From Leptolyngbya sp. PCC 6406 (lineage in GTDB: Bacteria > Cyanobacteriota > Cyanobacteriia > Phormidesmidales > Phormidesmidaceae): DNA of 64,000 nucleotides. The stretch spans positions 1,698,511 through 1,762,510 of the forward strand of contig NZ_KI913949.1 in the NCBI RefSeq assembly GCF_000332095.2. The letters are read 5' to 3'. Below the pieces are notes generated by a model. That model made no database searches, had not been told where the DNA came from, and was given only the letters and a program-made list of their open reading frames with translations. Of this stretch, positions 1-64,000 are shown one piece after another. Within the stretch, counting starts at the first letter, position 1. Each line of letters opens with the position of its first letter. Both the position numbers and the translations under genes were made by a program.

Positions 1-135
1 AGATCAAGCTTGCGGTACAGAATGCAGCCAGCAGCGGCCACGGTGGAATGATATGCAGCATGGCGTTGAGTTGAAGATGTTATGACAGTTTAGACAAAGC
101 TCAGGAAATGTGGCCTTAGTCTAAACGCCAATGCA

Positions 136-351
136 TCAGCCCTGACCCGTTACCTTAGCAATGGGTCCCTCGGTAGTGTCCTCCAGGTTGACAATGCCAT
201 CGGGGTTGACGGTGATGGCATTGTCTAGCCGTTCGTTGATTTCGGGATACTCGCTCAACACCTGCTCCACGACCGCATCCCCGTACTGGTTGAAGAAATT
301 GGGAATTTGGGAGGTATCAAACCCAGCGTTTAAAAAGGGAATATTTAAGTA
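136..351 (-). pseudogene. Unrecognised 3' gene fragment without a start codon
   Basis: An open minus-strand frame of about 70 codons ends with TGA at 138-136 and is closed upstream by an in-frame TAA at 354-352. It has no ATG or GTG near its beginning. The peptide looks like real protein (it contains NFFNQYGDAVVEQVL and ends PIAKVTGQG), so I read it as the C-terminal stump of a gene whose front is gone. It lies directly downstream of the HNH gene of the defence operon. I do not recognise the family. It could be a remnant of the gene displaced when the operon arrived. Bases 1-135 show nothing recognisable. Confidence 0.3.
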
Positions 352-1262
352 TTAGAATTTAGCATTGCCTCAAGCCACTCTCTCTTGACTTGATGTCCTT
401 GTTCCGTTTTGTAGACATAGAATCTTGCATATGCCAATGCCGCCGCAGAATACTCAGAGCCTTTGTCAATTAATCTAAGCAAATCTTTTTGGCGATTTTT
501 GTAGATTCTTCTAAACTGAGGATCTGTGATTTTAGAGAAGTAAGTATCGAGCTCTTCTACTAATCTCTTGACTTCTGAATCTTTATTCTTGCGATCTCGG
601 ACTAGTTCCTGAGAATGGAGATGGTAAACCTCAATAGATATTTCTGCTCTTTGATATTCTCTAGTTCCTGGATCTAGTGCAGGAACAGGTTCGCCATTAG
701 GTCGAAATGTTAGAAGCTTCCAGTCATTAGGATCGGTTGGATCGAGTAGATCGACATCCTCTAATTCCCAATCATCTGTTTCTTGGCGAGCTCTGAAACT
801 ACCGGATACGGGAAACCGGTCCGACTTTCCTCCTCTCGTACCACCAGGTGTATTTACTCGGCGCTGATTACTCCACTGACAAGAATAGCGATAGTTGCTC
901 CACTTGAAAGCCAACCACCAATAGCCTTCATGATCAGGATCTTCGTCCACACGATTTTTAGGACGGAAGTGATCAACATCTTTATCTGAGCCTGAGTTTA
1001 AACTTTCTGAGTACCAACACTTTCTATTACTGAGATTCGATAAGTGAGGAGCCAAATCCCTCCAAATCTTAGAACGTGATGACTTACTTAAGCCCTTAGT
1101 TATTGCATTTTTCCTTGCAGCTTTAACATCTTTCCCGTCAGCTATAGCCTGTTGTTCAGCTTGCTCAATTTCTCCTCGCAGCTCATTAAGCGCAGTCTCT
1201 GCTGTCGCTTCCCAGCCATCTGGAATTGCTATTGCTAACCTCTCAATATCAATCCAGCGCAT
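345..1262 (-). CDS. HNH endonuclease, PtuB-like (Septu-type effector)
   Basis: This 305-residue protein has an HNH core: KCWYSE at about 81-86, DVDHFRPK at 95-102, then GYWWLAFKW at 113-121 and SCQWSN at 127-132. That order (metal-binding Cys, D-H-F-R-P-K catalytic block, second Cys/Asn block) is typical of the PtuB/retron-associated HNH nucleases. The N-terminal 70 residues are charged and helical; the C-terminal half is helical with no obvious domain. In each CxxC-like pair the second Cys is Ser (C82/S85, C128/S131), so the structural zinc site may be lost or rebuilt. The ATG at 1262 shares one base with the TGA of the HsdS-ATPase gene (TGATG), which implies translational coupling and a shared complex. 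The likely role is DNA or RNA cleavage triggered by the partner ATPase; the target is inferred, not shown. Confidence 0.72.
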   Translation of the reverse strand: MRWIDIERLAIAIPDGWEATAETALNELRGEIEQAEQQAIADGKDVKAARKNAITKGLSKSSRSKIWRDLAPHLSNLSNRKCWYSESLNSGSDKDVDHFRPKNRVDEDPDHEGYWWLAFKWSNYRYSCQWSNQRRVNTPGGTRGGKSDRFPVSGSFRARQETDDWELEDVDLLDPTDPNDWKLLTFRPNGEPVPALDPGTREYQRAEISIEVYHLHSQELVRDRKNKDSEVKRLVEELDTYFSKITDPQFRRIYKNRQKDLLRLIDKGSEYSAAALAYARFYVYKTEQGHQVKREWLEAMLNSNT

Positions 1263-4200
1263 CAGTTAGTCGCCTCTGCTTGTAACTCAGCTAATACTTC
1301 CTCAAGAACTTCACGTGATATCCGATCAATTTCGTCTTGCTGCTCAGGATCAATGAAGCGAGCACCAGCCATCAAGTCCTTATACCTTTGCCCCCAAGCC
1401 CGAACGAAGGCAGCATAGTATGGATCACTAAACGCTTTCTCAAATCCGGCATCTTCTAATCTCTTGCTGATCTCTTCAAGTTCCTCAGCCTCTTCCGGAG
1501 TTAGTGAACCCTCTTGAGCAACCAAACGAACCTTGTTGTCTAAATCAGCTAGCGTTTCTTCATCCAAATCGCTCCGCATGCCAAACATCTCGCTGGTCAA
1601 GATGCCTGTAAAGCCTAGCCCACGAGGATTGACGGTGGGTTGCTCCCATATGCATGCGTCAGTTTGCCAATCGCGCTTCAAAAGATGGATTTGCTCTTTT
1701 AGGAGACTCGCAATCACAAGGGGATCATGAGTGGACATGAGGATTTGGCTCGTTTTTTGCTCCTCTGACTCATCGCCAGGAACTTCGCTCATGACGCTGG
1801 ACAGCAATTTCAAGTAATCCACGCTCCAATGGGGATTGAGATGGGTATCGGGTTCGTCCAAGAGAATTAGGGACTGATGTGATTTTGTGAATCGCATCAG
1901 TCCCAGAACCATAAGCAATTGTTGCTCGCCCTCACTTAGTTCATGAAATGTAATGGCTACTTGTTCTGTTTTGGTGGCTTGTACCTTAACCTGAATTTTT
2001 AAGTCGTAAATTAATTCAGAGAAATCTATGCTTTCTAGCGCCAAGAAAAACGTTCTAGCATCTTGATACTCTGCTGCAAAAGCGTGCAAGCTCTCAAGAT
2101 CAGGTAAAAAGAAGTAGTAATGCTCTTCGTTCTGAGAACTGTATCCCTCTTTTACGTTTTGAGTAACCAACATTGGAGCAATCGAAAACCGCCGAAGTCG
2201 TTCCATGACTCTTCGCATCACACCTCTAGCACCCCAAAAGTCGTCTGCTTTAGCTCCTGACTTTGCCTTTGCCCAGCGAGGTTTGCGAATCACAAACAGT
2301 GCTGACTCAAAACCAATAATTCGCAATCGTTTTTCGAGGAACTCGCTGATAGCAGGGTCTTCTTTATGGAAAAACGCTAACAATACATATTTGGCGTGAT
2401 GATTCTCAGCACAGAAGAATGTTCTCTCTTCTAGCAAATTAGAGAGTGTTTTTGGATCATCAGAGGTTGCATCTATCAGCCTGTTGTAATGCCTCTGATT
2501 CATAGGCAAGAAGTGCCCAGCCAGACGATTAGTTGGGCCTGAATAGTAGCCAAAAACAAACTTTGGAAGAGGTAGTTTACCTTTAGAAATCTTTTTGAAT
2601 TCCGTGGCTTCTTCTAGACCTTCCTGAAAGGTGCCAACCTTTAAGAGCGGACTTCGCATCTCTTGAGGATACCAGGTGATTTCCACTACCTGATTGCTGA
2701 TTTCATAGCGCAGATGAAAACCTTTGATTGAATTCTTATTCCAAGTTTTTCCGTTTGACCAATCATGTAAATCCCGAAAAATTACGACTAAAGATTCAAA
2801 TAGATTAGATTTACCCGTGCCATTCCAACCCAAAACGATATCTATACTATGTGAATCATCAAAACGGACTGTGTAGTCAACTAAATTTTTAAATTCTTCC
2901 AACCAAAGAGAGGCTAGACGAAATCTACCGTTCTCTGATGCTTCTTCTTCTGTCGGTTGAATTCCTAGTTGTTCTTCTTGTGATGGTAATGCTTGTCGCA
3001 CTTGCTCAAAGGCGCTGCGAACTTCAGGGGAAACTCGTAGCGCGTCATAGAACTCTGTAACTTCTTCTGGTCTAAAACCCGCTTGATCAAATAATTTGCG
3101 GGCATCCCTTTCTCCTGATTTTGAAAAAGTGGACGAAAGGGCTTCAAGATAATCTGCGGGAGTTTCCATAGAGACTTTATTTATCTTTTTGATTGGACGC
3201 CGAATCGTACGCCGTGCTTTATGCTCAACTTCTAGCTTAACTCTCTCGGCTTTAATTTCTTCAAGAAGGATTGAGGCTGGTTGATCTTGAGGATTTTGTG
3301 AAACCAAGTCACCCCTGAAAGCTTTTTTTAATACTGAAGGTACTAGCTTTTCAACTTTTTGAAGTAAGCCTTGATGTCGTTCTTCCAAGCAATCAGCGAT
3401 AGCAAAAAGAGTCTCGACTCTTCGAACAATTTCGTGTTGCTCTTCTACGGGAGGAATTGCCACTGGAAGAGCAGAAAGGCGAGACTTATTAATCGAGGCA
3501 AGATTTGTTGTTTGCTTACCCATAGACAGAAAGTAAGCAGCCCCTCGTGAATTCCCATACCAGGAAAAGAACTTTGGAGCAAATAATGAGTTGTATAAGC
3601 GAACTCGAAAAACATGATTTTGAAAAGTACATCTTTCGATCTCACCATTCCAGACCCATCCTCTTCCCAGTTTATCTATGTCACCACCTTCATTGAAAAG
3701 GACATCGCCTGGTTCAAGCAGGAGATCATCAACACGATTTGAGGGTACTCGTATAGTTTTTATCTCGCTTAGATCAAAGAAGCCACGTTGCACATTTGCA
3801 ACTCTCAAGTAGGGAAGTTGTTCATCATCCGAGTTCTGTTTTTTTGAATCTTTTGTAATTCCACCGACCACTTCAGATATTTCACCAAGCCTGGATATAC
3901 CCCAGCTTTTAGGAAATTTTAAGTCTTTGAAGCAGTCTGTATCTGATAAATCAAATGAAATAAATTCTTCAGCCTCATTACTCTGATTTGAGCCTGAATT
4001 TTGAACCCGCCAAGATTTAGTCAGCTCTCCTGAAGTTGCTTTTAATAAAACAGTTTCTCGGAAGCACCTAACAATGGTAGACACACGCTCAAGCCGATCG
4101 CGACACGCATCCACTCGCACAAACACACTATCAAGCTTGTCAGCAATTCGTTGTTGCTCATTGAATGGGGCCAATACAAAAGGCGCTTTTCTGCCCGCTT

Positions 4201-4639
4201 TCGTACTTAATCGCGGCATCGTTAGGCCATGACTTGATGCCTCTGCATATTCAAGAAATTGAGGATTCTTAAGCCAATAAAATAAAAATCGACCGTCAAT
4301 AGCTTCATTAGGTCTGAGAGGAATAATTTCTGTAGAACAATACCCATCCCGATCTGCTATATAAACCTTATTAAGGTAGGGACGGAGTTTCCCATAGAGT
4401 ATATCACCCTGAAAAAATAAATTTTTAGTGCTTTTTGATTGACGGTCTTCAAAACTTAATCGTTGCAAAAGTTTTGACGTATCTTTTTCAATATCTTCAA
4501 GTTCAAGCACCCAAGCATCAGATGGAATTTCATTTGGCTCAACTTTAGTTGTGGCTCCATAATCAACAATTTCACCAAGCGTACAGTTGAGCCAAGATGT
4601 AGGAATAGTTAGACTTTCTGTCAAGTTGGCACCTCCCAA
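1262..4639 (-). CDS. Fusion of type I specificity subunit HsdS with a PtuA/ABC-like ATPase
   Basis: The protein has 1125 residues, about twice a normal HsdS. Residues 1-470 form a full HsdS: target-recognition domain 1, a conserved helix (EQQRIADKLDSVFVRVDACR region, about 160-212), target-recognition domain 2, and a second conserved helix (EEQHEIVRRVETLF, about 400-470). A helical linker follows (about 470-590). From about 590 it is an SMC/ABC-type ATPase of the AAA_21/PtuA kind: Walker A GWNGTGKS with K610, signature LSEGEQQLL, Walker B LILLDEPDTHLNP with D928/E929. The DNA-binding half should dock on HsdM, and the ATPase half should act with the HNH protein encoded next. The start at 4639 overlaps vapC by 19 nt. 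An internal ATG at 3169 (M491) could give a separate ATPase but has no clear ribosome-binding site. The gene is AT-richer than its surroundings and lacks complete GCGATCGC sites, suggesting transfer. The frame is open throughout. Confidence 0.85.
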   Translation of the reverse strand: MGGANLTESLTIPTSWLNCTLGEIVDYGATTKVEPNEIPSDAWVLELEDIEKDTSKLLQRLSFEDRQSKSTKNLFFQGDILYGKLRPYLNKVYIADRDGYCSTEIIPLRPNEAIDGRFLFYWLKNPQFLEYAEASSHGLTMPRLSTKAGRKAPFVLAPFNEQQRIADKLDSVFVRVDACRDRLERVSTIVRCFRETVLLKATSGELTKSWRVQNSGSNQSNEAEEFISFDLSDTDCFKDLKFPKSWGISRLGEISEVVGGITKDSKKQNSDDEQLPYLRVANVQRGFFDLSEIKTIRVPSNRVDDLLLEPGDVLFNEGGDIDKLGRGWVWNGEIERCTFQNHVFRVRLYNSLFAPKFFSWYGNSRGAAYFLSMGKQTTNLASINKSRLSALPVAIPPVEEQHEIVRRVETLFAIADCLEERHQGLLQKVEKLVPSVLKKAFRGDLVSQNPQDQPASILLEEIKAERVKLEVEHKARRTIRRPIKKINKVSMETPADYLEALSSTFSKSGERDARKLFDQAGFRPEEVTEFYDALRVSPEVRSAFEQVRQALPSQEEQLGIQPTEEEASENGRFRLASLWLEEFKNLVDYTVRFDDSHSIDIVLGWNGTGKSNLFESLVVIFRDLHDWSNGKTWNKNSIKGFHLRYEISNQVVEITWYPQEMRSPLLKVGTFQEGLEEATEFKKISKGKLPLPKFVFGYYSGPTNRLAGHFLPMNQRHYNRLIDATSDDPKTLSNLLEERTFFCAENHHAKYVLLAFFHKEDPAISEFLEKRLRIIGFESALFVIRKPRWAKAKSGAKADDFWGARGVMRRVMERLRRFSIAPMLVTQNVKEGYSSQNEEHYYFFLPDLESLHAFAAEYQDARTFFLALESIDFSELIYDLKIQVKVQATKTEQVAITFHELSEGEQQLLMVLGLMRFTKSHQSLILLDEPDTHLNPHWSVDYLKLLSSVMSEVPGDESEEQKTSQILMSTHDPLVIASLLKEQIHLLKRDWQTDACIWEQPTVNPRGLGFTGILTSEMFGMRSDLDEETLADLDNKVRLVAQEGSLTPEEAEELEEISKRLEDAGFEKAFSDPYYAAFVRAWGQRYKDLMAGARFIDPEQQDEIDRISREVLEEVLAELQAEATN

Positions 4640-5028
4640 TCTTCAACCTTCAACCCATTGGCACGCTCAAATTCTCGCGTGTTGTGAGTCACTAAAGTCA
4701 GATTGTTTGCCACAGCGATCGCGGCAATCTGCAAATCATAAGACCCAATCGGAGTTCCTATACTGGCTAGCTTCGCCCTAATCTCACCTGCCAACAAAGC
4801 TGCCTCATCTTGAAACGGTAACGAGACAAAGCGGGATAGAAATGTTTGCTGTCGCTCCAGGGTCCGCTTTGGGTTAGTGCTCCGAAAAGCACCATAAAAC
4901 AGCTCAGCCTTCACGACTGAGCAAACCGCAATCTCCTCAGCAGGGGTGTCCAACAAGCGATCGCGCACTGATGACGAACGACCATTCAGATACACCACAC
5001 AGACATTTGTATCCAGCAAATAACGCAT
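4621..5028 (-). CDS. vapC: PIN-domain ribonuclease toxin, VapC family
   Basis: The 135-residue protein is a complete PIN domain: LLDTN at 4-8 (D6), VVKAELFYG with E42, GSYDLQIAA with D98 and VTHNTREF (T114/N116 region) give the acidic metal-binding residues of VapC RNases. VapC toxins cut tRNA or rRNA and stop translation when the antitoxin is lost. The gene starts 2 nt after the stop of the small gene 5031-5276, as usual for an antitoxin-toxin pair, and overlaps the HsdS-ATPase gene by 19 nt, so it is built into the restriction-like operon. Toxin identity is firm; which RNA it cuts cannot be read. Confidence 0.88.
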   Translation of the reverse strand: MRYLLDTNVCVVYLNGRSSSVRDRLLDTPAEEIAVCSVVKAELFYGAFRSTNPKRTLERQQTFLSRFVSLPFQDEAALLAGEIRAKLASIGTPIGSYDLQIAAIAVANNLTLVTHNTREFERANGLKVEDWEVPT

Positions 5029-5030
5029 AC

Positions 5031-5276
5031 TTACTCAAACGCTCCTGCTAGGTCTTCGTCTAGCGCATCCCCAATGCCCGACTCATCAATTCGGATCAGA
5101 TCATCCGCACAAATGCCATAGAGATCTTCTAAGGATAGCTCGGTAGAGATTTCGGATTGAACCGCCTGATAAATCACCATCACCTCGACATCTCGGTCAG
5201 CTAACCCGACCGAAATATCCAGATGCAGGATGCCATCTTGCCCGATTCGTTGGCGTACCTTAACGCTTTCCATCAT
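5031..5276 (-). CDS. Putative VapB-like antitoxin
   Basis: This protein of 81 residues starts at either of two tandem ATGs (5276 or 5273), chosen because GGAGGG (about 5285-5290) sits upstream. A longer reading from 5306 would run into the end of hsdM. The N-terminus (VKVRQRIGQDGILHLDISVG) resembles the small cyanobacterial proteins encoded before VapC toxins, and the acidic C-terminal part (many D/E) suits a segment that wraps around the toxin. It begins 13 nt after the hsdM stop. I infer its function from position; no classic AbrB or RHH motif is obvious. Confidence 0.6.
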   Translation of the reverse strand: MMESVKVRQRIGQDGILHLDISVGLADRDVEVMVIYQAVQSEISTELSLEDLYGICADDLIRIDESGIGDALDEDLAGAFE

Positions 5277-5289
5277 GGCCTTGTCCCTC

Positions 5290-6744
5290 CTAATCGACTT
5301 CCTCACCCAGTTCTTTCAAGATGCCCTGCAATTCAGCCAAAGCAGCCTCTAACTCAGTGATAGCCTCTTTAGCCAGGGTTGCAGGATCAGGTAACGATTC
5401 CTCTGTCTCATCGCGATCGCCATTTAGCCAGGTGATATCTAGGTTATCGCTGCGATCGGCAATCCATTCGCGGGAAAAACTACGAAATTTTCCACTTTCC
5501 CCTTCATCTTTCCGCTTCGCAAGACTGGCAGCACTCCCCAACGGATCGTCACCAAACGCTTTTTCAAACTCCTCAAAGTAATCACGGTTAAGCGAGGTTC
5601 GCTTGCCAAACTGGGGAGCATGGGCGCGTAAATCATAAACCCAGACCTTTTTCGTATTACCTGTTGCCTTTTTGCCACGGGTAAAGAACAACACATTGGT
5701 CTTTACCCCTTGAGCATAAAAAATACCCGACGGTAAACGTAAAATCGTGTGGAGGTTACATTTATCCATCAAGTCTTGACGGATCTGACGTCCCACATTA
5801 CTTTCAAACAGCACATTATCGGGAAAAATAGCGGCTGCTCGCCCCCCTACCTCCAATCCAAGATAGATATGCTGCAAAAAGCACAACTGTTTGTTACTCG
5901 TGGGAAAATCAAAATCTGGCCGCTCTGGTATGCCGCCCCCCTTCTTACTACCAAAAGGCGGATTCGTCAGAATCAGCGATGCCTTCGGCAAGGCTTGCCC
6001 TTCAGGGGATAGCGTATCCCCACAGCGCATTCCAGCCTGTTCAGGATTAGATTCAATACCGTGCAGCATCAAATTCATACAGCCCATCCGAAACGTATCC
6101 GGCACAAACTCCATGCCGTAAAACGTGTTGGTTTTATGCTTCTTTTTTTGGGCTGATGTCCAACTTGCAGGCTTTTCATGTTTCTGGATGTAGCGATTTG
6201 CTGAAATCAGAAATCCCCCCGTTCCAGCCGCCGGATCTTGAATCACATCCTTCAAAGTTGGGCGCATCACATGCACCATGCTATCGATTAACGCCCTTGG
6301 CGTAAAATACTGCCCTGCCCCTGCCTTAGACTCGTTGGCGTTTTTCTCTAGCAGACCCTCATAGATATCTCCCATCCCTTCTTGCTTGGCGTTGTACCAA
6401 TCAAGTTTGTCGATCTCAGTGACAAGGGTATTCAGGGTGTTTGCCTTTTTGATTTCAGTACTAGCGTCGGCAAAAATTTCTTTGACAATTACAGATCCTT
6501 CGCTGCTCAGATGCTCTAGCAGTTCTCTGTAAAACTCAATCTGCTCGGCTCCTTCATGCGCTTCCAGATCATCCCACCGATATCCTTCGGGAAGCTGGTG
6601 ATCAATCTCTGTCTCCTTCGCCATCTTCAAGAATAGAAGATATGTCAGCTCGGTGACGTACTGATGATAAACGATCGCCCCATCCTTAAGGATGTTGCAG
6701 AGATTCCAGAGTTTAGCAACGATGTCGTGAGTTGAATTGCCCAT
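5290..6744 (-). CDS. hsdM: Type I DNA methyltransferase subunit HsdM (N6-adenine)
   Basis: The 484-residue protein has the HsdM helical N-terminal domain (about 5-135), then GAGQYFTPR at 142-150, the AdoMet motif I DPAAGTGG at 170-177 and the catalytic NPPF motif IV at 261-264. It methylates adenine in a two-part target chosen by the specificity subunit. It is the first gene of a tightly packed minus-strand operon: hsdM, antitoxin, vapC, hsdS-ATPase, HNH. No hsdR lies in the window, so its nuclease partner here may be the ATPase/HNH pair instead of a DEAD-box R subunit. It carries some GCGATCGC-like sites, unlike the two downstream genes, so the operon may be a composite. The last 25 residues are a Leu/Glu-rich coiled tail. 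Confidence 0.95.
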   Translation of the reverse strand: MGNSTHDIVAKLWNLCNILKDGAIVYHQYVTELTYLLFLKMAKETEIDHQLPEGYRWDDLEAHEGAEQIEFYRELLEHLSSEGSVIVKEIFADASTEIKKANTLNTLVTEIDKLDWYNAKQEGMGDIYEGLLEKNANESKAGAGQYFTPRALIDSMVHVMRPTLKDVIQDPAAGTGGFLISANRYIQKHEKPASWTSAQKKKHKTNTFYGMEFVPDTFRMGCMNLMLHGIESNPEQAGMRCGDTLSPEGQALPKASLILTNPPFGSKKGGGIPERPDFDFPTSNKQLCFLQHIYLGLEVGGRAAAIFPDNVLFESNVGRQIRQDLMDKCNLHTILRLPSGIFYAQGVKTNVLFFTRGKKATGNTKKVWVYDLRAHAPQFGKRTSLNRDYFEEFEKAFGDDPLGSAASLAKRKDEGESGKFRSFSREWIADRSDNLDITWLNGDRDETEESLPDPATLAKEAITELEAALAELQGILKELGEEVD

Positions 6745-7184
6745 AGCCCTGCTATCTTATCGCTGCTTGGCCACAGTTTCAGGCTATTCACAACCCTTTT
6801 ATCAGAAGATCTAGCTAGTACCGCAGGGCGTAAATCAGCTCACTATTGTCGCGCCAGCTCAACATTTTCCGGTCCCCTCTCCCCGTGGGAGAGGGCTAGG
6901 GTGAGGGGCCGAGTGTGCCACGATGGAACGGCCAAGGTATTTCCGCCACCCAGTACTAGAGCATCTAACCGGATCTCACTACTCCTCTAATCAGTGACTA
7001 AAGAGCTGAAAATTCACCCGTCAACCACAATTTAACGCCAAGCCCATGCCGATAGTGGATCCAGCTTGGACACCTGATCATGGGCTCACACATATTGGAC
7101 AGCTCATCTCGATCTTCGTGTGCCCTACTCCCTTGAGATTGCAACGGCGATGCCTTGGTTTTCTTTATCCTTTACATTAATGCA
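6745..7184. other. Intergenic region with hsdM promoter side and a MITE-like copy
   Basis: This is a 440-bp spacer between the hsdM start and the convergent end of the PhyH gene. Its middle is occupied by the inverted-repeat element described separately (6815-6959). The 70 bp next to hsdM should hold its promoter, but I see no clear consensus boxes. The right part (6960-7184) shows no gene, tRNA or strong hairpin. Confidence 0.5.
6815..6959. mobile_element. MITE-like element, copy 1
   Basis: A 145-bp element is bounded by imperfect terminal inverted repeats: the left end starts ctagtaccgcagggcgtaaa and the right end, reversed, starts ctagtactgggtggcggaaa. The centre holds a strong hairpin (cccctctccccgtgggagag) followed by ggctagggtgagggg. 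A second copy lies at 20394-20541 with the same ends and core. It has no coding capacity, so it would need a transposase supplied elsewhere. CTAG at both tips may be a target duplication or part of the repeat. Confidence 0.75.
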
Positions 7185-8096
7185 CTACCACTCTGCCATG
7201 CCGCTTGATGAATAAAGTCGAGCTAAGGGATCAGCACAGTAGTCCGCCAGGTGAGGACTGCGATAACCGTCACGCTGCCACAGGATGGGAAAAAAGCTTT
7301 CATCCATGTGGCAATCGTTCACCCGCTTGTAGCGGCCATAGATATAGCCCGGTGGGTTAACAGCATGGAAGTGGGCCTGGGCCGGAATGGTATGCAGACC
7401 AATGCTATGGAAGGTGCCCTCGGTGCGGGTGGTGGGGCCGAGGCCATGCCAGGTGCGGCCATGGTGAAAGGCACAGCCCCCAGCAGGCACTTCTACCACC
7501 ACTAGCTCGGGCTCGGGGACACCCGCATTTTCGGCGGCGGCCAACATGGCCCAACGGTAGTCCTTCTGGGGAGCATGGAACTCGCCCTCAACAGTCACCA
7601 AGGGCCATTTGTGGGATCCCTTGGCGTAGACGAGAGTACCGTCGGCGGTAGAGGCATCATTGAGGGCCACCCAGCAGGTCATCATCTCTGGCATGGAGAG
7701 AAAATCAACATAGGCCCCGTCTTGGTGCATGGCGATCGCCTTGGCCTGGGGGGGCTTCATCCAGAGGCTGTCTTGGCCAATACGGGCTCCGTCCCACCCC
7801 GCCAAGGTGGCGCTGAGGCGACCGATTTCTGAGGACAGTACAAGGCTGGCGATGGTGCGATCGCTCTTCCAGCCATTGCAAATTTCCCGCGTAATGTCCG
7901 GCAGACTCATATTGGGCCGCCAATGCCATTCATCGGGATAGATGCCCGTCTCGAATTCGCCATGGAACATGGGTTCCATACGGGCGATCAACTGCTGGAC
8001 AAAATCAGACGACAGGAAATTCTCGACAATCAGAAAGCCATCGGCTTGGAACTGTTGAAGCTGGTCCTGGGAAAGCTGAAGCGGTTGGTATGCCAT
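7185..8096 (-). CDS. Phytanoyl-CoA dioxygenase (PhyH) family Fe(II)/2-oxoglutarate oxygenase
   Basis: The product is 303 residues from the ATG at 8096. The frame also stays open to an ATG at 8174, but those extra codons would run through the inverted repeat at 8167-8180. The iron ligands are visible: AMHQDGAY (HxD, H124/D126 counted from 8096) and a distal His in CAFHHGRTWHGLGP; an Arg beyond it (TRTEGTFHS) fits 2-oxoglutarate binding. The family hydroxylates small molecules such as phytanoyl-CoA, ectoine or secondary-metabolite precursors; the substrate here is unknown. It is divergent from a solute-binding protein and a glutamine synthetase-like ligase that share a palindromic motif, so it may belong to one pathway for an amine or amino-acid-like compound. 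Confidence 0.82.
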   Translation of the reverse strand: MAYQPLQLSQDQLQQFQADGFLIVENFLSSDFVQQLIARMEPMFHGEFETGIYPDEWHWRPNMSLPDITREICNGWKSDRTIASLVLSSEIGRLSATLAGWDGARIGQDSLWMKPPQAKAIAMHQDGAYVDFLSMPEMMTCWVALNDASTADGTLVYAKGSHKWPLVTVEGEFHAPQKDYRWAMLAAAENAGVPEPELVVVEVPAGGCAFHHGRTWHGLGPTTRTEGTFHSIGLHTIPAQAHFHAVNPPGYIYGRYKRVNDCHMDESFFPILWQRDGYRSPHLADYCADPLARLYSSSGMAEW

Positions 8097-8166
8097 GGGG
8101 ATAGCCCGAATCACGATCGAAGAAAACTCGACTAACAAGTTGACAAAGCCCGCCAGACGCCCTCTA

Positions 8167-8180
8167 CTTGTCATAACAAG
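8167..8180. promoter_or_regulatory. Inverted repeat CTTGT-CATA-ACAAG, candidate operator
   Basis: A perfect 5-bp inverted repeat around CATA lies between the divergent PhyH gene and the solute-binding protein gene. The same core (TGTCATAACA) reappears in a longer perfect palindrome at 9029-9046 before the glutamine synthetase gene, and a partial copy (cctgtcatgataag) follows at about 8189. A shared core at two promoters in one gene cluster is what a common repressor or activator would need. The regulator is not identified. Confidence 0.5.
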
Positions 8181-8240
8181 ACTTCTTGCCTGTCATGATA
8201 AGTCTTAGCTCCATTCAAGAAGTGCGCTGCGTTACGCTTT

Positions 8241-9017
8241 ATGGAATCTCAAGCCTTAGCATCTACAGAATCGTCCGGAGAATTGTCCGGGTCTGAGCTC
8301 ACCGTTGAGCCCGGTTATCTGCACATCGTCGCCAGCGACTTTGATGCCCGCCCCATGACCTATGTGACCCCAGCGGGCGATCGCTTGGGTTACGAACCAG
8401 ACCTGGCTCGATCCGTCTGTGAACGGCTGGGACTGACCCCGGTATGGCACAACCTGCCCATGGAAGACTTTTACCGCTGCTTTGCAACAGGGGGCGAAGG
8501 TCAGCAGAAATACGACCTGATCTGGTTTAACCAAGCCATTACCCCAGAGCGCCAGCAGGTGGTGACCTTTACCCAGCCCTATGGCTTGTTTAATGAGGCG
8601 GTGTTGGTGAAGGCCAGTAGCCCGGTATCCTCGGCACAAATGCTAGCAGACCAACGGGTGGGCGGCTTAGCCGACAGCACCAATATTGCTCTAGTGAAGG
8701 GGTTCCCAGGGGCCGTAGCCGTCCCCTATCCCGGCAGCGATCAGGTGTTGCCAGAGATGCTGGCGGCGCTACGAGCCGGAGAAATTGATGCCCTGATTGA
8801 TGATGAACTCGTACTGGTGGTGGCGGCCCAGGATGATCCCAGCCTCAAGGTGGCTTTTACCCTGCCCACCCAAGTGCCCTTTGCCATTGGCCTGCCCCCA
8901 GCGCGCACAGCGCTGCTGCAAAAACTTGACCAGACGCTGTCGGCACTCAAGGCCGACGGCACCATGGCTGGGCTTTGGGCTCAGTGGATTCCTTGGCAGC
9001 CATTTCCGTTCTCGTAG
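8241..9017 (+). CDS. Periplasmic-type amino-acid binding protein fold, no signal peptide
   Basis: The 258-residue protein of the SBP_bac_3 family has a two-lobe fold with YLHIVASDFDARPMTYV, LGYEPDLARSVCERLGL, YDLIWFNQAITPERQQVV and RVGGLADSTN in the usual order, ending in ADGTMAGLWAQW. These proteins bind amino acids or similar ligands. The N-terminus (MESQALASTESSGELSG) is polar and has no signal peptide or lipobox, so it is probably cytoplasmic or has an unusual location, unlike ABC transporter receptors. No permease or ATPase lies beside it. It ends 48 bp before the glutamine synthetase-like gene. A ligand-sensing role is an inference. Confidence 0.75.
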   Translation: MESQALASTESSGELSGSELTVEPGYLHIVASDFDARPMTYVTPAGDRLGYEPDLARSVCERLGLTPVWHNLPMEDFYRCFATGGEGQQKYDLIWFNQAITPERQQVVTFTQPYGLFNEAVLVKASSPVSSAQMLADQRVGGLADSTNIALVKGFPGAVAVPYPGSDQVLPEMLAALRAGEIDALIDDELVLVVAAQDDPSLKVAFTLPTQVPFAIGLPPARTALLQKLDQTLSALKADGTMAGLWAQWIPWQPFPFS

Positions 9018-9028
9018 CTGTTGACACA

Positions 9029-9046
9029 AACCTGTCATAACAGGTT
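9029..9046. promoter_or_regulatory. Perfect palindrome AACCTGT-CATA-ACAGGTT before the ligase gene
   Basis: Two 7-bp arms flank the spacer CATA, 19 bp upstream of the next start codon. It shares TGTCATAACA with the inverted repeat at 8167-8180. The position between the two genes suits an operator for the glutamine synthetase-like gene; a weak transcription terminator is less likely because no T-run follows. Confidence 0.5.
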
Positions 9047-9064
9047 CGCTTTACTAAGGTTGCT

Positions 9065-10603
9065 TTGCCGCTGCTGGAGATTGCGATTGTGACTGGAGTG
9101 ATTGACCCGGTTAAGCCCTCAACCGAGAGGGTTGCTACGGATCTAGAAGCCTATATCCGTAGTGAGGGGCGGGATGAGCAGGTCAAGCAGGTGCGCGCCA
9201 AAATCGACGAGCTCGGCATCCAGTACATCTACTATCAGTTCATTTCCGTCACGGGGCGAATCACCGGCAAAGGAGCCCCCGCCGACCATTGGGAAACCAT
9301 GGCCGAGAAGGGCATTCAACTGGTGTACGGGGCCACGGTCAACCTGGCGTTAGATCGCACCCAAAACTATTTGGGCTATGGCCCGGAGTCGGCGGAACTG
9401 GTGGCGATTCCAGATGCGGAGACCTTTTGCCAGTTGCCCTGGGATAAGCGGGTAGCGCGGGTCTATTGCTTCTGCTTCCGTAACCGTGAGGAAGAAGAGG
9501 CACCAGGTGCAGCTCTGACCGCTGATTGCCGAGGTAACCTCAAACGCATTCACGCAGAATTTCACGCCAAGCACGGTTTGCAACTGCGCCACGGTTGTGA
9601 GCCGGAAATGATGTGGCTCAAAAAAGGACCGGATGGCAAGCCCGCAGGCGGGGTCACCAAGCCCAACTGCTATCACATCGATCAGTTTGAAGAACTGCGT
9701 CCGGTGTTTTTGCGGGTGATTGAATATAGCCGCGCCATGGGGCTAGACATGATCCAGGGGGATCATGAGGATGCGCCAGGGCAGCTAGAGCTGAACTTTA
9801 TGTTTGACGATGCGCTGCGCACCAGCGATCGCCTCACGACCTATCGCCAAATCTGCGCCCAGGTCGCCCGCGAGTTCAACCTGATTGCCTGCTTCATGTC
9901 GAAGCCGTTTTTGGGGGTGTCGGCATCGGGCTGTCACCACAATCTATCCCTCTGGCGCGGCGGTGAGGAGACGGTCAAAACCTTTGACCTCGAAACCCTA
10001 CCGGGCATGATGGGAAACTACACCTATAGCCAGGGTGGCGAGAATACCTTTATGCCAGTTGAAGGCGGCTCCCCTCGGGTGCCGGGTCCCATTGGCCTCA
10101 ATTGTATTGGCGGAGTGATCGCCCACTTAGGGGCGCTGACCGCAATCGGTTGTTCCACGGTGAATTCCTACCGTCGCCTGTGGGATGCGGGGTTCTGGGC
10201 ACCGGTCTATTCCGATTGGGGCTATCAAAACCGTACCTGTGGCCTGCGGGTCTCAGCACCGGGCCGCTTTGAATATCGAGCGGTGGATTCGATGGTGAAC
10301 CCTTACCTGATGGCGGGGGCAATGTTGAAGGCGTTTGATCATGGCATCAGCGACAACCTCGATCCGGGTGCGCCGGAGCAGCGCAATATCTACAAAGCCA
10401 TGGATGAGGGCAAACAGGTGAAGAAGCTGCCTATGTCCCTAGGGGAGGCGCTAGACCGGCTGGCGGAGGATGAGGTGATTCAGTCGGCGCTGCCAGGAGA
10501 AATGTATCGTCTATTTGATGAGTACAAACGGGATGAGTGGATTCGCTTTTTGGCGACAACCAGTGATTGGGACGCGGACAACTACATGCATTGCCTGCCC
10601 TAA
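9065..10603 (+). CDS. Glutamine synthetase family ligase (GlnT/gamma-glutamyl-amine ligase-like)
   Basis: The protein has 512 residues. The first in-frame start is TTG at 9065 (TAAGG 5 nt upstream); GTG at 9089 behind a GGAG is an alternative. Features of the fold are visible: QYIYYQFISVTGRITGK near the N-terminus, HGCEPEMMW and GDHEDAPGQLELNF (acidic metal ligands), KPFLGVSASGCHHNLSLW (ATP/glutamate-binding His), VNSYRRLW and GRFEYRAVDSMVNPYL. Length and sequence are of the GlnT/PuuA-like branch, which joins glutamate to ammonia, amines or polyamines. It is not the housekeeping GlnA or GlnN type. With a dioxygenase and a ligand-binding protein next door it may process an amine-containing compound; the actual substrate is unknown. 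Confidence 0.83.
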   Translation: MPLLEIAIVTGVIDPVKPSTERVATDLEAYIRSEGRDEQVKQVRAKIDELGIQYIYYQFISVTGRITGKGAPADHWETMAEKGIQLVYGATVNLALDRTQNYLGYGPESAELVAIPDAETFCQLPWDKRVARVYCFCFRNREEEEAPGAALTADCRGNLKRIHAEFHAKHGLQLRHGCEPEMMWLKKGPDGKPAGGVTKPNCYHIDQFEELRPVFLRVIEYSRAMGLDMIQGDHEDAPGQLELNFMFDDALRTSDRLTTYRQICAQVAREFNLIACFMSKPFLGVSASGCHHNLSLWRGGEETVKTFDLETLPGMMGNYTYSQGGENTFMPVEGGSPRVPGPIGLNCIGGVIAHLGALTAIGCSTVNSYRRLWDAGFWAPVYSDWGYQNRTCGLRVSAPGRFEYRAVDSMVNPYLMAGAMLKAFDHGISDNLDPGAPEQRNIYKAMDEGKQVKKLPMSLGEALDRLAEDEVIQSALPGEMYRLFDEYKRDEWIRFLATTSDWDADNYMHCLP

Positions 10604-10663
10604 TGGCTTGCCCTGCGATCGCGAGCACCCAAATCAACACCAAGAGACATTCATCAGAAACCA

Positions 10664-11626
10664 TCAGAAACCAGATGTAGCGTTACGGGCCTCGGGCTCG
10701 GTATCGCAGTGAATTTGAATTGAGTCGCTATCGCCCTCTCGGAAAACCGAGATGGGGCCATAGGTAAAGCGCGGGGCTGGATCCGCAGGGGTGGGCAACT
10801 CATTGAGTCTGGGGCCAGAAGCCTTACTCTGAGTGACTAAAATACCAACCTGACCCCGGTTCTCCTGACCGCTGTAGTTAAACCAATAGGAGCCGATCGC
10901 ATAGTTGGGCCGGTCGGTGAGAGAGCCTCTGATGGGTGAAACCCTCAGCTCGACTAAAGCACCAACGTGGTGATAAAAGGCTGGACAGGTCTTGAGGGCA
11001 TTTTTAGCTGCGGTAAAAGTAGCGCCAAAGGTAGCTACCGCTGCTCGATCTCGTTCGGCGTCGCTCTTGAGCAGCAGTAGTCCCGTTGACCAGGGCATCA
11101 ACAGATAGAGCAGTAGCAGCCCCGACACTACTACCTGAACAACGCCCACCCGACGCTTAATCACATTACTGGGAGGAAACCCAAGCCAGTCGTGGGTGGC
11201 TCGGGTGGGTAGCCAGCGAATCAATAGAAGGTTGAACCCGACAAACAGCACAATCGTCCCCTTCAGTAAATTATCGTTATGGCTTGAGCCCCCCGACCAC
11301 AGCACGCCCTGCATCGACCCCAGCAACACCATAGCCAGCAGGCTAAACGTAATGGTCATACTGCTTGCCACCATGAGCGGCTGAGTAGGCGAGCGTTTTA
11401 GGGTTAGATTCAGCAGAGCAAGCACCAGGGTAGACGCCGCAAAAAACGCCACTAGGCCATGGCCAAAGCCACCAGGAATTGGGTCATCGGGACCGAACCA
11501 GCCCATGGCTACGGTTTCCAAGGCCACTGCAAAAGCGCTATACCCCGCTAGGGCTGCAATTAGAAACAGGGCAGCACTGCCTAGCCAGCGCCACGGGTTT
11601 AGTATCCGTTGCAATCGGTTGAGCAT
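10664..11626 (-). CDS. Membrane protein of unknown function
   Basis: The protein has 320 residues. The first half holds about five hydrophobic segments (roughly 15-37, 58-75, 84-108, 122-140, 160-180). The second half (about 185-320) is a soluble domain rich in charged residues, with RGSLTDRPNYAIGSYWFNYSG and a C-terminal IQIHCDTEPE region. I do not recognise a family. The soluble part probably faces the periplasm. It converges on the ligase gene and is divergent from another small membrane protein at 11763. Confidence 0.6.
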   Translation of the reverse strand: MLNRLQRILNPWRWLGSAALFLIAALAGYSAFAVALETVAMGWFGPDDPIPGGFGHGLVAFFAASTLVLALLNLTLKRSPTQPLMVASSMTITFSLLAMVLLGSMQGVLWSGGSSHNDNLLKGTIVLFVGFNLLLIRWLPTRATHDWLGFPPSNVIKRRVGVVQVVVSGLLLLYLLMPWSTGLLLLKSDAERDRAAVATFGATFTAAKNALKTCPAFYHHVGALVELRVSPIRGSLTDRPNYAIGSYWFNYSGQENRGQVGILVTQSKASGPRLNELPTPADPAPRFTYGPISVFREGDSDSIQIHCDTEPEARNATSGF

Positions 11627-11762
11627 CTGTCCTAGCCTCCCTGGGCGGCACCATATTGCCTTTGCAGGCTGCTCTCCTCAGAATATAGATTGAACCTACC
11701 GTCGCTCCATGGCATTAGTTATGGTAGGTCTAGGTAACTAGATAAATTGTGCAGAACCGATC

Positions 11763-12368
11763 GTGCAACGACCTAGGGTGCGACGCAAATCGTCAGGCGC
11801 AACAAGCCAGGTTTACTGCTCTGTTGCAGGCTGGTTGATGGTTTGGATTGCCGCTATCATGGCCGTGATTGGTCTGCTGGTACCGGGGGGAATTCACTCT
11901 GGCGCAGGCGGTATTATGGCTTTGCTGGCCGGTGTGCCAGTAATACTGACTTTTTTGGGAGCCTTAACCTCACCAGGGCAGGCGGCGGCGATCGCCTTGG
12001 TGCTGTCCTCCCTCTATGGCTTGCTCGCCCGAGGTATTTGGCAAAGCTCGACGATTGCCTTGGGGCTGAGTTTGGTGCTCTTGCTGATCGATCTAGGCTG
12101 GGGAGTGCTGACTGTGCTTGGGGTGAGGGGAGAAGTACCACCTGGTCTGGTGGTCTTGCTGGCGGCAGTCTTTTTTGGCCCTCGGCTAGGGCTCATTTGC
12201 CTGATCGGTGAATGTCTTAGCAGGAAAAAAGACGATCCAACAGCTCTAAAAATCGGCGCTCTGGCGCAGGGGTTGGTTGGGTTTTTAGTCGATCCGATCG
12301 GTTGGCTGTTGTACCGTGTGGATAGATCCGCCCCCGCTGCTCAGGCCCAGGCATCAAAGCGAAAATGA
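11763..12368 (+). CDS. Small membrane protein of unknown function
   Basis: The protein has 201 residues and begins at GTG. A basic N-terminus (QRPRVRRKSS) is followed by about five hydrophobic stretches (VAGWLMVWIAAIMAVIGLLV, ALLAGVPVILTFLGAL, AAIALVLSSLYGLLA, IALGLSLVLLLIDLGWG, LVVLLAAVFFGPRLGLI). The tail ends in SAPAAQAQASKRK. Basic residues at both ends suggest cytoplasmic termini. No family is recognised. Divergent from 10664-11626 with a 136-bp spacer. Confidence 0.55.
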   Translation: MQRPRVRRKSSGATSQVYCSVAGWLMVWIAAIMAVIGLLVPGGIHSGAGGIMALLAGVPVILTFLGALTSPGQAAAIALVLSSLYGLLARGIWQSSTIALGLSLVLLLIDLGWGVLTVLGVRGEVPPGLVVLLAAVFFGPRLGLICLIGECLSRKKDDPTALKIGALAQGLVGFLVDPIGWLLYRVDRSAPAAQAQASKRK

Positions 12369-12494
12369 GTTGACCCAAGCCTAAAACACCCCCCAGGGCA
12401 AACCGATTAGGAATCACTGCGATCGCAGATCTTGTCGTGCGTGTGCCCCACAATATCTCCTAATTACACCACCGATCAAGTTCTGGGAGCCGTG

Positions 12495-13190
12495 CTAAGC
12501 CCCCTCCCCCAGCATGGCGGGCACATCGATCTCCTTAATGCAGGTCGCCCGTGATAGCGAGAGCACACAGTCAATGATTTTGAGCAGATCCGGCAGTGGA
12601 ATCGCTGCTCCGCCCATCAGGTTGTCTGTGGCTAAATCAGCCAGCACCTCCGGCGTACCCACATTGCCGGGATTGATCACCGTGATGCCAATTTGCTGAG
12701 CTCTCAACTCCTCTCGCAAGGCATGTACCATCCCCCGCAAGCCAAACTTAGAGGCGCTGTTGGCCACCTCTCGCCCTGGAAAGTTATCCCGGCCCGAGAG
12801 TGCGCCCATGACGATGATTTTGGGATTCCGAGATCGCCGCAAAGCAGGCAGCAGTGCTTTCACCAGTCGTATGGGGGCTACCAAGTTAACCGCAATCACA
12901 CGGGTAATATCGTCGTCAGAGCAGTCTTCAAAGCGGTACTGGGAGGTAAAGGCGTGGGTTTCCCAGGTGCCGCCCATGTAGAGCAAGGCATCCAGGCTGC
13001 CGTCCCCCACAGCTTGGGCCACCGTTGCTATCCCAGCCAAGTCAGATAAATCGGCTTGAATCCACTCACCAATGGGGGAAGGGGTGCGAGAGATGGCCAG
13101 CAGGCGATTGCACTGGGACCGTAAATGCTCAGTCACCGCCAACCCAATACCACGACTGGCACCCGCGACCAGAATGGTTCCAAAGGACAT
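12495..13190 (-). CDS. Short-chain dehydrogenase/reductase-like protein lacking the catalytic Tyr
   Basis: The 231-residue protein has a Rossmann fold: the cofactor motif GASRGIG at 10-16, an NLV (NNAG-equivalent) segment at 102, catalytic Ser at 132 (MGALSGR) and Lys at 148. The usual YxxxK is NSASK, so Asn144 replaces the catalytic Tyr. The codon is AAC and the frame is intact. Such proteins are usually inactive as reductases and act as sensors or scaffolds, or use another acid. It starts 24 bp after the GNAT gene stop on the same strand, probably one operon. Confidence 0.8.
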   Translation of the reverse strand: MSFGTILVAGASRGIGLAVTEHLRSQCNRLLAISRTPSPIGEWIQADLSDLAGIATVAQAVGDGSLDALLYMGGTWETHAFTSQYRFEDCSDDDITRVIAVNLVAPIRLVKALLPALRRSRNPKIIVMGALSGRDNFPGREVANSASKFGLRGMVHALREELRAQQIGITVINPGNVGTPEVLADLATDNLMGGAAIPLPDLLKIIDCVLSLSRATCIKEIDVPAMLGEGA

Positions 13191-13214
13191 CAGCGTTCTC
13201 CTATTGAATTGACT

Positions 13215-13889
13215 TTAGTTGAGACAAAGCCCGAACTTGGTCACTCCCGGAAACTCGATGTTGAACTGATCCAGAAAGTAGTCGGCATAGAAAGTTTGGT
13301 AAGGCTTGAACCCCACTGATTCATAGGTATGGCGGGCTCGGTCATTACCATTGATCACCATGATTCCGGCGTGGGAGTGCCCCTGGGATCGCCCCTCCTT
13401 CAACACTGCTTTGAGCAAAACTTTCCCTAACCCCCGTCCCCGAGCTTCGGGCAAAACCGCCACATTCTCGATAATCCAGGGCGCTTGAGGCGTGAGGAAA
13501 AAGGGTTTCACGTCGCCGCCAAACAACCCTAAGTAGCGATCGCGAAAAGCAGAGGTCGTAGCGATCGACCAGCCCAACTCCTGGGCGATCGCATCTAACC
13601 GGGACAACCGCAGCGGACTGTAATCCTCCCCATTGGGAACATACCCCGCTGCTGCCGCCACAGGTTTGCCCTGCTCCTCCAGAATCACAAAATCACCCAC
13701 ATCTCCCCAGTTAGAGCCATCGGCTCTCAGCTCCGCCTCAATAAACTGTAGAGCCGTCGTGCCCGTACCCTCCAGCAGGTCTTCCCAAAAACAGTGATCG
13801 AAGGGTGGCAGGGAAGCTTCGTATTCAATTTGGGTGAGGAATGGAATATCTGCGATCGCAGCTTTCCGAGTTGTCAGCAAAGCGGACAT
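13215..13889 (-). CDS. GNAT-family N-acetyltransferase
   Basis: In this 224-residue protein the acetyl-CoA loop is at IIENVAVLPEARGRGLGKVLL, with the R/Q-x-x-G-x-G/A motif as RGRGLG, followed by a hydrophobic strand and NGNDRARHTYESVGFKPY, the classic C-terminal GNAT segment. The first 130 residues are longer than in minimal GNATs and may form the acceptor site. The substrate is unknown. The gene is divergent from a TetR regulator, with a palindrome between them, so TetR control of this GNAT-SDR pair is likely. Confidence 0.82.
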   Translation of the reverse strand: MSALLTTRKAAIADIPFLTQIEYEASLPPFDHCFWEDLLEGTGTTALQFIEAELRADGSNWGDVGDFVILEEQGKPVAAAAGYVPNGEDYSPLRLSRLDAIAQELGWSIATTSAFRDRYLGLFGGDVKPFFLTPQAPWIIENVAVLPEARGRGLGKVLLKAVLKEGRSQGHSHAGIMVINGNDRARHTYESVGFKPYQTFYADYFLDQFNIEFPGVTKFGLCLN

Positions 13890-13917
13890 ACAACCCCCTT
13901 GAGGTAAGCCTTACAAA

Positions 13918-13938
13918 AGATACAATCTGCATGTATCT
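13918..13938. promoter_or_regulatory. AGATACA-N7-TGTATCT palindrome, candidate TetR operator
   Basis: A perfect 7-bp inverted repeat (AGATACA / TGTATCT) lies in the 114-bp gap between the divergent GNAT and TetR genes. The half-site AGATACAT occurs again at 13968-13975, followed by ACAGA. TetR regulators often bind such palindromes in their own divergent promoter, so this is the obvious candidate site. Confidence 0.6.
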
Positions 13939-14003
13939 AAAAATAGGGTTCCTTCCCTGCCCTGTCAAGATACATACAGATTGAATGTCTTTTTGCGATC
14001 GCC

Positions 14004-14591
14004 ATGCCTGCCAAGCTGACCAAAGCCGAACAAACCCGCCGCACCCGCCGCGCCATATTGGATCGAGCGCGGTACTTATTCGCCACGAAAGGCTACGCCG
14101 CCACTGGCACCGAGGAAATCATCAGCGAACTGGGGATTACCCGTGGGGCGCTGTACCACCAGTTCAACGACAAACTGGGGGTATTTAAAGCGGTGGTAGA
14201 GGAAGCCTATGGCGAAATCACCGCCCACATCCGCACCCGCATTGAGCCGTTGGAAACCAACTGGGAGCAGTTGGTGGTCGGCTGTCAGGCATTTCTGGAG
14301 GTCGCCCAGCAAGAAGATTTGCGGCGGTTGGTGTTTATCGAAGCACCAGCAGTACTAGCCGCAGACACCCTGGTCGAGATTGACCAGTATGGATTTGGAT
14401 TGCTTCAGGAGTCGATTCAGATGGCGGTGGATGAGGGCCAATTGCAGGTGATCGATGGCGAAGGTTTTGCCCATGTGGTGAATGGGGCGCTGAATGAGCT
14501 GGCGGCTTGGGTGGCCCAGTCGGAGAGTCCGCAACGGCTAAAAACGGCTCAGCAATTAGTGGAGGCGTTGCTCATCCGGCATCGGAAGTGA
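14004..14591 (+). CDS. TetR-family transcriptional regulator
   Basis: The 195-residue protein carries an N-terminal helix-turn-helix: ILDRARYLFATKGYAATGTEEIISELGITRGALYHQFNDK, the signature TetR order, at about 15-60. The remaining 130 residues form the helical ligand domain (VFIEAPAVLAADT). Family members repress neighbouring genes until a small ligand binds. The divergent GNAT-SDR pair and the palindrome between them are the likely targets. The ligand is unknown. Confidence 0.9.
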   Translation: MPAKLTKAEQTRRTRRAILDRARYLFATKGYAATGTEEIISELGITRGALYHQFNDKLGVFKAVVEEAYGEITAHIRTRIEPLETNWEQLVVGCQAFLEVAQQEDLRRLVFIEAPAVLAADTLVEIDQYGFGLLQESIQMAVDEGQLQVIDGEGFAHVVNGALNELAAWVAQSESPQRLKTAQQLVEALLIRHRK

Positions 14592-14714
14592 ATTAATAAA
14601 ACGGAATGAATCAGCCCTGCGCTGGGATCTGACACCCTCAATCAGGTCACTTTATTTCTGCCATCGAGGACGCGAAGCGGATTCTCTGGAAGTAACATCT
14701 CGGTCTTGCTCGTA

Positions 14715-14860
14715 GACCGAGATTCCTCCCTGCGCTCAGAATGACAAACTTGTGGGTGGCCAAGACCGAGATTCCTCCCTGCGCTCAGAATGACAAACTT
14801 GTGGGTGGCCAAGACCGAGATTCCTCCCTGCGCTTGGAACGACAAACTTGTGGGTGGCCC
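14715..14860. repeat. Three tandem copies of a 49-bp unit
   Basis: The unit begins gaccgagattcctccctgcg and ends gtgggtggccaa; copies start at 14715, 14764 and 14813. The first two are identical over nearly their whole length; the third differs in ggaacgacaaac. Copy number could vary by slippage or recombination. Confidence 0.85.
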
Positions 14861-14909
14861 ATCTTGGGCTGGTGGTGGGGTGTTACTTAATTGCAAGCCC
14901 TACGCCAGT

Positions 14910-14959
14910 TCCTTGGGTATTCTTAGGGATAGAGTCCTTGGGTATTCTTAGGGATAGAG
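14910..14959. repeat. Two perfect 25-bp tandem copies at the kinase start
   Basis: The unit tccttgggtattcttagggatagag occurs twice head to tail (14910-14934, 14935-14959), ending 3 bp before the GTG start of the kinase. The AGGGATAGAG inside the second copy is the only ribosome-binding-like sequence, so the duplication also doubled the translation signal. Confidence 0.85.
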
Positions 14960-14962
14960 ATT

Positions 14963-17900
14963 GTGGTGACTTCCATGCAAATTGAGCCTACTGTCGCCAT
15001 CATCCGCGATCCGTTAACTGTAACTACGGATATTTCGGCTATAGCTGCGATCGCAACTATGAATAGCCTGCATTCCCAAAGGCATACTGAGCAGCCCCAC
15101 CAGCCAGATGCAGATCAGCATCTGGCCGATCGATCCAGTTGTGTAGTCGTAGTGGCACAACATCGAGTGGTGGGTATTTTCACCGAGCAAGATGTGGTGC
15201 GCCTCAGCCTCCAGCAGCAGCCCCTCGACCAATTGCCCCTAGAGCAGGTGATGAGGCAACCCGTCATCACCCTACGAGAGTCGAACCTGACCGATCTATT
15301 CGCCACGCTTAACCTGCTGCAACGGCATCGCATTCGCCATTTGCCGATCGTGGATGATCAAGATTGTCTAGTGGGCCTGGTCACCCAAACCAGTTTGCTG
15401 CAAGCCCTGCATTCCCTAGAGATCTACCAACTAGCGGAAACATTAGAGAAAAAAGTGACGCGCCTAGAGGCAGAGCAGATATCTCTGCGAGCAACTCGGG
15501 CAGCGGAACTAGAGCGTCAGGTAGCGGAACGCACAGCCAAGCTTCAAGCCGAACTAGCTGCCCGCCAACAGAGCGAAGCCGCCCTCAAAACCCAGCGCGA
15601 CCTCAACCAACTGATTGCTGAAATTAGTAGTCGATTTGTCGATTTCAACCCGAATACCCTAGATGCAGAAATCGAACATACGCTACAGCTGATTGGAGGC
15701 ATCACCCAGGTAGATACCAGCTACCTATTTACATACGACGCTGAAAGCGGCACCAGCAGCATGACCCATGAGTGGTGCCGAGCCGACTGTCCTTCCCAAA
15801 TTGCCGCAGCACAGGCAATTCCCTGCTGGACATTATTTCCCTGGAGTAGTCCTCTGATCATGGAGCGACAAGTCATCCATATCCCCAACCTGGCAGAGTT
15901 GCCCCCAGAAGCTGCCACCGACCAAGCCCACTGGCAAGGAATCAACCTGACCTCATTATTGATGGTGCCCCTAGTCCAAAAATCTCGGGTGACGGGGGTG
16001 ATTGGGTTTGCCTCCTTCAGTCAGGTGACGTTTTGGGATGAAGAAACGATCCGCCTATTGCAGGTCATGGGGCAAACCATTTCTAGTGCCCAGCAACGTG
16101 TTCAAGATGAACAGAAACTCCAAAAAAGCGAAGCTCATCAACGGGCTCTCATTAGCGCCCTGCCCGATCTGATCATGCGCATTAATGCTACTGGCATTTA
16201 TCAAGAATTTGTAGCAAGTCCCAACTTTACCGTCGTTGGCGATATTGTAGACATGGTCGGTACCCATATTTATGAATCGCTGCCCCCAAAAGCAGCCCAT
16301 CAACGTTTAGAAGCAATTCAACGGGTACTAGCTACCAACGAGATGCAGGTTTATGAGCAAGATCTCTCCAAGGATGGCCAGCTCAAAATTGAGGAAGTCC
16401 GGATCGTTCCCTACGGAGATGATGAAGTGTTGGCACTGGTGCGGGATATTAGCGATCGCAAACAAGTTGAACAAGAACTCCATAGCCTCAACCAGGCTTT
16501 AGAACAAAAGGTAGATGAACGCACCGCCGCGCTGCAAGACAGTGAGACACAGCTCCGGGCCATGGTAGAAGCCATTCCCGATATTCTCTTTCGCGTCCGA
16601 CTAGACGGCGATCAACTGAAATATTTCCAGCCGGCGAAAAATGCAGCAGCAGACCAGCACTATATTCCTGCCCATCCTGCCAAGCTGGAATTTGCTGAGA
16701 TCCTTGCTCAGAAACAGCAGGCAGTGAAACAGGCGATTACCACCGGAGCACTGCAAGTCTATGAGCATCAAATTCCCCTAGGTGATCGCCTGATATATGA
16801 AGAGGTGCGTGTCGTGGGTATCAGCCCAGATGAAGCCCTAATCATGGTTAGAGATGTGAGCGCTCGCAAGCAAGCTGAAATTGCTCTGCAAAATACCAAT
16901 TCACTCCTTGCCACTATTAGTCAAGCCCAAGCACAATTTATTGCAGCAGTCAATCGCCTGGTTGTTTTTGAAGACCTGCTCAATAATCTTTTAGATCTCA
17001 CCAATAGTGAATATGCTTTCATTGGCGAAATTTCATTTCAGGAAAATGGTATCGCCGTTATGGAGGAAAGCTTTCTTAAAATCAGAGGAATTCCCAACCT
17101 AACAACCCATAACATCACTAACGCTGTCTGGGATGAGGAAATTCAAAAGTTCCATATAGATAACACCGAACAGGGCATGGAATTTGTGACCATGAATGCC
17201 CTATTCAGCGCAGTGATGATGGCAGGTAAGCCTGTCATCATCAATTCCCTCCACAGCAACCTTCGATCCAGAGAAACTCCCAGCAGCCATCCGCCTCTAG
17301 AGGCTTTACTAGGGCTACCTTTTTTCCAGGGAAATACCCTAATGGGGATGGTAGGTATTGCCAATCGACCAGGGGGTTATGATGAAAACATGGCTCAGTA
17401 TCTTGAACCCTTTCTCGTTAACTGTAGCAATTTAATCGAAAGGTATCGCCTTGATCACCAGCGTTGTCAAGCGGAGGAAAGACTTCACCAAACCAACGAA
17501 GAACTCCTGCGTGCAACTCGTCTCAAGGATGAGTTTCTGGCCAAAATGAGTCACGAACTCCGCACCCCCCTGAATGTCATTCTCGGGATGACTGAAGGGT
17601 TTCAAGCAGAAGCCTTTGGCGGCATTACCACGACCCAATTAAAAGCTTTGAAAACCATTGAGCGCAGTGGTTTGCACTTGCTAGAAGTGATTAACGACAT
17701 TCTAGACGTGGCGAAGATTGAGTCCGGTCAGATGCAACTAAACTGCCTACCCACGGCGATCGCCCCCCTGTGTACGTCTAGTCTGGCCTTCATCAAACAA
17801 CAAGCCCTCAGAAAGCGCATTCAGATCGTCGTTCACGTATCTCCCGATTTGCCAGATATTGTCCTCGACGAGCGGCGCATCCGCCAAGTGTTGATCAACC

Positions 17901-18667
17901 TGCTCAACAATGCCGCCAAATTCACCCCAGAAGGAGGCCACATTACCCTAGAGGCAACCACCCTCTCCCAGACTGACAGGGACGGGGAATATCCCTACCT
18001 TCGGCTTGCCGTCATCGACACCGGCATAGGTATCGCTCCCGAGAATATCCAAAAACTTTTTCAACCCTTCATACAAATCGACGGTGCCCTCAACCGTCAG
18101 TACCAAGGAACGGGGTTGGGATTGACTCTGGTGAAACAAATTGTTGAACTCCACGGGGGTCAAGTTGGCCTCACTAGCCAAGTAGACAGGGGCAGTTGTT
18201 TCACGATTGATCTGCCCTATCAGTCTGGGATTTCTCTCGCCAGCCCCAGCCAGCCAGAATCTCCCCCTGACCTGGCCGCCCCCGACGACCCCCTCCCTGC
18301 CCCTGCCCTCATTCTGCTGGCAGGAGATGACGCAGCCACTACCAGCAACATTGACAGCTATCTCAGTGCCAAGGGCTATCGCATCCAGATCGCCCAAGAT
18401 GGTCAAGAGATCATTGCACTAGCCCAATCAATATCCCCCACCCTGATCTTGATAGATGTTCAAATGTCAAAGATGGATGCTCTAGAGACGATGCGACATA
18501 TCCGTTGCGATCGCAACTTAGCCAAAACCCCCATCATTGCATTGGCATCCTTAGCGAGACAAGGTGATCGGGATCGCTGCATTGCCGCTGGTGCTAACGA
18601 ATACTTGAGCAAGCCGATCAGACTCAAACAACTGGTCCAGAGCATCCAACACTTGCTTGCCCCCTAG
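14963..18667 (+). CDS. Hybrid sensor histidine kinase: CBS-GAF-PAS-PAS-GAF-HisKA-HATPase-REC
   Basis: The protein has 1234 residues; start GTG 14963 (an ATG 12 nt on is an alternative). Read in order: a CBS pair (about 8-155: GIFTEQDVVRLSL, RIRHLPIVDDQDCLVGLVT), a coiled coil (155-215), GAF (about 225-385), two PAS-like domains (about 390-500 and 535-645, each ending in an LVRDIS/MVRDVS strand), a second GAF (about 660-835), HisKA with the phospho-His H864 in MSHELRTPLN, an ATPase with LINLLNNAAKF, DTGIGI and GTGLGL, and a C-terminal receiver with D1165 in LIDVQMS. No membrane segments, so it senses cytoplasmic signals; CBS domains often bind adenosine nucleotides. It is followed after 11 bp by its likely output protein. 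Confidence 0.92.
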   Translation: MVTSMQIEPTVAIIRDPLTVTTDISAIAAIATMNSLHSQRHTEQPHQPDADQHLADRSSCVVVVAQHRVVGIFTEQDVVRLSLQQQPLDQLPLEQVMRQPVITLRESNLTDLFATLNLLQRHRIRHLPIVDDQDCLVGLVTQTSLLQALHSLEIYQLAETLEKKVTRLEAEQISLRATRAAELERQVAERTAKLQAELAARQQSEAALKTQRDLNQLIAEISSRFVDFNPNTLDAEIEHTLQLIGGITQVDTSYLFTYDAESGTSSMTHEWCRADCPSQIAAAQAIPCWTLFPWSSPLIMERQVIHIPNLAELPPEAATDQAHWQGINLTSLLMVPLVQKSRVTGVIGFASFSQVTFWDEETIRLLQVMGQTISSAQQRVQDEQKLQKSEAHQRALISALPDLIMRINATGIYQEFVASPNFTVVGDIVDMVGTHIYESLPPKAAHQRLEAIQRVLATNEMQVYEQDLSKDGQLKIEEVRIVPYGDDEVLALVRDISDRKQVEQELHSLNQALEQKVDERTAALQDSETQLRAMVEAIPDILFRVRLDGDQLKYFQPAKNAAADQHYIPAHPAKLEFAEILAQKQQAVKQAITTGALQVYEHQIPLGDRLIYEEVRVVGISPDEALIMVRDVSARKQAEIALQNTNSLLATISQAQAQFIAAVNRLVVFEDLLNNLLDLTNSEYAFIGEISFQENGIAVMEESFLKIRGIPNLTTHNITNAVWDEEIQKFHIDNTEQGMEFVTMNALFSAVMMAGKPVIINSLHSNLRSRETPSSHPPLEALLGLPFFQGNTLMGMVGIANRPGGYDENMAQYLEPFLVNCSNLIERYRLDHQRCQAEERLHQTNEELLRATRLKDEFLAKMSHELRTPLNVILGMTEGFQAEAFGGITTTQLKALKTIERSGLHLLEVINDILDVAKIESGQMQLNCLPTAIAPLCTSSLAFIKQQALRKRIQIVVHVSPDLPDIVLDERRIRQVLINLLNNAAKFTPEGGHITLEATTLSQTDRDGEYPYLRLAVIDTGIGIAPENIQKLFQPFIQIDGALNRQYQGTGLGLTLVKQIVELHGGQVGLTSQVDRGSCFTIDLPYQSGISLASPSQPESPPDLAAPDDPLPAPALILLAGDDAATTSNIDSYLSAKGYRIQIAQDGQEIIALAQSISPTLILIDVQMSKMDALETMRHIRCDRNLAKTPIIALASLARQGDRDRCIAAGANEYLSKPIRLKQLVQSIQHLLAP

Positions 18668-18678
18668 GAACGACAACC

Positions 18679-20397
18679 ATGACTCAGCCATCTATCTTAG
18701 TCGTCGATGACGAAGCTGACAATTTTGATGTGGTTGAAGCGTTCCTCGATTCGCAAGGTTACATATTACACTATGTTGCTAGTGGCAAAGCGGCACTGGA
18801 CTGTTTGCAAAGAGTACAACCAGATGTCATTTTGCTCGATTTGATGATGCCTGAAATTGACGGACTTGAGGTTTGTCAGCGCATTAAAGCTATGCCTGAA
18901 TGGGTTGGAGTACCTATTGTCATGGTCACAGCTTTATCTTCCAAAGAAAACTTATCTCAATGTTTGGCCGCAGGAGCCGATGATTTCATCGCCAAGCCAA
19001 TTGATCGGCTAGAACTGATCTCTCGGACTCGCTCCATGTTGAGAATCCATCAACAGTATCAACGATTAGCCAATTTTAATTCCCAGTTGGAACTGATTGT
19101 CCATGAACGTACGACCCAACTCAAAACGCTCCTCGATCAAGATGCCTTGACTAAGTTGCCGAGTCGGTCACGGTTATTGCAACACTTAGGTCATGTGGAC
19201 AGGCCGAAAAACCCTGTAATTGCCTATATCGACTGCGATGAGTTTAAATTAGTCAATGGCGCTTTTGGCTATGGAGTGGGTAACCAGTTATTACAAGCTA
19301 TTGCCCATCGGCTAAAAAAATACTTGCGCCCTGGAGATATATTAGCTCGAATTGGAGAAGATGAGTTTTGCTTTTTGCTGTCTGATATTGCTAACCTAGA
19401 CCAACTAAATTGTTGGATTGAAGCGGTCATGTCCGCATTTAAACCTCCCTTTTTAGTGGCAAACCTTGAGATCTTCATGTCTATCTGTATGGGTATTGCT
19501 TTGGACAGTGAAGTGAACGCTGGGTCGGAGGCCCTCTTACAAGCGGCAGATATGGCTATGTATAGAGCCAAGCTCCGGGGCAAGAATTGCTACCAAATGT
19601 TTGACCGGCAACTGACGGTGGCTACCCGCCGTCGCCTCACCCTCGAAACAGATCTGCAACGGGCGTTGGAACACCAAGAATTTGTCACCTACTACCAACC
19701 GATTGTCAGGCTAGCGACGCAGCAGGTCGTTGGTTTTGAAGCGCTGGTCCGCTGGCAACACCCTGAGCGAGGTCTGGTGTCGCCGGGAGAATTCATCCCC
19801 TGTATGGAGGAAACGGGATTAGTGGTCCGGGTAGGGTTGGTAGTGTTACAGCAAGCCTGTGAACAGCTTCAGACTTGGCATCAACAGGGCTGGCCTGACT
19901 TAACCATGAGCATCAATCTCTCGGTACGGCAGTTTGCTAGCCCCACTCTGCTAGCCGACATTGACTCGGTGTTGGCGGCTACAGGGGTGAATCCGGCTTA
20001 TCTCAAGCTAGAAATTACTGAAAGCGCCCTGATGGAAAATGCTGAAGAGGCAATCATCTTGATGGAAGATCTGAGATCACGCCAAATTCAAATCAGTGTG
20101 GATGATTTTGGCACAGGCTATTCCTCCCTAGGCTACCTACACCGTTTCCCTATTGATATTTTGAAGATTGATCAATCTTTTGTCAGTCAGAAACAGGTTA
20201 TGAGCCGGAGCTATCAAGTCGTCGAAACCATTCTCACCCTGGGTCACCAGCTCGAATTGGCAGTTATTGCCGAGGGCATTGAAACCCATGAGCAGCTTCA
20301 GTGGCTTCAATCCCTGGGATGCGAGTTTGGCCAGGGTTATCTCTTCGCCCCGCCTCAATGCAGCCATGATATTGAGACCCTTATCCTAAGCGACTAG
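18679..20397 (+). CDS. Response regulator with GGDEF-like and EAL domains (c-di-GMP phosphodiesterase)
   Basis: The 572-residue protein has a receiver at 1-125 with D10/D11, phospho-acceptor D54 (LLDLMMP) and K (IAKPIDR); then a diguanylate-cyclase fold at about 150-305 whose motif is GEDEF (226-230) instead of GGDEF, so cyclase activity is doubtful; then an EAL domain at about 325-570 with FEALVRW (E354), SINLSVRQF, LEITESAL, DDFGTGYSSL, KIDQSF and AEGIET, all the catalytic metal ligands. It should degrade c-di-GMP under control of the kinase upstream. Its stop codon lies inside the left inverted repeat of the MITE at 20394, so the element landed exactly at the gene end. Confidence 0.93.
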   Translation: MTQPSILVVDDEADNFDVVEAFLDSQGYILHYVASGKAALDCLQRVQPDVILLDLMMPEIDGLEVCQRIKAMPEWVGVPIVMVTALSSKENLSQCLAAGADDFIAKPIDRLELISRTRSMLRIHQQYQRLANFNSQLELIVHERTTQLKTLLDQDALTKLPSRSRLLQHLGHVDRPKNPVIAYIDCDEFKLVNGAFGYGVGNQLLQAIAHRLKKYLRPGDILARIGEDEFCFLLSDIANLDQLNCWIEAVMSAFKPPFLVANLEIFMSICMGIALDSEVNAGSEALLQAADMAMYRAKLRGKNCYQMFDRQLTVATRRRLTLETDLQRALEHQEFVTYYQPIVRLATQQVVGFEALVRWQHPERGLVSPGEFIPCMEETGLVVRVGLVVLQQACEQLQTWHQQGWPDLTMSINLSVRQFASPTLLADIDSVLAATGVNPAYLKLEITESALMENAEEAIILMEDLRSRQIQISVDDFGTGYSSLGYLHRFPIDILKIDQSFVSQKQVMSRSYQVVETILTLGHQLELAVIAEGIETHEQLQWLQSLGCEFGQGYLFAPPQCSHDIETLILSD

Positions 20398-20541
20398 TAC
20401 TGGCTGGCGGAAATAAGCTTACGATTCTGCCGCACTAGCCTAATATTTTCCGATCCCCTCTCCCCGTGGGAGAGGGCTAGGGTGAGGGGCCGAGGTGTAC
20501 CACGATAGAACGGTCAGAGAATTTACGCTGCCCAGTACTAG
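20394..20541. mobile_element. MITE-like element, copy 2
   Basis: A 148-bp relative of the element at 6815-6959: left tip ctagtactggctggcggaaa, right tip reversed ctagtactgggcagcgtaaa, same hairpin core. It sits between the EAL gene, whose TAG stop it supplies or overlaps, and a truncated CHAT gene whose first codons are missing right at the element's end. Confidence 0.78.
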
Positions 20542-21006
20542 TGGGTCATAGCGACACGACGTCACCGCGATCGCACTGGCACTTGTGCTCCTAGGTCAAC
20601 CCTCCACCTGGGCCAATCCCCCCAACCCTGAACGCCTTGCCCAAGTCACTCCCCATACCGTCACCGGGCAACTGGACGAAAACAGCGCCACCCTAGACGA
20701 CGGTAGCTATTTCAACATTCATACCTTTGAGGGCATCGCGGGAGACATCATCATCATCGATCTGGTGAGTGCAGATTTTGATAGTTACCTAATCTTGGTG
20801 GGGCCAGAGGGGATCTGTGGCAGGTGGATGATTTTGGCACCCAGAGCCTGATGGCCCGGTATTACGAAAAGCTGATGGCGGGGATGGGTCGCAGTGAGGC
20901 GCTGCGGGCGGTGCAGTTGGAGATGATCAATCGGGGGGGCGAGTATAGCCATCCCTACTATTGGGCGGCGTTTGTGCTGGCAGGGAATTGGCGGCCTTTG
21001 CAATAG
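20542..21006 (+). pseudogene. Decayed pre-peptidase/CHAT protease gene
   Basis: Two parts of one gene survive in different frames. First, from about 20552 to 20810, a signal-peptide-like hydrophobic run (VTAIALALVLLGQPSTWA) and a pre-peptidase C-type domain (SYFNIHTFEGIAGD, LVSADFDSYLILVGPEG). Then, from about 20810 in another frame, the C-terminus of a CHAT protease: LWQVDDFGTQSLMARYYEKL to HPYYWAAFVLAGNW. The middle of the CHAT domain with its His-Cys dyad is deleted. There is an in-frame TAG at 20549-20551 and no start codon before the signal peptide; the break coincides with the MITE end at 20541. The product is not functional as a protease. Confidence 0.8.
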
Positions 21007-21022
21007 GGGTCATGGCACAGCC

Positions 21023-23629
21023 CTAGTCACCAGAGGGCTCTGCAAGGATATTTTGCCGCAACAAAATCACCATGGCGGGGCTGTCGTGAGAGACCTCTAG
21101 GGGCACGTTGCCGTGGAGCATCTGACTAAACAGTCCTTCTCGACTGGCCCCCAGAAATACCACGTCGCTGTGATCTTGACGGCTCAGGTGCACAATGGCC
21201 TCCGCGACTGGGGTGGTTCTGAGGATGCGGGTCTTGACGGGGAAGCCGAGGCGGGCTTCGAGGGCGGTGGCGGCGGATTGCAATTGGGGTTGCATCGTCT
21301 CAACTTGTGCTGGATCCAGAACCACGGAGCAGAGACACACCATGGGCTGATGGGCTAGTTTGACCAGGGCGGGGAGGAGGGATAGGGCCATGGGGGCATT
21401 GGGACCACCGGCCATGGGCACTAGCCAGCGCTCGTACCGATCTGTCTCCCCTGGACGCACCACCATGACTGGGCAGGGGGCCTGTCGCAGGAGGGTATCG
21501 ACCACACTGCCGAGGATGCGACCGGGGGTAATGGGGTGGCGACGCCACCCCATGAGCACGAGGTCAATGTGGCGAGTATTGACTACTTCTAGCAGGGCAC
21601 GGGCCACATCATGGCCGACGCGGATCTGGGTGTGAAGGCACAGTCCTTGCTCTTCTGCGAGGGCTTCTGCTTGGATTAACAACCGTTTGCCCAGTTTCAG
21701 GTCTACGGTGGCTTCGCTGGGTTGTAGGTCTGGGGGAATGCGGACGATATGGACGCATTCCAGTTCGTACTGGTTTTGGTGGGCAATGGCTGCCGCCATG
21801 GAGAGCAGGAGGGGCGCGGTGTCTGGGTCTGCCAAGGGCACCAGCAATCGCCCTTGGCCTAGGGCGGGGCTGCGGGTTCGGTAGATCCCGTAGGAAGGGG
21901 TTGAGGTGGCCATTCTGCCACTGGATTGACCACTAATTTTCTCTGATTCTGCTCGGATAATATCGCCTCGGGTAATGATGCCCACCAACTTGCTGCCGTC
22001 GGTGACGGGGAGGCGGCTGACCTTGAGGCGATTCAGAAGGTAGAGCACTTGGGGCAGGGGTGCTTCTGGGGCGACGGTGACGGGCCGGGGGGTCATGAAA
22101 TCCGCCACGGTGTAGGCGGCGGTGCGGGTTTGGGGTACCTCTGCTAGGTCTGTCTGGGTGACGATGCCAACTAACTTGCCCTGGGTTAGGACGGGGAAGC
22201 CGCGATGGTGCGATCGCGCAAAAGCGTCCAAGGCTTCGGGGATGCTCATGGTGGCGGTGAGGGTTTCCACCCGTCGCTGCATGAGGTCGGCGGCGGTGAG
22301 GTGTGCCCAGGGGTTGTTCTCCGAGGGGGCCGGGTTGAGGTGAATGCCCTTGAAGGCTAGTAACCCGTTGTAAAGGGAACCTGTGGTCACTCGATCCGCT
22401 ACGAGGCAGGCCAGTCCTGAGCCAATCATCAACGGCAGCACCAGGTTAAAGTTGGTGGTCATTTCAAAGACAATGACGATGGCGGTAATGGGCACTCGGG
22501 TCGTGGCGCTGAAAAAGGCTCCCATCCCGGTGAGGGCATAGGTGGTGGTGTTGCCGCTAGCCAGGGTATCGGTGGGGAAGCCCAGCCAGCCGTGGGTAGC
22601 CTGGGCCAAAAAACTGACCAAGCAGCCTAGGGCGGAACCCAGCACCAGGGCGGGGGCAAAGATTCCCCCCGAAGCCCCGGAGCCGTAGGCCAGGAGGGTG
22701 AGGAAGAATTTCGAGATAAATGCGATCGCAATTACCTGCCACGTCGCATCCCCCGTCACCAAAAACTCCCGTAGCCCCGTATTGTCCTGGGCGGCCACCG
22801 ACAGCCCCACCCCCACCAGCCCCGTAATGCCCCCCGCCAACCCCACCCGAAACGCCAGCCGCAACCGCTGCCACCGACGAAACAGCCGCAGGCTGGTAAA
22901 AATTCCCCGGCTAAAAAGGCTCCCCAGCACCCCCGCCAACACCCCCAGGAGCGCCAAAAAAGGTAAATCTTGCACCGAAAGGCCAGTCTGGGTCAGGCCC
23001 ATGCCGCTCAGGTTCAGCCCTTGGCCCCCCAACAGCCGCGATACCACCGCCCCCACAAAGGAAGCCAGGATTGCCGTGCCCAGGGTCAGGCCAGAAAAGT
23101 CCTGGAGCAGTTCCTCCACCACAAACAGCACCCCAGAGATGGGAGCATTGAACCCCGCCGCCAGCCCCGCCGCCGCCCCTGCCGAAATCAGTTGACGGCG
23201 GTATTCCGGTGACGTGGGCACCCAGTCGCTGAGCTGAGCCGCCAGGGCCGCCCCAATCTGCACCGTTGGCCCTTGGCGACCCAGGGAGAGGCCCGACCCC
23301 AGCGCTACGGCAGTGCTGGCCAGCTTCATCAAGGCCACCCGCAGGTTCAGGGGGCTATGGACATAGCCGAGGGCCGCCTTCACCTGGGGAATGCCACTGC
23401 CGGCGGTTTCCGGGCATTGTTCCCCCAGCCAGCCCGCAAAAGCTCCCCCCACCAGCCCCAATCCGGGCAGCAACAGCCACACCGGGATGGGATTGTGGAG
23501 CCGCCAGAGGGTGAGTCCTTCTACGCTCTGTTTTAACGCCACCGCCGCCAGCCCCGAGACGAGACCAATCAGGCAGGCTTCTGCGATCGCAATGCGCTTT
23601 TGACCCAGAATTTGAGTGAGGCGCAGCAT
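21023..23629 (-). CDS. ClC-family chloride channel with CBS pair and two USP domains
   Basis: The product is 868 residues from the ATG at 23629. The frame is open to 23773, but that extension is made of spacer repeats. The ClC membrane part (about 10-420) shows GSGIPQ, GFNAPISGVLFVVEEL and FFSATTRVPITAIVIVFEM. The selectivity-filter motif usually written GREGP is GRQGP: Gln119 stands where the gating glutamate normally is. A CBS pair follows (about 455-575: HRGFPVLTQGKLVGIVT, VSRLPVTDGSKLVGIIT), then two UspA-like domains (about 600-735 and 745-868). Loss of the gating Glu should make an ungated, proton-uncoupled chloride path; CBS and USP domains may bind adenine nucleotides to regulate it. 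Confidence 0.9.
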   Translation of the reverse strand: MLRLTQILGQKRIAIAEACLIGLVSGLAAVALKQSVEGLTLWRLHNPIPVWLLLPGLGLVGGAFAGWLGEQCPETAGSGIPQVKAALGYVHSPLNLRVALMKLASTAVALGSGLSLGRQGPTVQIGAALAAQLSDWVPTSPEYRRQLISAGAAAGLAAGFNAPISGVLFVVEELLQDFSGLTLGTAILASFVGAVVSRLLGGQGLNLSGMGLTQTGLSVQDLPFLALLGVLAGVLGSLFSRGIFTSLRLFRRWQRLRLAFRVGLAGGITGLVGVGLSVAAQDNTGLREFLVTGDATWQVIAIAFISKFFLTLLAYGSGASGGIFAPALVLGSALGCLVSFLAQATHGWLGFPTDTLASGNTTTYALTGMGAFFSATTRVPITAIVIVFEMTTNFNLVLPLMIGSGLACLVADRVTTGSLYNGLLAFKGIHLNPAPSENNPWAHLTAADLMQRRVETLTATMSIPEALDAFARSHHRGFPVLTQGKLVGIVTQTDLAEVPQTRTAAYTVADFMTPRPVTVAPEAPLPQVLYLLNRLKVSRLPVTDGSKLVGIITRGDIIRAESEKISGQSSGRMATSTPSYGIYRTRSPALGQGRLLVPLADPDTAPLLLSMAAAIAHQNQYELECVHIVRIPPDLQPSEATVDLKLGKRLLIQAEALAEEQGLCLHTQIRVGHDVARALLEVVNTRHIDLVLMGWRRHPITPGRILGSVVDTLLRQAPCPVMVVRPGETDRYERWLVPMAGGPNAPMALSLLPALVKLAHQPMVCLCSVVLDPAQVETMQPQLQSAATALEARLGFPVKTRILRTTPVAEAIVHLSRQDHSDVVFLGASREGLFSQMLHGNVPLEVSHDSPAMVILLRQNILAEPSGD

Positions 23630-24039
23630 GGGGTGAGGGGGTGAAGGGTGGGGGGTGAAGGGTGGGGAGAGGGGGGTGACAGGAGTTTTGAGTTGATCGG
23701 GTAGGGGCGCGGTTTCCGCGCCCAGTACAGAATGTGTCTGTAGGGGCGGGTTTAGCCCGTATGTAACGGACAATTCAGGATGGGAGGCTCAAAACCCGCC
23801 CTGCCTGTGGCCGGGTGACCGATATTGGTCAGAATCCGTAGGGGCAATCCCTTGACTGCCCTATGCCCTCCGGGCATAGGATGGTTGCCCGGTGGGTGGG
23901 TGACCGAAGCGAGGGGAGGTATCGCCCTGGGAGGAGGTCATAGGATTCGATAGACTAGGCAACATAAGTATTGAGCTGGAACACTCTAACGCGGTTTTTC
24001 CAGATTTTTTCCTCCTATAGCTTTCCCCCTCCTGTGGCG
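23630..24039. repeat. Intergenic region packed with short palindromic repeats
   Basis: Between the divergent ClC and clpS genes lie: ggtgaagggtggggg repeats (about 23637-23675), the palindromic unit gtaggggcgcggtttccgcg at 23701, a related gtaggggcgggtttagcccg at 23740, and atgggaggctcaaaacccgc at 23780, the reverse of repeats at 30.3-30.5 kb. The same families recur at 48.1 and 60.7 kb. No gene is visible; the clpS promoter should be in the last 100 bp. Confidence 0.7.
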
Positions 24040-24366
24040 ATGTCAGTGTTTTCTCCTGGAATCCCCCGATTGGCTTCTGCTTCCCCCACCCTGGCCCCGG
24101 AAAAATCCACCCAGGTTGTCCGCAAGCCCTACCCCAACTACAAGGTGATTGTGTTGAACGACGATTTCAACACCTTTCAGCATGTCGCCGCCTGTTTGAT
24201 GAAATATATCCCCAATATGAGCAGCGATCGCGCTTGGGAACTGACCCATCAAGTCCACAATGAAGGACAGGCCACGGTGTGGGTGGGGCCTCAAGAACAG
24301 GCAGAACTGTACCACAGTCAACTGAGTCGTGCAGGGCTGACCATGGCCCCCCTAGAGCAGGCGTGA
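24040..24366 (+). CDS. clpS: ATP-dependent Clp protease adaptor ClpS
   Basis: The protein is 108 residues from the ATG at 24040; a longer frame from TTG 23971 has no support. The ClpS core reads YPNYKVIVLNDDFNTFQHVAACLMKYIPNMS, with the NDD and the helix that bind N-degron substrates, then AWELTHQVHNEGQATVWVGPQEQAELYHSQL, the ClpC/ClpA contact side. ClpS delivers proteins with certain N-terminal residues to the Clp protease. The unstructured first 30 residues (PRLASASPTLAPEKS) are the normal flexible extension. Single gene, strongly conserved. Confidence 0.95.
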   Translation: MSVFSPGIPRLASASPTLAPEKSTQVVRKPYPNYKVIVLNDDFNTFQHVAACLMKYIPNMSSDRAWELTHQVHNEGQATVWVGPQEQAELYHSQLSRAGLTMAPLEQA

Positions 24367-24477
24367 CAATGGCCTGGGCCTGGGTTCTAGCGGTATTCGC
24401 CCCCGCGTTGGATTAGGGCGCTTTCCCTCTCCGACACCATCAGAAACGGCAGCTAGGTTTAGCCCAGGAGGGTGGTT

Positions 24478-24798
24478 TTGGGTAAATCAGACGGTAAATC
24501 AGAGAAGGGGCGGCTGGTGTGGAACCATTCCACCCACATTCCGGGACTTATTCCGCTCTTGGAAACCCTGTTGGCCCAGGAGCATCGCATCCAAACAGTT
24601 ACACCGGGGGTGATCGCCTCGGTGCGCAGTCATATCCCCCAGTTTCGCCTCAAGGTCTCGGTGCCGATTCGAGGGGGCTATAAGCTCATTGCCCGTCGGG
24701 GTAAGTCGGCCCAAGAGGTGTTTGTGCTAACAGAGTTGGATCAGCCCGGTCTAGAGGCAGCCATTGTCACTGCGATCCAGGCCACTCGTCGTTTATGA
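24478..24798 (+). CDS. DUF2103 family protein (predicted metal-binding)
   Basis: A basic protein of about 106 residues. AGGAGG at 24466-24471 is directly before GTG 24472, so TTG 24478, 6 nt away, is the better-spaced start. The sequence has LVWNHSTHIPGLIPLLETL (His pair), VTPGVIASVRSHIPQFRLKVSVP and GGYKLIARRGKSAQEVFVL, the pattern of the DUF2103 family found in cyanobacteria and archaea. The His/Ser residues suggest nucleic acid or metal binding, unproven. It overlaps the start of the Trm1 gene by 4 nt (ATGA), which points to a linked role in tRNA. Confidence 0.75.
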   Translation: MGKSDGKSEKGRLVWNHSTHIPGLIPLLETLLAQEHRIQTVTPGVIASVRSHIPQFRLKVSVPIRGGYKLIARRGKSAQEVFVLTELDQPGLEAAIVTAIQATRRL

Positions 24799-25919
24799 CC
24801 CTAGAACCGGGCTGGTACCAGGAGGGCAAGGCCAGATTTTATGTCGAGGCCGCTTTTTATCGGCCCCACAGTCAGGTGGGCCGAGACTTGGCGGTATTGG
24901 CGGCGGCGGTGTATCGCCAACAACGGGGGCAACTGCGGGTCTTGGATGCCATGACTGGCTGTGGTGTACGGCCCCTACGCTATCAGCTAGAGGCAGAAGC
25001 GGACTGGGTTTGGGCCAATGAGGGTAACCCCGAACTGCGGGAGGTACTGACCAAAAATCTATCTATGGGAATGCGATCGCGGTCCTATCGCATCACTCAC
25101 CAGGATGCCAACCACCTTTTTTTTGCCTGCTACCAAGAGCGAGACTTTTACGATCTGGTGGATATTGATTGCTTTGGCAGCGGTGCCCCTTACCTCTCCA
25201 CCGGGTTATGGGCGACTCGCATGGGGGGCCTCCTCTACCTGACCAGCACCGATACCCGTACCACCGGGGGCCATAACCTTGACCACAGCATCCAAATGTA
25301 TGGAGCGGTGGCACGATCTCACCCCGCAGTCCATGAGCAGGGATTGCGGCTCCTCATCGGTAGCGCCCTGCAACAGGCAGCAACGCGGGGAATGCATGTT
25401 CAGCCTATCTTTTCCCTATTTAATGGACATGTACATCGGGTCATGGTGCGCCTCAGTATGGGGGATGCTTGGCAGCCAGAGCGCTACGGTTTCCTGGGCT
25501 ATTGCCACAGTTGTGGCCATTTTCAAACCCTTTCCTGGCGGCAGTTGGGCCAAGCCACCTGCCCCAACCCCACCAGCCCCGACAAGGCGGATCCCCTGGT
25601 CGTGAGTGGTCCCCTCTGGCTCGGTCCCCTCCATGACGGGGCAATGCTGACCCAGATGATGGACTTGGCCGCAAGTTGGGGCTGGCAAAAGCGGGTCAAG
25701 CTATTGCAAATCATGCGGGCCGAAGCGGAAATGCCACCCTATTACTATTGCCTGGGAGACATCGGGCGGTTGGGCCAGATGGATATTCCCCGCCGCGATC
25801 GCTTGATTCTGGCCCTACGAGATCGCGGTTACCGGGCCTGTCCTACCCACCTCGACTCCCAGGCGGTGAAGACCGATGCCACCATGGCAACCTGTATCGA
25901 GATAGCCCGTACCTGTTGA
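24795..25919 (+). CDS. tRNA (guanine-26-N2)-dimethyltransferase, Trm1 family
   Basis: The 374-residue protein has the Trm1 hallmarks: WYQEGKARFYVEAAFYRPHSQVGRDL, the AdoMet loop VLDAMTGCGVRPLRY, DLVDIDCFGSGAPYLSTG (the D-x-F-G-S catalytic region) and YLTSTDTRTTGGHN, then a Cys pair (GYCHSCGHF). Trm1 dimethylates G26 (and sometimes G27) of tRNA; it is typical of archaea, eukaryotes and a few bacteria including cyanobacteria. Start ATG overlaps the upstream stop, so it is translationally coupled to the DUF2103 gene. Confidence 0.9.
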   Translation: MTLEPGWYQEGKARFYVEAAFYRPHSQVGRDLAVLAAAVYRQQRGQLRVLDAMTGCGVRPLRYQLEAEADWVWANEGNPELREVLTKNLSMGMRSRSYRITHQDANHLFFACYQERDFYDLVDIDCFGSGAPYLSTGLWATRMGGLLYLTSTDTRTTGGHNLDHSIQMYGAVARSHPAVHEQGLRLLIGSALQQAATRGMHVQPIFSLFNGHVHRVMVRLSMGDAWQPERYGFLGYCHSCGHFQTLSWRQLGQATCPNPTSPDKADPLVVSGPLWLGPLHDGAMLTQMMDLAASWGWQKRVKLLQIMRAEAEMPPYYYCLGDIGRLGQMDIPRRDRLILALRDRGYRACPTHLDSQAVKTDATMATCIEIARTC

Positions 25920-25948
25920 TCTCGAATTCTCCAATTACCCCAATACCC

Positions 25949-26842
25949 TCACACCCCCCCACCCTCACACACCCCATCCCCTGGAGATGCACTCCCCTCA
26001 GGATCCGGTAAAGCCAAGGCCACTTGGTAGAGATCGCGGCGAGGGAGTTGGGTTTCGTGGGCTAGAGTACGGCTGGCCTGGGAGCGGGAGAGACCAGCAG
26101 CCATCAAGGCTTGCAGGCGGGCTTGTACCAAGGCTGCCGACAGCTCCACGGGGGCGGCGGCGGGAGCCCCGGCAATCACCAGGGTAAACTCACCTCGGGG
26201 AGCCCGGTCTTGATAATGGTCAATGGCTGCCCCCAGGGGGCCTCGCCAGATTTCCTCATATTGCTTCGTGAGTTCCCGCGCGATCGCAACCTGCCGCTCA
26301 GACGTCATCTCCATCTGCAAATCCCGCAGGGTACTCAGCAACCGATGGGGCGCTTCGTACAGAACCACCGTGCGCGGTTCCTGGGCCAGTCGCTGGACTT
26401 GGGCACGACGATCCCGTCCCTTCGGGGGCAAAAAGCCCTCAAAGACAAAGGGCTGGGGCAAGAGTCCCGAAACACACAGGGCCGTGACCGCCGCCGTCGC
26501 CCCCGGAATCGGCACGACCGGAATCTCAGCATCCACACAGGCTTCCACCAGCTCAAAACCGGGATCGGAAATCCCCGGCATTCCCGCATCACTGACCAGA
26601 GCGATCCGTTGCCCCTGACCTAATTTTTCCAGCAGTTCCGGCAGCCGCTGGGGCCAGTTGTGGGCGTGATAGCTGATCTGGGGAGTCCCAATGGCGAAAT
26701 GATGAAGCAGCCGCCCCGTGTGGCGGGTATCCTCCGCCGCAATTAGGTCCACAGTTTTCAAGGTCTCGACGGCCCGGAAGGTCATATCCCCTAGATTGCC
26801 AATGGGGGTACCGACGACATACAGGCAGCCAGGATGAGTCAT
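25949..26842 (-). CDS. rsmI: 16S rRNA 2'-O-ribose (C1402) methyltransferase RsmI
   Basis: The product is 297 residues from ATG 26842; the frame extends to 26878 but the extra peptide (MPFALALPCALS) is not family-like. RsmI motifs: LYVVGTPIGNLGDMTFRA at the N-terminus, AAEDTRHTGRLLHHF, ALVSDAGMPGISDPGFELV, and VVPIPGATAAVTALCVSGL, FVFEGFLPPKGRDR. It is a tetrapyrrole-methylase-fold enzyme acting on the decoding site of 16S rRNA together with RsmH. It converges on the trm1 gene, leaving a 29-bp gap. Confidence 0.95.
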   Translation of the reverse strand: MTHPGCLYVVGTPIGNLGDMTFRAVETLKTVDLIAAEDTRHTGRLLHHFAIGTPQISYHAHNWPQRLPELLEKLGQGQRIALVSDAGMPGISDPGFELVEACVDAEIPVVPIPGATAAVTALCVSGLLPQPFVFEGFLPPKGRDRRAQVQRLAQEPRTVVLYEAPHRLLSTLRDLQMEMTSERQVAIARELTKQYEEIWRGPLGAAIDHYQDRAPRGEFTLVIAGAPAAAPVELSAALVQARLQALMAAGLSRSQASRTLAHETQLPRRDLYQVALALPDPEGSASPGDGVCEGGGV

Positions 26843-26919
26843 AGATAGGGCACAGGGGAGGGCAAGGGCGAAAGGCAAGACACTTGCCCAGGATAAACTG
26901 GGCGCGAAGCCACTGATAT

Positions 26920-26963
26920 AAAAAGCGTAGCGTCAGTGCTGTAAACAGCACTGACGCTACGCT
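26920..26963 (-). terminator. Rho-independent terminator behind the hli gene
   Basis: A perfect 18-bp inverted repeat (agcgtagcgtcagtgctg and its complement) with a 4-base loop; read on the minus strand it is followed by TTTTT. It lies 50 bp after the stop of the HLIP gene. Confidence 0.85.
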
Positions 26964-27012
26964 GGGAGAAACTGAACTTGGGGCAATGGCCCTAGGTCGG
27001 CTAATATCGCCT

Positions 27013-27444
27013 CTATCCGATGCGAGACCATAGGGATACAAAGCTTTCACCGGAGATAACCTCCGTCAACAGCAGTAGCCCAAAGCCAATCATGGCAAGG
27101 CGGCCATTCAAAGTCTCAGCATAGTGGGTCCAGCCAAAGCGAGCCTGCTTTTGGACATACATATCAGGGGTGACGGGATAATTATTCACCAGCCCTTCCT
27201 GATCCACGGTGTAGCCTGCGGTTGTCGGTGACTCGGCGGTGGCCGACAGGGACGACGTGGGAGGTGCAGAGGGGTTGGCGGCTGGTTGGCCTTCTCGCTC
27301 CGCCGCTGCGCCCACCTCAGCCGGGATCAATTCACTCCCGTCGCTAATCCCAGGTTGGTTTAAGTCTTTAGGTGTTGGGATAGTTTGCATATCCACCTCA
27401 CATTGTTCAACAGAGATGTCTGGAAAGGACATGTTCAAGAGCAT
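27013..27444 (-). CDS. High-light-inducible (HLIP/SCP) chlorophyll-binding protein with long N-terminus
   Basis: The 143-residue protein ends in one chlorophyll a/b-binding helix: AETLNGRLAMIGFGLLLLTEVI, with the ExxNGRxAM-type motif (here T-L-N-G-R-L-A-M) that binds chlorophyll. Most HLIPs have 40-70 residues; here about 90 acidic, Pro/Ala-rich residues precede the helix. Start ATG 27444 has TGAGG 8 nt upstream; ATGs at 27432 and 27390 are alternatives. HLIPs protect photosystem assembly under light stress. It lies downstream of recQ on the same strand but has its own 240-bp spacer, which may hold a light-responsive promoter that I cannot identify. Confidence 0.88.
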   Translation of the reverse strand: MLLNMSFPDISVEQCEVDMQTIPTPKDLNQPGISDGSELIPAEVGAAAEREGQPAANPSAPPTSSLSATAESPTTAGYTVDQEGLVNNYPVTPDMYVQKQARFGWTHYAETLNGRLAMIGFGLLLLTEVISGESFVSLWSRIG

Positions 27445-27606
27445 GGTCTGGCCTCAGAACTAGACTCAAAATCTGCCAACACGGCCTCTCGACATCTGTT
27501 TGCACCTTAGCGGGGCCAGAAAAGCAGCGTCAAGGGACGAGCCAGAATCCTGAACTGACGATGGAGAGTCAGGCGAGATAGGGCTCTATCCAGAGAGGTA
27601 ACCTCC

Positions 27607-27640
27607 TCAGCCTTTAGGCCAACAGCGATCGCAGTGACTC
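27607..27640 (-). repeat. Partial duplication of the recQ 3' end
   Basis: This segment reads on the minus strand HCDRCWPKG then stop, matching the last codons of recQ (HCDRCRAKG then stop, at about 27687-27715) closely at DNA level (gacagcgatcgcagtg shared in part). It is 80 bp downstream of the recQ stop in another frame. It looks like a short duplication that left a spare tail. Confidence 0.55.
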
Positions 27641-27686
27641 ACCTCTGGGGGATCCCTACGATCCGCCAATTTTCATGGGAATTGCC

Positions 27687-29138
27687 TCAACCTTTGGCTC
27701 GACAGCGATCGCAGTGGCCACAGTGCCACTGCTGCCCCCCCTGGTGGCGAAAGCCAAATTGGGCTAAAATCTGCCGCCAACGACAGTCTCGACCATGGAG
27801 ATAGCGATGCATGGCAGCATCCCCCGCGCCCCCCGTGGCTCCCGTGGCGGGGGCAGCCTGGAGACGATACTGAAAGGGATCTAGCCATACCAAGCGCCCC
27901 TGACTGTGGAGATAGGAGAGGGCAATGGCCCCATCGCGGAACTGTTTTTGTACCGCCGCCACCGTCCCTGTGGAGGGAATGGCTCGGGCCAAGGCTTCCG
28001 CCTGTTGTTGCAAGGCTTGGGCCTGACGGGCAAAAAACTGCGATCGCTGACGATCTGAAGGATCCAAAAGCCCCGTAGGCTCACTCACCAGGGTCAATGC
28101 CGTCGCCGGTTGCCCGTCTCGCCCCGCCCGCCCCACCTCCTGCACATATTCCGTCAGCAGACAGGGGGCATGGAAATGGGCCACCCAGCGAACGTTGGGC
28201 TTGTTTACCCCCATGCCAAAGGCATTCGTACAAACCACGAATTGGAGGCGATCTCCTAGCCAATCCGCCTCCCGTTGACGGCGATCGCGGGCGGTCAAGC
28301 CCGCATGGTAGGGGGCAACCCGATAGCCCTGCTGCCGCAGTTCCTGGGCCAACGCCTCACTATCCCGACGGGTGCGGACATACACCAGTCCCGCCTGCTG
28401 GCCATGGGCTTGGATAAACCGCCCTAGCTTTTGCCGGCGTTGTTGGGGTGTCCACACCGTCTGCACCCCCAGCGTTAACTGAGGTCGATAGGGGCTGAGG
28501 CGTAACCGCTTGGGATTCTGGAGTCCCAACACTGTGCCGATAGTGCCCTGGGCAGCGGGATCGGCGGTAGCCGTAAAGGCGGCAATGGGGAAGCTCACCC
28601 CCGTTGCCTTCCCGGCTAGGAGGGCTGGGCGGACGGCCCCTAGACGGCGATAGGCGGGGCGAAAGGTTTCGCCCCACTGCACCAAACAATGGGCTTCGTC
28701 CAAGATCAAGCCGTTGATTTCGAGACTAGGGCTACTGAGGCGCTCCCACACCGGAGCACTCAGTAAGCCTTCTGGAGATAGGTACAGGAGCCGGAGCCGC
28801 TGCTGCTCAAGATCGTGCAAGACCTGGCGGCGATCGCGGGGGGCCAATTCACTATGCAACGCCGCCGCCGCCAGTCCCCGTTGGCGGAGATCCTGCACCT
28901 GGTCCTCCATTAACGCCACCAGAGGCGAGATCACCAGGGTCACCCCCCGTTGCAGCAGCGCCGGGAGCTGAAAACACAGGGATTTGCCGCCCCCCGTCGG
29001 CATCACCACCAACGTATCTCGCTGTTCTAGAAGGGACTGAATAATCGTGTCTTGAGGGGGACGAAAGTCGCGATAGCCCCAAATACGCTGAAAGGCGTCC
29101 TGGACCTGGGGCCAAGACATCCCAGTTGTAGATGCCAC
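27687..29138 (-). CDS. recQ: RecQ-type ATP-dependent DNA helicase, short form
   Basis: The 483-residue protein begins with GTG 29138, or ATG 29120. The helicase core is complete: FRPPQDTIIQ (motif 0), MPTGGGKS (Walker A, K52), LILDEAHC (147-151), AFTATADP, VCTNAFGMGVNKPNVRWVAHF and QEVGRAGRDG. The C-terminus holds only part of the zinc-binding RQC region (CRWRQILAQFGF, CGHCDRC) and there is no HRDC domain, so this is a short RecQ. It unwinds DNA during repair and recombination. A short copy of its last codons lies downstream. Confidence 0.92.
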   Translation of the reverse strand: MASTTGMSWPQVQDAFQRIWGYRDFRPPQDTIIQSLLEQRDTLVVMPTGGGKSLCFQLPALLQRGVTLVISPLVALMEDQVQDLRQRGLAAAALHSELAPRDRRQVLHDLEQQRLRLLYLSPEGLLSAPVWERLSSPSLEINGLILDEAHCLVQWGETFRPAYRRLGAVRPALLAGKATGVSFPIAAFTATADPAAQGTIGTVLGLQNPKRLRLSPYRPQLTLGVQTVWTPQQRRQKLGRFIQAHGQQAGLVYVRTRRDSEALAQELRQQGYRVAPYHAGLTARDRRQREADWLGDRLQFVVCTNAFGMGVNKPNVRWVAHFHAPCLLTEYVQEVGRAGRDGQPATALTLVSEPTGLLDPSDRQRSQFFARQAQALQQQAEALARAIPSTGTVAAVQKQFRDGAIALSYLHSQGRLVWLDPFQYRLQAAPATGATGGAGDAAMHRYLHGRDCRWRQILAQFGFRHQGGQQWHCGHCDRCRAKG

Positions 29139-29201
29139 GGTAACGCTCAGAAAACACCCATTCCTAGAATGCCATGGACAAAAATGCCAGGGGCAAAAGC
29201 C

Positions 29202-29249
29202 AAAAAAAAGTAACCCCCAGTGAGCTGGTAACAGCTCACTGGGGGTTAC
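29202..29249 (-). terminator. Rho-independent terminator behind the barrel protein gene
   Basis: An 18-bp perfect stem (gtaacccccagtgagctg) with loop GTAA, followed on the minus strand by eight T. It lies 26 bp past the stop of 29275-30123 and before recQ starts, separating the two units. Confidence 0.92.
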
Positions 29250-29274
29250 GCATCTTAACGCCTAGTCCTAATTC

Positions 29275-30123
29275 CTATTCAAAGAAGAAGGGGAAGTTGT
29301 AGCCCACCCCGAGGATGATACCCAGGCCAAAGTCACTGGAAACACGCCAGTTGGTTTGGGCGTTGAGGGTGAACTGTTGGGAAATGGGGATATCCACGCC
29401 GCCGTTGACCAGGAAACCTGTACCACCGTTAAAGCCCACATCCACACCTGCCCCGAGGAAAGGATAAACATTGATTCCCCGAACCTGCAAAGGGCTGAAG
29501 TTATAGGTGATGGGCACCGCTAGGGAGGTGCGCTTTTCGCTGATGGTAAAGGAAGGTCGGATCGCAAAGCGGGGGCCAAAGGAAACTTTGCTGATGATGC
29601 TGAAGCCGAAGTCGCCTACGGCACTTTGACCGGATTCAACAATACCGATATTGCCGCCCACACCCAAATAGAAAGGGGTTACACCTTCGTAGAGGGGGCG
29701 GGTTACCTGGGCGACCTGTTGGTCTGCTAGGAGCAGAGAACCGGCGCTGGTGGACACGGTCTCATCGATTACCAGGGGCTCTGAGATTTCTAGGGCCGCG
29801 ATCGCAGTTGCCGTCTCTTCATCCGCCGCTGCCGCTTCGATGGGTTCAGCCTCCGTTGCCACAACTTCCACGGGTTCAATCTCCGTGGAAATAGCTTCAA
29901 TGGGAGCCACTTCAGCGGTTTCAGCCACTTCCGGCATCTCTAGAGCCAGGGTGGCCTCAGCGTCAGCACCATGGACTACGGCCTCCATGTCTGTTTCGCT
30001 GGAATTGATGGAACTGAGCATAGCGGCGGGCATGCCCTCAGCTTGGGCTGGGAGAACACCGACAAGGGCCGCTGCGATCGCGGCACTACCAGCCATTAAA
30101 GAAATTCGCTGCATGGAAGCCAT
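29275..30123 (-). CDS. Outer-membrane beta-barrel protein, secreted
   Basis: The product is 282 residues from ATG 30123, with GAGGAG 10 nt upstream. A signal peptide (MQRISLMAGSAAIAAALVGV, cut after AQA) is followed by a long acidic, Ala/Glu/Val-rich region (about 30-125: VAPIEAISTEIEPVEVVATE). The last 150 residues are alternating strands (TPFYLGVGGNIGI, FGPRFAIRPSFTI, VYPFLGAGVDVGF, FGLGIILGVGYNFPFFFE) ending in Phe-Glu, as barrels inserted by BAM do. Similar proteins are common and unnamed in cyanobacteria. The acidic spacer may cross the peptidoglycan layer. Confidence 0.78.
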   Translation of the reverse strand: MASMQRISLMAGSAAIAAALVGVLPAQAEGMPAAMLSSINSSETDMEAVVHGADAEATLALEMPEVAETAEVAPIEAISTEIEPVEVVATEAEPIEAAAADEETATAIAALEISEPLVIDETVSTSAGSLLLADQQVAQVTRPLYEGVTPFYLGVGGNIGIVESGQSAVGDFGFSIISKVSFGPRFAIRPSFTISEKRTSLAVPITYNFSPLQVRGINVYPFLGAGVDVGFNGGTGFLVNGGVDIPISQQFTLNAQTNWRVSSDFGLGIILGVGYNFPFFFE

Positions 30124-30934
30124 ATCTATCACTACTCCTCACTCACCAATGGACATGAATCCAACACCGCCGGAGGAAATTAGATCTCCTCATATCGGTC
30201 ACTGTAGGAAATTTTCAGCGATTTTACCACTGCTTCTTCCGGAAGGCTGCATAGGGTAAGACAGTCTTCTTTCGACGGACAAAAGAAGTGGAGTCTCCCA
30301 CTGGGTAGCACGGGTTTTGAGCCTCCCATTCTGAATTCCCCGACAGATCCGACCTAAACCCCTCCTACAGTACTGGACAAGGCGGTTTTTGAGCCTCCCA
30401 TTTGGGACTGCCCAAGGGATTGCCCCTACGGAATTAACTTCAATCCTGGATTACCCGGCACTGGGTAGGGCGGGTTTTGAGCCTCCCATTTGGGATTTCC
30501 CAGTAGACACGAGCTAAACCCGCCCCTACGGGATTTACCCCAATACCCCAACACCCCGCCCTTATCGTCGAAACCGGGTTGATCATTTGACCGCATATTC
30601 CTTAATCCGGCTGCGCTGCCCCCCTTGGCAAGGGAACGCTACCTACCCTAATTGCAAGAAAATATTATCTTGTGGTGATCTCACGGATTGTGTCAGTTCG
30701 CCCGGTATTAAATAGGGGCATCCCCTACCAGACTAGGCGCATTCTGGGCACACTACTTAAGGCACGGCCTTCCAGTTCCGCCAAGAGCCCATCCGAATAC
30801 CCCATGGCAATCACGGCACATAGCAGTCGTCAATCCGATTAGGACAAGACTGCGAGCCAATTTGCTTTGACTCTCAGCAGGGGTCTCAATGCCACCAAGG
30901 TGCATCTCGCTTCAATCCCTAATCCTCCAACTCC
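30124..30934. repeat. Intergenic region with repeated ggcgggttttgagcctccca units
   Basis: The 811-bp spacer holds three copies of the unit ggcgggttttgagcctccca near 30309, 30382 and 30468. Each is followed by a related cctacaaaat/cccctacggg-like tail, and an inverse copy lies at 23780. The first 60 bp next to the barrel gene should be its promoter. From about 30545 to 30934 I see no gene, hairpin or repeat; the region upstream of the cyclase (ttgtgtcagttcgcccggta) may hold its promoter. Confidence 0.6.
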
Positions 30935-32932
30935 GTGGTGAGTCTCAAAGGTTTTACTGCGCCTTGGCGGTCTCCGCTTCAGCGTGCAAGGCAGTGGTGT
31001 CGGAAATCCGCCCGTCAATGGGCCGCTGACCAGGGCATTCTTGTGGTCACTCTGGTTAGCGTTGGTGTTTCGTTGACGGTGCTGGGCGTAAATCAGTTAG
31101 GCATCCTAGAGAGCGCAGAATGGCTAGCCTATGATCAAATGGTGCGGTTGCGGCACCTGCTAGGTGAGCCCCCTCTAGATGATCGCCTGTTGCTGGTGAC
31201 CATCACAGAAGAGGATCTTCAGGAAATTCAGGCATTACCCCTCACCGACCAAACTATCGCTACAGTTCTGGCCCACCTGCAAACCCACCAACCCGCCGCC
31301 ATTGGTCTGGATATCTATCGGGCAATTCCCCAGCCACCGGGACAGGGGGAACTGGGGGAACAGATCCGGGCTGAAAATGTGGTAGTGATTACCAAACTGC
31401 CGGATGTCTCTGGTACTGGCATCCCTGCCCCGGAGGGAGTAGACCCTGACCGCATTGGGTTCAATGATGTGGTGGTGGATGCCGATGGTACGATTCGGCG
31501 CAGCCTGATTATGGGGGAACAGGTCACGCCCGAGGGGCCGCAGGTCATCTTCTCCCTCTCTTTGCGATTGGCCCTGCGCTACCTAGCTCTCCAGAACATC
31601 ACCCCCCAATCCAGTGTGGTCAACCCCCACTATATGCAGTTGGGGCCAAGCACCTTTGTTCCCTTACAGCCCGGATCTGGGGGCTATGCCCGCACCGACG
31701 CCGGGGGCTACCAGGTGCTGCTGGACTATCGTCATTCCCTTGCCCCGGCCCGTCAAGTCACCCTGATGGAAGTGCTGCAAAATCAAGTGGATCCAGATTG
31801 GGTGCGGGGCAAAATTATCCTCATCGGCATGACTGCCCCCAGCGGCAAGGATCTGTTCTATACCCCCTTTACCCGAGCGGGCATCGCTGCCACCCACCAG
31901 ATGCCCGGTGTGTTTATCCATGCCCAGATGGTGAGCCAGTATTTGGATGCAGCGACGGGGGCGCGATCGCTAATTTGGCTTAGTGTCCCCTGGCAAGAGG
32001 CGCTCTGGTGTCTGGGCTGGGCACTACTGGCGGGAACCGTAGCTTGGCGACTGCGCCATCCGGTGGCCTTCGCCCTCAGCCAAAATGGCCTATTGATGGC
32101 CTTGGCCGCCGTTGGATTTAGCCTATTTTTACAACGGGCCTGGGTACCCATCGTTGCCCCGACTGTGGGCATTGTCGGTACCAGTGGCATCGTTTTGGCC
32201 TACCAAGCCCAACAATCGGCCCGCCAACGGCAAATGATGCTGATGCTATTGGGGCAAAATACCTCGCCGGAAATTGCTGACGCTCTCTGGGAAAACCGCG
32301 ATCGCTTACTGAAATCTGGCAAACTCCCTGGCCAAAAGACCACCGCTACCATGCTATTCACCGACATTCGCGGCTTTAGTACCCTGGCGGAGGTCACTCC
32401 CCCCGAGCAATTGCTGGACTGGCTGAACGAATACCTCAGCGCCATGACAGACGCCATCCAGACCCATCACGGCATTGTCAATAAGTTCACCGGAGATGGC
32501 CTTCTGGCGGTTTTCGGAGTGCCCATTACCCGCAATACCCCAGAAGCGATCGCCCAGGATGCCCAAAATGCCGTCCACTGCGCCCTGACCATGGCGGCCT
32601 GTATGGATCGCCTCAACCAGCACCGCCAGACCCGCAACCAGCCCCTGCTCCAGATGCGAGTGGGCATTTTCACCGGGGCCGTCGTTGTCGGCAGTTTGGG
32701 GGGCCAAACCCGCATGGAATACGGCATCATCGGCGACAGCGTCAATATTGCTTCCCGTCTGGAAAGCTTTGACAAAACTCGCCAGCCCACCCCCTGCCGC
32801 ATCCTTATCGGCGAGGACACCTTGGCCTATCTCCAGAACCAATTTCAGGTCGAAAGTTGGGGGGCGCTGACCCTCAAGGGTCGCCATGCCCCCATAGGGG
32901 TTTACCGTGTCCTAGCCCACAGTACCCTCTAA
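30935..32932 (+). CDS. CHASE2-domain adenylate cyclase (class III)
   Basis: The 665-residue protein starts at GTG (30935 or 30938). An N-terminal membrane helix (about 35-55) leads to an extracytoplasmic CHASE2 sensor (about 60-330: DRLLLVTITEEDLQEI, AAIGLDIYRAIPQ, GKIILIGMTAPSGKDLFYTP), then three membrane helices (about 345-430), then a cyclase domain: FTDIRGFS with metal ligand D477, NKFTGDG with K517 and D521, GDSVNIASR with D601, N604 and R608. Lys and Asp at the base-recognition positions specify ATP, so it makes cAMP. The sensed signal is outside the cell and unknown. It converges on the sulfate transporter operon. Confidence 0.94.
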   Translation: MVSLKGFTAPWRSPLQRARQWCRKSARQWAADQGILVVTLVSVGVSLTVLGVNQLGILESAEWLAYDQMVRLRHLLGEPPLDDRLLLVTITEEDLQEIQALPLTDQTIATVLAHLQTHQPAAIGLDIYRAIPQPPGQGELGEQIRAENVVVITKLPDVSGTGIPAPEGVDPDRIGFNDVVVDADGTIRRSLIMGEQVTPEGPQVIFSLSLRLALRYLALQNITPQSSVVNPHYMQLGPSTFVPLQPGSGGYARTDAGGYQVLLDYRHSLAPARQVTLMEVLQNQVDPDWVRGKIILIGMTAPSGKDLFYTPFTRAGIAATHQMPGVFIHAQMVSQYLDAATGARSLIWLSVPWQEALWCLGWALLAGTVAWRLRHPVAFALSQNGLLMALAAVGFSLFLQRAWVPIVAPTVGIVGTSGIVLAYQAQQSARQRQMMLMLLGQNTSPEIADALWENRDRLLKSGKLPGQKTTATMLFTDIRGFSTLAEVTPPEQLLDWLNEYLSAMTDAIQTHHGIVNKFTGDGLLAVFGVPITRNTPEAIAQDAQNAVHCALTMAACMDRLNQHRQTRNQPLLQMRVGIFTGAVVVGSLGGQTRMEYGIIGDSVNIASRLESFDKTRQPTPCRILIGEDTLAYLQNQFQVESWGALTLKGRHAPIGVYRVLAHSTL

Positions 32933-33011
32933 AAACCCGCCTCCGTTTCCCTAGACCGGAGACGAGGGAGATGGAACCCATCGTCAACAGCCCTCCTTGA
33001 GGAGCGTAATA

Positions 33012-33881
33012 TCAATCACCCTTTTGATGGGTACTAAAGCGAGTTTCAACCACCTGCTTCACCACTAGGGTGACTACAGCCAAACTGGCCAACACCACCG
33101 CTGCTGAAAAGGCTCCTTGGGAATCGTAGTTTCGGTAGGCACCATCCACATAGAGCGTCAGAGTTTGGGTACGGCCAATTAGGTTGCTGGACACCACGGC
33201 AATGGAGCCAAATTCCCCCATGGCTCGGGCCACGGTCAAAATTATGCCGTAGGTCAACCCCCAGCGGATCGAGGGTAGGGTCACCCGCCAGAAGGTCTGC
33301 CAACCGTTAGCCCCAAGGGTCTTCGCGGCTTCCTCCTCTTCCGTACCAATTTCTTCGAGGACCGGAATCACCTCCCGCGCCACAAAGGGCATTCCCCCCA
33401 AAATGGTCGCGAGGGCAATACCGGGGAAGGAAAAGATGATTTTGATGTCGAGCCATTGCAACACCGGATGGAGCACCCCCTGGCGACCATAGAGAGAGAC
33501 CAGCATCAAGCCCGCCACAATCGGGGAGATCGAAAAAGGCAGGTCAATGATGCTGAGCAACAGGGTGCGCCCCCGAAACTTACGGCGGGCAATCACCCAA
33601 GCAGCGCAGAGGCCAAACACCACATTCAGCGGTACTGCCACCGCCACCGCCATCAGGGTAAGGCGGAGAGCGTTGATAAAGTTACGACTCCCCAGAGAGG
33701 CAAAAAACGCTCCAATGCCTTCGCTAAAGGCTCCTACAAACACGTACACCGTGGGCAGGAGCAAAATGAGGCCGACATAGAGCCAAGCGCCCGCAATTAA
33801 GCCAACTTTGCCCCACTTGATGCCTTCTACGGGCTTGGAATTATAGGCAGGCAGTTGGTTTGAACCCAGTTCAACCGTCAT
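33012..33881 (-). CDS. cysW: Sulfate ABC transporter permease CysW
   Basis: This 289-residue inner-membrane permease has six hydrophobic segments and the ABC coupling loop EEAAKTLGANGWQTFWRVTLP (about 185-205), the EAA motif typical of sulfate/thiosulfate permeases. It pairs with CysT and the ATPase CysA to import sulfate handed over by SbpA. Its start overlaps cysT by 11 nt, so the two subunits are translated together. Last gene of the sbpA-cysT-cysW operon. Confidence 0.95.
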   Translation of the reverse strand: MTVELGSNQLPAYNSKPVEGIKWGKVGLIAGAWLYVGLILLLPTVYVFVGAFSEGIGAFFASLGSRNFINALRLTLMAVAVAVPLNVVFGLCAAWVIARRKFRGRTLLLSIIDLPFSISPIVAGLMLVSLYGRQGVLHPVLQWLDIKIIFSFPGIALATILGGMPFVAREVIPVLEEIGTEEEEAAKTLGANGWQTFWRVTLPSIRWGLTYGIILTVARAMGEFGSIAVVSSNLIGRTQTLTLYVDGAYRNYDSQGAFSAAVVLASLAVVTLVVKQVVETRFSTHQKGD

Positions 33882-34722
33882 AGCGTCGTCCCCAAGCTTG
33901 CAAGAGATTAATGATCAACAACAGCACCAGAGAGATGAGCAGCAACACGACACCAATAACCGTTGCCCCTGGGATATCGGCTTGCTCTAGGCGCTGAAAC
34001 ACCAGTACCGGCGCAATCATGTCCTTAAAAGGGACGTTGGAGGCAATGATCACTACGGAACCGTATTCCCCTACGGCTCGGGCAAAGGCTTGGGTCACCC
34101 CCGTCAGGATGGCGGGGACAATGGGGGGCAACAACACCCGCCAAAAGGTTTGCCATTGGGAGGCTCCTAGGGACCAAGCGGCCTCCTCCAGGGTGTGTTC
34201 CAACTCCTGTAGGACGGGCTGCACAGTCCGAACCACAAAGGGAACGGAGATAAAGACCATTGCCACCGCGACGCCAATGCGGCTAAAGGAAACCTGGATG
34301 CCAAAGGGAGCAAAGTAGCGCCCAATCCAACCCGTTTGACTATAAATCGTGGCTAGGGTCAGACCAGCAACCGCTGTCGGTAGGGCAAAGGGCAGGTCAA
34401 TGACCGCATCTAGAACGCGCTTGAAGGGAAACTCGTAACGAACCAGTACCCAGGCGGTCAAAGTACCGCCAAAACCGTTAATAACAGCAGCAACAATGGC
34501 TGTGCCAAAGGTGATGCTGTAGGTGGATAGGGCAATGGGGGTGGTAGCCAGTTGCCAAAATTCCGCTGGGCTCAGACTCGTAGCCCGCAGGGCCAAAGCC
34601 GCAATGGGCAGCAGCAGAATGATCGACAGATGGGCGATGGTAATCGTCCAGGGGACAGATACATATCGCACTAGGAAGCTGGACGCCCTAGCAAGAGTAG
34701 AGAGTGCAGTAGAAGTGGTCAT
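33871..34722 (-). CDS. cysT: Sulfate ABC transporter permease CysT
   Basis: This 283-residue permease has the EAA loop LEEAAWSLGASQWQTFWRVL and membrane segments SIILLLPIAALAL, GTAIVAAVINGFGGTLTAWV and VIGVVLLLISLVLLLIINLL. The ALPTAVAGLTLA segment and length match CysT/CysU. It forms a heterodimer with CysW. It follows sbpA after 21 bp on the same strand. Confidence 0.95.
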   Translation of the reverse strand: MTTSTALSTLARASSFLVRYVSVPWTITIAHLSIILLLPIAALALRATSLSPAEFWQLATTPIALSTYSITFGTAIVAAVINGFGGTLTAWVLVRYEFPFKRVLDAVIDLPFALPTAVAGLTLATIYSQTGWIGRYFAPFGIQVSFSRIGVAVAMVFISVPFVVRTVQPVLQELEHTLEEAAWSLGASQWQTFWRVLLPPIVPAILTGVTQAFARAVGEYGSVVIIASNVPFKDMIAPVLVFQRLEQADIPGATVIGVVLLLISLVLLLIINLLQAWGRRYDG

Positions 34723-34743
34723 GGCTGGGGAGAAGAGGTTATT

Positions 34744-35943
34744 TTAGCGCTTAGCAATCTCAGCTTGAATTTCGTCGAAGATGGCTCCATCGGCGAAGAA
34801 ATTCTTACGGATCTCTGGCCAGCCGCCGAAGTCGTCAGCGGTGAATAGGTTTGCCACTTCGGGATACTCAGTCTTGAACTCTTCCACCACTTCCGGCAGC
34901 ACAGGACGGAAACCCACTTTGGCAAATTCCCGCTGGGCTTCGGGGGTAAAGAGGAAGGCCACGAAGGCTTCTGCCACTTCACGGGTACCCCGGTCATCCA
35001 CATAGCCATCCACCACGGCAATGGGGTTGTCAATGGAGATGTTGCTCTGGGGGATGACGTAGGGCAAATCTTGTCCCTGCTGTTTGGCCAGGATCACCTC
35101 GTTTTCGTAGTTGATCAGGGCATCCCCTTGGTTTTGGGTAAAGAAGGTGTCGGTGGCTTCTCGGGCGTCAGCAGGGAGAACCGGCACGTTGGCATAGGCG
35201 TCGGTGACGAAGGCTTGGGCATCCTCTTCAGTACCGCCATTTTCGGTGATGAAGCCCCACAGAGCCAGGTAGTTCCAGCGGGCACCGCCGGAGGTTTTGG
35301 GGTTGGCGGTGACAAAGGTGACATCGTCACGGGTGAGGTCGTCCCAGTCTTGGATGTTTTTGGGGTTGCCTTCACGGGTGACAATAACGCCGACAGAGCG
35401 GTGGACAATGCCGTCCCCATTGGGGGTTTTCTGTTCCCAGCCCGGATCGATTAGGCCGGCTTCTTGAATTTGGATGGTGTCGGCGGGAATGGCTAGGGCA
35501 ACAATATCGGCCTCTAGGCCATCAATGACGGCGCGGGTTTGGCTGCCGGAGCCAGCATAGCTTTGGTCAAAGATAACGGTTTGCCCCGTTTCTGCTTTCC
35601 ACTTCTCGACGAACAGCGGAATGATGTTTTCGTAGGCAGCGCGGGTCACTGCGTAGGACACCAGGGTGACTTCTACGGTGTCAGGGCGCTCGGTTGCGGT
35701 CTCTGCTGCGCCTTCAGTGCCGCTGTCTGCGGTGGTGGTGGTGGTGCCGCCGCCGCAGGAGGCTGCGATCGCACCTGCCATTCCCAATCCCAGCAGAAAC
35801 AGCATTGCCGATCGTCGAGGAATAGACCGTCCTCCAATCCATCGTCCCCAGCGCTTCAACGGGGAGTGAATCGAGGTCGAAATTGATGGGGTTTGGGGGT
35901 CTTGCGATTGAGAACCCTGGGGAATGTAGTCCGGTGTTGTCAT
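34744..35943 (-). CDS. sbpA: Sulfate-binding lipoprotein SbpA
   Basis: The product is 399 residues from ATG 35943, with GGAG 8 nt upstream; the longer frame from 36021 is not favoured. A basic stretch (WIGGRSIPRRS) and hydrophobic run (AMLFLLGLGMAGAIA) end in the lipobox AASC, so it is probably lipid-anchored outside the inner membrane. The mature part has VTLVSYAVTRAAYENIIP, SYAGSGSQTRAVIDGL, NPKTSGGARWNYLALWG and AFVAFLFTPEAQREFAKVGF, the sulfate-binding pattern. First gene of the operon and divergent from cysA. Confidence 0.94.
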   Translation of the reverse strand: MTTPDYIPQGSQSQDPQTPSISTSIHSPLKRWGRWIGGRSIPRRSAMLFLLGLGMAGAIAASCGGGTTTTTADSGTEGAAETATERPDTVEVTLVSYAVTRAAYENIIPLFVEKWKAETGQTVIFDQSYAGSGSQTRAVIDGLEADIVALAIPADTIQIQEAGLIDPGWEQKTPNGDGIVHRSVGVIVTREGNPKNIQDWDDLTRDDVTFVTANPKTSGGARWNYLALWGFITENGGTEEDAQAFVTDAYANVPVLPADAREATDTFFTQNQGDALINYENEVILAKQQGQDLPYVIPQSNISIDNPIAVVDGYVDDRGTREVAEAFVAFLFTPEAQREFAKVGFRPVLPEVVEEFKTEYPEVANLFTADDFGGWPEIRKNFFADGAIFDEIQAEIAKR

Positions 35944-36150
35944 GAATCGTGCTCCAATTGCGCTCCAGGTTGTTTCCAGCCCTGATGGGTGAGGGACTGA
36001 CAGCATTTGCTTGCAGAGCAATGTAGCACGATTCAGTCGAATCTGAATTCAAGATGTTTTGAAATACAAACTGAAATATTTTTGATCCGAGATTTGCTTG
36101 ATTTGTGCTTAAATCCAATTACGTGTGCAAGATATCGGAGCTTATATCCC
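35944..36150. promoter_or_regulatory. Divergent promoter region of the sulfate transport genes
   Basis: The 207 bp between the sbpA and cysA starts are much AT-richer than the genes (aaatatttttgatccgagat, gatttgtgcttaaatccaat). Both transcripts must begin here, and sulfur-responsive regulation by a CysR-type Crp-family protein is known for such genes in cyanobacteria. I cannot pin down a specific site. Confidence 0.5.
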
Positions 36151-37182
36151 GTGGGTATCAAAGTTGAGAATGTGTCCAAGCGATTTGGCGACTTCCAAGC
36201 CCTAGAGCCCGTCAACCTTGAGGTCAAGACGGGCTCCTTGGTGACCCTTTTAGGCCCGTCGGGTTCTGGTAAGTCCACCCTGCTGCGGGTGATTGCGGGG
36301 CTAGAGCAGCCCGATACTGGCAGCATTTACCTGTCGGCACGGGATGCCACCTACGAGAAGGTGCAGGAGCGCAAGGTGGGGTTTGTATTCCAGCACTACG
36401 CCCTATTTCGTCACCTGACGGTGCGGAACAATATTGCCTTTGCCATGGAAATTCAGAAGTGGCCGAAGGAGCGGATCAAGCATCGGGTGGAGACCCTGCT
36501 AGATCTGATCCAGCTCAGTGGCCTTGGCGATCGCTATCCTTCCCAACTGTCTGGGGGGCAGCGCCAGCGGGTAGCTTTAGCTCGGGCGTTGGCTGTGGAA
36601 CCAGAGGTGTTGCTATTGGATGAGCCTTTTGGTGCTCTCGATGCTAAGGTGCGTCAAGACTTGAGGAACTGGCTCCGCCATCTTCATGATGAAGTGCATG
36701 TGACTACGGTGCTGGTCACCCATGACCAAGAGGAGGCGATGGAGGTCTCTGACGAAATTGTGGTGATGAGTCAGGGGCGCATCGAGCAGGTGGGTTCCCC
36801 TTCGGAGATCTATGAAAATCCAGCGTCGCCCTTTGTGATGAATTTCATTGGCTCGGTCAATATTGTGTCCCCCGATTCCACCTGGCGGCAGGTGAAGGCA
36901 GATCTGCCCCTAGAGGGTGAGGTGTTCCTACGCCCCCATGATATTGACATCCTCTTTGAAGAAACGGAGGGTAGCCTATTTGCCAAGGTGAGTCGCATTG
37001 GCCATCTGGGCTGGAATATTCGGGTAGAGCTGACTTTGGAGAGCGGTCAGACGGTGAATGCCCACATTAATTTGGCTCAGCTTAAGGCACTTCAGCTTCA
37101 GGTGGGCAGCACTGTGTTTATCAAGCCCAAGCATGTGCGGACCTTTGCGTTGGAGCATAGTAATCAGCGGATCGCCGTTTAG
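36151..37182 (+). CDS. cysA: Sulfate ABC transporter ATPase CysA
   Basis: The product is 343 residues from GTG 36151, with GGAG 10 nt upstream; the frame stays open to 36007 but that part lies in the promoter. The ATPase has Walker A GPSGSGKS (K41), Q-loop FVFQHYALF, signature LSGGQRQR, Walker [13 protein letters not shown] and the H-loop VTHDQEEAM. The C-terminal 110 residues ([13 protein letters not shown]) form the regulatory TOBE-like domain of the CysA type. It energises the CysT-CysW channel. Transcribed divergently from the other transporter genes. Confidence 0.95.
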
Positions 37183-37214
37183 GTCTGGGGGTATAGCAGT
37201 GGCCATCCAGATTA

Positions 37215-37240
37215 GAACAAGGGGCTTAAGCCCCTTGTTC
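37215..37240. repeat. Perfect 26-bp palindrome (gggcttaagccc core), terminator-like
   Basis: The arms gaacaaggggctt and aagccccttgttc are perfect complements. It is 33 bp past the cysA stop, between convergent genes, and could end both transcripts, though no long T-run follows. The 20-bp core caaggggcttaagccccttg recurs at 39512-39531 and 58677-58696, so it is a repeat family. Confidence 0.8.
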
Positions 37241-37370
37241 GTTCCAGGCTTTGAAACATCCTAACGATTGTCTTTCAGACAGGCCGCGCCAACAGGTAAT
37301 GGCTCCCCCAGGGAGCAAGCCCGATCAGCGGGCACCTTATTTTTCTGCGAGCCCCTATTGGGACCATGGG

Positions 37371-39185
37371 CTAATAATTGCCGATGAGGGGGTCGGGGGT
37401 GGTGCGATCGCGGGCGGAGTCTACCTTATTGGTGATCCAGAGGGATTGGTAGGGCTGGAGGATCGTGTAGGCATTGTCGATGTACTCGACGCGATCGCGA
37501 CTAATCAGATCCACCCAATCATCCGTATTCACCAGGTTCAAATCCGATAGTTGTAGCTCCTGGGGATACTTGCTGAGGTTATGGATGCAGAAAATACTCT
37601 GATCCCGCGCCATACTCTGCCGCCAAAAGGCAAACAGGGCCGGGTTTAGGGGATGGAGCGTGTACTGGGTGGCATTGGGGTGAAAGGCGCGCTGACGGCG
37701 GCGAATGCGAATCAGCCGCCCCAGTTCCTTTAGCACAATGGCGTGGGGGGAGGTGTCATCCGCCAAGGCCGCCTCTAAGACATCAATGTCCCACTTGTAA
37801 CGATTGATGGTACGGTTATGCCCCGTTGCCTCCACCCCAGCCTGGTAATTCCGGGTGGCCAACAAACTATGGATATAAAAAGCAGGAATCCCCTCCAGAG
37901 ACATCATGATGGTTTGGGAGCAGAGGAACCGCTGAATTTGCCATTCATCTTCCCCCGCCACCGTGCCCGCCATGGCGTCGAACAGGGAAATGTTGATCTC
38001 GTAGGGAGACTCGCTGCCATCGGGGCGACTCCGCATACTGACATGACCGCCAAACCGGCGCATAGTGTCCACCAGGGCAGTGTATTCCGTGGGGGTGAGC
38101 AACCCCTCCGCTGGACGCATACCAATGCCATCGTGGGAGGCGGTGAAATTAAAGTAGGCGCAGCCGATGGGGGCCGGGGGCATACTCATCATCCAGGTCT
38201 TCAGGTGCTCCGCCTTCCCCTGCATCAGGGCATTTAACAACAACGGCGGCAGGCTGAAGTTGTAGATCATGTGGGCTTCGTTGCGGTTGCCAAAGTAGCT
38301 GAGGTTTTCCCGGTTGGGCACATTGGTCTCAGTGATGATGGCGACACTGGGGTCCAGCATCTGCAAAATCTCCCGCAGCAGTCGCACAATGGCGTGGGTT
38401 TCCGCTAAGTGAATGCAGGAGGTGTCTAGTTTTTTCCACAGATAGCCCACCGCATCGAGACGCAGGTAGCGGGCTCCGGCTTCAACATAGAGCAGGATGA
38501 TTTTGACGAATTCCAGCAGCACATCTGGGTTGGCAAAGTTAACGTCGATCTGGTCGGCGCTAAAGGTGCTCCAGACGTATTTTGGCCCCTGGGCGGTTTG
38601 CAACTGAGTCAGTAGGGGGGAACTGCGGGGCCGCACCACTTGGGTCAGGTCTTGCTCAGGATCGGTTTCGATCAAATAGTCACGGCCCGGTTTCTCCCCC
38701 GCTTGGAACTGTTTGACCCACACATGCTGGCTGGAGATGTGGTTGATCACCAAATCCACCATCAGGTTGAAGCTCTGGGCAATACGCTTGATGTCGGACC
38801 AGTCCCCCAGAGTGGGGTTGACCTGGGTATAGTCGATGATGGCAAACCCGTCGTCGGAGCTGTAGGGAAAAAAGGGCAGGATATGTACGCCTGTCACGGT
38901 GTCCTGAAGATGGGTTTCTAAAAATTCTGCTAGCACCGCTAGGGGCGGGCGACCATCCTGGCTCTGAATGCTATCGCCGTAGGTGATCAGCAGAATATTG
39001 TCATGGTCCCACTTGCGCAGATCTTCGCGGCTGCCCTGTTGTAGAGACGGTAGCAGCAAGCCAAAAAGCTTTTCGGTCAGCTCATTGACGATATCGGCGG
39101 CATAAACTCTGGACAGTAGAGGATTTACCCGGCTAGCAAACAGGTCGTACTGGTTCTTAACTTCTATTCCCATAACAATGCTCAC
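37371..39185 (-). CDS. GH13_18 glycoside phosphorylase (sucrose/glucosylglycerate phosphorylase-like)
   Basis: The 604-residue protein starts at GTG 39185 (ATG 39173 is an alternative). The GH13 barrel is complete: LLITYGDSIQSQ, HILPFFPYSSDDGFAIIDY, DLVINHIS, catalytic nucleophile D244 in RLDAVGYLWK, acid/base E286 in IITETNVP and D352 in TASHDGIG. The SYDDGF-like motif (SSDDGF) and overall order are those of the sucrose phosphorylase subfamily, which also includes glucosylglycerate and glucosylglycerol phosphorylases. These split compatible solutes with phosphate to give glucose-1-phosphate. In a cyanobacterium, turnover of sucrose or glucosylglycerate fits; which one cannot be told from sequence alone. 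Confidence 0.88.
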   Translation of the reverse strand: MSIVMGIEVKNQYDLFASRVNPLLSRVYAADIVNELTEKLFGLLLPSLQQGSREDLRKWDHDNILLITYGDSIQSQDGRPPLAVLAEFLETHLQDTVTGVHILPFFPYSSDDGFAIIDYTQVNPTLGDWSDIKRIAQSFNLMVDLVINHISSQHVWVKQFQAGEKPGRDYLIETDPEQDLTQVVRPRSSPLLTQLQTAQGPKYVWSTFSADQIDVNFANPDVLLEFVKIILLYVEAGARYLRLDAVGYLWKKLDTSCIHLAETHAIVRLLREILQMLDPSVAIITETNVPNRENLSYFGNRNEAHMIYNFSLPPLLLNALMQGKAEHLKTWMMSMPPAPIGCAYFNFTASHDGIGMRPAEGLLTPTEYTALVDTMRRFGGHVSMRSRPDGSESPYEINISLFDAMAGTVAGEDEWQIQRFLCSQTIMMSLEGIPAFYIHSLLATRNYQAGVEATGHNRTINRYKWDIDVLEAALADDTSPHAIVLKELGRLIRIRRRQRAFHPNATQYTLHPLNPALFAFWRQSMARDQSIFCIHNLSKYPQELQLSDLNLVNTDDWVDLISRDRVEYIDNAYTILQPYQSLWITNKVDSARDRTTPDPLIGNY

Positions 39186-39557
39186 TTCCTCCCCACCGGG
39201 AAATCATGTCCAAGGGTGCCCACATCCAGCGCGATGATCATTGGCTTAGCTGCCCCGAAGGGTCTAGAGCAGCCCAAAGCAGCGATCGCACTAGATGAGT
39301 CCCTGTTTTGCAGGATCACGTTACCGTGCGATCGCGATTCTGATGTCAGCATTTCCTGATGATGGCCTGGAGGATCAGCCTTCCAGTCCGGGAAGATGGG
39401 GCACCACAGAAGTCAGCGCTGAGTTTCTAAACGGATGAGGAAAGACCGAAAGCCATAGTAATTCCTGGCTATTTAATGACTTATTTAATGACTTAATGAC
39501 ACTTTGGCGAACAAGGGGCTTAAGCCCCTTGCCTGTACTGAGCCCGAGTGAGAACCG
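39186..39557. other. Intergenic region between GH13 and ffh
   Basis: The 372-bp spacer carries the upstream region of the GH13 gene, three tandem tatttaatgact units (39470-39500, the third shortened) and the palindrome caaggggcttaagccccttg (39512-39531), which is followed by cctgtactgagcccgagtga as at 58.7 kb. No gene is seen. The palindrome lies 27 bp after the ffh stop and may act as its terminator. Confidence 0.6.
39512..39531. repeat. caaggggcttaagccccttg palindrome, second copy
   Basis: A perfect 20-bp palindrome. The 30 bp after it (cctgtactga, gagtgagaaccgctata) match the copy at 58677-58696 almost exactly, so the repeat unit extends beyond the palindrome. Confidence 0.85.
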
Positions 39558-41042
39558 CTATAGCTGGCCAAAGCCTTTCTTCTTCTTGTCCTTTTTCTTC
39601 TTCTTGCCGCCGCTGCCCATGCCGGGATAGCCCCGAAAACCGGGCTGGGCACCGCCCCCCATGCCAGGAAAGCCACCCCCCATGCCAGGGAAACCGCCCC
39701 CCATACCGGGAAATCCGCCGTCCATACCGGGCATTCCCATCTGCCCCGTGCCCATCTGCTGCATCATCGATCGCATCTTTTGAAAATCGCTGACCAGCTT
39801 GCTGACATCCTTTTCCTGATAGCCAGAGCCCTGGGCAATGCGGCGGCGGCGACTAGGGGAACTAGAGAGAAGTTCGGGTTGCTGACGTTCTGACTTGGTC
39901 ATAGAGCCGATCATCGCCTCCACCCGCTTCAGTTGCACCTCCCCCTGCTGCAACTGCTCGTCGGAAATCTTGCCCGCCATGCCAGGAATCAGCTTCAAGA
40001 TCCCCCCAAAGGAGCCCATCGTCTTCATCAAGCGCATCTGCTTGATGAAGTCATTGAAATCAAACTTGGCCTCAATGATTTTCTTTTGCAGCTTTTCGAC
40101 ATCAGCAATATCCACCGCCTCCTGGGCTTTCTCTACCAGGGTCAGCACATCCCCCATCCCCAAAATGCGGGAGGCCATGCGGTCGGGGTAAAAGGGCTGG
40201 AGGGCTTCCACCTTTTCCCCCACCCCGATGAACTTGATGGGTTGGCCGGAGATTTGGCGCACCGAGAGGGCCGCACCGCCTCGGGCATCCCCATCCATCT
40301 TGGTGAGAATGGCCCCGGTGATACCGATTTCCTCATGGAAGGTGCGGGTGAGGTTAGCCGCCTCTTGGCCCGTCATCGCATCCACCACCAGCAGCACTTC
40401 ATGGGGCTGGATGACTGCTTTGATCTGGGCCAACTCCGCCATCATGGCGGGGTCGATCTGCAAGCGCCCAGCAGTGTCCACAATTACCGTGTCTACGTCT
40501 AATTCCCGCGCCTTCTCTAGACCTTGGCGGGCAATATCCACCGGGTTGGCGTCCGTGCCTAGGTCAAAGACGGGGACATCAATTTGTTTCCCCAGGGTGA
40601 TGAGCTGGTCCACGGCGGCGGGCCGATACACATCCGTCGCCACCAGTAGCGTGGTGCGCTTTTCCTTGCGGAGATGGAGGGCCAGTTTGGCGGCGGCGGT
40701 AGTTTTCCCCGTTCCCTGGAGGCCCGCCATTAGCACCACCGTAGGCCCAGAGTCCGCTTGGGCTAGGGGGCTATTGCTTTCCCCCATGAGTTTCACCAGC
40801 TCATCGTTGACAATTTTGATGAACTGCTGACCAGGATTTATCCCGGTAATGACCTCAGCCCCCAGGGCCTGGTTCTGAACTTCAGCAATGAAGGTTTTGA
40901 CCACCTGGAGGTTTACATCTGCCTCTAGCAGGGCACGGCGGACCTCCCGCAGTGCGTCCTCAATATTGGTGGCACTAATTTTGTCCTGGCCACGGAGTTT
41001 TTTCCAGGCACCTTCTAGGCGTTCAGAGAGGGCTTCAAACAT
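39558..41042 (-). CDS. ffh: Signal recognition particle GTPase Ffh
   Basis: The 494-residue protein has the N domain (1-90), G domain with GLQGTGKTT (107-115, K113), DTAGRLQID, TKMDGDARGG and the M domain (GMGDVLTLVEKAQ, MRLMKTMGSFG). With 4.5S RNA it targets membrane proteins to the translocon. The tail after the M domain is unusual: three near-identical FPGMGGG repeats, then GYPGMGSGG and a Lys-rich end (KKKKKDKKKKGFGQL). It may help bind RNA or membranes. Single gene with its own spacer. Confidence 0.96.
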   Translation of the reverse strand: MFEALSERLEGAWKKLRGQDKISATNIEDALREVRRALLEADVNLQVVKTFIAEVQNQALGAEVITGINPGQQFIKIVNDELVKLMGESNSPLAQADSGPTVVLMAGLQGTGKTTAAAKLALHLRKEKRTTLLVATDVYRPAAVDQLITLGKQIDVPVFDLGTDANPVDIARQGLEKARELDVDTVIVDTAGRLQIDPAMMAELAQIKAVIQPHEVLLVVDAMTGQEAANLTRTFHEEIGITGAILTKMDGDARGGAALSVRQISGQPIKFIGVGEKVEALQPFYPDRMASRILGMGDVLTLVEKAQEAVDIADVEKLQKKIIEAKFDFNDFIKQMRLMKTMGSFGGILKLIPGMAGKISDEQLQQGEVQLKRVEAMIGSMTKSERQQPELLSSSPSRRRRIAQGSGYQEKDVSKLVSDFQKMRSMMQQMGTGQMGMPGMDGGFPGMGGGFPGMGGGFPGMGGGAQPGFRGYPGMGSGGKKKKKDKKKKGFGQL

Positions 41043-41320
41043 GGGAACGTTCGAGATGGGGTAATCGTTTAGGGACTGGAACTGGAGACTAGAGCCAATG
41101 GCATCCCCATGCCATCGTAATTATGATGACGTCACAATAGGGAAAACAGGATACCGAATGGGCTAAAACCAAGGGTGAGGGCGGTCAGGCCCAAAACCCA
41201 AGATCTCTATTCTAAGGGGTGGATGGTTTCTCAATGGAATCTGGGCAATCTGAGCCCATGCCTACTCGGGTTGAGGGTGCAAGGTGGTGATGTAGTTTGC
41301 CTCTAGTGGCGGGAGTCATG

Positions 41321-43708
41321 ATGGCCCAAGGTCTGAAGGGACAACTGAAGGGAGACGGGACATGGGGGGATGGTCCCAGTGTCCCCTCGATCCGTCGCCC
41401 CTGGTGGCAGCGGTGGACTCAGTGGATCCAACGCTGGCAGGCGCAGGGGGACGACTTGGCCTTAGATCAGCACGTGGATCAGCGACCTCATCCACCTCAG
41501 CAGTCTGTCCCCGTCCCGTCTCTGGGGAAGTCCCAGGATATGTCCCAGGCTGCTCCAGAACCGCCGCCATCTTCCACCTTGCCCAATTGGTGGCCGGTGA
41601 TTCAGCGCCATAGCCAGTTGCTGGTGGCGGTGGTGAATCTACAAAACCATCAAATTGAATGGAGTAGCGATCGCTTTCGAGCCTTGGTGGGCCTGCTGGA
41701 TCGGCCCCCAGTGGCGGGAGATGCGGTGCTGACCCATCTTTCTCCTGCGGAGCAGGAATGGGTGCGGGAACGCATCCGCCGCCATGTTTTGAAAGCTATT
41801 TTGACGGAGCAGTACCAGCAACAGAGGCTGGTGGCGGATCGGTGGCTCTATGAACCGTTGATTGTGACGGTAGGGCAAGCCACCCAGGCGCACCCCCGCT
41901 ATGTGGAGTTCACCGTCAGTAGCGATCGCATTGTCATTACCCACCTGGACCCCGAGGTCCGGTCGGCCCTGACTGACTGCTGGTCTACTACGCCAGATCT
42001 GGGGGCGGTGATGACCCAGATCCACCAACCCGACTCCCCCCTCCAGCAGGTGCTCCAGCGGATCAATCCCCAAACCTACCGAGCCAGCGGGACCGTGCTG
42101 CTGGAGGGGATGGATGTGACCGATCGGGAGGTGGCTCAGCGCCTGGGTCACCTGCTGCTCCAGCGGGAGTCGATTCTGCAACCCCAGCGCTTTAGTCAGG
42201 CCAACGCGCTCATGCAGCGATTATTTCGGGCACAGGACACCCTGATTTTGACGGCGGAGGAAGCTTCGGCCAAGATTTTTCTGGATCTGGATCAGCCGGA
42301 GTGGACAGTGCTGTCCTATCCTGTGGACGCACTCCAGGAGTCCCGGCTATTTCAGGCCGCTTGCCGGGGGGAGGTGCTGAAGGTGTCGGATCTGTCGGCG
42401 GAACCCCTGACGCCCTGTGAGCAGTTACTGCGCGATCGCGGGACGCGCTCCTTGCTGATGTTGCCCCTAGCGATTCGATCACCCCGGCTCCAGGGAACGG
42501 CTCAACTGGTGGGGTTGGTGGCCCTGGGGTCGGATCAAATCGACGGATTCGATACCCTAGACGAATCCCACGCCGCTGCCCTGGTCTCCGCCCTGACGGT
42601 GGCCATGCGTCACACGGTGCAGGATCGCTTTACCAATATCCACGAATCGGTGCGCTGGCGGTTTGAAGAAGAGGCGGAGCGCCGCAGCCTGGGGATGACC
42701 CCAGAGCCCATCGTGTTTCAAAATGTCTATCCCCTCTACGGTATTTCCGACATTCGCGGTTCCTCCGATGAGCGTAACCGGGCTATCCAAACGGACTTGA
42801 TGACCCAGTTCACCCTGGCGGCGGCGGTGGTGACAGCGGTGAGTACTGAGGCTGACAATGCCTATATTCATCAGTTTCGCCTAGACCTAGAGGAGCAGGT
42901 TGCCACCCTGCAACAGGGGGTGACGGTGGATGCGGAGGTGACGCTGCTGCGCTACCTCCAGGAGAATGTGGAAAGCCATTTTGACTATTTCAGCCAATGT
43001 GGCGATGGGGCGGTAGCTGCGATCGCGGCCTACAAAGCGGCACAGGATTCAGAACAGGGCTGCGTCTACGCAGCGCGGGCGGTATACGACCGCACCATCC
43101 ATGACATTAATCAGGCGCTGCGGGCCACCTGGCAACAGTGGCAGCGCACCATGCAAACCATTGCTCGTCACTATTGTGACATTGAGGCCACGGACGGTAT
43201 CGATCACATGGTCTATGCGGGGCAGTCCATCGACCCGTCCTTCACCCCCTTTCATCTCCGTAGTTTGCGTTATGAACAACTCCGGGCCGTATGTGACTGT
43301 GCCCGCACTGCCTTTCGCCTCAAGGCCGAGCACAGTACCAAAATGGACATCACCCATCTGGTGCTAGTGCAGGATTCCACCGTAGACATCACCCACGACG
43401 AAAATACCGAGCGCCTATTTGATGTCCGGGGCACCCGCGACACCCGTTACGAAATTGTCAAAAAACGTATTGATAAGGCGCTAGACAGCCAGACCCAGGC
43501 TCGTATTACCCAACCCGGTTGCCTCACATTGGTGTATTCCACCGGGGAGGAATGGCAAGAATATCAGCAATATCTGCGCTATTTGCAGCGAGAAGGCTGG
43601 GTGGATGAGGGGATTGAGCAGGGAACTGTGGAGCCGCTCCAAGGTGTGACGGGCCTTAAATTTGCCCGCGTCCGCGTTCTTCCAGCCCCCGAGTTGGCAG
43701 GGGCTTAG
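41321..43708 (+). CDS. Large GAF-domain protein, function unknown
   Basis: The product is about 795 residues. I place the start at ATG 41321 (GGGAG 5 nt upstream); the frame is open to TTG 41297. A Pro/Gln-rich leader (about 1-80) is followed by a region with a PAS-like look (about 90-220), then a GAF-like domain (about 285-440: RSLLMLPLAIRSPRL, QLVGLVALGSDQIDGFD), then FQNVYPLYGISDIRGSSDERNRAIQ, a stretch I associate with a conserved family of bacterial GAF proteins. The last 200 residues are helical, with no kinase, cyclase or DNA-binding domain. A cytoplasmic sensory or scaffold role is likely; the next gene is a response regulator lacking a kinase. Confidence 0.7.
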   Translation: MAQGLKGQLKGDGTWGDGPSVPSIRRPWWQRWTQWIQRWQAQGDDLALDQHVDQRPHPPQQSVPVPSLGKSQDMSQAAPEPPPSSTLPNWWPVIQRHSQLLVAVVNLQNHQIEWSSDRFRALVGLLDRPPVAGDAVLTHLSPAEQEWVRERIRRHVLKAILTEQYQQQRLVADRWLYEPLIVTVGQATQAHPRYVEFTVSSDRIVITHLDPEVRSALTDCWSTTPDLGAVMTQIHQPDSPLQQVLQRINPQTYRASGTVLLEGMDVTDREVAQRLGHLLLQRESILQPQRFSQANALMQRLFRAQDTLILTAEEASAKIFLDLDQPEWTVLSYPVDALQESRLFQAACRGEVLKVSDLSAEPLTPCEQLLRDRGTRSLLMLPLAIRSPRLQGTAQLVGLVALGSDQIDGFDTLDESHAAALVSALTVAMRHTVQDRFTNIHESVRWRFEEEAERRSLGMTPEPIVFQNVYPLYGISDIRGSSDERNRAIQTDLMTQFTLAAAVVTAVSTEADNAYIHQFRLDLEEQVATLQQGVTVDAEVTLLRYLQENVESHFDYFSQCGDGAVAAIAAYKAAQDSEQGCVYAARAVYDRTIHDINQALRATWQQWQRTMQTIARHYCDIEATDGIDHMVYAGQSIDPSFTPFHLRSLRYEQLRAVCDCARTAFRLKAEHSTKMDITHLVLVQDSTVDITHDENTERLFDVRGTRDTRYEIVKKRIDKALDSQTQARITQPGCLTLVYSTGEEWQEYQQYLRYLQREGWVDEGIEQGTVEPLQGVTGLKFARVRVLPAPELAGA

Positions 43709-43776
43709 GGATTGAGGCTGAGAACTGGGCTGAGAACTGATAAGATCTGGGCGTAATAGGCTTAAGAGCTGAACCC

Positions 43777-44538
43777 ATGGCTTCCCTAGCATTCTCTGCC
43801 GCCCAATCCTCTGGCGTTCGGGTGGGATTAGGCAAAGTCCTCATCGTAGAAGATGAGGCTCTAATCCGAGACACGATTGGCCTTGCCCTGGCGGAGGAAG
43901 GGTTTGAAGTTCTGATCGCGGAGGATGGGATGACGGCTTTAGACCTGTTGGGGGCCACCGCCGCTGCCGCCCGTAAGCCCTCCCCTGACATTAGTTTGGT
44001 GATTTTGGATCTGATGCTACCAGGCATGAATGGTCTGGATCTGTGCCGATTGGTACGCCACCAGGGTATGGATGTGCCCATTTTGATCCTCAGTGCTAAG
44101 GGCACGGAAACGGACCGGGTGGTGGGGCTAGAGATCGGCGCGGATGACTACTTGCCCAAGCCCTTTGGAATGCGGGAACTGGTGGCCCGCTGTCGCGCCC
44201 TACTACGCCGCCATCAGGGGCTGACCCAGTCGGAGGCAGATCCCGTCCTGAGGTTCCAGGAAATTCTGCTAAATCCGAAAGAATGTCGAGTATTCATGCG
44301 GGATACAGAGGTGAATCTGTCGCCTAAGGAGTTCCGTATCTTGGAATTGTTCATGAGTCAGCCCCGCCGGGTCTGGTCCCGCGATCAGATTATCGATAAG
44401 GTGTGGGGCCATGACTTTATGGGGGATAACAAGACGGTGGATGTCCACATCCGCTGGATTCGCGAAAAGCTGGAGGCGGACCCCAGTAAGCCAGAATACC
44501 TGAAAACCGTGCGGGGCTTTGGCTATCGTCTAGGCTAA
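43777..44538 (+). CDS. OmpR/PhoB-family response regulator
   Basis: The 253-residue protein has a receiver at about 18-140 (VLIVEDEALI, phospho-acceptor Asp in VILDLMLPG, K in YLPKPFG) with a short Ala-rich insert (GATAAAARKPSPD). A winged-helix DNA-binding domain follows at about 155-250: VNLSPKEFRILELFMSQPRRVWSRDQIIDKVWG and VDVHIRWIREKLE. It resembles SphR-like and other cyanobacterial OmpR-type regulators, but I cannot name it. No histidine kinase is adjacent. It sits 68 bp after the GAF protein gene and 7 bp before the gamma-glutamyltransferase gene, so the three may share a transcript. Confidence 0.85.
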   Translation: MASLAFSAAQSSGVRVGLGKVLIVEDEALIRDTIGLALAEEGFEVLIAEDGMTALDLLGATAAAARKPSPDISLVILDLMLPGMNGLDLCRLVRHQGMDVPILILSAKGTETDRVVGLEIGADDYLPKPFGMRELVARCRALLRRHQGLTQSEADPVLRFQEILLNPKECRVFMRDTEVNLSPKEFRILELFMSQPRRVWSRDQIIDKVWGHDFMGDNKTVDVHIRWIREKLEADPSKPEYLKTVRGFGYRLG

Positions 44539-44545
44539 GGCCGTC

Positions 44546-46129
44546 ATGGCACCCCCGTCGTTGGGGATGGTGGTCTGTCCCCATGCCCTGGCCTCGCAGG
44601 TGGGGGCAGATGTTTTGCGCCGAGGGGGCGCGGCGACGGATGCGGCGATTGCAATTCAAGCTGCTCTCTCGGTGGTCTATCCCCCCATGACTGGGCTGGG
44701 GGGAGATGCCTTTTGGCTGTTCTACGATAGCCAGCAACAGCAGGTCCAGGGACTGAACGGGTCGGGGCGATCGGCCCAGGCAGCAACGATTCAGGCATAC
44801 CGCGATCGCGGTTTTGACACCATTCCCCAGCGCGGTCCCCTCGCGGCTCTCACGGTTCCCGGTGCGGTAGACTCCTGGCACCAGGCCCATCAGCGCTATG
44901 GAATTTTGCCCTGGGAGGAATTATTCCAGGGTGCGATCGCGCTGGCGACGACGGGCTATCCCGCCACAGCGTCCCAGGTTCATTGGACCCGCCGCGACCA
45001 CCACCATTTTCTGGCTCACAGCCCCAGCGACTGTCCCTTTTTGCCCCAGGGCAAGGTGCCCGTCCCCGGTCAGACCCTGACCAATCCCGACTTGGCCCAG
45101 ACACTGCAAACCCTCGCCAGGGACGGAGCTGCCGACTTCTACCAGGGATCCCTCGCGGCCCGCATCGTTAGCCACTTGGGAGAGGTGGGAGGGCTGATCA
45201 CCGCCGCCGATCTGGCCCAGCATTGCAGCGATTGGGTGGCCCCCATCTCCACCTCCTATCGGGGCTACGATGTCTACACCGTGCCGCCCAATAGCCAGGG
45301 GTTCGCCCTGCTGCAAGCCCTCAACATTGTCGCGGGGGTAGATGTGGCCGCCCTGGGCCATGGCACCGCTGACTACTACCACTTGATGGTAGAGGCGACC
45401 AAATTGGCCTTTGCCGATCGCGATCGCTGGCTCACCGATCCCGCCTTTGGAGAGATTCCTTTAGCTGACCTGATCTCTCGGGACTACGGCGATCGCCAGC
45501 GCCAGCGACTGAATTGGCAGCGAGCGGGCACCTACGAGGCCAGCGCCATCGGTGGCGACACCGTCTACACCGCTGTCGTGGATAGCCGGGGCAATGCGGT
45601 CTCCGTGATCCAGAGTGTCTACTTCGACTTTGGCTCCGCTGTGGTGGTGCCAGGAACCGGGTTTGTTCTGCAAAATCGGGGCTGTTTCTTTGACCTCAAC
45701 CCCGCCACTGCCAATTGCCTTGCCCCCGCCAAGCGCACGTTCCATACCCTCATGCCCAGCTTGGTATTACAGGGGAATCGCCCCCATCTGGTGCTGGGTA
45801 CCATGGGAGGCGAGGGCCAACCCCAAACCCTCCTGGCTCTATTGACCCGAGTCCTAGACTTTGCCATGGCCCCCCAGGCCGCTATCGATGCCCCCCGCTG
45901 GCTCTGGGGCCGCACCTGGGGCGACACCACCACGGGACTAACGCTGGAGGGGCGAATCCCAGCAGCGGTGCAAACGGCTCTGGGCCAACGGGGGCACCCG
46001 GTTCAATCTGCCCCTGATTGGACTGCCACCATGGGCCATGCCCATCTGATTCGCATTGATCCCACCACGGGACTAAGGGAAGGGGGTTGCGATCGCCGCA
46101 GCGATGGAACTGCGATCGCAGTGTCTTAG
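44546..46129 (+). CDS. ggt: Gamma-glutamyltransferase family protein, no signal peptide
   Basis: This 527-residue Ntn-hydrolase has LASQVGADVLRRGGAATDAAIA and TGLGGDAFWLFYD in the large subunit, NSQGFALLQALNI, LAFADRDRW, and the self-cleavage site before T339 in GGDTVYTAVVDSRGNAVSV, giving the small subunit with its nucleophile Thr. The substrate-binding GTMGGEGQPQT motif follows. Such enzymes move gamma-glutamyl groups from glutathione or glutamyl amides. Most bacterial GGTs are exported, but here the N-terminus (MAPPSLGMVVCPHALA) has no signal peptide, so a cytoplasmic amidase role is likely. Confidence 0.9.
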   Translation: MAPPSLGMVVCPHALASQVGADVLRRGGAATDAAIAIQAALSVVYPPMTGLGGDAFWLFYDSQQQQVQGLNGSGRSAQAATIQAYRDRGFDTIPQRGPLAALTVPGAVDSWHQAHQRYGILPWEELFQGAIALATTGYPATASQVHWTRRDHHHFLAHSPSDCPFLPQGKVPVPGQTLTNPDLAQTLQTLARDGAADFYQGSLAARIVSHLGEVGGLITAADLAQHCSDWVAPISTSYRGYDVYTVPPNSQGFALLQALNIVAGVDVAALGHGTADYYHLMVEATKLAFADRDRWLTDPAFGEIPLADLISRDYGDRQRQRLNWQRAGTYEASAIGGDTVYTAVVDSRGNAVSVIQSVYFDFGSAVVVPGTGFVLQNRGCFFDLNPATANCLAPAKRTFHTLMPSLVLQGNRPHLVLGTMGGEGQPQTLLALLTRVLDFAMAPQAAIDAPRWLWGRTWGDTTTGLTLEGRIPAAVQTALGQRGHPVQSAPDWTATMGHAHLIRIDPTTGLREGGCDRRSDGTAIAVS

Positions 46130-46154
46130 CCAACCACCCTGCTTAATTCTCAGA

Positions 46155-46982
46155 TTAATTCTCAGAAGAGGGGGGGGCGTTGAAAGCGGGGGTCAGGTAG
46201 GCCACGAGGGCACCGATGGCAAACCCAGAAATATTACGAACCAAGGGCAACCAGTCGCTGGTACGGCTGACGACGGGGCCAATGCCAAAAGCGATAAACA
46301 GGATACCCCATAGCGGCGAAAAAATGAGAATCCACTGCCAAGCCACCACCTGACCCTTTTGACGGGGATGGGCAGCAAACCCACAAATAACGCCACCCAC
46401 AACGGAAGTAATCAGGGTTAAAATCCACTGTTCCTGGGGCAGTCCCGGTACGACAGCGCACCCCCCCTGGCGAAGACAGACCTCGATGGCACCCAGGGCC
46501 TCCAAAATGGCGTTGTCTTCGCCATTCTCCCGCACGAAGAACTGATTACCAAAGCGGGTTTGCAGCTCAATCCAGAAGGTGCGGGGGAGAAAATCGTAGA
46601 GGTCGTCCCCGACGCTAAAGTTGAGCAAATTCCCCCCCCGAGGATCGGCCACCAGCATCACACTGTGTTTGTCTAGACCCCAAAATGCCTTCACTGCCCG
46701 CCCCGGTGTCTGATCGTACTGGGTCAGAACCCGCAGCTTCCAGCCCGTCTCGGCTTCAAAATCCGCGAGGTGTTGATCCAGAGATTCTTCCTGAGCGCTG
46801 CTGAGGGAGCGGGCCAGATCGATGATGCGGGTGGGAGCATCGGGGAGCAAATCTGGATTGTCATAGGCATGGGCAGCAGGAGTGCCTAGGGTCCAGCAGC
46901 TTAGGGCAAGGAGTGCAACTAAACACCATTTGATTGCAGGAGACAGAAGCCGGAGTGGAGCCAAGGTGTGCATGGGTGGCAA
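46155..46982 (-). CDS. TPM-domain membrane protein, Psb32/TLP18.3-like
   Basis: This 275-residue protein has a signal peptide (WCLVALLALSCWTLGTPAA, cut after AHA), followed by a TPM domain (about 45-185: IIDLARSLSSAQEESLDQHL, TGWKLRVLTQYDQTPG, SVMLVADPRGGNLLNFSVGD) and three C-terminal hydrophobic segments (about 190-265). TPM proteins such as plant TLP18.3 and cyanobacterial Psb32 help photosystem II repair in the thylakoid lumen. This one has more membrane helices than Psb32, so it may be a paralogue. Lumen or periplasm location of the TPM domain is expected. Confidence 0.8.
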   Translation of the reverse strand: MPPMHTLAPLRLLSPAIKWCLVALLALSCWTLGTPAAHAYDNPDLLPDAPTRIIDLARSLSSAQEESLDQHLADFEAETGWKLRVLTQYDQTPGRAVKAFWGLDKHSVMLVADPRGGNLLNFSVGDDLYDFLPRTFWIELQTRFGNQFFVRENGEDNAILEALGAIEVCLRQGGCAVVPGLPQEQWILTLITSVVGGVICGFAAHPRQKGQVVAWQWILIFSPLWGILFIAFGIGPVVSRTSDWLPLVRNISGFAIGALVAYLTPAFNAPPSSEN

Positions 46983-47266
46983 GGGTGTCGTGACGGCGGA
47001 CTGCCAATATCCCAGGCAGGGATCGCCTTTGTTTACAGTTGTTCACCTCATTCTAAGGTAATTGGGAAGTACGGATAGAGTCTGCCCCAGCGCAGCAGGA
47101 TTCAGAGACATTGCTTGGGATGTAATGTATCTAGACCATGGCAACCCTTAACTCGCTTCATCTGGACAAATTCCTTCGGTGTTGTGCGGCATACTGGCTG
47201 GTGATGCTGTGGGAACGGGCAGAGCAGTCCTGTGCTATTGCAGCCTAAGGGATAGACACAACAGCA

Positions 47267-48079
47267 ATGCTGAGTATCTTAGATGTGTCCCTCTTTGCAG
47301 GGTTAGGTTTATTGGCAGGCACCCTAGCGGGACTGTTTGGCATTGGCGGCGGCATGGTGATTGTGCCCGGTTTGTTTTACCTGTTTCAAGTAATGGCGCT
47401 ATCGGAGGCATCGGCCATGCACTTGGCAGTAGGATCCTCGATGGGCATTATGATCTTTACCGCCATAGCCTCGACCTGGTCGCATCATCGTCGGGGTGAT
47501 GTGCAATGGGGCATTGTGGGCCAAATTCTGCCCGCGATCGCAGTAGGCGTTTTAACGGGCAAGGGGTTGGCCCACAACCTGAGTGCGGCAGCCCTAGAAA
47601 TTTGCTTTGGCCTCTTTCTATTGTTCGTATCCCTCAAAATGCTGCTGAATTGGCTGCCCACTCCTGAGGAGCCCTCGCCACCGAGATTCGGGCTGACGGC
47701 CCTAGTGGGCATAGCCGTAGGGTTCAAATCTGGGGTACTGGGGATTGGGGGCGGAGCCATCAGCGTTCCCTTTCTGCTCTATTCAGGATTTTCTATGGGG
47801 CAGGCCAGCGGCACCTCCTCCGCCTTTACCCTGCCCATTGCCCTGATCGGAACGCTGCTGTGTGTCACGCTAACGATACCAGGGCAGGCAATACCAGGAA
47901 CCCTGGGTACCGTCTACTGGCCTGCTGTCGCCCTCGTCGCTCCCTTTACAATGCTGGGGGCTCCCCTAGGCACTCGCCTGTGTCACGTTGTCCCCGCCCA
48001 GCGTCTCAAACGTCTGTTTGCCCTATTCCTACTCTTCGTGGGGGGACGATTGCTCTGGGGCCAGATGCCTCTAGCCTAG
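47267..48079 (+). CDS. TauE/SafE-family membrane transporter
   Basis: This 270-residue protein has about eight hydrophobic segments and the family pattern: LAGTLAGLFGIGGGMVIVPG at about 14-33 and its internal repeat VGFKSGVLGIGGGAISVPFL at about 151-170. Family members export sulfite, sulfoacetate or other organic anions, or take up such compounds. The substrate is unknown. Single gene, start ATG 47267. Confidence 0.88.
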   Translation: MLSILDVSLFAGLGLLAGTLAGLFGIGGGMVIVPGLFYLFQVMALSEASAMHLAVGSSMGIMIFTAIASTWSHHRRGDVQWGIVGQILPAIAVGVLTGKGLAHNLSAAALEICFGLFLLFVSLKMLLNWLPTPEEPSPPRFGLTALVGIAVGFKSGVLGIGGGAISVPFLLYSGFSMGQASGTSSAFTLPIALIGTLLCVTLTIPGQAIPGTLGTVYWPAVALVAPFTMLGAPLGTRLCHVVPAQRLKRLFALFLLFVGGRLLWGQMPLA

Positions 48080-48124
48080 TCCAGAAAGAATGAAGGATAT
48101 AGGGCTATACCCGTGCGTAGCCAG

Positions 48125-48240
48125 ATGAAGCGGAAACCGCGCCCCTACGGGAAATTCAAAACTCAAAATTCCTGTCCCGATGTCACTGGATTGGTGGGCA
48201 ATGCCCACCCTACGGTTTTGTCACCTGTCACCTGTCACCC
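48125..48240. repeat. Interspersed repeat module before tsaE
   Basis: The stretch holds ggaaaccgcgcccctacggg, aattcaaaactcaaaattcc, tgggcaatgcccaccctacg and cacctgtcacctgtcacc. The same pieces occur in reverse orientation at 60650-60775, and the first piece also at 23701. An open frame through it fused to tsaE is an artefact of the repeat. Confidence 0.75.
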
Positions 48241-48301
48241 CCCCACTCCACCACCCTCAAACCCATCCACCCTCAAACCCATCCACCCTCACACACCTGC
48301 C

Positions 48302-48802
48302 ATGGTGACCTTTGCCCCCCAATCCCTCTCCTTACACCAAACCGAAAGCACCCTGGCCCTGGGCCGGTGGCTGGGAGAACGGTTGACAGCGGGTACGGTG
48401 CTGCTACTCCAGGGGGATTTGGGCAGTGGCAAAACTACCTTGGCAAAGGGACTGGGGCAGGGATTGGGCATTACCGAAGATATCGACAGCCCCACCTTTA
48501 CCCTGATTAGCGAATACCTGGGCGGACGCTTGCCGTTCTACCATGTGGATCTCTATCGCTTAGAGGGGAAAGCGGTGGACAATTTGTATCTAGAGACCTA
48601 CTGGGACGGGCTAGAATTTCCTCCGGGCATCGTGGCCATTGAATGGGCGGAGCGGCTTCGCCATCTGCCTCCAGCTCCGTTGCGCGTTGCCCTGACTCAT
48701 AGGGATGGAGGCCGCCACGTGGTTCTGGCCCCTGCCGACGTGACCCAAGCTACCCTGTTGGAGACCCTAACCCCCGATGCGCTATTGGTTGATGAAGTCT
48801 GA
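48302..48802 (+). CDS. tsaE: tRNA threonylcarbamoyladenosine biosynthesis ATPase TsaE
   Basis: The product is 166 residues from ATG 48302; the upstream frame is repeat DNA. TsaE signature: LLLQGDLGSGKTTLAKGLGQGLG (Walker A), DSPTFTLISEYLGG, FYHVDLYRLEG and VAIEWAERL. It works with TsaB and TsaD to make the t6A base next to the anticodon of ANN-decoding tRNAs. It overlaps the EVE-domain gene by 26 nt. Confidence 0.95.
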   Translation: MVTFAPQSLSLHQTESTLALGRWLGERLTAGTVLLLQGDLGSGKTTLAKGLGQGLGITEDIDSPTFTLISEYLGGRLPFYHVDLYRLEGKAVDNLYLETYWDGLEFPPGIVAIEWAERLRHLPPAPLRVALTHRDGGRHVVLAPADVTQATLLETLTPDALLVDEV

Positions 48803-49232
48803 GCCGAATGTCTACAGCATTGAGGATCTGGCGCGACAGCCCGAGGAAATCTGGGATGGGGTGCGCAACTATCAGGCTCGTAATTTTTTGCGGGAGATGC
48901 AGATCGGCGATCGCGCTTTTTTCTACCATTCCAATACCAAGCCGCCGGGGATTGTGGGGCTGATGACCATTCTGGAGACGGATATTGTGGACCCCTCCCA
49001 GTTTGACCCCAGCCACAAGTACTATGACCCCAAATCCCCTGCTGACAATCCCCGCTGGCGCACGGTCAAGGTGGGCTATGGAGAAACCTTTGCCCATACC
49101 CTAACCCTGGATCAGCTTAAGGCCACCTTCTCCCCCGAAGAGCTGCTGGTGGTGAAACGGGGCAATCGCCTGTCGGTGATGCCCATTGCGACTCCGATAG
49201 CGGAACAAATCCTAGCGATGACGCAGTCGTAA
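48777..49232 (+). CDS. EVE-domain protein (modified-base binding)
   Basis: A 151-residue EVE domain (PUA/YTH-like): MRYWLMKSEPNVYSIEDL, WDGVRNYQARNFLREM, IGDRAFFYHSNTKPPGIVG and RWRTVKVGY, the family pattern also seen in human THYN1. EVE domains bind modified bases such as 5-methylcytosine derivatives in DNA or RNA, and are often linked to restriction or RNA-modification genes. It follows a tRNA-modification gene with overlapping frames, which hints at RNA. Confidence 0.93.
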   Translation: MRYWLMKSEPNVYSIEDLARQPEEIWDGVRNYQARNFLREMQIGDRAFFYHSNTKPPGIVGLMTILETDIVDPSQFDPSHKYYDPKSPADNPRWRTVKVGYGETFAHTLTLDQLKATFSPEELLVVKRGNRLSVMPIATPIAEQILAMTQS

Positions 49233-49437
49233 GGGACTCGCAGGAAAATAACGTACCTGCTGATCCCTAAGTGCCTGGAATCACTCTTTACTTATCACCT
49301 GATGTTCGCGGAATGATTGCTGTTATCGCCGGGTTGTTTTCCCTCGGGGCCTACAATTTCCATGAATTCCTCAATTCTGATACGACTGTTAAAATGGCAG
49401 GGATCATCTCTATCGCACACCTTTTGGAGCTAAATCT

Positions 49438-49806
49438 ATGGAGCCCGTGCCCCCAGAGGTGCTTCAGCAGGTCGCGGCCTACTTCAGTATCTTGAGTGAG
49501 CCGATGCGGCTCAAAATTCTGAATGTATTGCGAGATGGTGAAAAATGCGTGCAGGATTTGGTGGAGGTTACCGCCACGAGCCAAGCCAATGTCTCGAAGC
49601 ATCTAAAGGTAATGATGCAGGCGGGGGTGCTCTCCCGTCGAGCTGAGGGCACCTCTGCCTACTACAGCGTGTCCGATGACCTGACCTTTGAACTCTGTAC
49701 CCTGGTGTGCGATCGCATTGCCACTCGTATTGAGCAGCAGGCCCAGTATTTCCGAGCCTTTAGCCTTACCCCCTTGAATGTCACCCAGGCCAAGGTCAAA
49801 GGATAG
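49438..49806 (+). CDS. ArsR-family transcriptional regulator
   Basis: This 122-residue winged-helix protein reads FSILSEPMRLKILNVLRDGEKCVQDLVEVTATSQANVSKHLKVMMQAGVLSRRAEGTSAYYSVSDDL, the complete ArsR/SmtB fold. The usual metal site ELCVCDL is reduced to a single Cys (EKCVQDL), so it may sense redox state or another ligand, or be metal-independent. No metal transporter is adjacent. Target genes are unknown. An upstream open frame from 49271 with a hydrophobic stretch is not convincing. Confidence 0.9.
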   Translation: MEPVPPEVLQQVAAYFSILSEPMRLKILNVLRDGEKCVQDLVEVTATSQANVSKHLKVMMQAGVLSRRAEGTSAYYSVSDDLTFELCTLVCDRIATRIEQQAQYFRAFSLTPLNVTQAKVKG

Positions 49807-49836
49807 GGCAATGCAATGCAGTGCAGAAAGGCCATG

Positions 49837-50622
49837 CTAGGGCATCCGATCGCGATCGCAACAGCGGGCCAGCCAATCAGCATCTTCCCCTGTGAGGGGG
49901 GGAACGGGTTCTGCACTGTAATCAATCACGAGGTCGTAGCCCGACTGATCGTAAATTTCGTCTAACAAGGCTTTGAGGTTCACGATCGGCTCTGGGTCGC
50001 CCATTGCCAAGGGCAGGGGAAATGTAGGGATTGGGTCTTGTAAATTAAAGGCGTACAAACTGGCACGGGGACGTAGGGCACTAGCGCTGACCAAAATTCG
50101 ATAGTGGGCTGCCAATGCTTCTGGGGCTTTCACCAGAGGCGACCACTGCCGGAGCAGGTCAATTTCCACAAAATTGGTGGCGCTGGCTAAAATCGTCTGG
50201 CACTTAGCGGCATAGGTGAGGCGGCCTTCCCCAGGACGCTTATTGGTGGGAGACAATACCTCTAATATGGTCACCACTTCACTGGTGGCGACCTCGCGGA
50301 TCTCTAGATAACCTTGGCGGATGACCGCTGGCATGGGCAGTTCCACGTCAATGGGCTGGGCGATGGCAACGCCACGATCCATCACGGAGGCTATCCCCTG
50401 GTTAGCCCGTGCTGAGGTTTGCACCGCAACATCGGGAATGCCTAATAGCACAGAATCTTGGGTCGCGGTTTGATAGATGGCCTCTTCTACGACGACGCGA
50501 TATTTGGGCCGCAGTTGGGAGCCTAGGCTGATGGCAATCGCGGTAATCAGACGATGGTGAAAATTGGGCCAAGAGCGGGGATGTTCCAGGTAGGGATCCA
50601 TTCCGGGCAGGGGGGAGGGCAT
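49837..50622 (-). CDS. DUF4058 family protein
   Basis: The 261-residue protein starts PSPLPGMDPYLEHPRSWPNFHHRLI, the clear mark of the DUF4058 family, which is abundant in cyanobacteria. Its middle holds LLGIPDVAVQ and VVTILEVLSPTNK, a spacing that recalls the PD-(D/E)xK nuclease core. That suggests, without proof, a nuclease-like fold related to the Uma2 proteins. It is divergent from a Nudix gene with an 80-bp gap. Confidence 0.85.
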   Translation of the reverse strand: MPSPLPGMDPYLEHPRSWPNFHHRLITAIAISLGSQLRPKYRVVVEEAIYQTATQDSVLLGIPDVAVQTSARANQGIASVMDRGVAIAQPIDVELPMPAVIRQGYLEIREVATSEVVTILEVLSPTNKRPGEGRLTYAAKCQTILASATNFVEIDLLRQWSPLVKAPEALAAHYRILVSASALRPRASLYAFNLQDPIPTFPLPLAMGDPEPIVNLKALLDEIYDQSGYDLVIDYSAEPVPPLTGEDADWLARCCDRDRMP

Positions 50623-50703
50623 CTGCGACTCCTCTAGGGTGGCGTGGCGTTATTGTGGGGCTGGATTGTGGGGCTGGCGTTATTGTACGGGGCACAGGCA
50701 CAG

Positions 50704-51219
50704 ATGACTGAGGCGTGCAGAGAGGAAACAGATTTGGCGATCCATTCGGCGACAGATTTGGCGACAAATTCGGCGGAAGTTGCGATCGCGATTTTATTTC
50801 AGGGCAATCGCTTTTTAATGCAACTGCGGGACGACATTCCCACCATTGTCTATCCCGGCTACTGGACCTTTTTTGGGGGTCATGTAGAGCCGGGAGAATC
50901 GCCAGAGACAGGGGTATGGCGAGAATTGCAAGAGGAAATTGGCTATCAGCCCCCCTGGCTCAAGCGGTTTGAACGTCATGAAAACGGTGCGATTGTCCGC
51001 AATGTTTTCTATGGCCCCCTGACGGTTCCTGTGGAAGACCTCATCTTGGGGGAAGGGTGGGACTTGGGCCTGTGGACCGTAGAGGACATTCAACGGGGAG
51101 AACGCTACTCCGCCAAGGCACAGGGCGTAAAGCCCATTGGCCCACCCCACCAAGCCATTCTGCTGCGGTTCCTCAACACAGTCGGTACGGGTGATGGTGA
51201 AACTTTAGGTGAAGCCTAA
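50704..51219 (+). CDS. Nudix hydrolase
   Basis: The product is 171 residues from ATG 50704; the frame is open to 50644 but that part is a short duplicated hydrophobic stretch (gcgttattgt repeats). The Nudix box is complete: [18 protein letters not shown] followed by QEEIG. It should cleave a nucleoside diphosphate derivative; the substrate is not predictable. It ends 4 bp inside the convergent ccsA gene. Confidence 0.9.
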
Positions 51220-52292
51220 AAGAACCAGCCGTAGCTGTGGAGTCCCTTGCCGAGGAGGTTGACCCCCAGATAGCACACCCACACCACGGCAAATCCAGAG
51301 GCCGCCAAGATGGCAGGACGGCGGCCCTGCCATCCCTTCGTAATCCGAGAGTGGAGATAGGCAGCAAAGACCAGCCAGGTAATCAGTGCCCAGGTTTCCT
51401 TCGGATCCCAGCTCCAGTAGGATCCCCAAGCTTCGTTAGCCCAGACCCCACCGGAAATAATGCCGATGGTCAAGAGGGGAAAGCCGAGGCCAATGATGCG
51501 GTAGCTGATGTTGTCTAGGGTGTCGGCCAGGGTCAAGCGCTGGGGAGAAAGCTTAAGGGTCGGAGCGGGATCAGCCGTGACAGCGACCTTCTCTAGGACA
51601 GCGGTAGAGGTGCCACCGTCGCTGTCACTGACTAGATTATGGGCCGGACTGCCACCATTTGCAGGACTCACGGAACTGATGGGGGCTAAATCCCCAACTG
51701 CTAGAGTCGCCGGAACGGAGGGGCGATTATGACGAAACCCACCTGTGCCGACGGAACTGCCCCGCAACTCCACCGCCTGCCCTCGGGTGACGACTAAAAA
51801 CGCGATCGCAAGTAGCGCCCCCACCATCAGCGCCGCATAGCTGAGCAGCATGACACTGACATGCATCATCAGCCAATTGGACTTAAGGGCAGGCACCAGG
51901 GGCTCAGAATGCTGCATGGTATCCGGCAGGGAAATGGCGGCAAAGGCCGTCATCGCCATGACCACCGGAGCCGTCACGGTTCCCACCAGACGGCTTTGAC
52001 TCATGCGCTCCGCCATCAAATGTACTGCTGTAATGCCCCAGGCCACGAAAAAGAGTGACTCGTAGAGATTACTCATGGGGAAATAGCCGCCCTCAATCCA
52101 CCGCGCCACTAAAAGCGCCGCAATGGTCAGATTTGCGATCGCCATCCCAGCGGTCCCCAATCCCGGCAGAAACGACCACTGGGGAAACGCCGCCCCGATC
52201 CAATAGACCAGCACGGTCAAAAATAGAACGGCAAAGGATAGGTTGTCTAACCAACCCTGAAGCGATACGAGATCCATGGGCTCAGCGCTCAT
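51216..52292 (-). CDS. ccsA: Cytochrome c biogenesis membrane protein, CcsA/ResC type
   Basis: This 358-residue protein has about eight membrane helices. The heme-handling WWD motif is [18 protein letters not shown] near the C-terminus, flanked by His residues ([18 protein letters not shown]). With the ResB-like partner it attaches heme to c-type cytochromes on the outer face of the membrane (system II). Database names differ (CcsA in plastids, CcsB in some bacterial families). A polar loop of about 70 residues (about 170-245, Ser/Pro/Gly-rich) is longer than usual. Confidence 0.92.
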
Positions 52293-52383
52293 TCATGAAG
52301 GGCATTGCATTCTATCCTACCGAGAATACTGACCCGCAATGGGAAAACCAGAGGCTTTACAGAAACCCCTGGCTCTTCGTAGC

Positions 52384-53781
52384 TTAGGGGGGGGAGAGGG
52401 TTGCGTGCGCGATCGCAATTGCTGCCCTGACCTGATCAAAGCCCGTACCACCGAAACTGTTGCGGGCTGCCACCACCTGTTGGGGCGCGATCGCGGCGTA
52501 GATATCTGCCTCAAAGGCCGGGTGTAGCGCCTGCCATTCCGTTAGAGATAGATCCTTGAGCAACTTCCCCGCCGCTAGGGAAGTCCGCACCACTTGGCCC
52601 ACCAGACCATAGGCTTCCCGGAAGGGCACCCCCTTCGCCGCCAGATAGTCCGCCACGTCCGTCGCATTGGAGAAATCCGAGGCCACCGCTGCCGCCAGCC
52701 GTTGGGGCCGAAAGGTAATGCCCTCGGCGACTAAGATGGTCATCGCCTCTAGGCAGGCTTTTACCGTCGCCACCGTATCAAACAGGGGTTCCTTGTCCTC
52801 TTGCAAATCCTTGTTGTAGGCCAGGGGCAACCCCTTCATCATCACCAGTAACCCCTGCAAATGACCAAAGACGCGCCCGGTTTTGCCCCGTACCAGTTCC
52901 GGGACATCGGGGTTTTTCTTTTGGGGCATGATGCTGGATCCGGTAGCGCAGCTATCGGTGAGGGAGATGAAGCCAAACTCCTCTGAGGCCCAGAGGATGA
53001 TCTCCTCTGACAGGCGGGAGAGATGGACGAGAATTAAGCTGGCGGCACAGGTGAATTCAATGGCAAAGTCGCGATCGCTAACGCCATCCAAACTGTTGCG
53101 GTACAGATCCCCAAACCCCAGCAGTTCCGCCGCGTAGGCCCGGTCGATGGGAAAGGTGGTGCCCGCCAACGCCCCACAGCCCAGGGGGGAAATATTCACC
53201 CGTTTGGCCACATCCCCCAGACGATCCCAGTCGCGCTGGGTCATCTCGAAATAGGCCAGTAGGTGATGGGCCAGACTCACGGGTTGCGCCCGTTGCAGAT
53301 GGGTATAGCCGGGAATCAGGGTTTCGACGTGCTGCTCTGCCTGGGTGATGAGGGCGGATTGGAACTGGCGCAGGGCAATGCGAATCTGGTCGATCTGGTC
53401 CCGCAGGTAAAGGCGGATATCGGTACCCACTTGGTCATTGCGCGATCGCGCCGTGTGCAGCTTTTTGCCCACATCCCCCACCAATTCCACTAAACGGTGC
53501 TCCACCGCAAAGTGAACATCTTCGTCTTCGATGTCGGGGGTAAACTGGCCCTGACGATATTCCGCACGAATTTTCTCTAACCCCTGCACCAGGATTTCTC
53601 CCTCCTCGGGGGTGAGGATGCCGGTTTTGGCCAACATGCGGGCATGGGCGACGGACCCGGTGAGGTCGTATTCCACTAGGGCAATGTCAAAACCAATGCT
53701 GGCGTTGAAAACTGCGATCGCGGGATGGAGCGCCGATTCAAATCTCTGGCTCCAGGCTTTGGGGGCGGAGGACGGGACCAA
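52384..53781 (-). CDS. argH: Argininosuccinate lyase
   Basis: The 465-residue protein begins at TTG 53781, with AGGAG about 11 nt upstream. It belongs to the fumarase/aspartase superfamily: [36 protein letters not shown] and the flexible-loop signature [12 protein letters not shown] are all present. It splits argininosuccinate into arginine and fumarate, the last step of arginine synthesis. The next gene on the same strand (53795-54052) is only 13 bp upstream, so they may be cotranscribed. Confidence 0.97.
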
Positions 53782-53794
53782 ACTTCAAGGGCTC

Positions 53795-54052
53795 CTACTT
53801 ATAGGTGGTCATGCTGCGGAACATGTAGCCCAGAACAACACCGATAATCAAGGCCCAGAGTTGACCCGAATCCACGAAGTTTTTGGCCATCGTGCCCAGA
53901 TCTCCTAGGATGTCTTGGTCAAATTGCTGGGCTAGGACCACAGCCTGAGTTTGGGATAGGGGTGTTGCCTGAGCACCGAAACCCCCTCCGACCTGATCGG
54001 CTGGCCGGATGGATACAGGCGAGAGCATCACCAAGGAATTGGAGGACTGCAT
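53795..54052 (-). CDS. Small single-span membrane protein, unknown
   Basis: The product is 85 residues from ATG 54052 (ATG 54028 is also possible; the frame extends to 54133). A polar N-terminal part (LSQTQAVVLAQQFDQDI) is followed by one C-terminal membrane helix (LWALIIGVVLGYMFRS) ending MTTYK. The GVVLGYMFRS end is familiar from small cyanobacterial proteins of unknown role. Located between rsmG and argH. Confidence 0.6.
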   Translation of the reverse strand: MQSSNSLVMLSPVSIRPADQVGGGFGAQATPLSQTQAVVLAQQFDQDILGDLGTMAKNFVDSGQLWALIIGVVLGYMFRSMTTYK

Positions 54053-54137
54053 AGCCGAGAGGCTCCTCAGACAGGGGATAAGAATATGCCCAAAATATAC
54101 ACCAGCCCTCCCGCTTCCGGGGATGCGGACCACGACA

Positions 54138-54917
54138 CTAGAGCGGCTTTTTAGCGGGCAGACCAGGTTGCCGGGGGAATTTGCCAGGGCTGGGACGGAC
54201 CTTACGCAGGTAGACGCAATGGCGCATCCCCTCCGTCAGGGGAGTCTGCCAGGATTGCACCGCCGTCAGCTCGCCCCCCAACTGGGCGGCGACGCGCTCC
54301 ACCGTAGCCTCCTCCTCTGGGGTCCATTGGCCTCGGTAGAGCACCGCCATGCCCCCCACCCGCACTAGGGGTAGGCCATACTCCACACAGGGGCTCACTG
54401 GCCCCACCGCCCGCAGTAGGGCTAGGTCGTACTTCCCCCGGTGGTGAGGACGATGACCGAGGGATTCTGCCCGATCTGCGATCGCCCGCACCTGGGTCAG
54501 CCCCATCTCCAGAGCCAGTTCCTCCAGAAACCGGATTTTCTTCTGGGTGGCATCTAGCAGGGTAATGGTCCAATCGGGATATGCGATCGCGGCAGGCAAC
54601 CCCGGAAACCCCGCCCCAGTGCCAATATCGATCACCTGGGCGATGGTCACAGACTGCGCCCAATCTGGCCTCTGGTCTGACCCATCGCCCTTCCCTAGCC
54701 AAGGCCAGAGTCCACTGAGAGAATCCCACAGATGCTTTTCCCAAAAGTCATCTGGCTCCGTCAGGCGGGTGAGGTTGATCTGCTCATTACCCGCCAAAAT
54801 CCCTTGATAGAGGGCCTGGAATTGTGCCCATTGGGCATCTCCAGGTTGCCAGCCTAGGGTGCTCTGCCAGATCTCATCCCGTCGCGCCAGTCCAGTTATC
54901 GCCATTTGTAATGTCAT
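54138..54917 (-). CDS. rsmG: 16S rRNA (guanine-527-N7) methyltransferase RsmG
   Basis: The product is 259 residues from ATG 54917; the frame is open to 55046, but that region is the end of the ABC gene. RsmG motifs: NEQINLTRLTEPDDFWEKHLWDS, the AdoMet loop VIDIGTGAGFPGLP, ITLLDATQKKIRFLEELALEM and KYDLALLRAVGP. It methylates G527 near the ribosome decoding centre. It starts 5 bp after the stop of the ABC ATPase gene, so both are one operon. Confidence 0.95.
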   Translation of the reverse strand: MTLQMAITGLARRDEIWQSTLGWQPGDAQWAQFQALYQGILAGNEQINLTRLTEPDDFWEKHLWDSLSGLWPWLGKGDGSDQRPDWAQSVTIAQVIDIGTGAGFPGLPAAIAYPDWTITLLDATQKKIRFLEELALEMGLTQVRAIADRAESLGHRPHHRGKYDLALLRAVGPVSPCVEYGLPLVRVGGMAVLYRGQWTPEEEATVERVAAQLGGELTAVQSWQTPLTEGMRHCVYLRKVRPSPGKFPRQPGLPAKKPL

Positions 54918-54922
54918 TTTTG

Positions 54923-55576
54923 TTAAGCCACCTCCACCGGGGCCGTTTTTTCGAGGGGAATCAGTTCCCCCTGGTGCAGTTGCCAGACCCGATCCGCCAA
55001 ACCCATCAGTTCGCTCGTGTCGTGGGAGACCACCAGTAGGCTCCACTCTTTTTTGAGTTGGCGCAACAGGGTGATCAACTGCTGGCGCATTGACCAGTCC
55101 AGTCCCGCCGTGGGTTCATCCAACAGCAGCAGGTAGGGCTGGCGAATGAGTTGCACCGCTAGGGCAAGGCGGCGCTGTTGTCCCCCACTGAGGGCGTAGG
55201 GTTCTGACTTCAGGGAGAGGTGGTCAAGGCCCACGGACCCTAGGGCGGCATGAATGCGATCTAGGGTGAGTTCGGGATGACCCAGGCGCAGTTCTTCCAG
55301 AATGTTGTGGCCACAAAAGTGGCGCTCGGGAAACTGAAACACCAGCCCCGCCAACTGTTGCAGGGCTTCAGGTGTAAGCACCTGTTGCCGCCAGCACACC
55401 GTACCCGAGGTGGGATAGGCCAAGCCCGACAGGATCTCCAGTAGGGTGGTTTTCCCGGAACCGCTCGGCCCCACCACCAGCCCCATTTCCTGGGGGGCTA
55501 GCTCTAGGTTGATGCTTTTGAGAATGGGGTCGGGACTGGCGGCAGGATGGTAGACCAGATCGTTCAGATAGAGCAT
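54923..55576 (-). CDS. ABC ATPase, energy-coupling factor/CbiO-like
   Basis: In this 217-residue protein Walker A is GPSGSGKTT (about 36-44), Q-loop LVFQFPERHF, signature LSGGQQRR and Walker B LLLLDEPTAGLDW. The Q-loop FPERHF resembles EcfA ATPases. No permease is encoded nearby, so its membrane partner is unknown. Similar stand-alone ATPases occur in cyanobacteria and chloroplasts. Upstream of rsmG in the same operon. Confidence 0.85.
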   Translation of the reverse strand: MLYLNDLVYHPAASPDPILKSINLELAPQEMGLVVGPSGSGKTTLLEILSGLAYPTSGTVCWRQQVLTPEALQQLAGLVFQFPERHFCGHNILEELRLGHPELTLDRIHAALGSVGLDHLSLKSEPYALSGGQQRRLALAVQLIRQPYLLLLDEPTAGLDWSMRQQLITLLRQLKKEWSLLVVSHDTSELMGLADRVWQLHQGELIPLEKTAPVEVA

Positions 55577-55934
55577 TCGCTAAGGACAGTCAGTTTCTGG
55601 GAACTGGTTTTGGGAACTGGTTTTGGGAACTGGGAATTTGAAATCCCGATTTCAGATCGGAACCTGTATTAAACCTACCTGGAATTCATCGTCGATGGGT
55701 GGGCTCACCCTATCAGGGGCTACGAGGGGGGGTCGGGAACCCTCCCTGATCAACCTCGTCCCATCAGGTATAGCGTGATACGGGCACTGGGAAGCCGCTG
55801 GCCAACCCAGCCTAGATTCCTGGCCTAGAGATCTACTGGTCTAGAGATCTACTGGTTTAGAGATCTAATGTTGACCTTTAATTCTGTTGACCTTTAATTC
55901 AATCCAGACCGCACATTAGCACCACACATTAGCT
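55577..55934. repeat. Intergenic region with clustered short tandem repeats
   Basis: The 358-bp spacer between divergent genes contains gggaactggtttt (13 bp) about 2.6 times at 55599-55632, tggtctagagatctac (16 bp) nearly three times at 55821-55866, and tgttgacctttaattc (16 bp) twice at 55869-55900, then two acattagc words near 55913 and 55925. Different unrelated units duplicated side by side suggest repeated slippage or recombination. Promoters for both flanking genes must be here. No gene is seen. Confidence 0.8.
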
Positions 55935-56906
55935 ATGACACATTCCATCTCTTCATTGCGTTCTCCCCAGCGCCCTGGGCGGCGCTTCTGGCAACGGGTG
56001 GGCCTGCTCTTGGTGGGGGCCAGCACCGTGGTGCTCCAGTTCGGCAACCTGCCCGCCTGGGCCGGAGATCCCTTCCGCCCCCAGAATCCCAGCCCCACCA
56101 TTGGCGATGGCACCGAAGCCGCCTTCTACAAAATGTTTCGAGATGGGGACTACGTTGAGGCTCGGGCCATCCTGATGGCAGCCCGAGGGGAAGACAGTGA
56201 CCCCCTCTACCACGCCATGATGGCCTCCATGGCCTATCTAGACCAGGATTGGACAACCTTGCTCAGTCGCGCCCAATCCACCCAGCAGGCGGCAAACGCC
56301 CTCATTAACGGGGCTGACCCGCTGCGGGGGCATCTCTATGCTGCCGTAGGCATTTTCCTAGAAGGAGCCCATCACCTCCGCACCGTCGGTGTGGCCCGAG
56401 GCACCCCCCGCGCCCTATCTATGTTGCAACAGGTTTTTGACCACTTGGATAAAGCCGAGGAGATTAATGCCAATGATCCAGAGCTGAGTTTGCTCAAGGG
56501 CTTTATGGATCTGCTGCTGGCGGTGAACCTCCCCTTTGCCAACCCTGAAACTGCGATCGCGCGGTTAGACAACTATGGCGCACCAGACTATGTTGCCCAG
56601 CGGGGAATTGCCATTGGCTATCGAGATTTAGGGCAACATGACCGAGCTTTGCGGGCGGTAGACCGCGCCCTCACCGCCGTGAATAACGCCGTCCCCGGTG
56701 AGGACAACACGAATCCGGAACTGCTGTACCTGAAAGCACAAATTCTGGCGGGACTCCAACGTTATAGCGACAGCCAGGAGTATTTCGCCCAAGCCCTGGA
56801 ATATGCCGATCAGCTCCCCAATGAACTAGCGACTCGGATCGAATGGGAGTACTGCGTCGTGCAGGGCACCCCCGTCGGCACCTGCTCCGCCAACGCCGGA
56901 TACTAG
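55935..56906 (+). CDS. Secreted TPR protein, Sll0314-like
   Basis: The 323-residue protein has a signal peptide: RPGRRFWQRVGLLLVGAST to a cut after AWA near residue 43. The mature part is helical with TPR features (AAFYKMFRDGDYVEARAIL, IAIGYRDLGQHDRALRAVDRAL, LLYLKAQILAGLQRYSDSQEYF). It resembles the conserved cyanobacterial Sll0314/Alr1548 family of exported TPR proteins. Function unknown; periplasmic protein-protein contacts are likely. Confidence 0.78.
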   Translation: MTHSISSLRSPQRPGRRFWQRVGLLLVGASTVVLQFGNLPAWAGDPFRPQNPSPTIGDGTEAAFYKMFRDGDYVEARAILMAARGEDSDPLYHAMMASMAYLDQDWTTLLSRAQSTQQAANALINGADPLRGHLYAAVGIFLEGAHHLRTVGVARGTPRALSMLQQVFDHLDKAEEINANDPELSLLKGFMDLLLAVNLPFANPETAIARLDNYGAPDYVAQRGIAIGYRDLGQHDRALRAVDRALTAVNNAVPGEDNTNPELLYLKAQILAGLQRYSDSQEYFAQALEYADQLPNELATRIEWEYCVVQGTPVGTCSANAGY

Positions 56907-57098
56907 TGCTCAGACCATTAATGATTGACGGGTGACCGACATCCTGGAGTTTAGTTGGGGTTAACTTTTGAGGGTCTTCGACCCGTCAAGATTTTCCTGG
57001 CGGAACACCAGACCAATTTAAGGGCGAAATTCTAGGATCTCTTAGGCCATCCGGGGCCACCATCCCTAGATATATTCCCCCAATAGCGGTACCACAGA

Positions 57099-57133
57099 GG
57101 TCATGGGGATGGAAAACCACCCATGACCTTTTT
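57099..57133 (+). terminator. Rho-independent terminator
   Basis: Stem ggtcatggg(ga)tgg with loop AAAA and ccacccatgacc, followed by TTTTT. It lies about 190 bp after the TPR gene stop and just before the amidohydrolase gene. It also covers an ATG at 57123, which argues that the next gene starts downstream, at 57216. Confidence 0.75.
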
Positions 57134-57215
57134 CTTCGATTGTCTGCCTAGCATAAACAGACGAACTAGACTTCTCTGGAGGAAAATAAACAGATTCATC
57201 TATCGGGTGCACCCC

Positions 57216-58586
57216 ATGTCTACCTTGCTGGTCACAAACATCCACACCCTGGTCACCATGGATGATGGTCAACGGGAAGTTCGGCGAGGGGCGTTGTGGG
57301 TGCGGGACAACGTGATCGAGCAGGTGGGGACACCAGACGAGCTACCAGACAGCGCCGATGAAGTTCTGGATTTGCGCGATCGCCACATAGTCCTTCCTGG
57401 CCTCGTCAACACCCATCATCACTTTTTTCAAACGCTGACCCGAGTCGTACCGGGAGCGCAAAATCAGGAACTCTTTGGCTGGCTCACCACGTTGTATCCC
57501 CTTTGGGCCAATCTCACCGCTGAGATGCTAGCAGTAGCGGCACAGGTAGCGGCAGCAGAGCTAATCCTCTCCGGTTGTACCACCGCCAGCGACCACCATT
57601 ACCTTTTTCCCAATGACTGCACCCTGGATGCGGAGATCGAAGCCGTTCAGGCCACAGGGCTAAGGTTCCACGCCTGCCGGGGCAGCCTCAGCGTTGGGGT
57701 CAGTCAGGGTGGCCTCCCCCCGGATAATGTGATTGAAACTGAGAAGGCTATCCTCAAGGACACCCAGCGACTCATTGAGCAGTACCACGATCGCGATCGC
57801 TACGCCATGACCCGCCTCGTGGTGGCCCCCACCTCCCCCTTTTCTGTCACCCAGGATCTCATGCGGGAGTCAGCAGCCCTGGCCCGCGCCTATCCCAAAG
57901 TGCGTCTCCACACCCACTTGGCGGAAAACAACAACGACGTGAACTACAGCCTGGAGAAATTTGGCCTCACCCCCGGTGACTATGCCGAGTCCGTAGGTTG
58001 GCTGGGGGAAGACGTGTGGCATGCCCACTGCGTCAAACTCTCGGATCGCTGCATCCACCAATTTGGCCAAACTGGCACCGGGGTCGCCCACTGTCCCTGT
58101 AGCAACATGCGCCTTGGCAGCGGTGTCGCCCCCCTCCGCACCATGCTTAACCAGGGGGTTCCCGTGGGTCTAGGGGTAGACGGCTCCGCTTCTAATGACG
58201 CTAGCCATCTGCTCCAGGAAGCCCGCATGGCCCTGCTCCTAGCCCGTGTGCGGGATGAGGATGCGGCGGCCCTGACGGCTCGGGAAGCGCTGCACATCGC
58301 TACCCGAGGTGGGGCACGGGTGCTGGGACGGGATGATATTGGAGTCCTGGCCCCCGGTATGGCCGCTGATTTTATTGCGGTGAATTTGGATCAGGTGGCC
58401 TTTGCCGGGGCTTGGCATGATCCCGTTGCTGCTTTGCTGTTTTGCACTGTGCCTCAGGTGGACTACAGCTTCATCAATGGGCAACGGGTCGTCGATCAGG
58501 GCCACCTCACCACCCTGGATCTTCCCAACTTGATCGAACGCCACCGCCATTTAGCTCAGCGGTTGGTGAATGTAGGGGATGCCTAA
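57216..58586 (+). CDS. Amidohydrolase, 8-oxoguanine deaminase-like
   Basis: The product is 456 residues from ATG 57216. The metal site is NTHHHFFQ (H67/H69), HTHLAENNND and HAHCVKLSD, with the distal Asp in GLGVDGSASNDASHLL. The LTRVVPGAQNQELFGWLTTL segment and DHHYLFP are those of 8-oxoguanine deaminases, which convert 8-oxoguanine to urate; related enzymes act on guanine or triazines. It salvages or detoxifies oxidised purine, useful in an oxygen-producing cell. Confidence 0.88.
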   Translation: MSTLLVTNIHTLVTMDDGQREVRRGALWVRDNVIEQVGTPDELPDSADEVLDLRDRHIVLPGLVNTHHHFFQTLTRVVPGAQNQELFGWLTTLYPLWANLTAEMLAVAAQVAAAELILSGCTTASDHHYLFPNDCTLDAEIEAVQATGLRFHACRGSLSVGVSQGGLPPDNVIETEKAILKDTQRLIEQYHDRDRYAMTRLVVAPTSPFSVTQDLMRESAALARAYPKVRLHTHLAENNNDVNYSLEKFGLTPGDYAESVGWLGEDVWHAHCVKLSDRCIHQFGQTGTGVAHCPCSNMRLGSGVAPLRTMLNQGVPVGLGVDGSASNDASHLLQEARMALLLARVRDEDAAALTAREALHIATRGGARVLGRDDIGVLAPGMAADFIAVNLDQVAFAGAWHDPVAALLFCTVPQVDYSFINGQRVVDQGHLTTLDLPNLIERHRHLAQRLVNVGDA

Positions 58587-58619
58587 GGCATGGCGCGATA
58601 AGGAAAACGCTGCTTTGCG

Positions 58620-58719
58620 TTTATAGCGGTTCCCTAATGGATGAGGTACAGCTCAACTTGATGGTAATTCGGGGCACAAGGGGCTTAAGCCCCTTGCCTG
58701 TACTTAACCCGAGTGAGAA
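58620..58719. mobile_element. MITE-like repeat with caaggggcttaagccccttg core
   Basis: The ends are near-perfect inverted repeats: tttatagcggttc at the left, and reversed right end ttatagcgcttctc. The 20-bp palindrome lies at 58677-58696, followed by cctgtacttaacccgagtga. Copies of the palindrome with parts of the flanks occur at 37190-37240 (tatagcagt left end) and 39512-39557 (right end accgctata). No coding capacity. Confidence 0.65.
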
Positions 58720-58832
58720 GCGCTATAAGTTGGTACTAGTGTAGGGAGAACTGTGCGCCCCTACCGTGGCCGTACTGGATTGAGATAAATACCGCTATAT
58801 GCTCATGGCATGGGCGTAAGGCAGGAAAAGGA

Positions 58833-60365
58833 ATGACAGGGGACAAGGGTTCTGTCGCAGGCGGGTTGGCTCAAGGGTCGGCGAACCAGAGGCCAGGGAA
58901 AGCTCAGCGATTTTTCCGGGGGCTCTTGGGGGGGCTGATATGCAGTGGGGGGATAGCAACGCCCGCCCTGGCCCTGTGCCCTGCCGATCTCCCCGCCGCC
59001 GTTGAGGCGGTGACGGCGCGGCCCGAAATGGCGCGATCGCGGTTGGGCCTCCAGGTCGCGACCCTGGATGGGTCAGTGGTGTACGAGCGGGAGAGCGACC
59101 GCTTCTTTGTGCCCGCCTCGACCCTGAAGTTGCTGACCACAGCGGCGGTGCTGACTCACCTGGGGCCGGACTACCAGATTCGGACCTCTGTTCACGGAGT
59201 CGTGAATGGGACCGGGCTAACGCCGCTGCGGGTGGTGGGGCGGGGAGATCCCAGCTTTACCAGCGAGGACTTAGGGGATCTGGCCCAGCAACTCCGGGGG
59301 CAGAATCTGGGCATGATTCCCCAGCTCATTGGCGATGAGAGCGCCTTCCCCGGCAGCGCCATCAACCCCAACTGGGAATGGGAGGATGTGCAGGCGGGCT
59401 ATGGAGCCGCCGCTAATGCCCTGATTCTCAATGGCAATGCCCTGGGGCTGGCCCTCGTGCCCCAAGCCGTGGGGCAGCCCTTGCAGGTGGTGTGGGACAA
59501 CCCCGCCCTGGGGGCAATTTGGCAGGTGGAAAATCGTTCCCGGACAGTGGCAGCGGGGCAGTCGGAGTCGGTCACCCTGGGTCGAGCCTTGGATCGCCCC
59601 CTGCTACGGGTAGGGGGCCAGTTGGTGGTGGGCTCTCGTCCCGCGAGAACCGCGATCGCGATTCCCAATCCTGGAGAAGCCTTTTTGAGGGAATTTCGCC
59701 AAACGCTTCAGGATCAAGGACTTCAGGTCGGCACAACGGTAGTCACCCCAATTCCGACCCCCTCCCTACCCCCAGAACTGGCGGCGGTAGTGTCGCCGCC
59801 CCTCTCAGCCCTGCTCATACCGACCAACCGCAGCAGCAACAATCTCTACGCCGAAGCATTGCTGAAGCAGTTGGGCCGAGACCAAGTATCGCCGCCCCAT
59901 CCTCAGGCGGACTGGGGTGAGGAAACTGAGGATGTTACCGAGGTCAGCTTGGAGATAGCCCAGCACCTACTGGCGGATCTGGGGGTAGACCCTGAAACCA
60001 TCGTCATGGTGGATGGCTCCGGCCTTGCCCGCAAAAATCTGGTTACCCCAGCCGCCTTGGTCACCGTCCTCCAAGCCATGGCGCGATCACCCTATGCTGC
60101 TGTCTACCGCGACTCCCTAGCGGTGGCGGGGGTCAACGGCACCCTGGGCAATCGCCTGCGGGATACCCCCGCAGCGGGGCGACTCTGGGGTAAATCCGGA
60201 GCCCTCAGCCGCAACTTTGCCCTAGCGGGCTATCTAGATCCCCCCAACCACGAGCCCCTCGCTTTCGCCGTGATCATCAACAACATTGACCAACCCGGCT
60301 CAACGGCCCGACAGATCATCGACACCATTGTGGTCGCCTTGGCTGAGTTGGAATCCTGTGGCTAG
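58833..60365 (+). CDS. dacB: D-alanyl-D-alanine carboxypeptidase/endopeptidase, PBP4 class
   Basis: The 510-residue protein has a basic, hydrophobic leader (FFRGLLGGLICSGGIATPALA, cut after ALA near 48). Penicillin-binding motifs are complete: STLK with S96/K99, SNN at 335-337 and KSG at 454-456. The long insertion between SxxK and SxN (about 100-330: LTPLRVVGRGDPSF, AINPNWEWEDVQ) defines the PBP4 (class C) type. It trims peptidoglycan peptides in the periplasm. Single gene. Confidence 0.93.
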   Translation: MTGDKGSVAGGLAQGSANQRPGKAQRFFRGLLGGLICSGGIATPALALCPADLPAAVEAVTARPEMARSRLGLQVATLDGSVVYERESDRFFVPASTLKLLTTAAVLTHLGPDYQIRTSVHGVVNGTGLTPLRVVGRGDPSFTSEDLGDLAQQLRGQNLGMIPQLIGDESAFPGSAINPNWEWEDVQAGYGAAANALILNGNALGLALVPQAVGQPLQVVWDNPALGAIWQVENRSRTVAAGQSESVTLGRALDRPLLRVGGQLVVGSRPARTAIAIPNPGEAFLREFRQTLQDQGLQVGTTVVTPIPTPSLPPELAAVVSPPLSALLIPTNRSSNNLYAEALLKQLGRDQVSPPHPQADWGEETEDVTEVSLEIAQHLLADLGVDPETIVMVDGSGLARKNLVTPAALVTVLQAMARSPYAAVYRDSLAVAGVNGTLGNRLRDTPAAGRLWGKSGALSRNFALAGYLDPPNHEPLAFAVIINNIDQPGSTARQIIDTIVVALAELESCG

Positions 60366-60977
60366 AGGTTTTGTTCGCCGATAGGGGTGATGGGGTGATG
60401 GGGTGTATAGCCTAACGGCATTCAAGAAAGGCGTTGGCGAAGCCACTCCCTGGGAGTTAGCCTGCCCGGAGGGCTTAGGGGTGATGGGGTGATGGGGTGT
60501 TTTCTGGTGCCCTGGCTCTGCCTGGGTACATCCGTCGGAGGCTCTGCCTCCCCTGTTTTCGTAGGGGCAATCCCTTGCTTGCCCTGAGCGGAGCCTTCCC
60601 GGAGGGAATAGGGCTTGTTCTGAGCGGAGTCGAAGGATGGTTGCCCTTGTAGCCGGATGATAGGTGACAGGTGATAGGAATTTTGAGTTTTGAATTGCCC
60701 GTAGGGGCGCGGTTTCCGCGCCCAATGCAGGACGTGACGGGTGACAGAACCGTAGGGTGGGCTTTGCCCACCTATCCAGGCATCGCTTACCAATCTGGGT
60801 AGTGGGCTGTTGGCGAAATCTACCTGCCGTCACCTACTGGCGGGGAAGGTGCCCTCAAACGCTCCCCAGTCCCAAAAAAGGGGGGGGATCCGCCATAATG
60901 GCGGTGATTGTGCCCTGGGGGTGCAGAGCAGTATTTTTTGATGCGGTATTTTTCAACGCGGTACTTAACCCATTGCC
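60366..60977. other. Intergenic region full of interspersed repeats
   Basis: The 612-bp spacer shows ggggtgatggggtgatgggg near 60387 and again near 60480, a gtaggggcaatcccttgctt unit at 60562, gagcggagtcgaaggatggt at 60625, and the module 60650-60775 that mirrors 48125-48240 in reverse (cgtaggggcgcggtttccgc, gtagggtgggctttgcccac). A minus-strand open frame through this region is repeat-derived. The last 100 bp (gcggtatttttcaacgcggt) lead into the CHAT gene. Confidence 0.7.
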
Positions 60978-63900
60978 ATGGTGATTCTGCATATTGATCT
61001 GCACCAGGGGCCGGATGAATCTACGGCGGTGCTGCGCTATGGCTGGGAAAACCTGAACCAGTTCCAGCGCCGCACGCTGCCCCTGGGGGCGATCGCGGAT
61101 CTGGTCGCCGCCAGCGAGGCTACCTACTACACCGCCTACAATCAACTCACGCTGGGGGATCTGGTTAGCGCGGGGCAGCAGCTTTACCGCTGGCTGGATG
61201 GGGCCGATCGCTGGCTGACCCAAACCCTAGCCACTGCCCCGCCCCAGGGGAACCGGGCCATTGGACTGGCGATCGCCACCGCTGGCGCGCTGGCCCATGT
61301 GCCCTGGGAACTGCTCCACGATGGAGAGGACTTTTTGGCCACGAAGGTGCGCCCGGTGGTGCCGCTGCGCTGGTGTGGCGGCAGCGCCCCCATGCCCCGG
61401 CCCCTGACCCTGACGGACAGGCCCCAAAACCGGGCTCTGACGGCCCTATTTATGGCCACGGCCCCCACCGCGCCGGGGGTGAGCGAGCTGAGCTATGAAC
61501 AGGAGGAGGCCCAGATTCTCCAGGCCACGGCGCGGCAGCAGATCGCTCTCCAGGTGGAGGAGAGCGGCTGTTTAACGGAACTGCGCTATCTCCTGGCCAG
61601 CTATCCGCCGGAGGGGTTCCCCGATGTGATCCATTTCTCTGGTCATGCGGGCCACGGGGCGCGGGGGCCGATTTTTCTGACGGAGACGGAAACGGGGGAT
61701 CTGTGGGAGGCGACGGCGGCGGATATCGGTGAGGCGTTGCAATTTCGCTGGCCGTCCCTGTTGTTTTTGTCCGGTTGTCGCACCGGGGAGCGCATGGCCC
61801 AGGGGGCGGTGCCCTCCCTGGCGGAGGCGTTGATTGCCCAAGGGGCGGGGGCGGTGCTGGGCTGGGGCCGTCCGGTGCTGGATCGGGATGCGATGTGGGC
61901 GGCGGCGGCACTCTATGGGGGACTGGCGGAGGGGCTGGGCCTGCTGGAGGCCCAGAGCCGCACAGTGCGGGCCTTGCTGAAGGCGAAGGCGCGGGACTGG
62001 CATTTACTGCGGCTCTATGTCGGGGCCACCGTGCCGGGAGCCTTGGTCACCCCCCTGCGGACGCGGGGCCGGAAACGAGCCCCCCAGCCCACCGTGACCA
62101 CGGAATTTCTGGACGGGGCGGGCAATGTCAAGGTGGCCAGCCGGGAGAGTTTCGTCGGGCGGCGGCGACCCTTGCAGCACTGCCTGCGGGTGCTGCGCGA
62201 CCCCAGCGACCCCCGGTTGGGGGTGTTGATTTGGGGCCTGGGGGGCCACGGCAAAAGCAGTTTGGCGGCACGGCTGGGGGATCGCCTGCCGGAGTTCCAG
62301 CGCCTGGTGTGGGTGGGCAGGGTGGATGAGCCCACCTTGGTCAGCCAGTTGGCCAATGCCCTGGATCAGCCCGCCCTGCGCCCTACCCTGCTGGCGGATG
62401 ATGAAGACCTGAAATATCGCCTGCGGCGGGTCTTTCGACAATTGCTGGACTTGCCCCAGCCGCCCCCGCCCTTCTTGCTGGTGCTGGATGATTTTGAGCA
62501 AAACCTGGAGGCGGATTGTCGCACCCTGAAGCCAGCAGCGGCGGCGGTGTTGACAGCCCTGGTCACCGCCATCACCGAGGCCCATGCCCCCCACCGCCTG
62601 ATCCTCACCTGCCGCTATGAATTCGACTTTGCCCTCAGCTCCAAGCTGGCGTTGCAACCCCTGGGCCAAATGCAGGGGGCGGAACTGACCAAAAAATGTG
62701 CCCAGCTACCGGGCTTTATGACCCAAACCCAAGAAGACCCCGCCGCCCCCCAGCGGCGACAACGGGCCTTGGCCCTGGCGGATGGCAACCCCCGCCTGTT
62801 GGAATGGCTGGATAAGCTCTTGCAGGCCACCCTGGAACCGGGACTGGATCTGGATCAGATTTTGGCGCGGCTGGAGGCGCTGGAGCAGGATCAGGGGGAA
62901 CTGCGGCAGCAGGTGCTAGCGGCGACCCTGCTGGATCAGATGGATGCCCCCCTGGGGCAGATGCTGCGCCGGGGGCTGCTGTTTCTGCTGCCCGTCCCCC
63001 TGGCGGTGCTGGGCCAGGTCTGCACCGACATGCCTGGGTTTGAGGGCTTGGTGGCGCGGGCCTTGCGCCTGGGCCTCCTGGAAACCACCCCCCCCCACCC
63101 CGACCCCACAGATCCGACCCTCTTAGTACGGGTACCCCGTGTGCTGCCCTTGACCGCCCCCCCGGAACCGGCACTGGCGGCGGCAGCGGCCCAGGCGCTC
63201 TATGGCATCTGGTGGCAGGGGCAGCGGGGCACAGAGGCCCAGCAGTTGGAGGTGCATCGCTTGGCCCTGGCGGGACAGGTGGGGGAGGTGGCGGCGGAGA
63301 TTGCGGATGTGGTGGCGCGAGGGTGGAATAGTCGCAGCCGCTTTCGGGAAGTGGTTCACCTCTGCAAGAACACTTTGCGGCTTGTCGAGGATTACCGGGT
63401 TTATCAGCGATTGGCCTGGGCCGAGGATGATCTAGGGGATCGGGAAAAGTGTTTGCAGCATTATCAACAAGCCCTGGATCTCTGTCCTGAAGAGGATGAG
63501 GAAATTAAAGCTTCGATTTTGCACAACACTGCGGTTGTCAAAGCGAATCAGGGGGATGTGGCAGGGGCGATCGCCCTCTACCAGCAGTCCTTAGAAATCA
63601 AAGAGCGCATCGGCGATGCCCAGGGCAAAGCCGCCACCCTGCACCAAATGGCCATCCTCAAAGCGAATCAGGGGGATGTAGAAGGTGCGATCGCACTCTA
63701 CCAGCAGTCCTTAGAAATCCAAGAGCGCATCGGCAATGCCCAGGGCAAAGCCGCCTCCCTGCACCAAATGGCCATCCTCAAAGCGAATCAGGGGGATGTA
63801 GAAGGGGCGATCGCCCTCTACCAGCAGTCCTTAGAAATTGAAGAGCGCATCGGCAATGCCCAGGGCAAAGCCATCTCCTTGGCGACATTAGGCAATTTAT

Positions 63901-64000
63901 TGGTCAAGCAAAAAGGAGACTTCACCACCGCCATCCCCTACCTAGAAGAATCCCTGGCCATCCTGCAACGCATCGGCTCCCCCAGTGCCGCCACTGTTCA
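60978..64000 (+). CDS. CHAT protease-STAND NTPase-TPR protein (partial, runs off the window)
   Basis: An open frame of 1007 codons from ATG 60978 continues past the window end. Residues about 140-320 are a CHAT (caspase-like) protease: VIHFSGHAGHG with likely catalytic H223 and LLFLSGCRTGE with C267. A spacer leads to a STAND/NACHT-type NTPase (about 400-560) with Walker A GLGGHGKS (K426) and Walker B LLVLDDFEQ (about 500-508). A helical region follows (560-790), then TPRs of 40 residues (from about 810), at least five, the middle ones nearly identical. This order (effector, NTPase switch, repeat sensor) is that of STAND immune-like proteins. The predicted mechanism is that ligand binding to the TPRs oligomerises the NTPase and unleashes the protease. 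It is GC-rich, with HIP1 sites. Confidence 0.9.
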   Translation, partial: MVILHIDLHQGPDESTAVLRYGWENLNQFQRRTLPLGAIADLVAASEATYYTAYNQLTLGDLVSAGQQLYRWLDGADRWLTQTLATAPPQGNRAIGLAIATAGALAHVPWELLHDGEDFLATKVRPVVPLRWCGGSAPMPRPLTLTDRPQNRALTALFMATAPTAPGVSELSYEQEEAQILQATARQQIALQVEESGCLTELRYLLASYPPEGFPDVIHFSGHAGHGARGPIFLTETETGDLWEATAADIGEALQFRWPSLLFLSGCRTGERMAQGAVPSLAEALIAQGAGAVLGWGRPVLDRDAMWAAAALYGGLAEGLGLLEAQSRTVRALLKAKARDWHLLRLYVGATVPGALVTPLRTRGRKRAPQPTVTTEFLDGAGNVKVASRESFVGRRRPLQHCLRVLRDPSDPRLGVLIWGLGGHGKSSLAARLGDRLPEFQRLVWVGRVDEPTLVSQLANALDQPALRPTLLADDEDLKYRLRRVFRQLLDLPQPPPPFLLVLDDFEQNLEADCRTLKPAAAAVLTALVTAITEAHAPHRLILTCRYEFDFALSSKLALQPLGQMQGAELTKKCAQLPGFMTQTQEDPAAPQRRQRALALADGNPRLLEWLDKLLQATLEPGLDLDQILARLEALEQDQGELRQQVLAATLLDQMDAPLGQMLRRGLLFLLPVPLAVLGQVCTDMPGFEGLVARALRLGLLETTPPHPDPTDPTLLVRVPRVLPLTAPPEPALAAAAAQALYGIWWQGQRGTEAQQLEVHRLALAGQVGEVAAEIADVVARGWNSRSRFREVVHLCKNTLRLVEDYRVYQRLAWAEDDLGDREKCLQHYQQALDLCPEEDEEIKASILHNTAVVKANQGDVAGAIALYQQSLEIKERIGDAQGKAATLHQMAILKANQGDVEGAIALYQQSLEIQERIGNAQGKAASLHQMAILKANQGDVEGAIALYQQSLEIEERIGNAQGKAISLATLGNLLVKQKGDFTTAIPYLEESLAILQRIGSPSAATV
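63541..63900 (+). repeat. Three direct 120-bp repeats encoding TPR units
   Basis: Copies begin at 63541, 63661 and 63781 with aagcgaatcagggggatgt. The first two differ at about seven positions, the third diverges only in its last 25 bp. Each encodes one 40-residue TPR (ANQGDV, GAIALYQQSLEI, ERIGNAQGKA). DNA-level identity this high points to recent amplification or gene conversion. Confidence 0.92.

Follow-up and report, generated by a model that had tools for sequence, protein, structure and literature searches.

An HsdS-PtuA fusion in Leptolyngbya sp. PCC 6406 as one form of a candidate immune system pairing type I methyltransferases with a Septu PtuAB pair

A locus in the genome of Leptolyngbya sp. 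PCC 6406 raises the question of whether a type I methyltransferase that lacks HsdR can serve as the sensor for a Septu PtuAB pair. The window, by which we mean the whole stretch of 64,000 nucleotides that was analysed (contig NZ_KI913949.1, positions 1,698,511 to 1,762,510), was found to carry five tightly packed genes, all on the minus strand and together spanning positions 345-6744 in the list of open reading frames. The initial annotation had described this operon as HsdM, an HsdS-ATPase fusion and an HNH protein, and those three were indeed there, but it had overlooked a pair formed by a 91-residue open reading frame and vapC. The features were as follows.

5290..6744, minus strand: hsdM, 484 aa, a type I N6-adenine methyltransferase, EcoKI-like
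5031..5306, minus strand: open reading frame of 91 aa, a putative VapB-like antitoxin by position only, overlapping hsdM by 17 bases
4621..5028, minus strand: vapC, a PIN-domain toxin of the tRNA(fMet)-specific VapC family
1262..4639, minus strand: HsdS::PtuA fusion gene, 1125 aa, TTG start, no internal stops
3239..4639, minus strand: HsdS core, residues 1-467 of the fusion, with two TRDs and coiled-coil conserved regions, the core ending at 467
3380..3913, minus strand: second TRD, residues 243-420, a Pfam Methylase_S stretch
2948..3235, minus strand: HsdS C-terminal extension, residues 469-564, predicted to be helical and HTH-like
1262..2929, minus strand: PtuA-type ABC/SMC-like ATPase, about residues 571-1125 of the fusion
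345..1262, minus strand: PtuB-type HNH nuclease gene, 305 aa

The single 1125-residue frame that had been reported to join HsdS to an SMC/ABC ATPase ran through without an internal stop, and the one-base overlap reported between the HNH gene and the fusion gene was borne out at position 1262. The G+C content of the operon was 0.40-0.50 compared to 0.558 for the window, which suggests that the operon was acquired horizontally. On the right flank an unrelated gene starts at position 7185, beyond hsdM, and 14.5 kb on the left flank held genes unrelated to the operon. Neither the 14.5 kb to the left of the window nor the interval between hsdM and position 7185 contained an hsdR, so the absence of HsdR that had first been read from the operon held when the left flank was included. 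Promoter and terminator scans returned fewer matches in the real sequence than in shuffled sequences.

The two overlooked genes are separated from their neighbours by 2-base gaps or overlap them. VapC scored 147.3 bits against NCBIfam NF047863 (cut-off 140) and matched Pfam PIN at 2.5e-18, and the 91-residue open reading frame had no match in the family searches. A related operon in a genome of a different family (G298) had broken remains of the two genes at the corresponding position, and the unfused relatives described below were without VapC there. Thus, VapBC was rejected as a core part of the system and is read as an optional passenger.

Each of the remaining parts was compared with known families. 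HsdM was the standard subunit that had been annotated, with a PADLOC MTase_I match at 4e-203, a match to EcoKI M in the PDB at 4e-150, 48.6% identity to the K-12 HsdM, and intact DPAAGTGGF (170) and NPPF (261) motifs. The HsdS part of the fusion matched PADLOC Specificity_I at 1e-115 over residues 11-535 and EcoKI S in the PDB at 1e-36, and two Pfam Methylase_S stretches gave the two TRDs. A complete HsdS with two TRDs had been placed at residues 1-470; the two TRDs stood, but the end did not, as an extension of about 95 residues (469-564) continues beyond it and PtuA begins only after this extension, at about residue 571. The PtuA part matched PADLOC PtuA1 at 2.5e-161 over residues 574-1119 as well as PtuA and retron ATPases in the PDB. 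Its Walker A (604-611), its signature LSEGEQQ (901-907) and its Walker B (924-936) were all located, and K610 and D928/E929 occupied the positions that had been claimed for them. The HNH protein matched PADLOC PtuB1 at 2e-79 and carried a DVDH98 motif, with H98 and N132 conserved in the alignment. When its predicted model (pLDDT 82) was submitted to Foldseek, the best 11 matches were all PtuB proteins of Septu and retrons, which identifies the HNH protein as a PtuB at the fold level. In Foldseek, the AlphaFold model of the fusion (mean pLDDT 78.3) matched HsdS structures, followed by PtuA from retrons and Septu; the extension was helical but of low confidence, as was the linker 476-568, and the pTM of 0.52 makes the model too uncertain between domains to place HsdS relative to PtuA.

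A fused frame of this kind might be produced by a sequencing or assembly artefact that joins two genes, an explanation to which we give practically no weight. A search for proteins spanning HsdS and PtuA, which followed up the initial annotation, revealed a full-length homologue in G298 with 65% identity over residues 9-1125, in an intact open frame of 1123 aa that is preceded by hsdM and followed by the HNH gene. This homologue ruled out a frameshift or assembly error. The source assembly is 99.96% complete in 3 contigs, and the unfused relatives keep the same gene order, both of which also speak against an artefact. When the fusion was used as a query against the genome contigs, only HsdS matches were returned. 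In another relative (G304), the stop codon TAA of hsdS is directly followed by the ATG of ptuA in the same frame, and thus the loss of one stop codon could give such a fusion.

HsdMS might form a conventional type I enzyme together with an HsdR acting in trans, and PtuAB would then be a separate Septu that was fused or placed there. Enzymes of one class can share HsdR in trans, and the genome does encode several HsdR proteins: six further type I HsdM genes were found, and all six have an HsdR no more than about 10 kb away. However, these six HsdM proteins were at most 36% identical to the HsdM of the window. The search for a trans-acting HsdR used the type IA-like HsdR protein of G304 as query; PF04313 may miss HsdR of the EcoKI type. 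In the Leptolyngbya genome (G000) this query found no complete type IA-like HsdR, but a C-terminal remnant of 163 residues that includes a stop codon (C1:2442554-2443036) and two partial matches to the HsdRs of other systems, and in G298 it found no match. With a remnant as the only type IA-like HsdR and with such distant other HsdM proteins, these sequences suggest that a cognate HsdR is not likely to act in trans here, and we regard an ordinary type I enzyme beside a separate Septu as improbable.

Relatives were sought with an alignment of the ATPase part of the fusion. In the phylum of the window, the PtuA family was present in 4 of 373 genomes, each time with HsdS immediately upstream. Three strong members were found in 400 genomes of Chloroflexota, two of them with HsdS ahead, and none in 397 genomes of Actinomycetota, in a search that was run without a positive control and shows little. 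All six members on viral contigs had the order HsdS-ATPase-HNH, and phage records gave two weak, unannotated matches only. In E. coli, 10 of 5,426 genomes carried a member of the family, and the five of these ten whose context was inspected all had an unfused hsdM-hsdS-ptuA-ptuB set without hsdR. Sets of hsdM, hsdS, ATPase and HNH genes without hsdR were also found on plasmids of Pseudoalteromonas donghaensis, Vibrio vulnificus, Pantoea eucalypti and Roseomonas; a plasmid set of Pseudoalteromonas KG3 did have hsdR. The architecture is thus not restricted to this genome, with unfused four-gene sets in E. coli, in Vibrio, Pseudoalteromonas, Pantoea and Roseomonas, in Chloroflexota and on viral contigs. 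The fusion is one form of a wider, usually unfused, system that occurs across several phyla.

An adjacent hsdR was absent from 11 and present in 7 of 18 distinct assessable loci, a count from which L072 and G164 were left out because they lie too close to a contig edge. The presence of hsdR was scattered on the PtuA tree, where well-supported branches forced at least four changes, and close pairs differed in it, namely E. coli MB06233 and viral contig L069, and L073 and L074. HsdR is therefore optional, and HsdS and PtuAB stay together. The order HsdS-PtuA-PtuB was kept in all HsdS-linked loci. One exception to the linkage itself was a close relative, G687, in which PtuAB lies without HsdMS behind kinase/FHA genes; that such a pair exists without HsdMS is an observation against a coupled system. 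The initial annotation had suggested that the PtuAB pair takes the place of HsdR, and it was right about the coupling and about the missing local HsdR, but replacement is too simple a description when 7 of 18 loci keep hsdR. Instead, PtuAB is a module with an effector role that accompanies type I methyltransferases whether HsdR is there or not. The recurrence of this coupling, usually in unfused form, in E. coli and many other bacteria gives it the look of a genuine immune system of a kind not yet described.

The modules of the loci were compared by pairwise identity profiles and by module-wise identity, and three exchange units emerged: the TRDs, the effector (PtuA tail plus PtuB), and the adaptor (HsdS extension). 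Between the window and G298, the second TRD was 79% identical and the first was unrelated (16%), and between E. coli OW1E2 and KFu019 the first TRD was 92% and the second 17% identical. This swapping of TRDs indicates that DNA specificity is what varies among the loci. In the effector, OW1E2 and NCTC11121 shared 79% identity in the PtuA core, 38% in the tail and 27% in PtuB; for KFu019 and NCTC11121 the corresponding values were 91%, 82% and 94%. E. coli MB06233 is the clearest case of an extension that follows PtuA rather than HsdM. It shared 88% identity with OW1E2 in HsdM, 14% in the extension and 46% in the PtuA core, and with viral contig L069 it shared 42% in HsdM, 57% in the extension, 79% in the PtuA core and 75% in PtuB.

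Over all loci, identity in the extension correlated with identity in the PtuA core when HsdM was taken into account (partial Mantel r 0.87, p 2e-4), and identity in the PtuA tail correlated with that in PtuB when the PtuA core was taken into account (partial Mantel r 0.68). These modules are neighbours on the DNA, and linkage may thus explain part of their co-exchange. An HMM of the extension matched the HsdS proteins beside PtuA and 0 of about 33 other HsdS proteins; the model was trained on its positives, with leave-one-out recovering 18 of 19, and it found the held-out member G164 at 1.7e-8. We propose that the extension may be the adaptor by which HsdS is connected to PtuA.

The reading that we favour, and to which we give a somewhat better than even chance, is a four-component immune system in which the type I methyltransferase is the sensor and the Septu pair the effector. 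In such a system HsdM2S would scan DNA with the pair of TRDs in HsdS. On meeting a methylated or hemimethylated site, as in the host, it would methylate and then depart, and on a fully unmethylated, foreign site it would remain engaged. The PtuA ATPase would be held by the C-terminal extension of HsdS, covalently in this genome and as the product of a separate ptuA gene in the relatives. The engaged complex would then alter the ATP-dependent assembly state of PtuA, and this change would release the PtuB HNH nuclease docked on the C-terminal tail of PtuA. HsdR would not be needed, and some relatives would have kept it as an additional weapon. We infer physical docking for the unfused members, the triggering by unmethylated sites and the anti-phage activity.

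Licensing of PtuAB by unmethylated sites would be plausible: type I complexes tell unmethylated from hemimethylated sites (PMC12707154). In addition, TRDs are exchanged here as they are in restriction systems, and the system can do without HsdR. The PtuAB pairs of retron-Eco7 and of Septu EcB88 cleave tRNA-Tyr (PMC11555353, PMC13096335), and the Septu of ATCC 25922 has been reported, as cited in PMC11555353, to act on DNA. The candidate substrates of PtuB here would be DNA, as for the Septu of ATCC 25922, or tRNA, as for the other two pairs. The known PtuAB pairs of Septu and of retrons respond to other triggers, an observation that counts against reading the locus as a coupled system.

The main rival to this reading is modelled on PrrC. 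Here HsdMS would restrain PtuAB until a phage anti-restriction protein of the Ocr, ArdA or Stp type released it by binding to the complex or distorting it, and the released PtuAB would stop the cell, perhaps via tRNA cleavage; unmethylated DNA would not be the trigger. PrrC itself is an ABC-ATPase tRNase inside a type I RM locus that fires when RM is inhibited (PMC12707154; PMC11555353), and the cutting of tRNA-Tyr by the retron-Eco7 and EcB88 pairs fits the same picture. The retention of hsdR in 7 of 18 loci also favours such a guardian; it fits a guardian add-on equally well, and in that respect counts against the coupled-system reading. In contrast, the 11 loci without hsdR would have no restriction activity to guard, and frequent exchange of TRDs is expected if DNA specificity itself matters. 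We consider a guardian unlikely, although it keeps appreciable weight. Much less probable still is a chance neighbourhood, in which a stand-alone Septu would lie by an orphan methyltransferase and the fusion would be accidental and functionless. Defence genes do cluster in islands, the PADLOC models label the PtuA/PtuB pair of the window as plain Septu, and G687 offers a related pair without HsdMS. However, chance would hardly account for a fusion conserved at 65% identity in G298, for a constant order of HsdS, PtuA and PtuB, or for an HsdS extension that co-varies with PtuA.

The trigger of Septu PtuAB is unsettled in the open literature, and the reported substrates differ between DNA and tRNA. 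That PtuA is naturally fused to a complex sensing methylation points to one particular trigger, the state of modification of a known DNA sequence, and E. coli has intact unfused copies in which this can be tested directly. If the coupled-system reading is true, a methyltransferase would tell self from non-self on behalf of an effector that is not HsdR, and the case for defence effectors as interchangeable modules would grow stronger. Annotation model by model would log these loci as plain Septu plus an orphan methyltransferase, and the system would be hidden. A broader proposal, which we put forward tentatively and at somewhat less than even confidence, is that these loci form a class of restriction system of their own, where recognition by HsdMS is passed through a dedicated HsdS adaptor to an exchangeable PtuAB instead of HsdR. 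Sensor, core and effector would be exchanged independently, and PtuAB would be a general effector for different sensors (retron RT/ncRNA, HsdMS, and perhaps FHA-kinase modules). No description of an HsdM-PtuA pairing as a system was found in the open-access literature; most subscription journals and preprints lay outside this search.

Among known systems, the operon resembles Septu type I in its nearly full-length PADLOC PtuA1 and PtuB1 matches and in having the Walker and HNH residues. A methyltransferase is not part of canonical Septu, whereas HsdM and HsdS are part of this operon, with PtuA either fused to HsdS or next to it; the window does not hold a stand-alone two-gene Septu but a fused PtuA in a five-gene operon. 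An EcoKI-like (type IA) RM system is similar in its HsdM, given the identity to EcoKI M, and in a two-TRD HsdS with conserved regions, but the system of the window is without HsdR and its HsdS has an extra C-terminal extension and a PtuA domain. The type I-A retron, or Septu type II (RT plus PtuAB), uses the same effector pair with another sensor; in the window the sensor is a methyltransferase, and no reverse transcriptase gene was found among the operon's reading frames by the list or by family searches. In EcoprrI-PrrC, too, an ATPase-nuclease sits within a type I locus. However, PrrC is a single polypeptide that includes an anticodon nuclease domain, and HsdR is kept there; here the HNH protein is separate, HsdR is often missing, and family searches found no anticodon-nuclease domain in the fusion ATPase.

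MADS also brings together a methyltransferase, a specificity subunit and an AAA ATPase, but its models matched weakly and all below their cut-offs (MAD2 87.1/720, MAD3 21.5/420 and MAD5 38.7/400 bits). A second defence module embedded in another is known from DarTG2 in a type I RM locus of EPEC and from Septu in Hma loci (PMC12255303); those modules are embedded rather than fused, and HsdR is kept in the DarTG2 case. Judged by its features, the system of the window is neither a complete type I RM system, a canonical Septu, a type I-A retron, MADS nor a member of TIGR04435, the NCBIfam family of restriction system-associated AAA family ATPases, against which the fusion ATPase scored 120.9 bits (cut-off 300). 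Loci of that family (L049, L061, L077) have an ATPase beside hsdM/hsdS followed by an HNH-like gene, but they form a separate clade, and their HsdS is without the extension by the extension HMM. The name of the family shows that a related association had been noticed before, and the TIGR04435 loci are a sister branch of the same idea.

The source genome was searched with the type IA-like HsdR of G304, a relative with an unfused hsdS-ptuA set, and this revealed a remnant:

G000:C1:2442554-2443036 (L090:6543-6977, minus strand): C-terminal piece left of a type IA-like HsdR, standing by itself and 53% identical to the G304 HsdR

The remnant is interrupted by one in-frame stop codon and lies approximately 740 kb from the operon, with hsdM and hsdS absent beside it. 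It is perhaps the trace of a lost system.

The site of the intact VapBC pair in the window is occupied by a broken pair in G298, a genome of another family with the same HsdS::PtuA fusion:

L055:6260-6647: frame-broken VapB and VapC remnants, between hsdM and the fusion gene

The unfused system of G304 also has a PIN-domain (VapC-like) gene, which lies between its hsdR and hsdM (L056:11660-12058).

Alignment A3 of the HNH proteins contained two CxxC-like pairs (CWYCE and CxxCN) in which the second cysteine is often missing, suggesting that some members have lost a zinc site. The window protein (345-1262) lacks the second cysteine in both pairs.

The HsdS of G515 (L080:3397-5757) is 786 aa long and has a phosphorylase-superfamily (PNP_UDP_1) domain inserted ahead of the C-terminal extension. 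At L012:4203-12203 of a Chloroflexi MAG, a type I RM locus is followed directly by genes that by appearance are Cas9-like and Cas1/Cas2-like.

One PtuA/PtuB pair of the same family, in G687 (Chloroflexota), stands without HsdMS and may be coupled to a different sensor:

L079:5130-11095: PtuA/PtuB pair behind one TPR-kinase gene and one FHA-kinase gene

In a sister group, hsdM/hsdS is followed by genes for a TIGR04435-like ATPase and an HNH-like protein:

L061:7359-13219: sister-group locus
L077:4768-10568: sister-group locus
L049:1003-11811: sister-group locus

In these loci hsdR is either present or absent, and their third gene matches the PADLOC candidates PDC-M01B/M62B.
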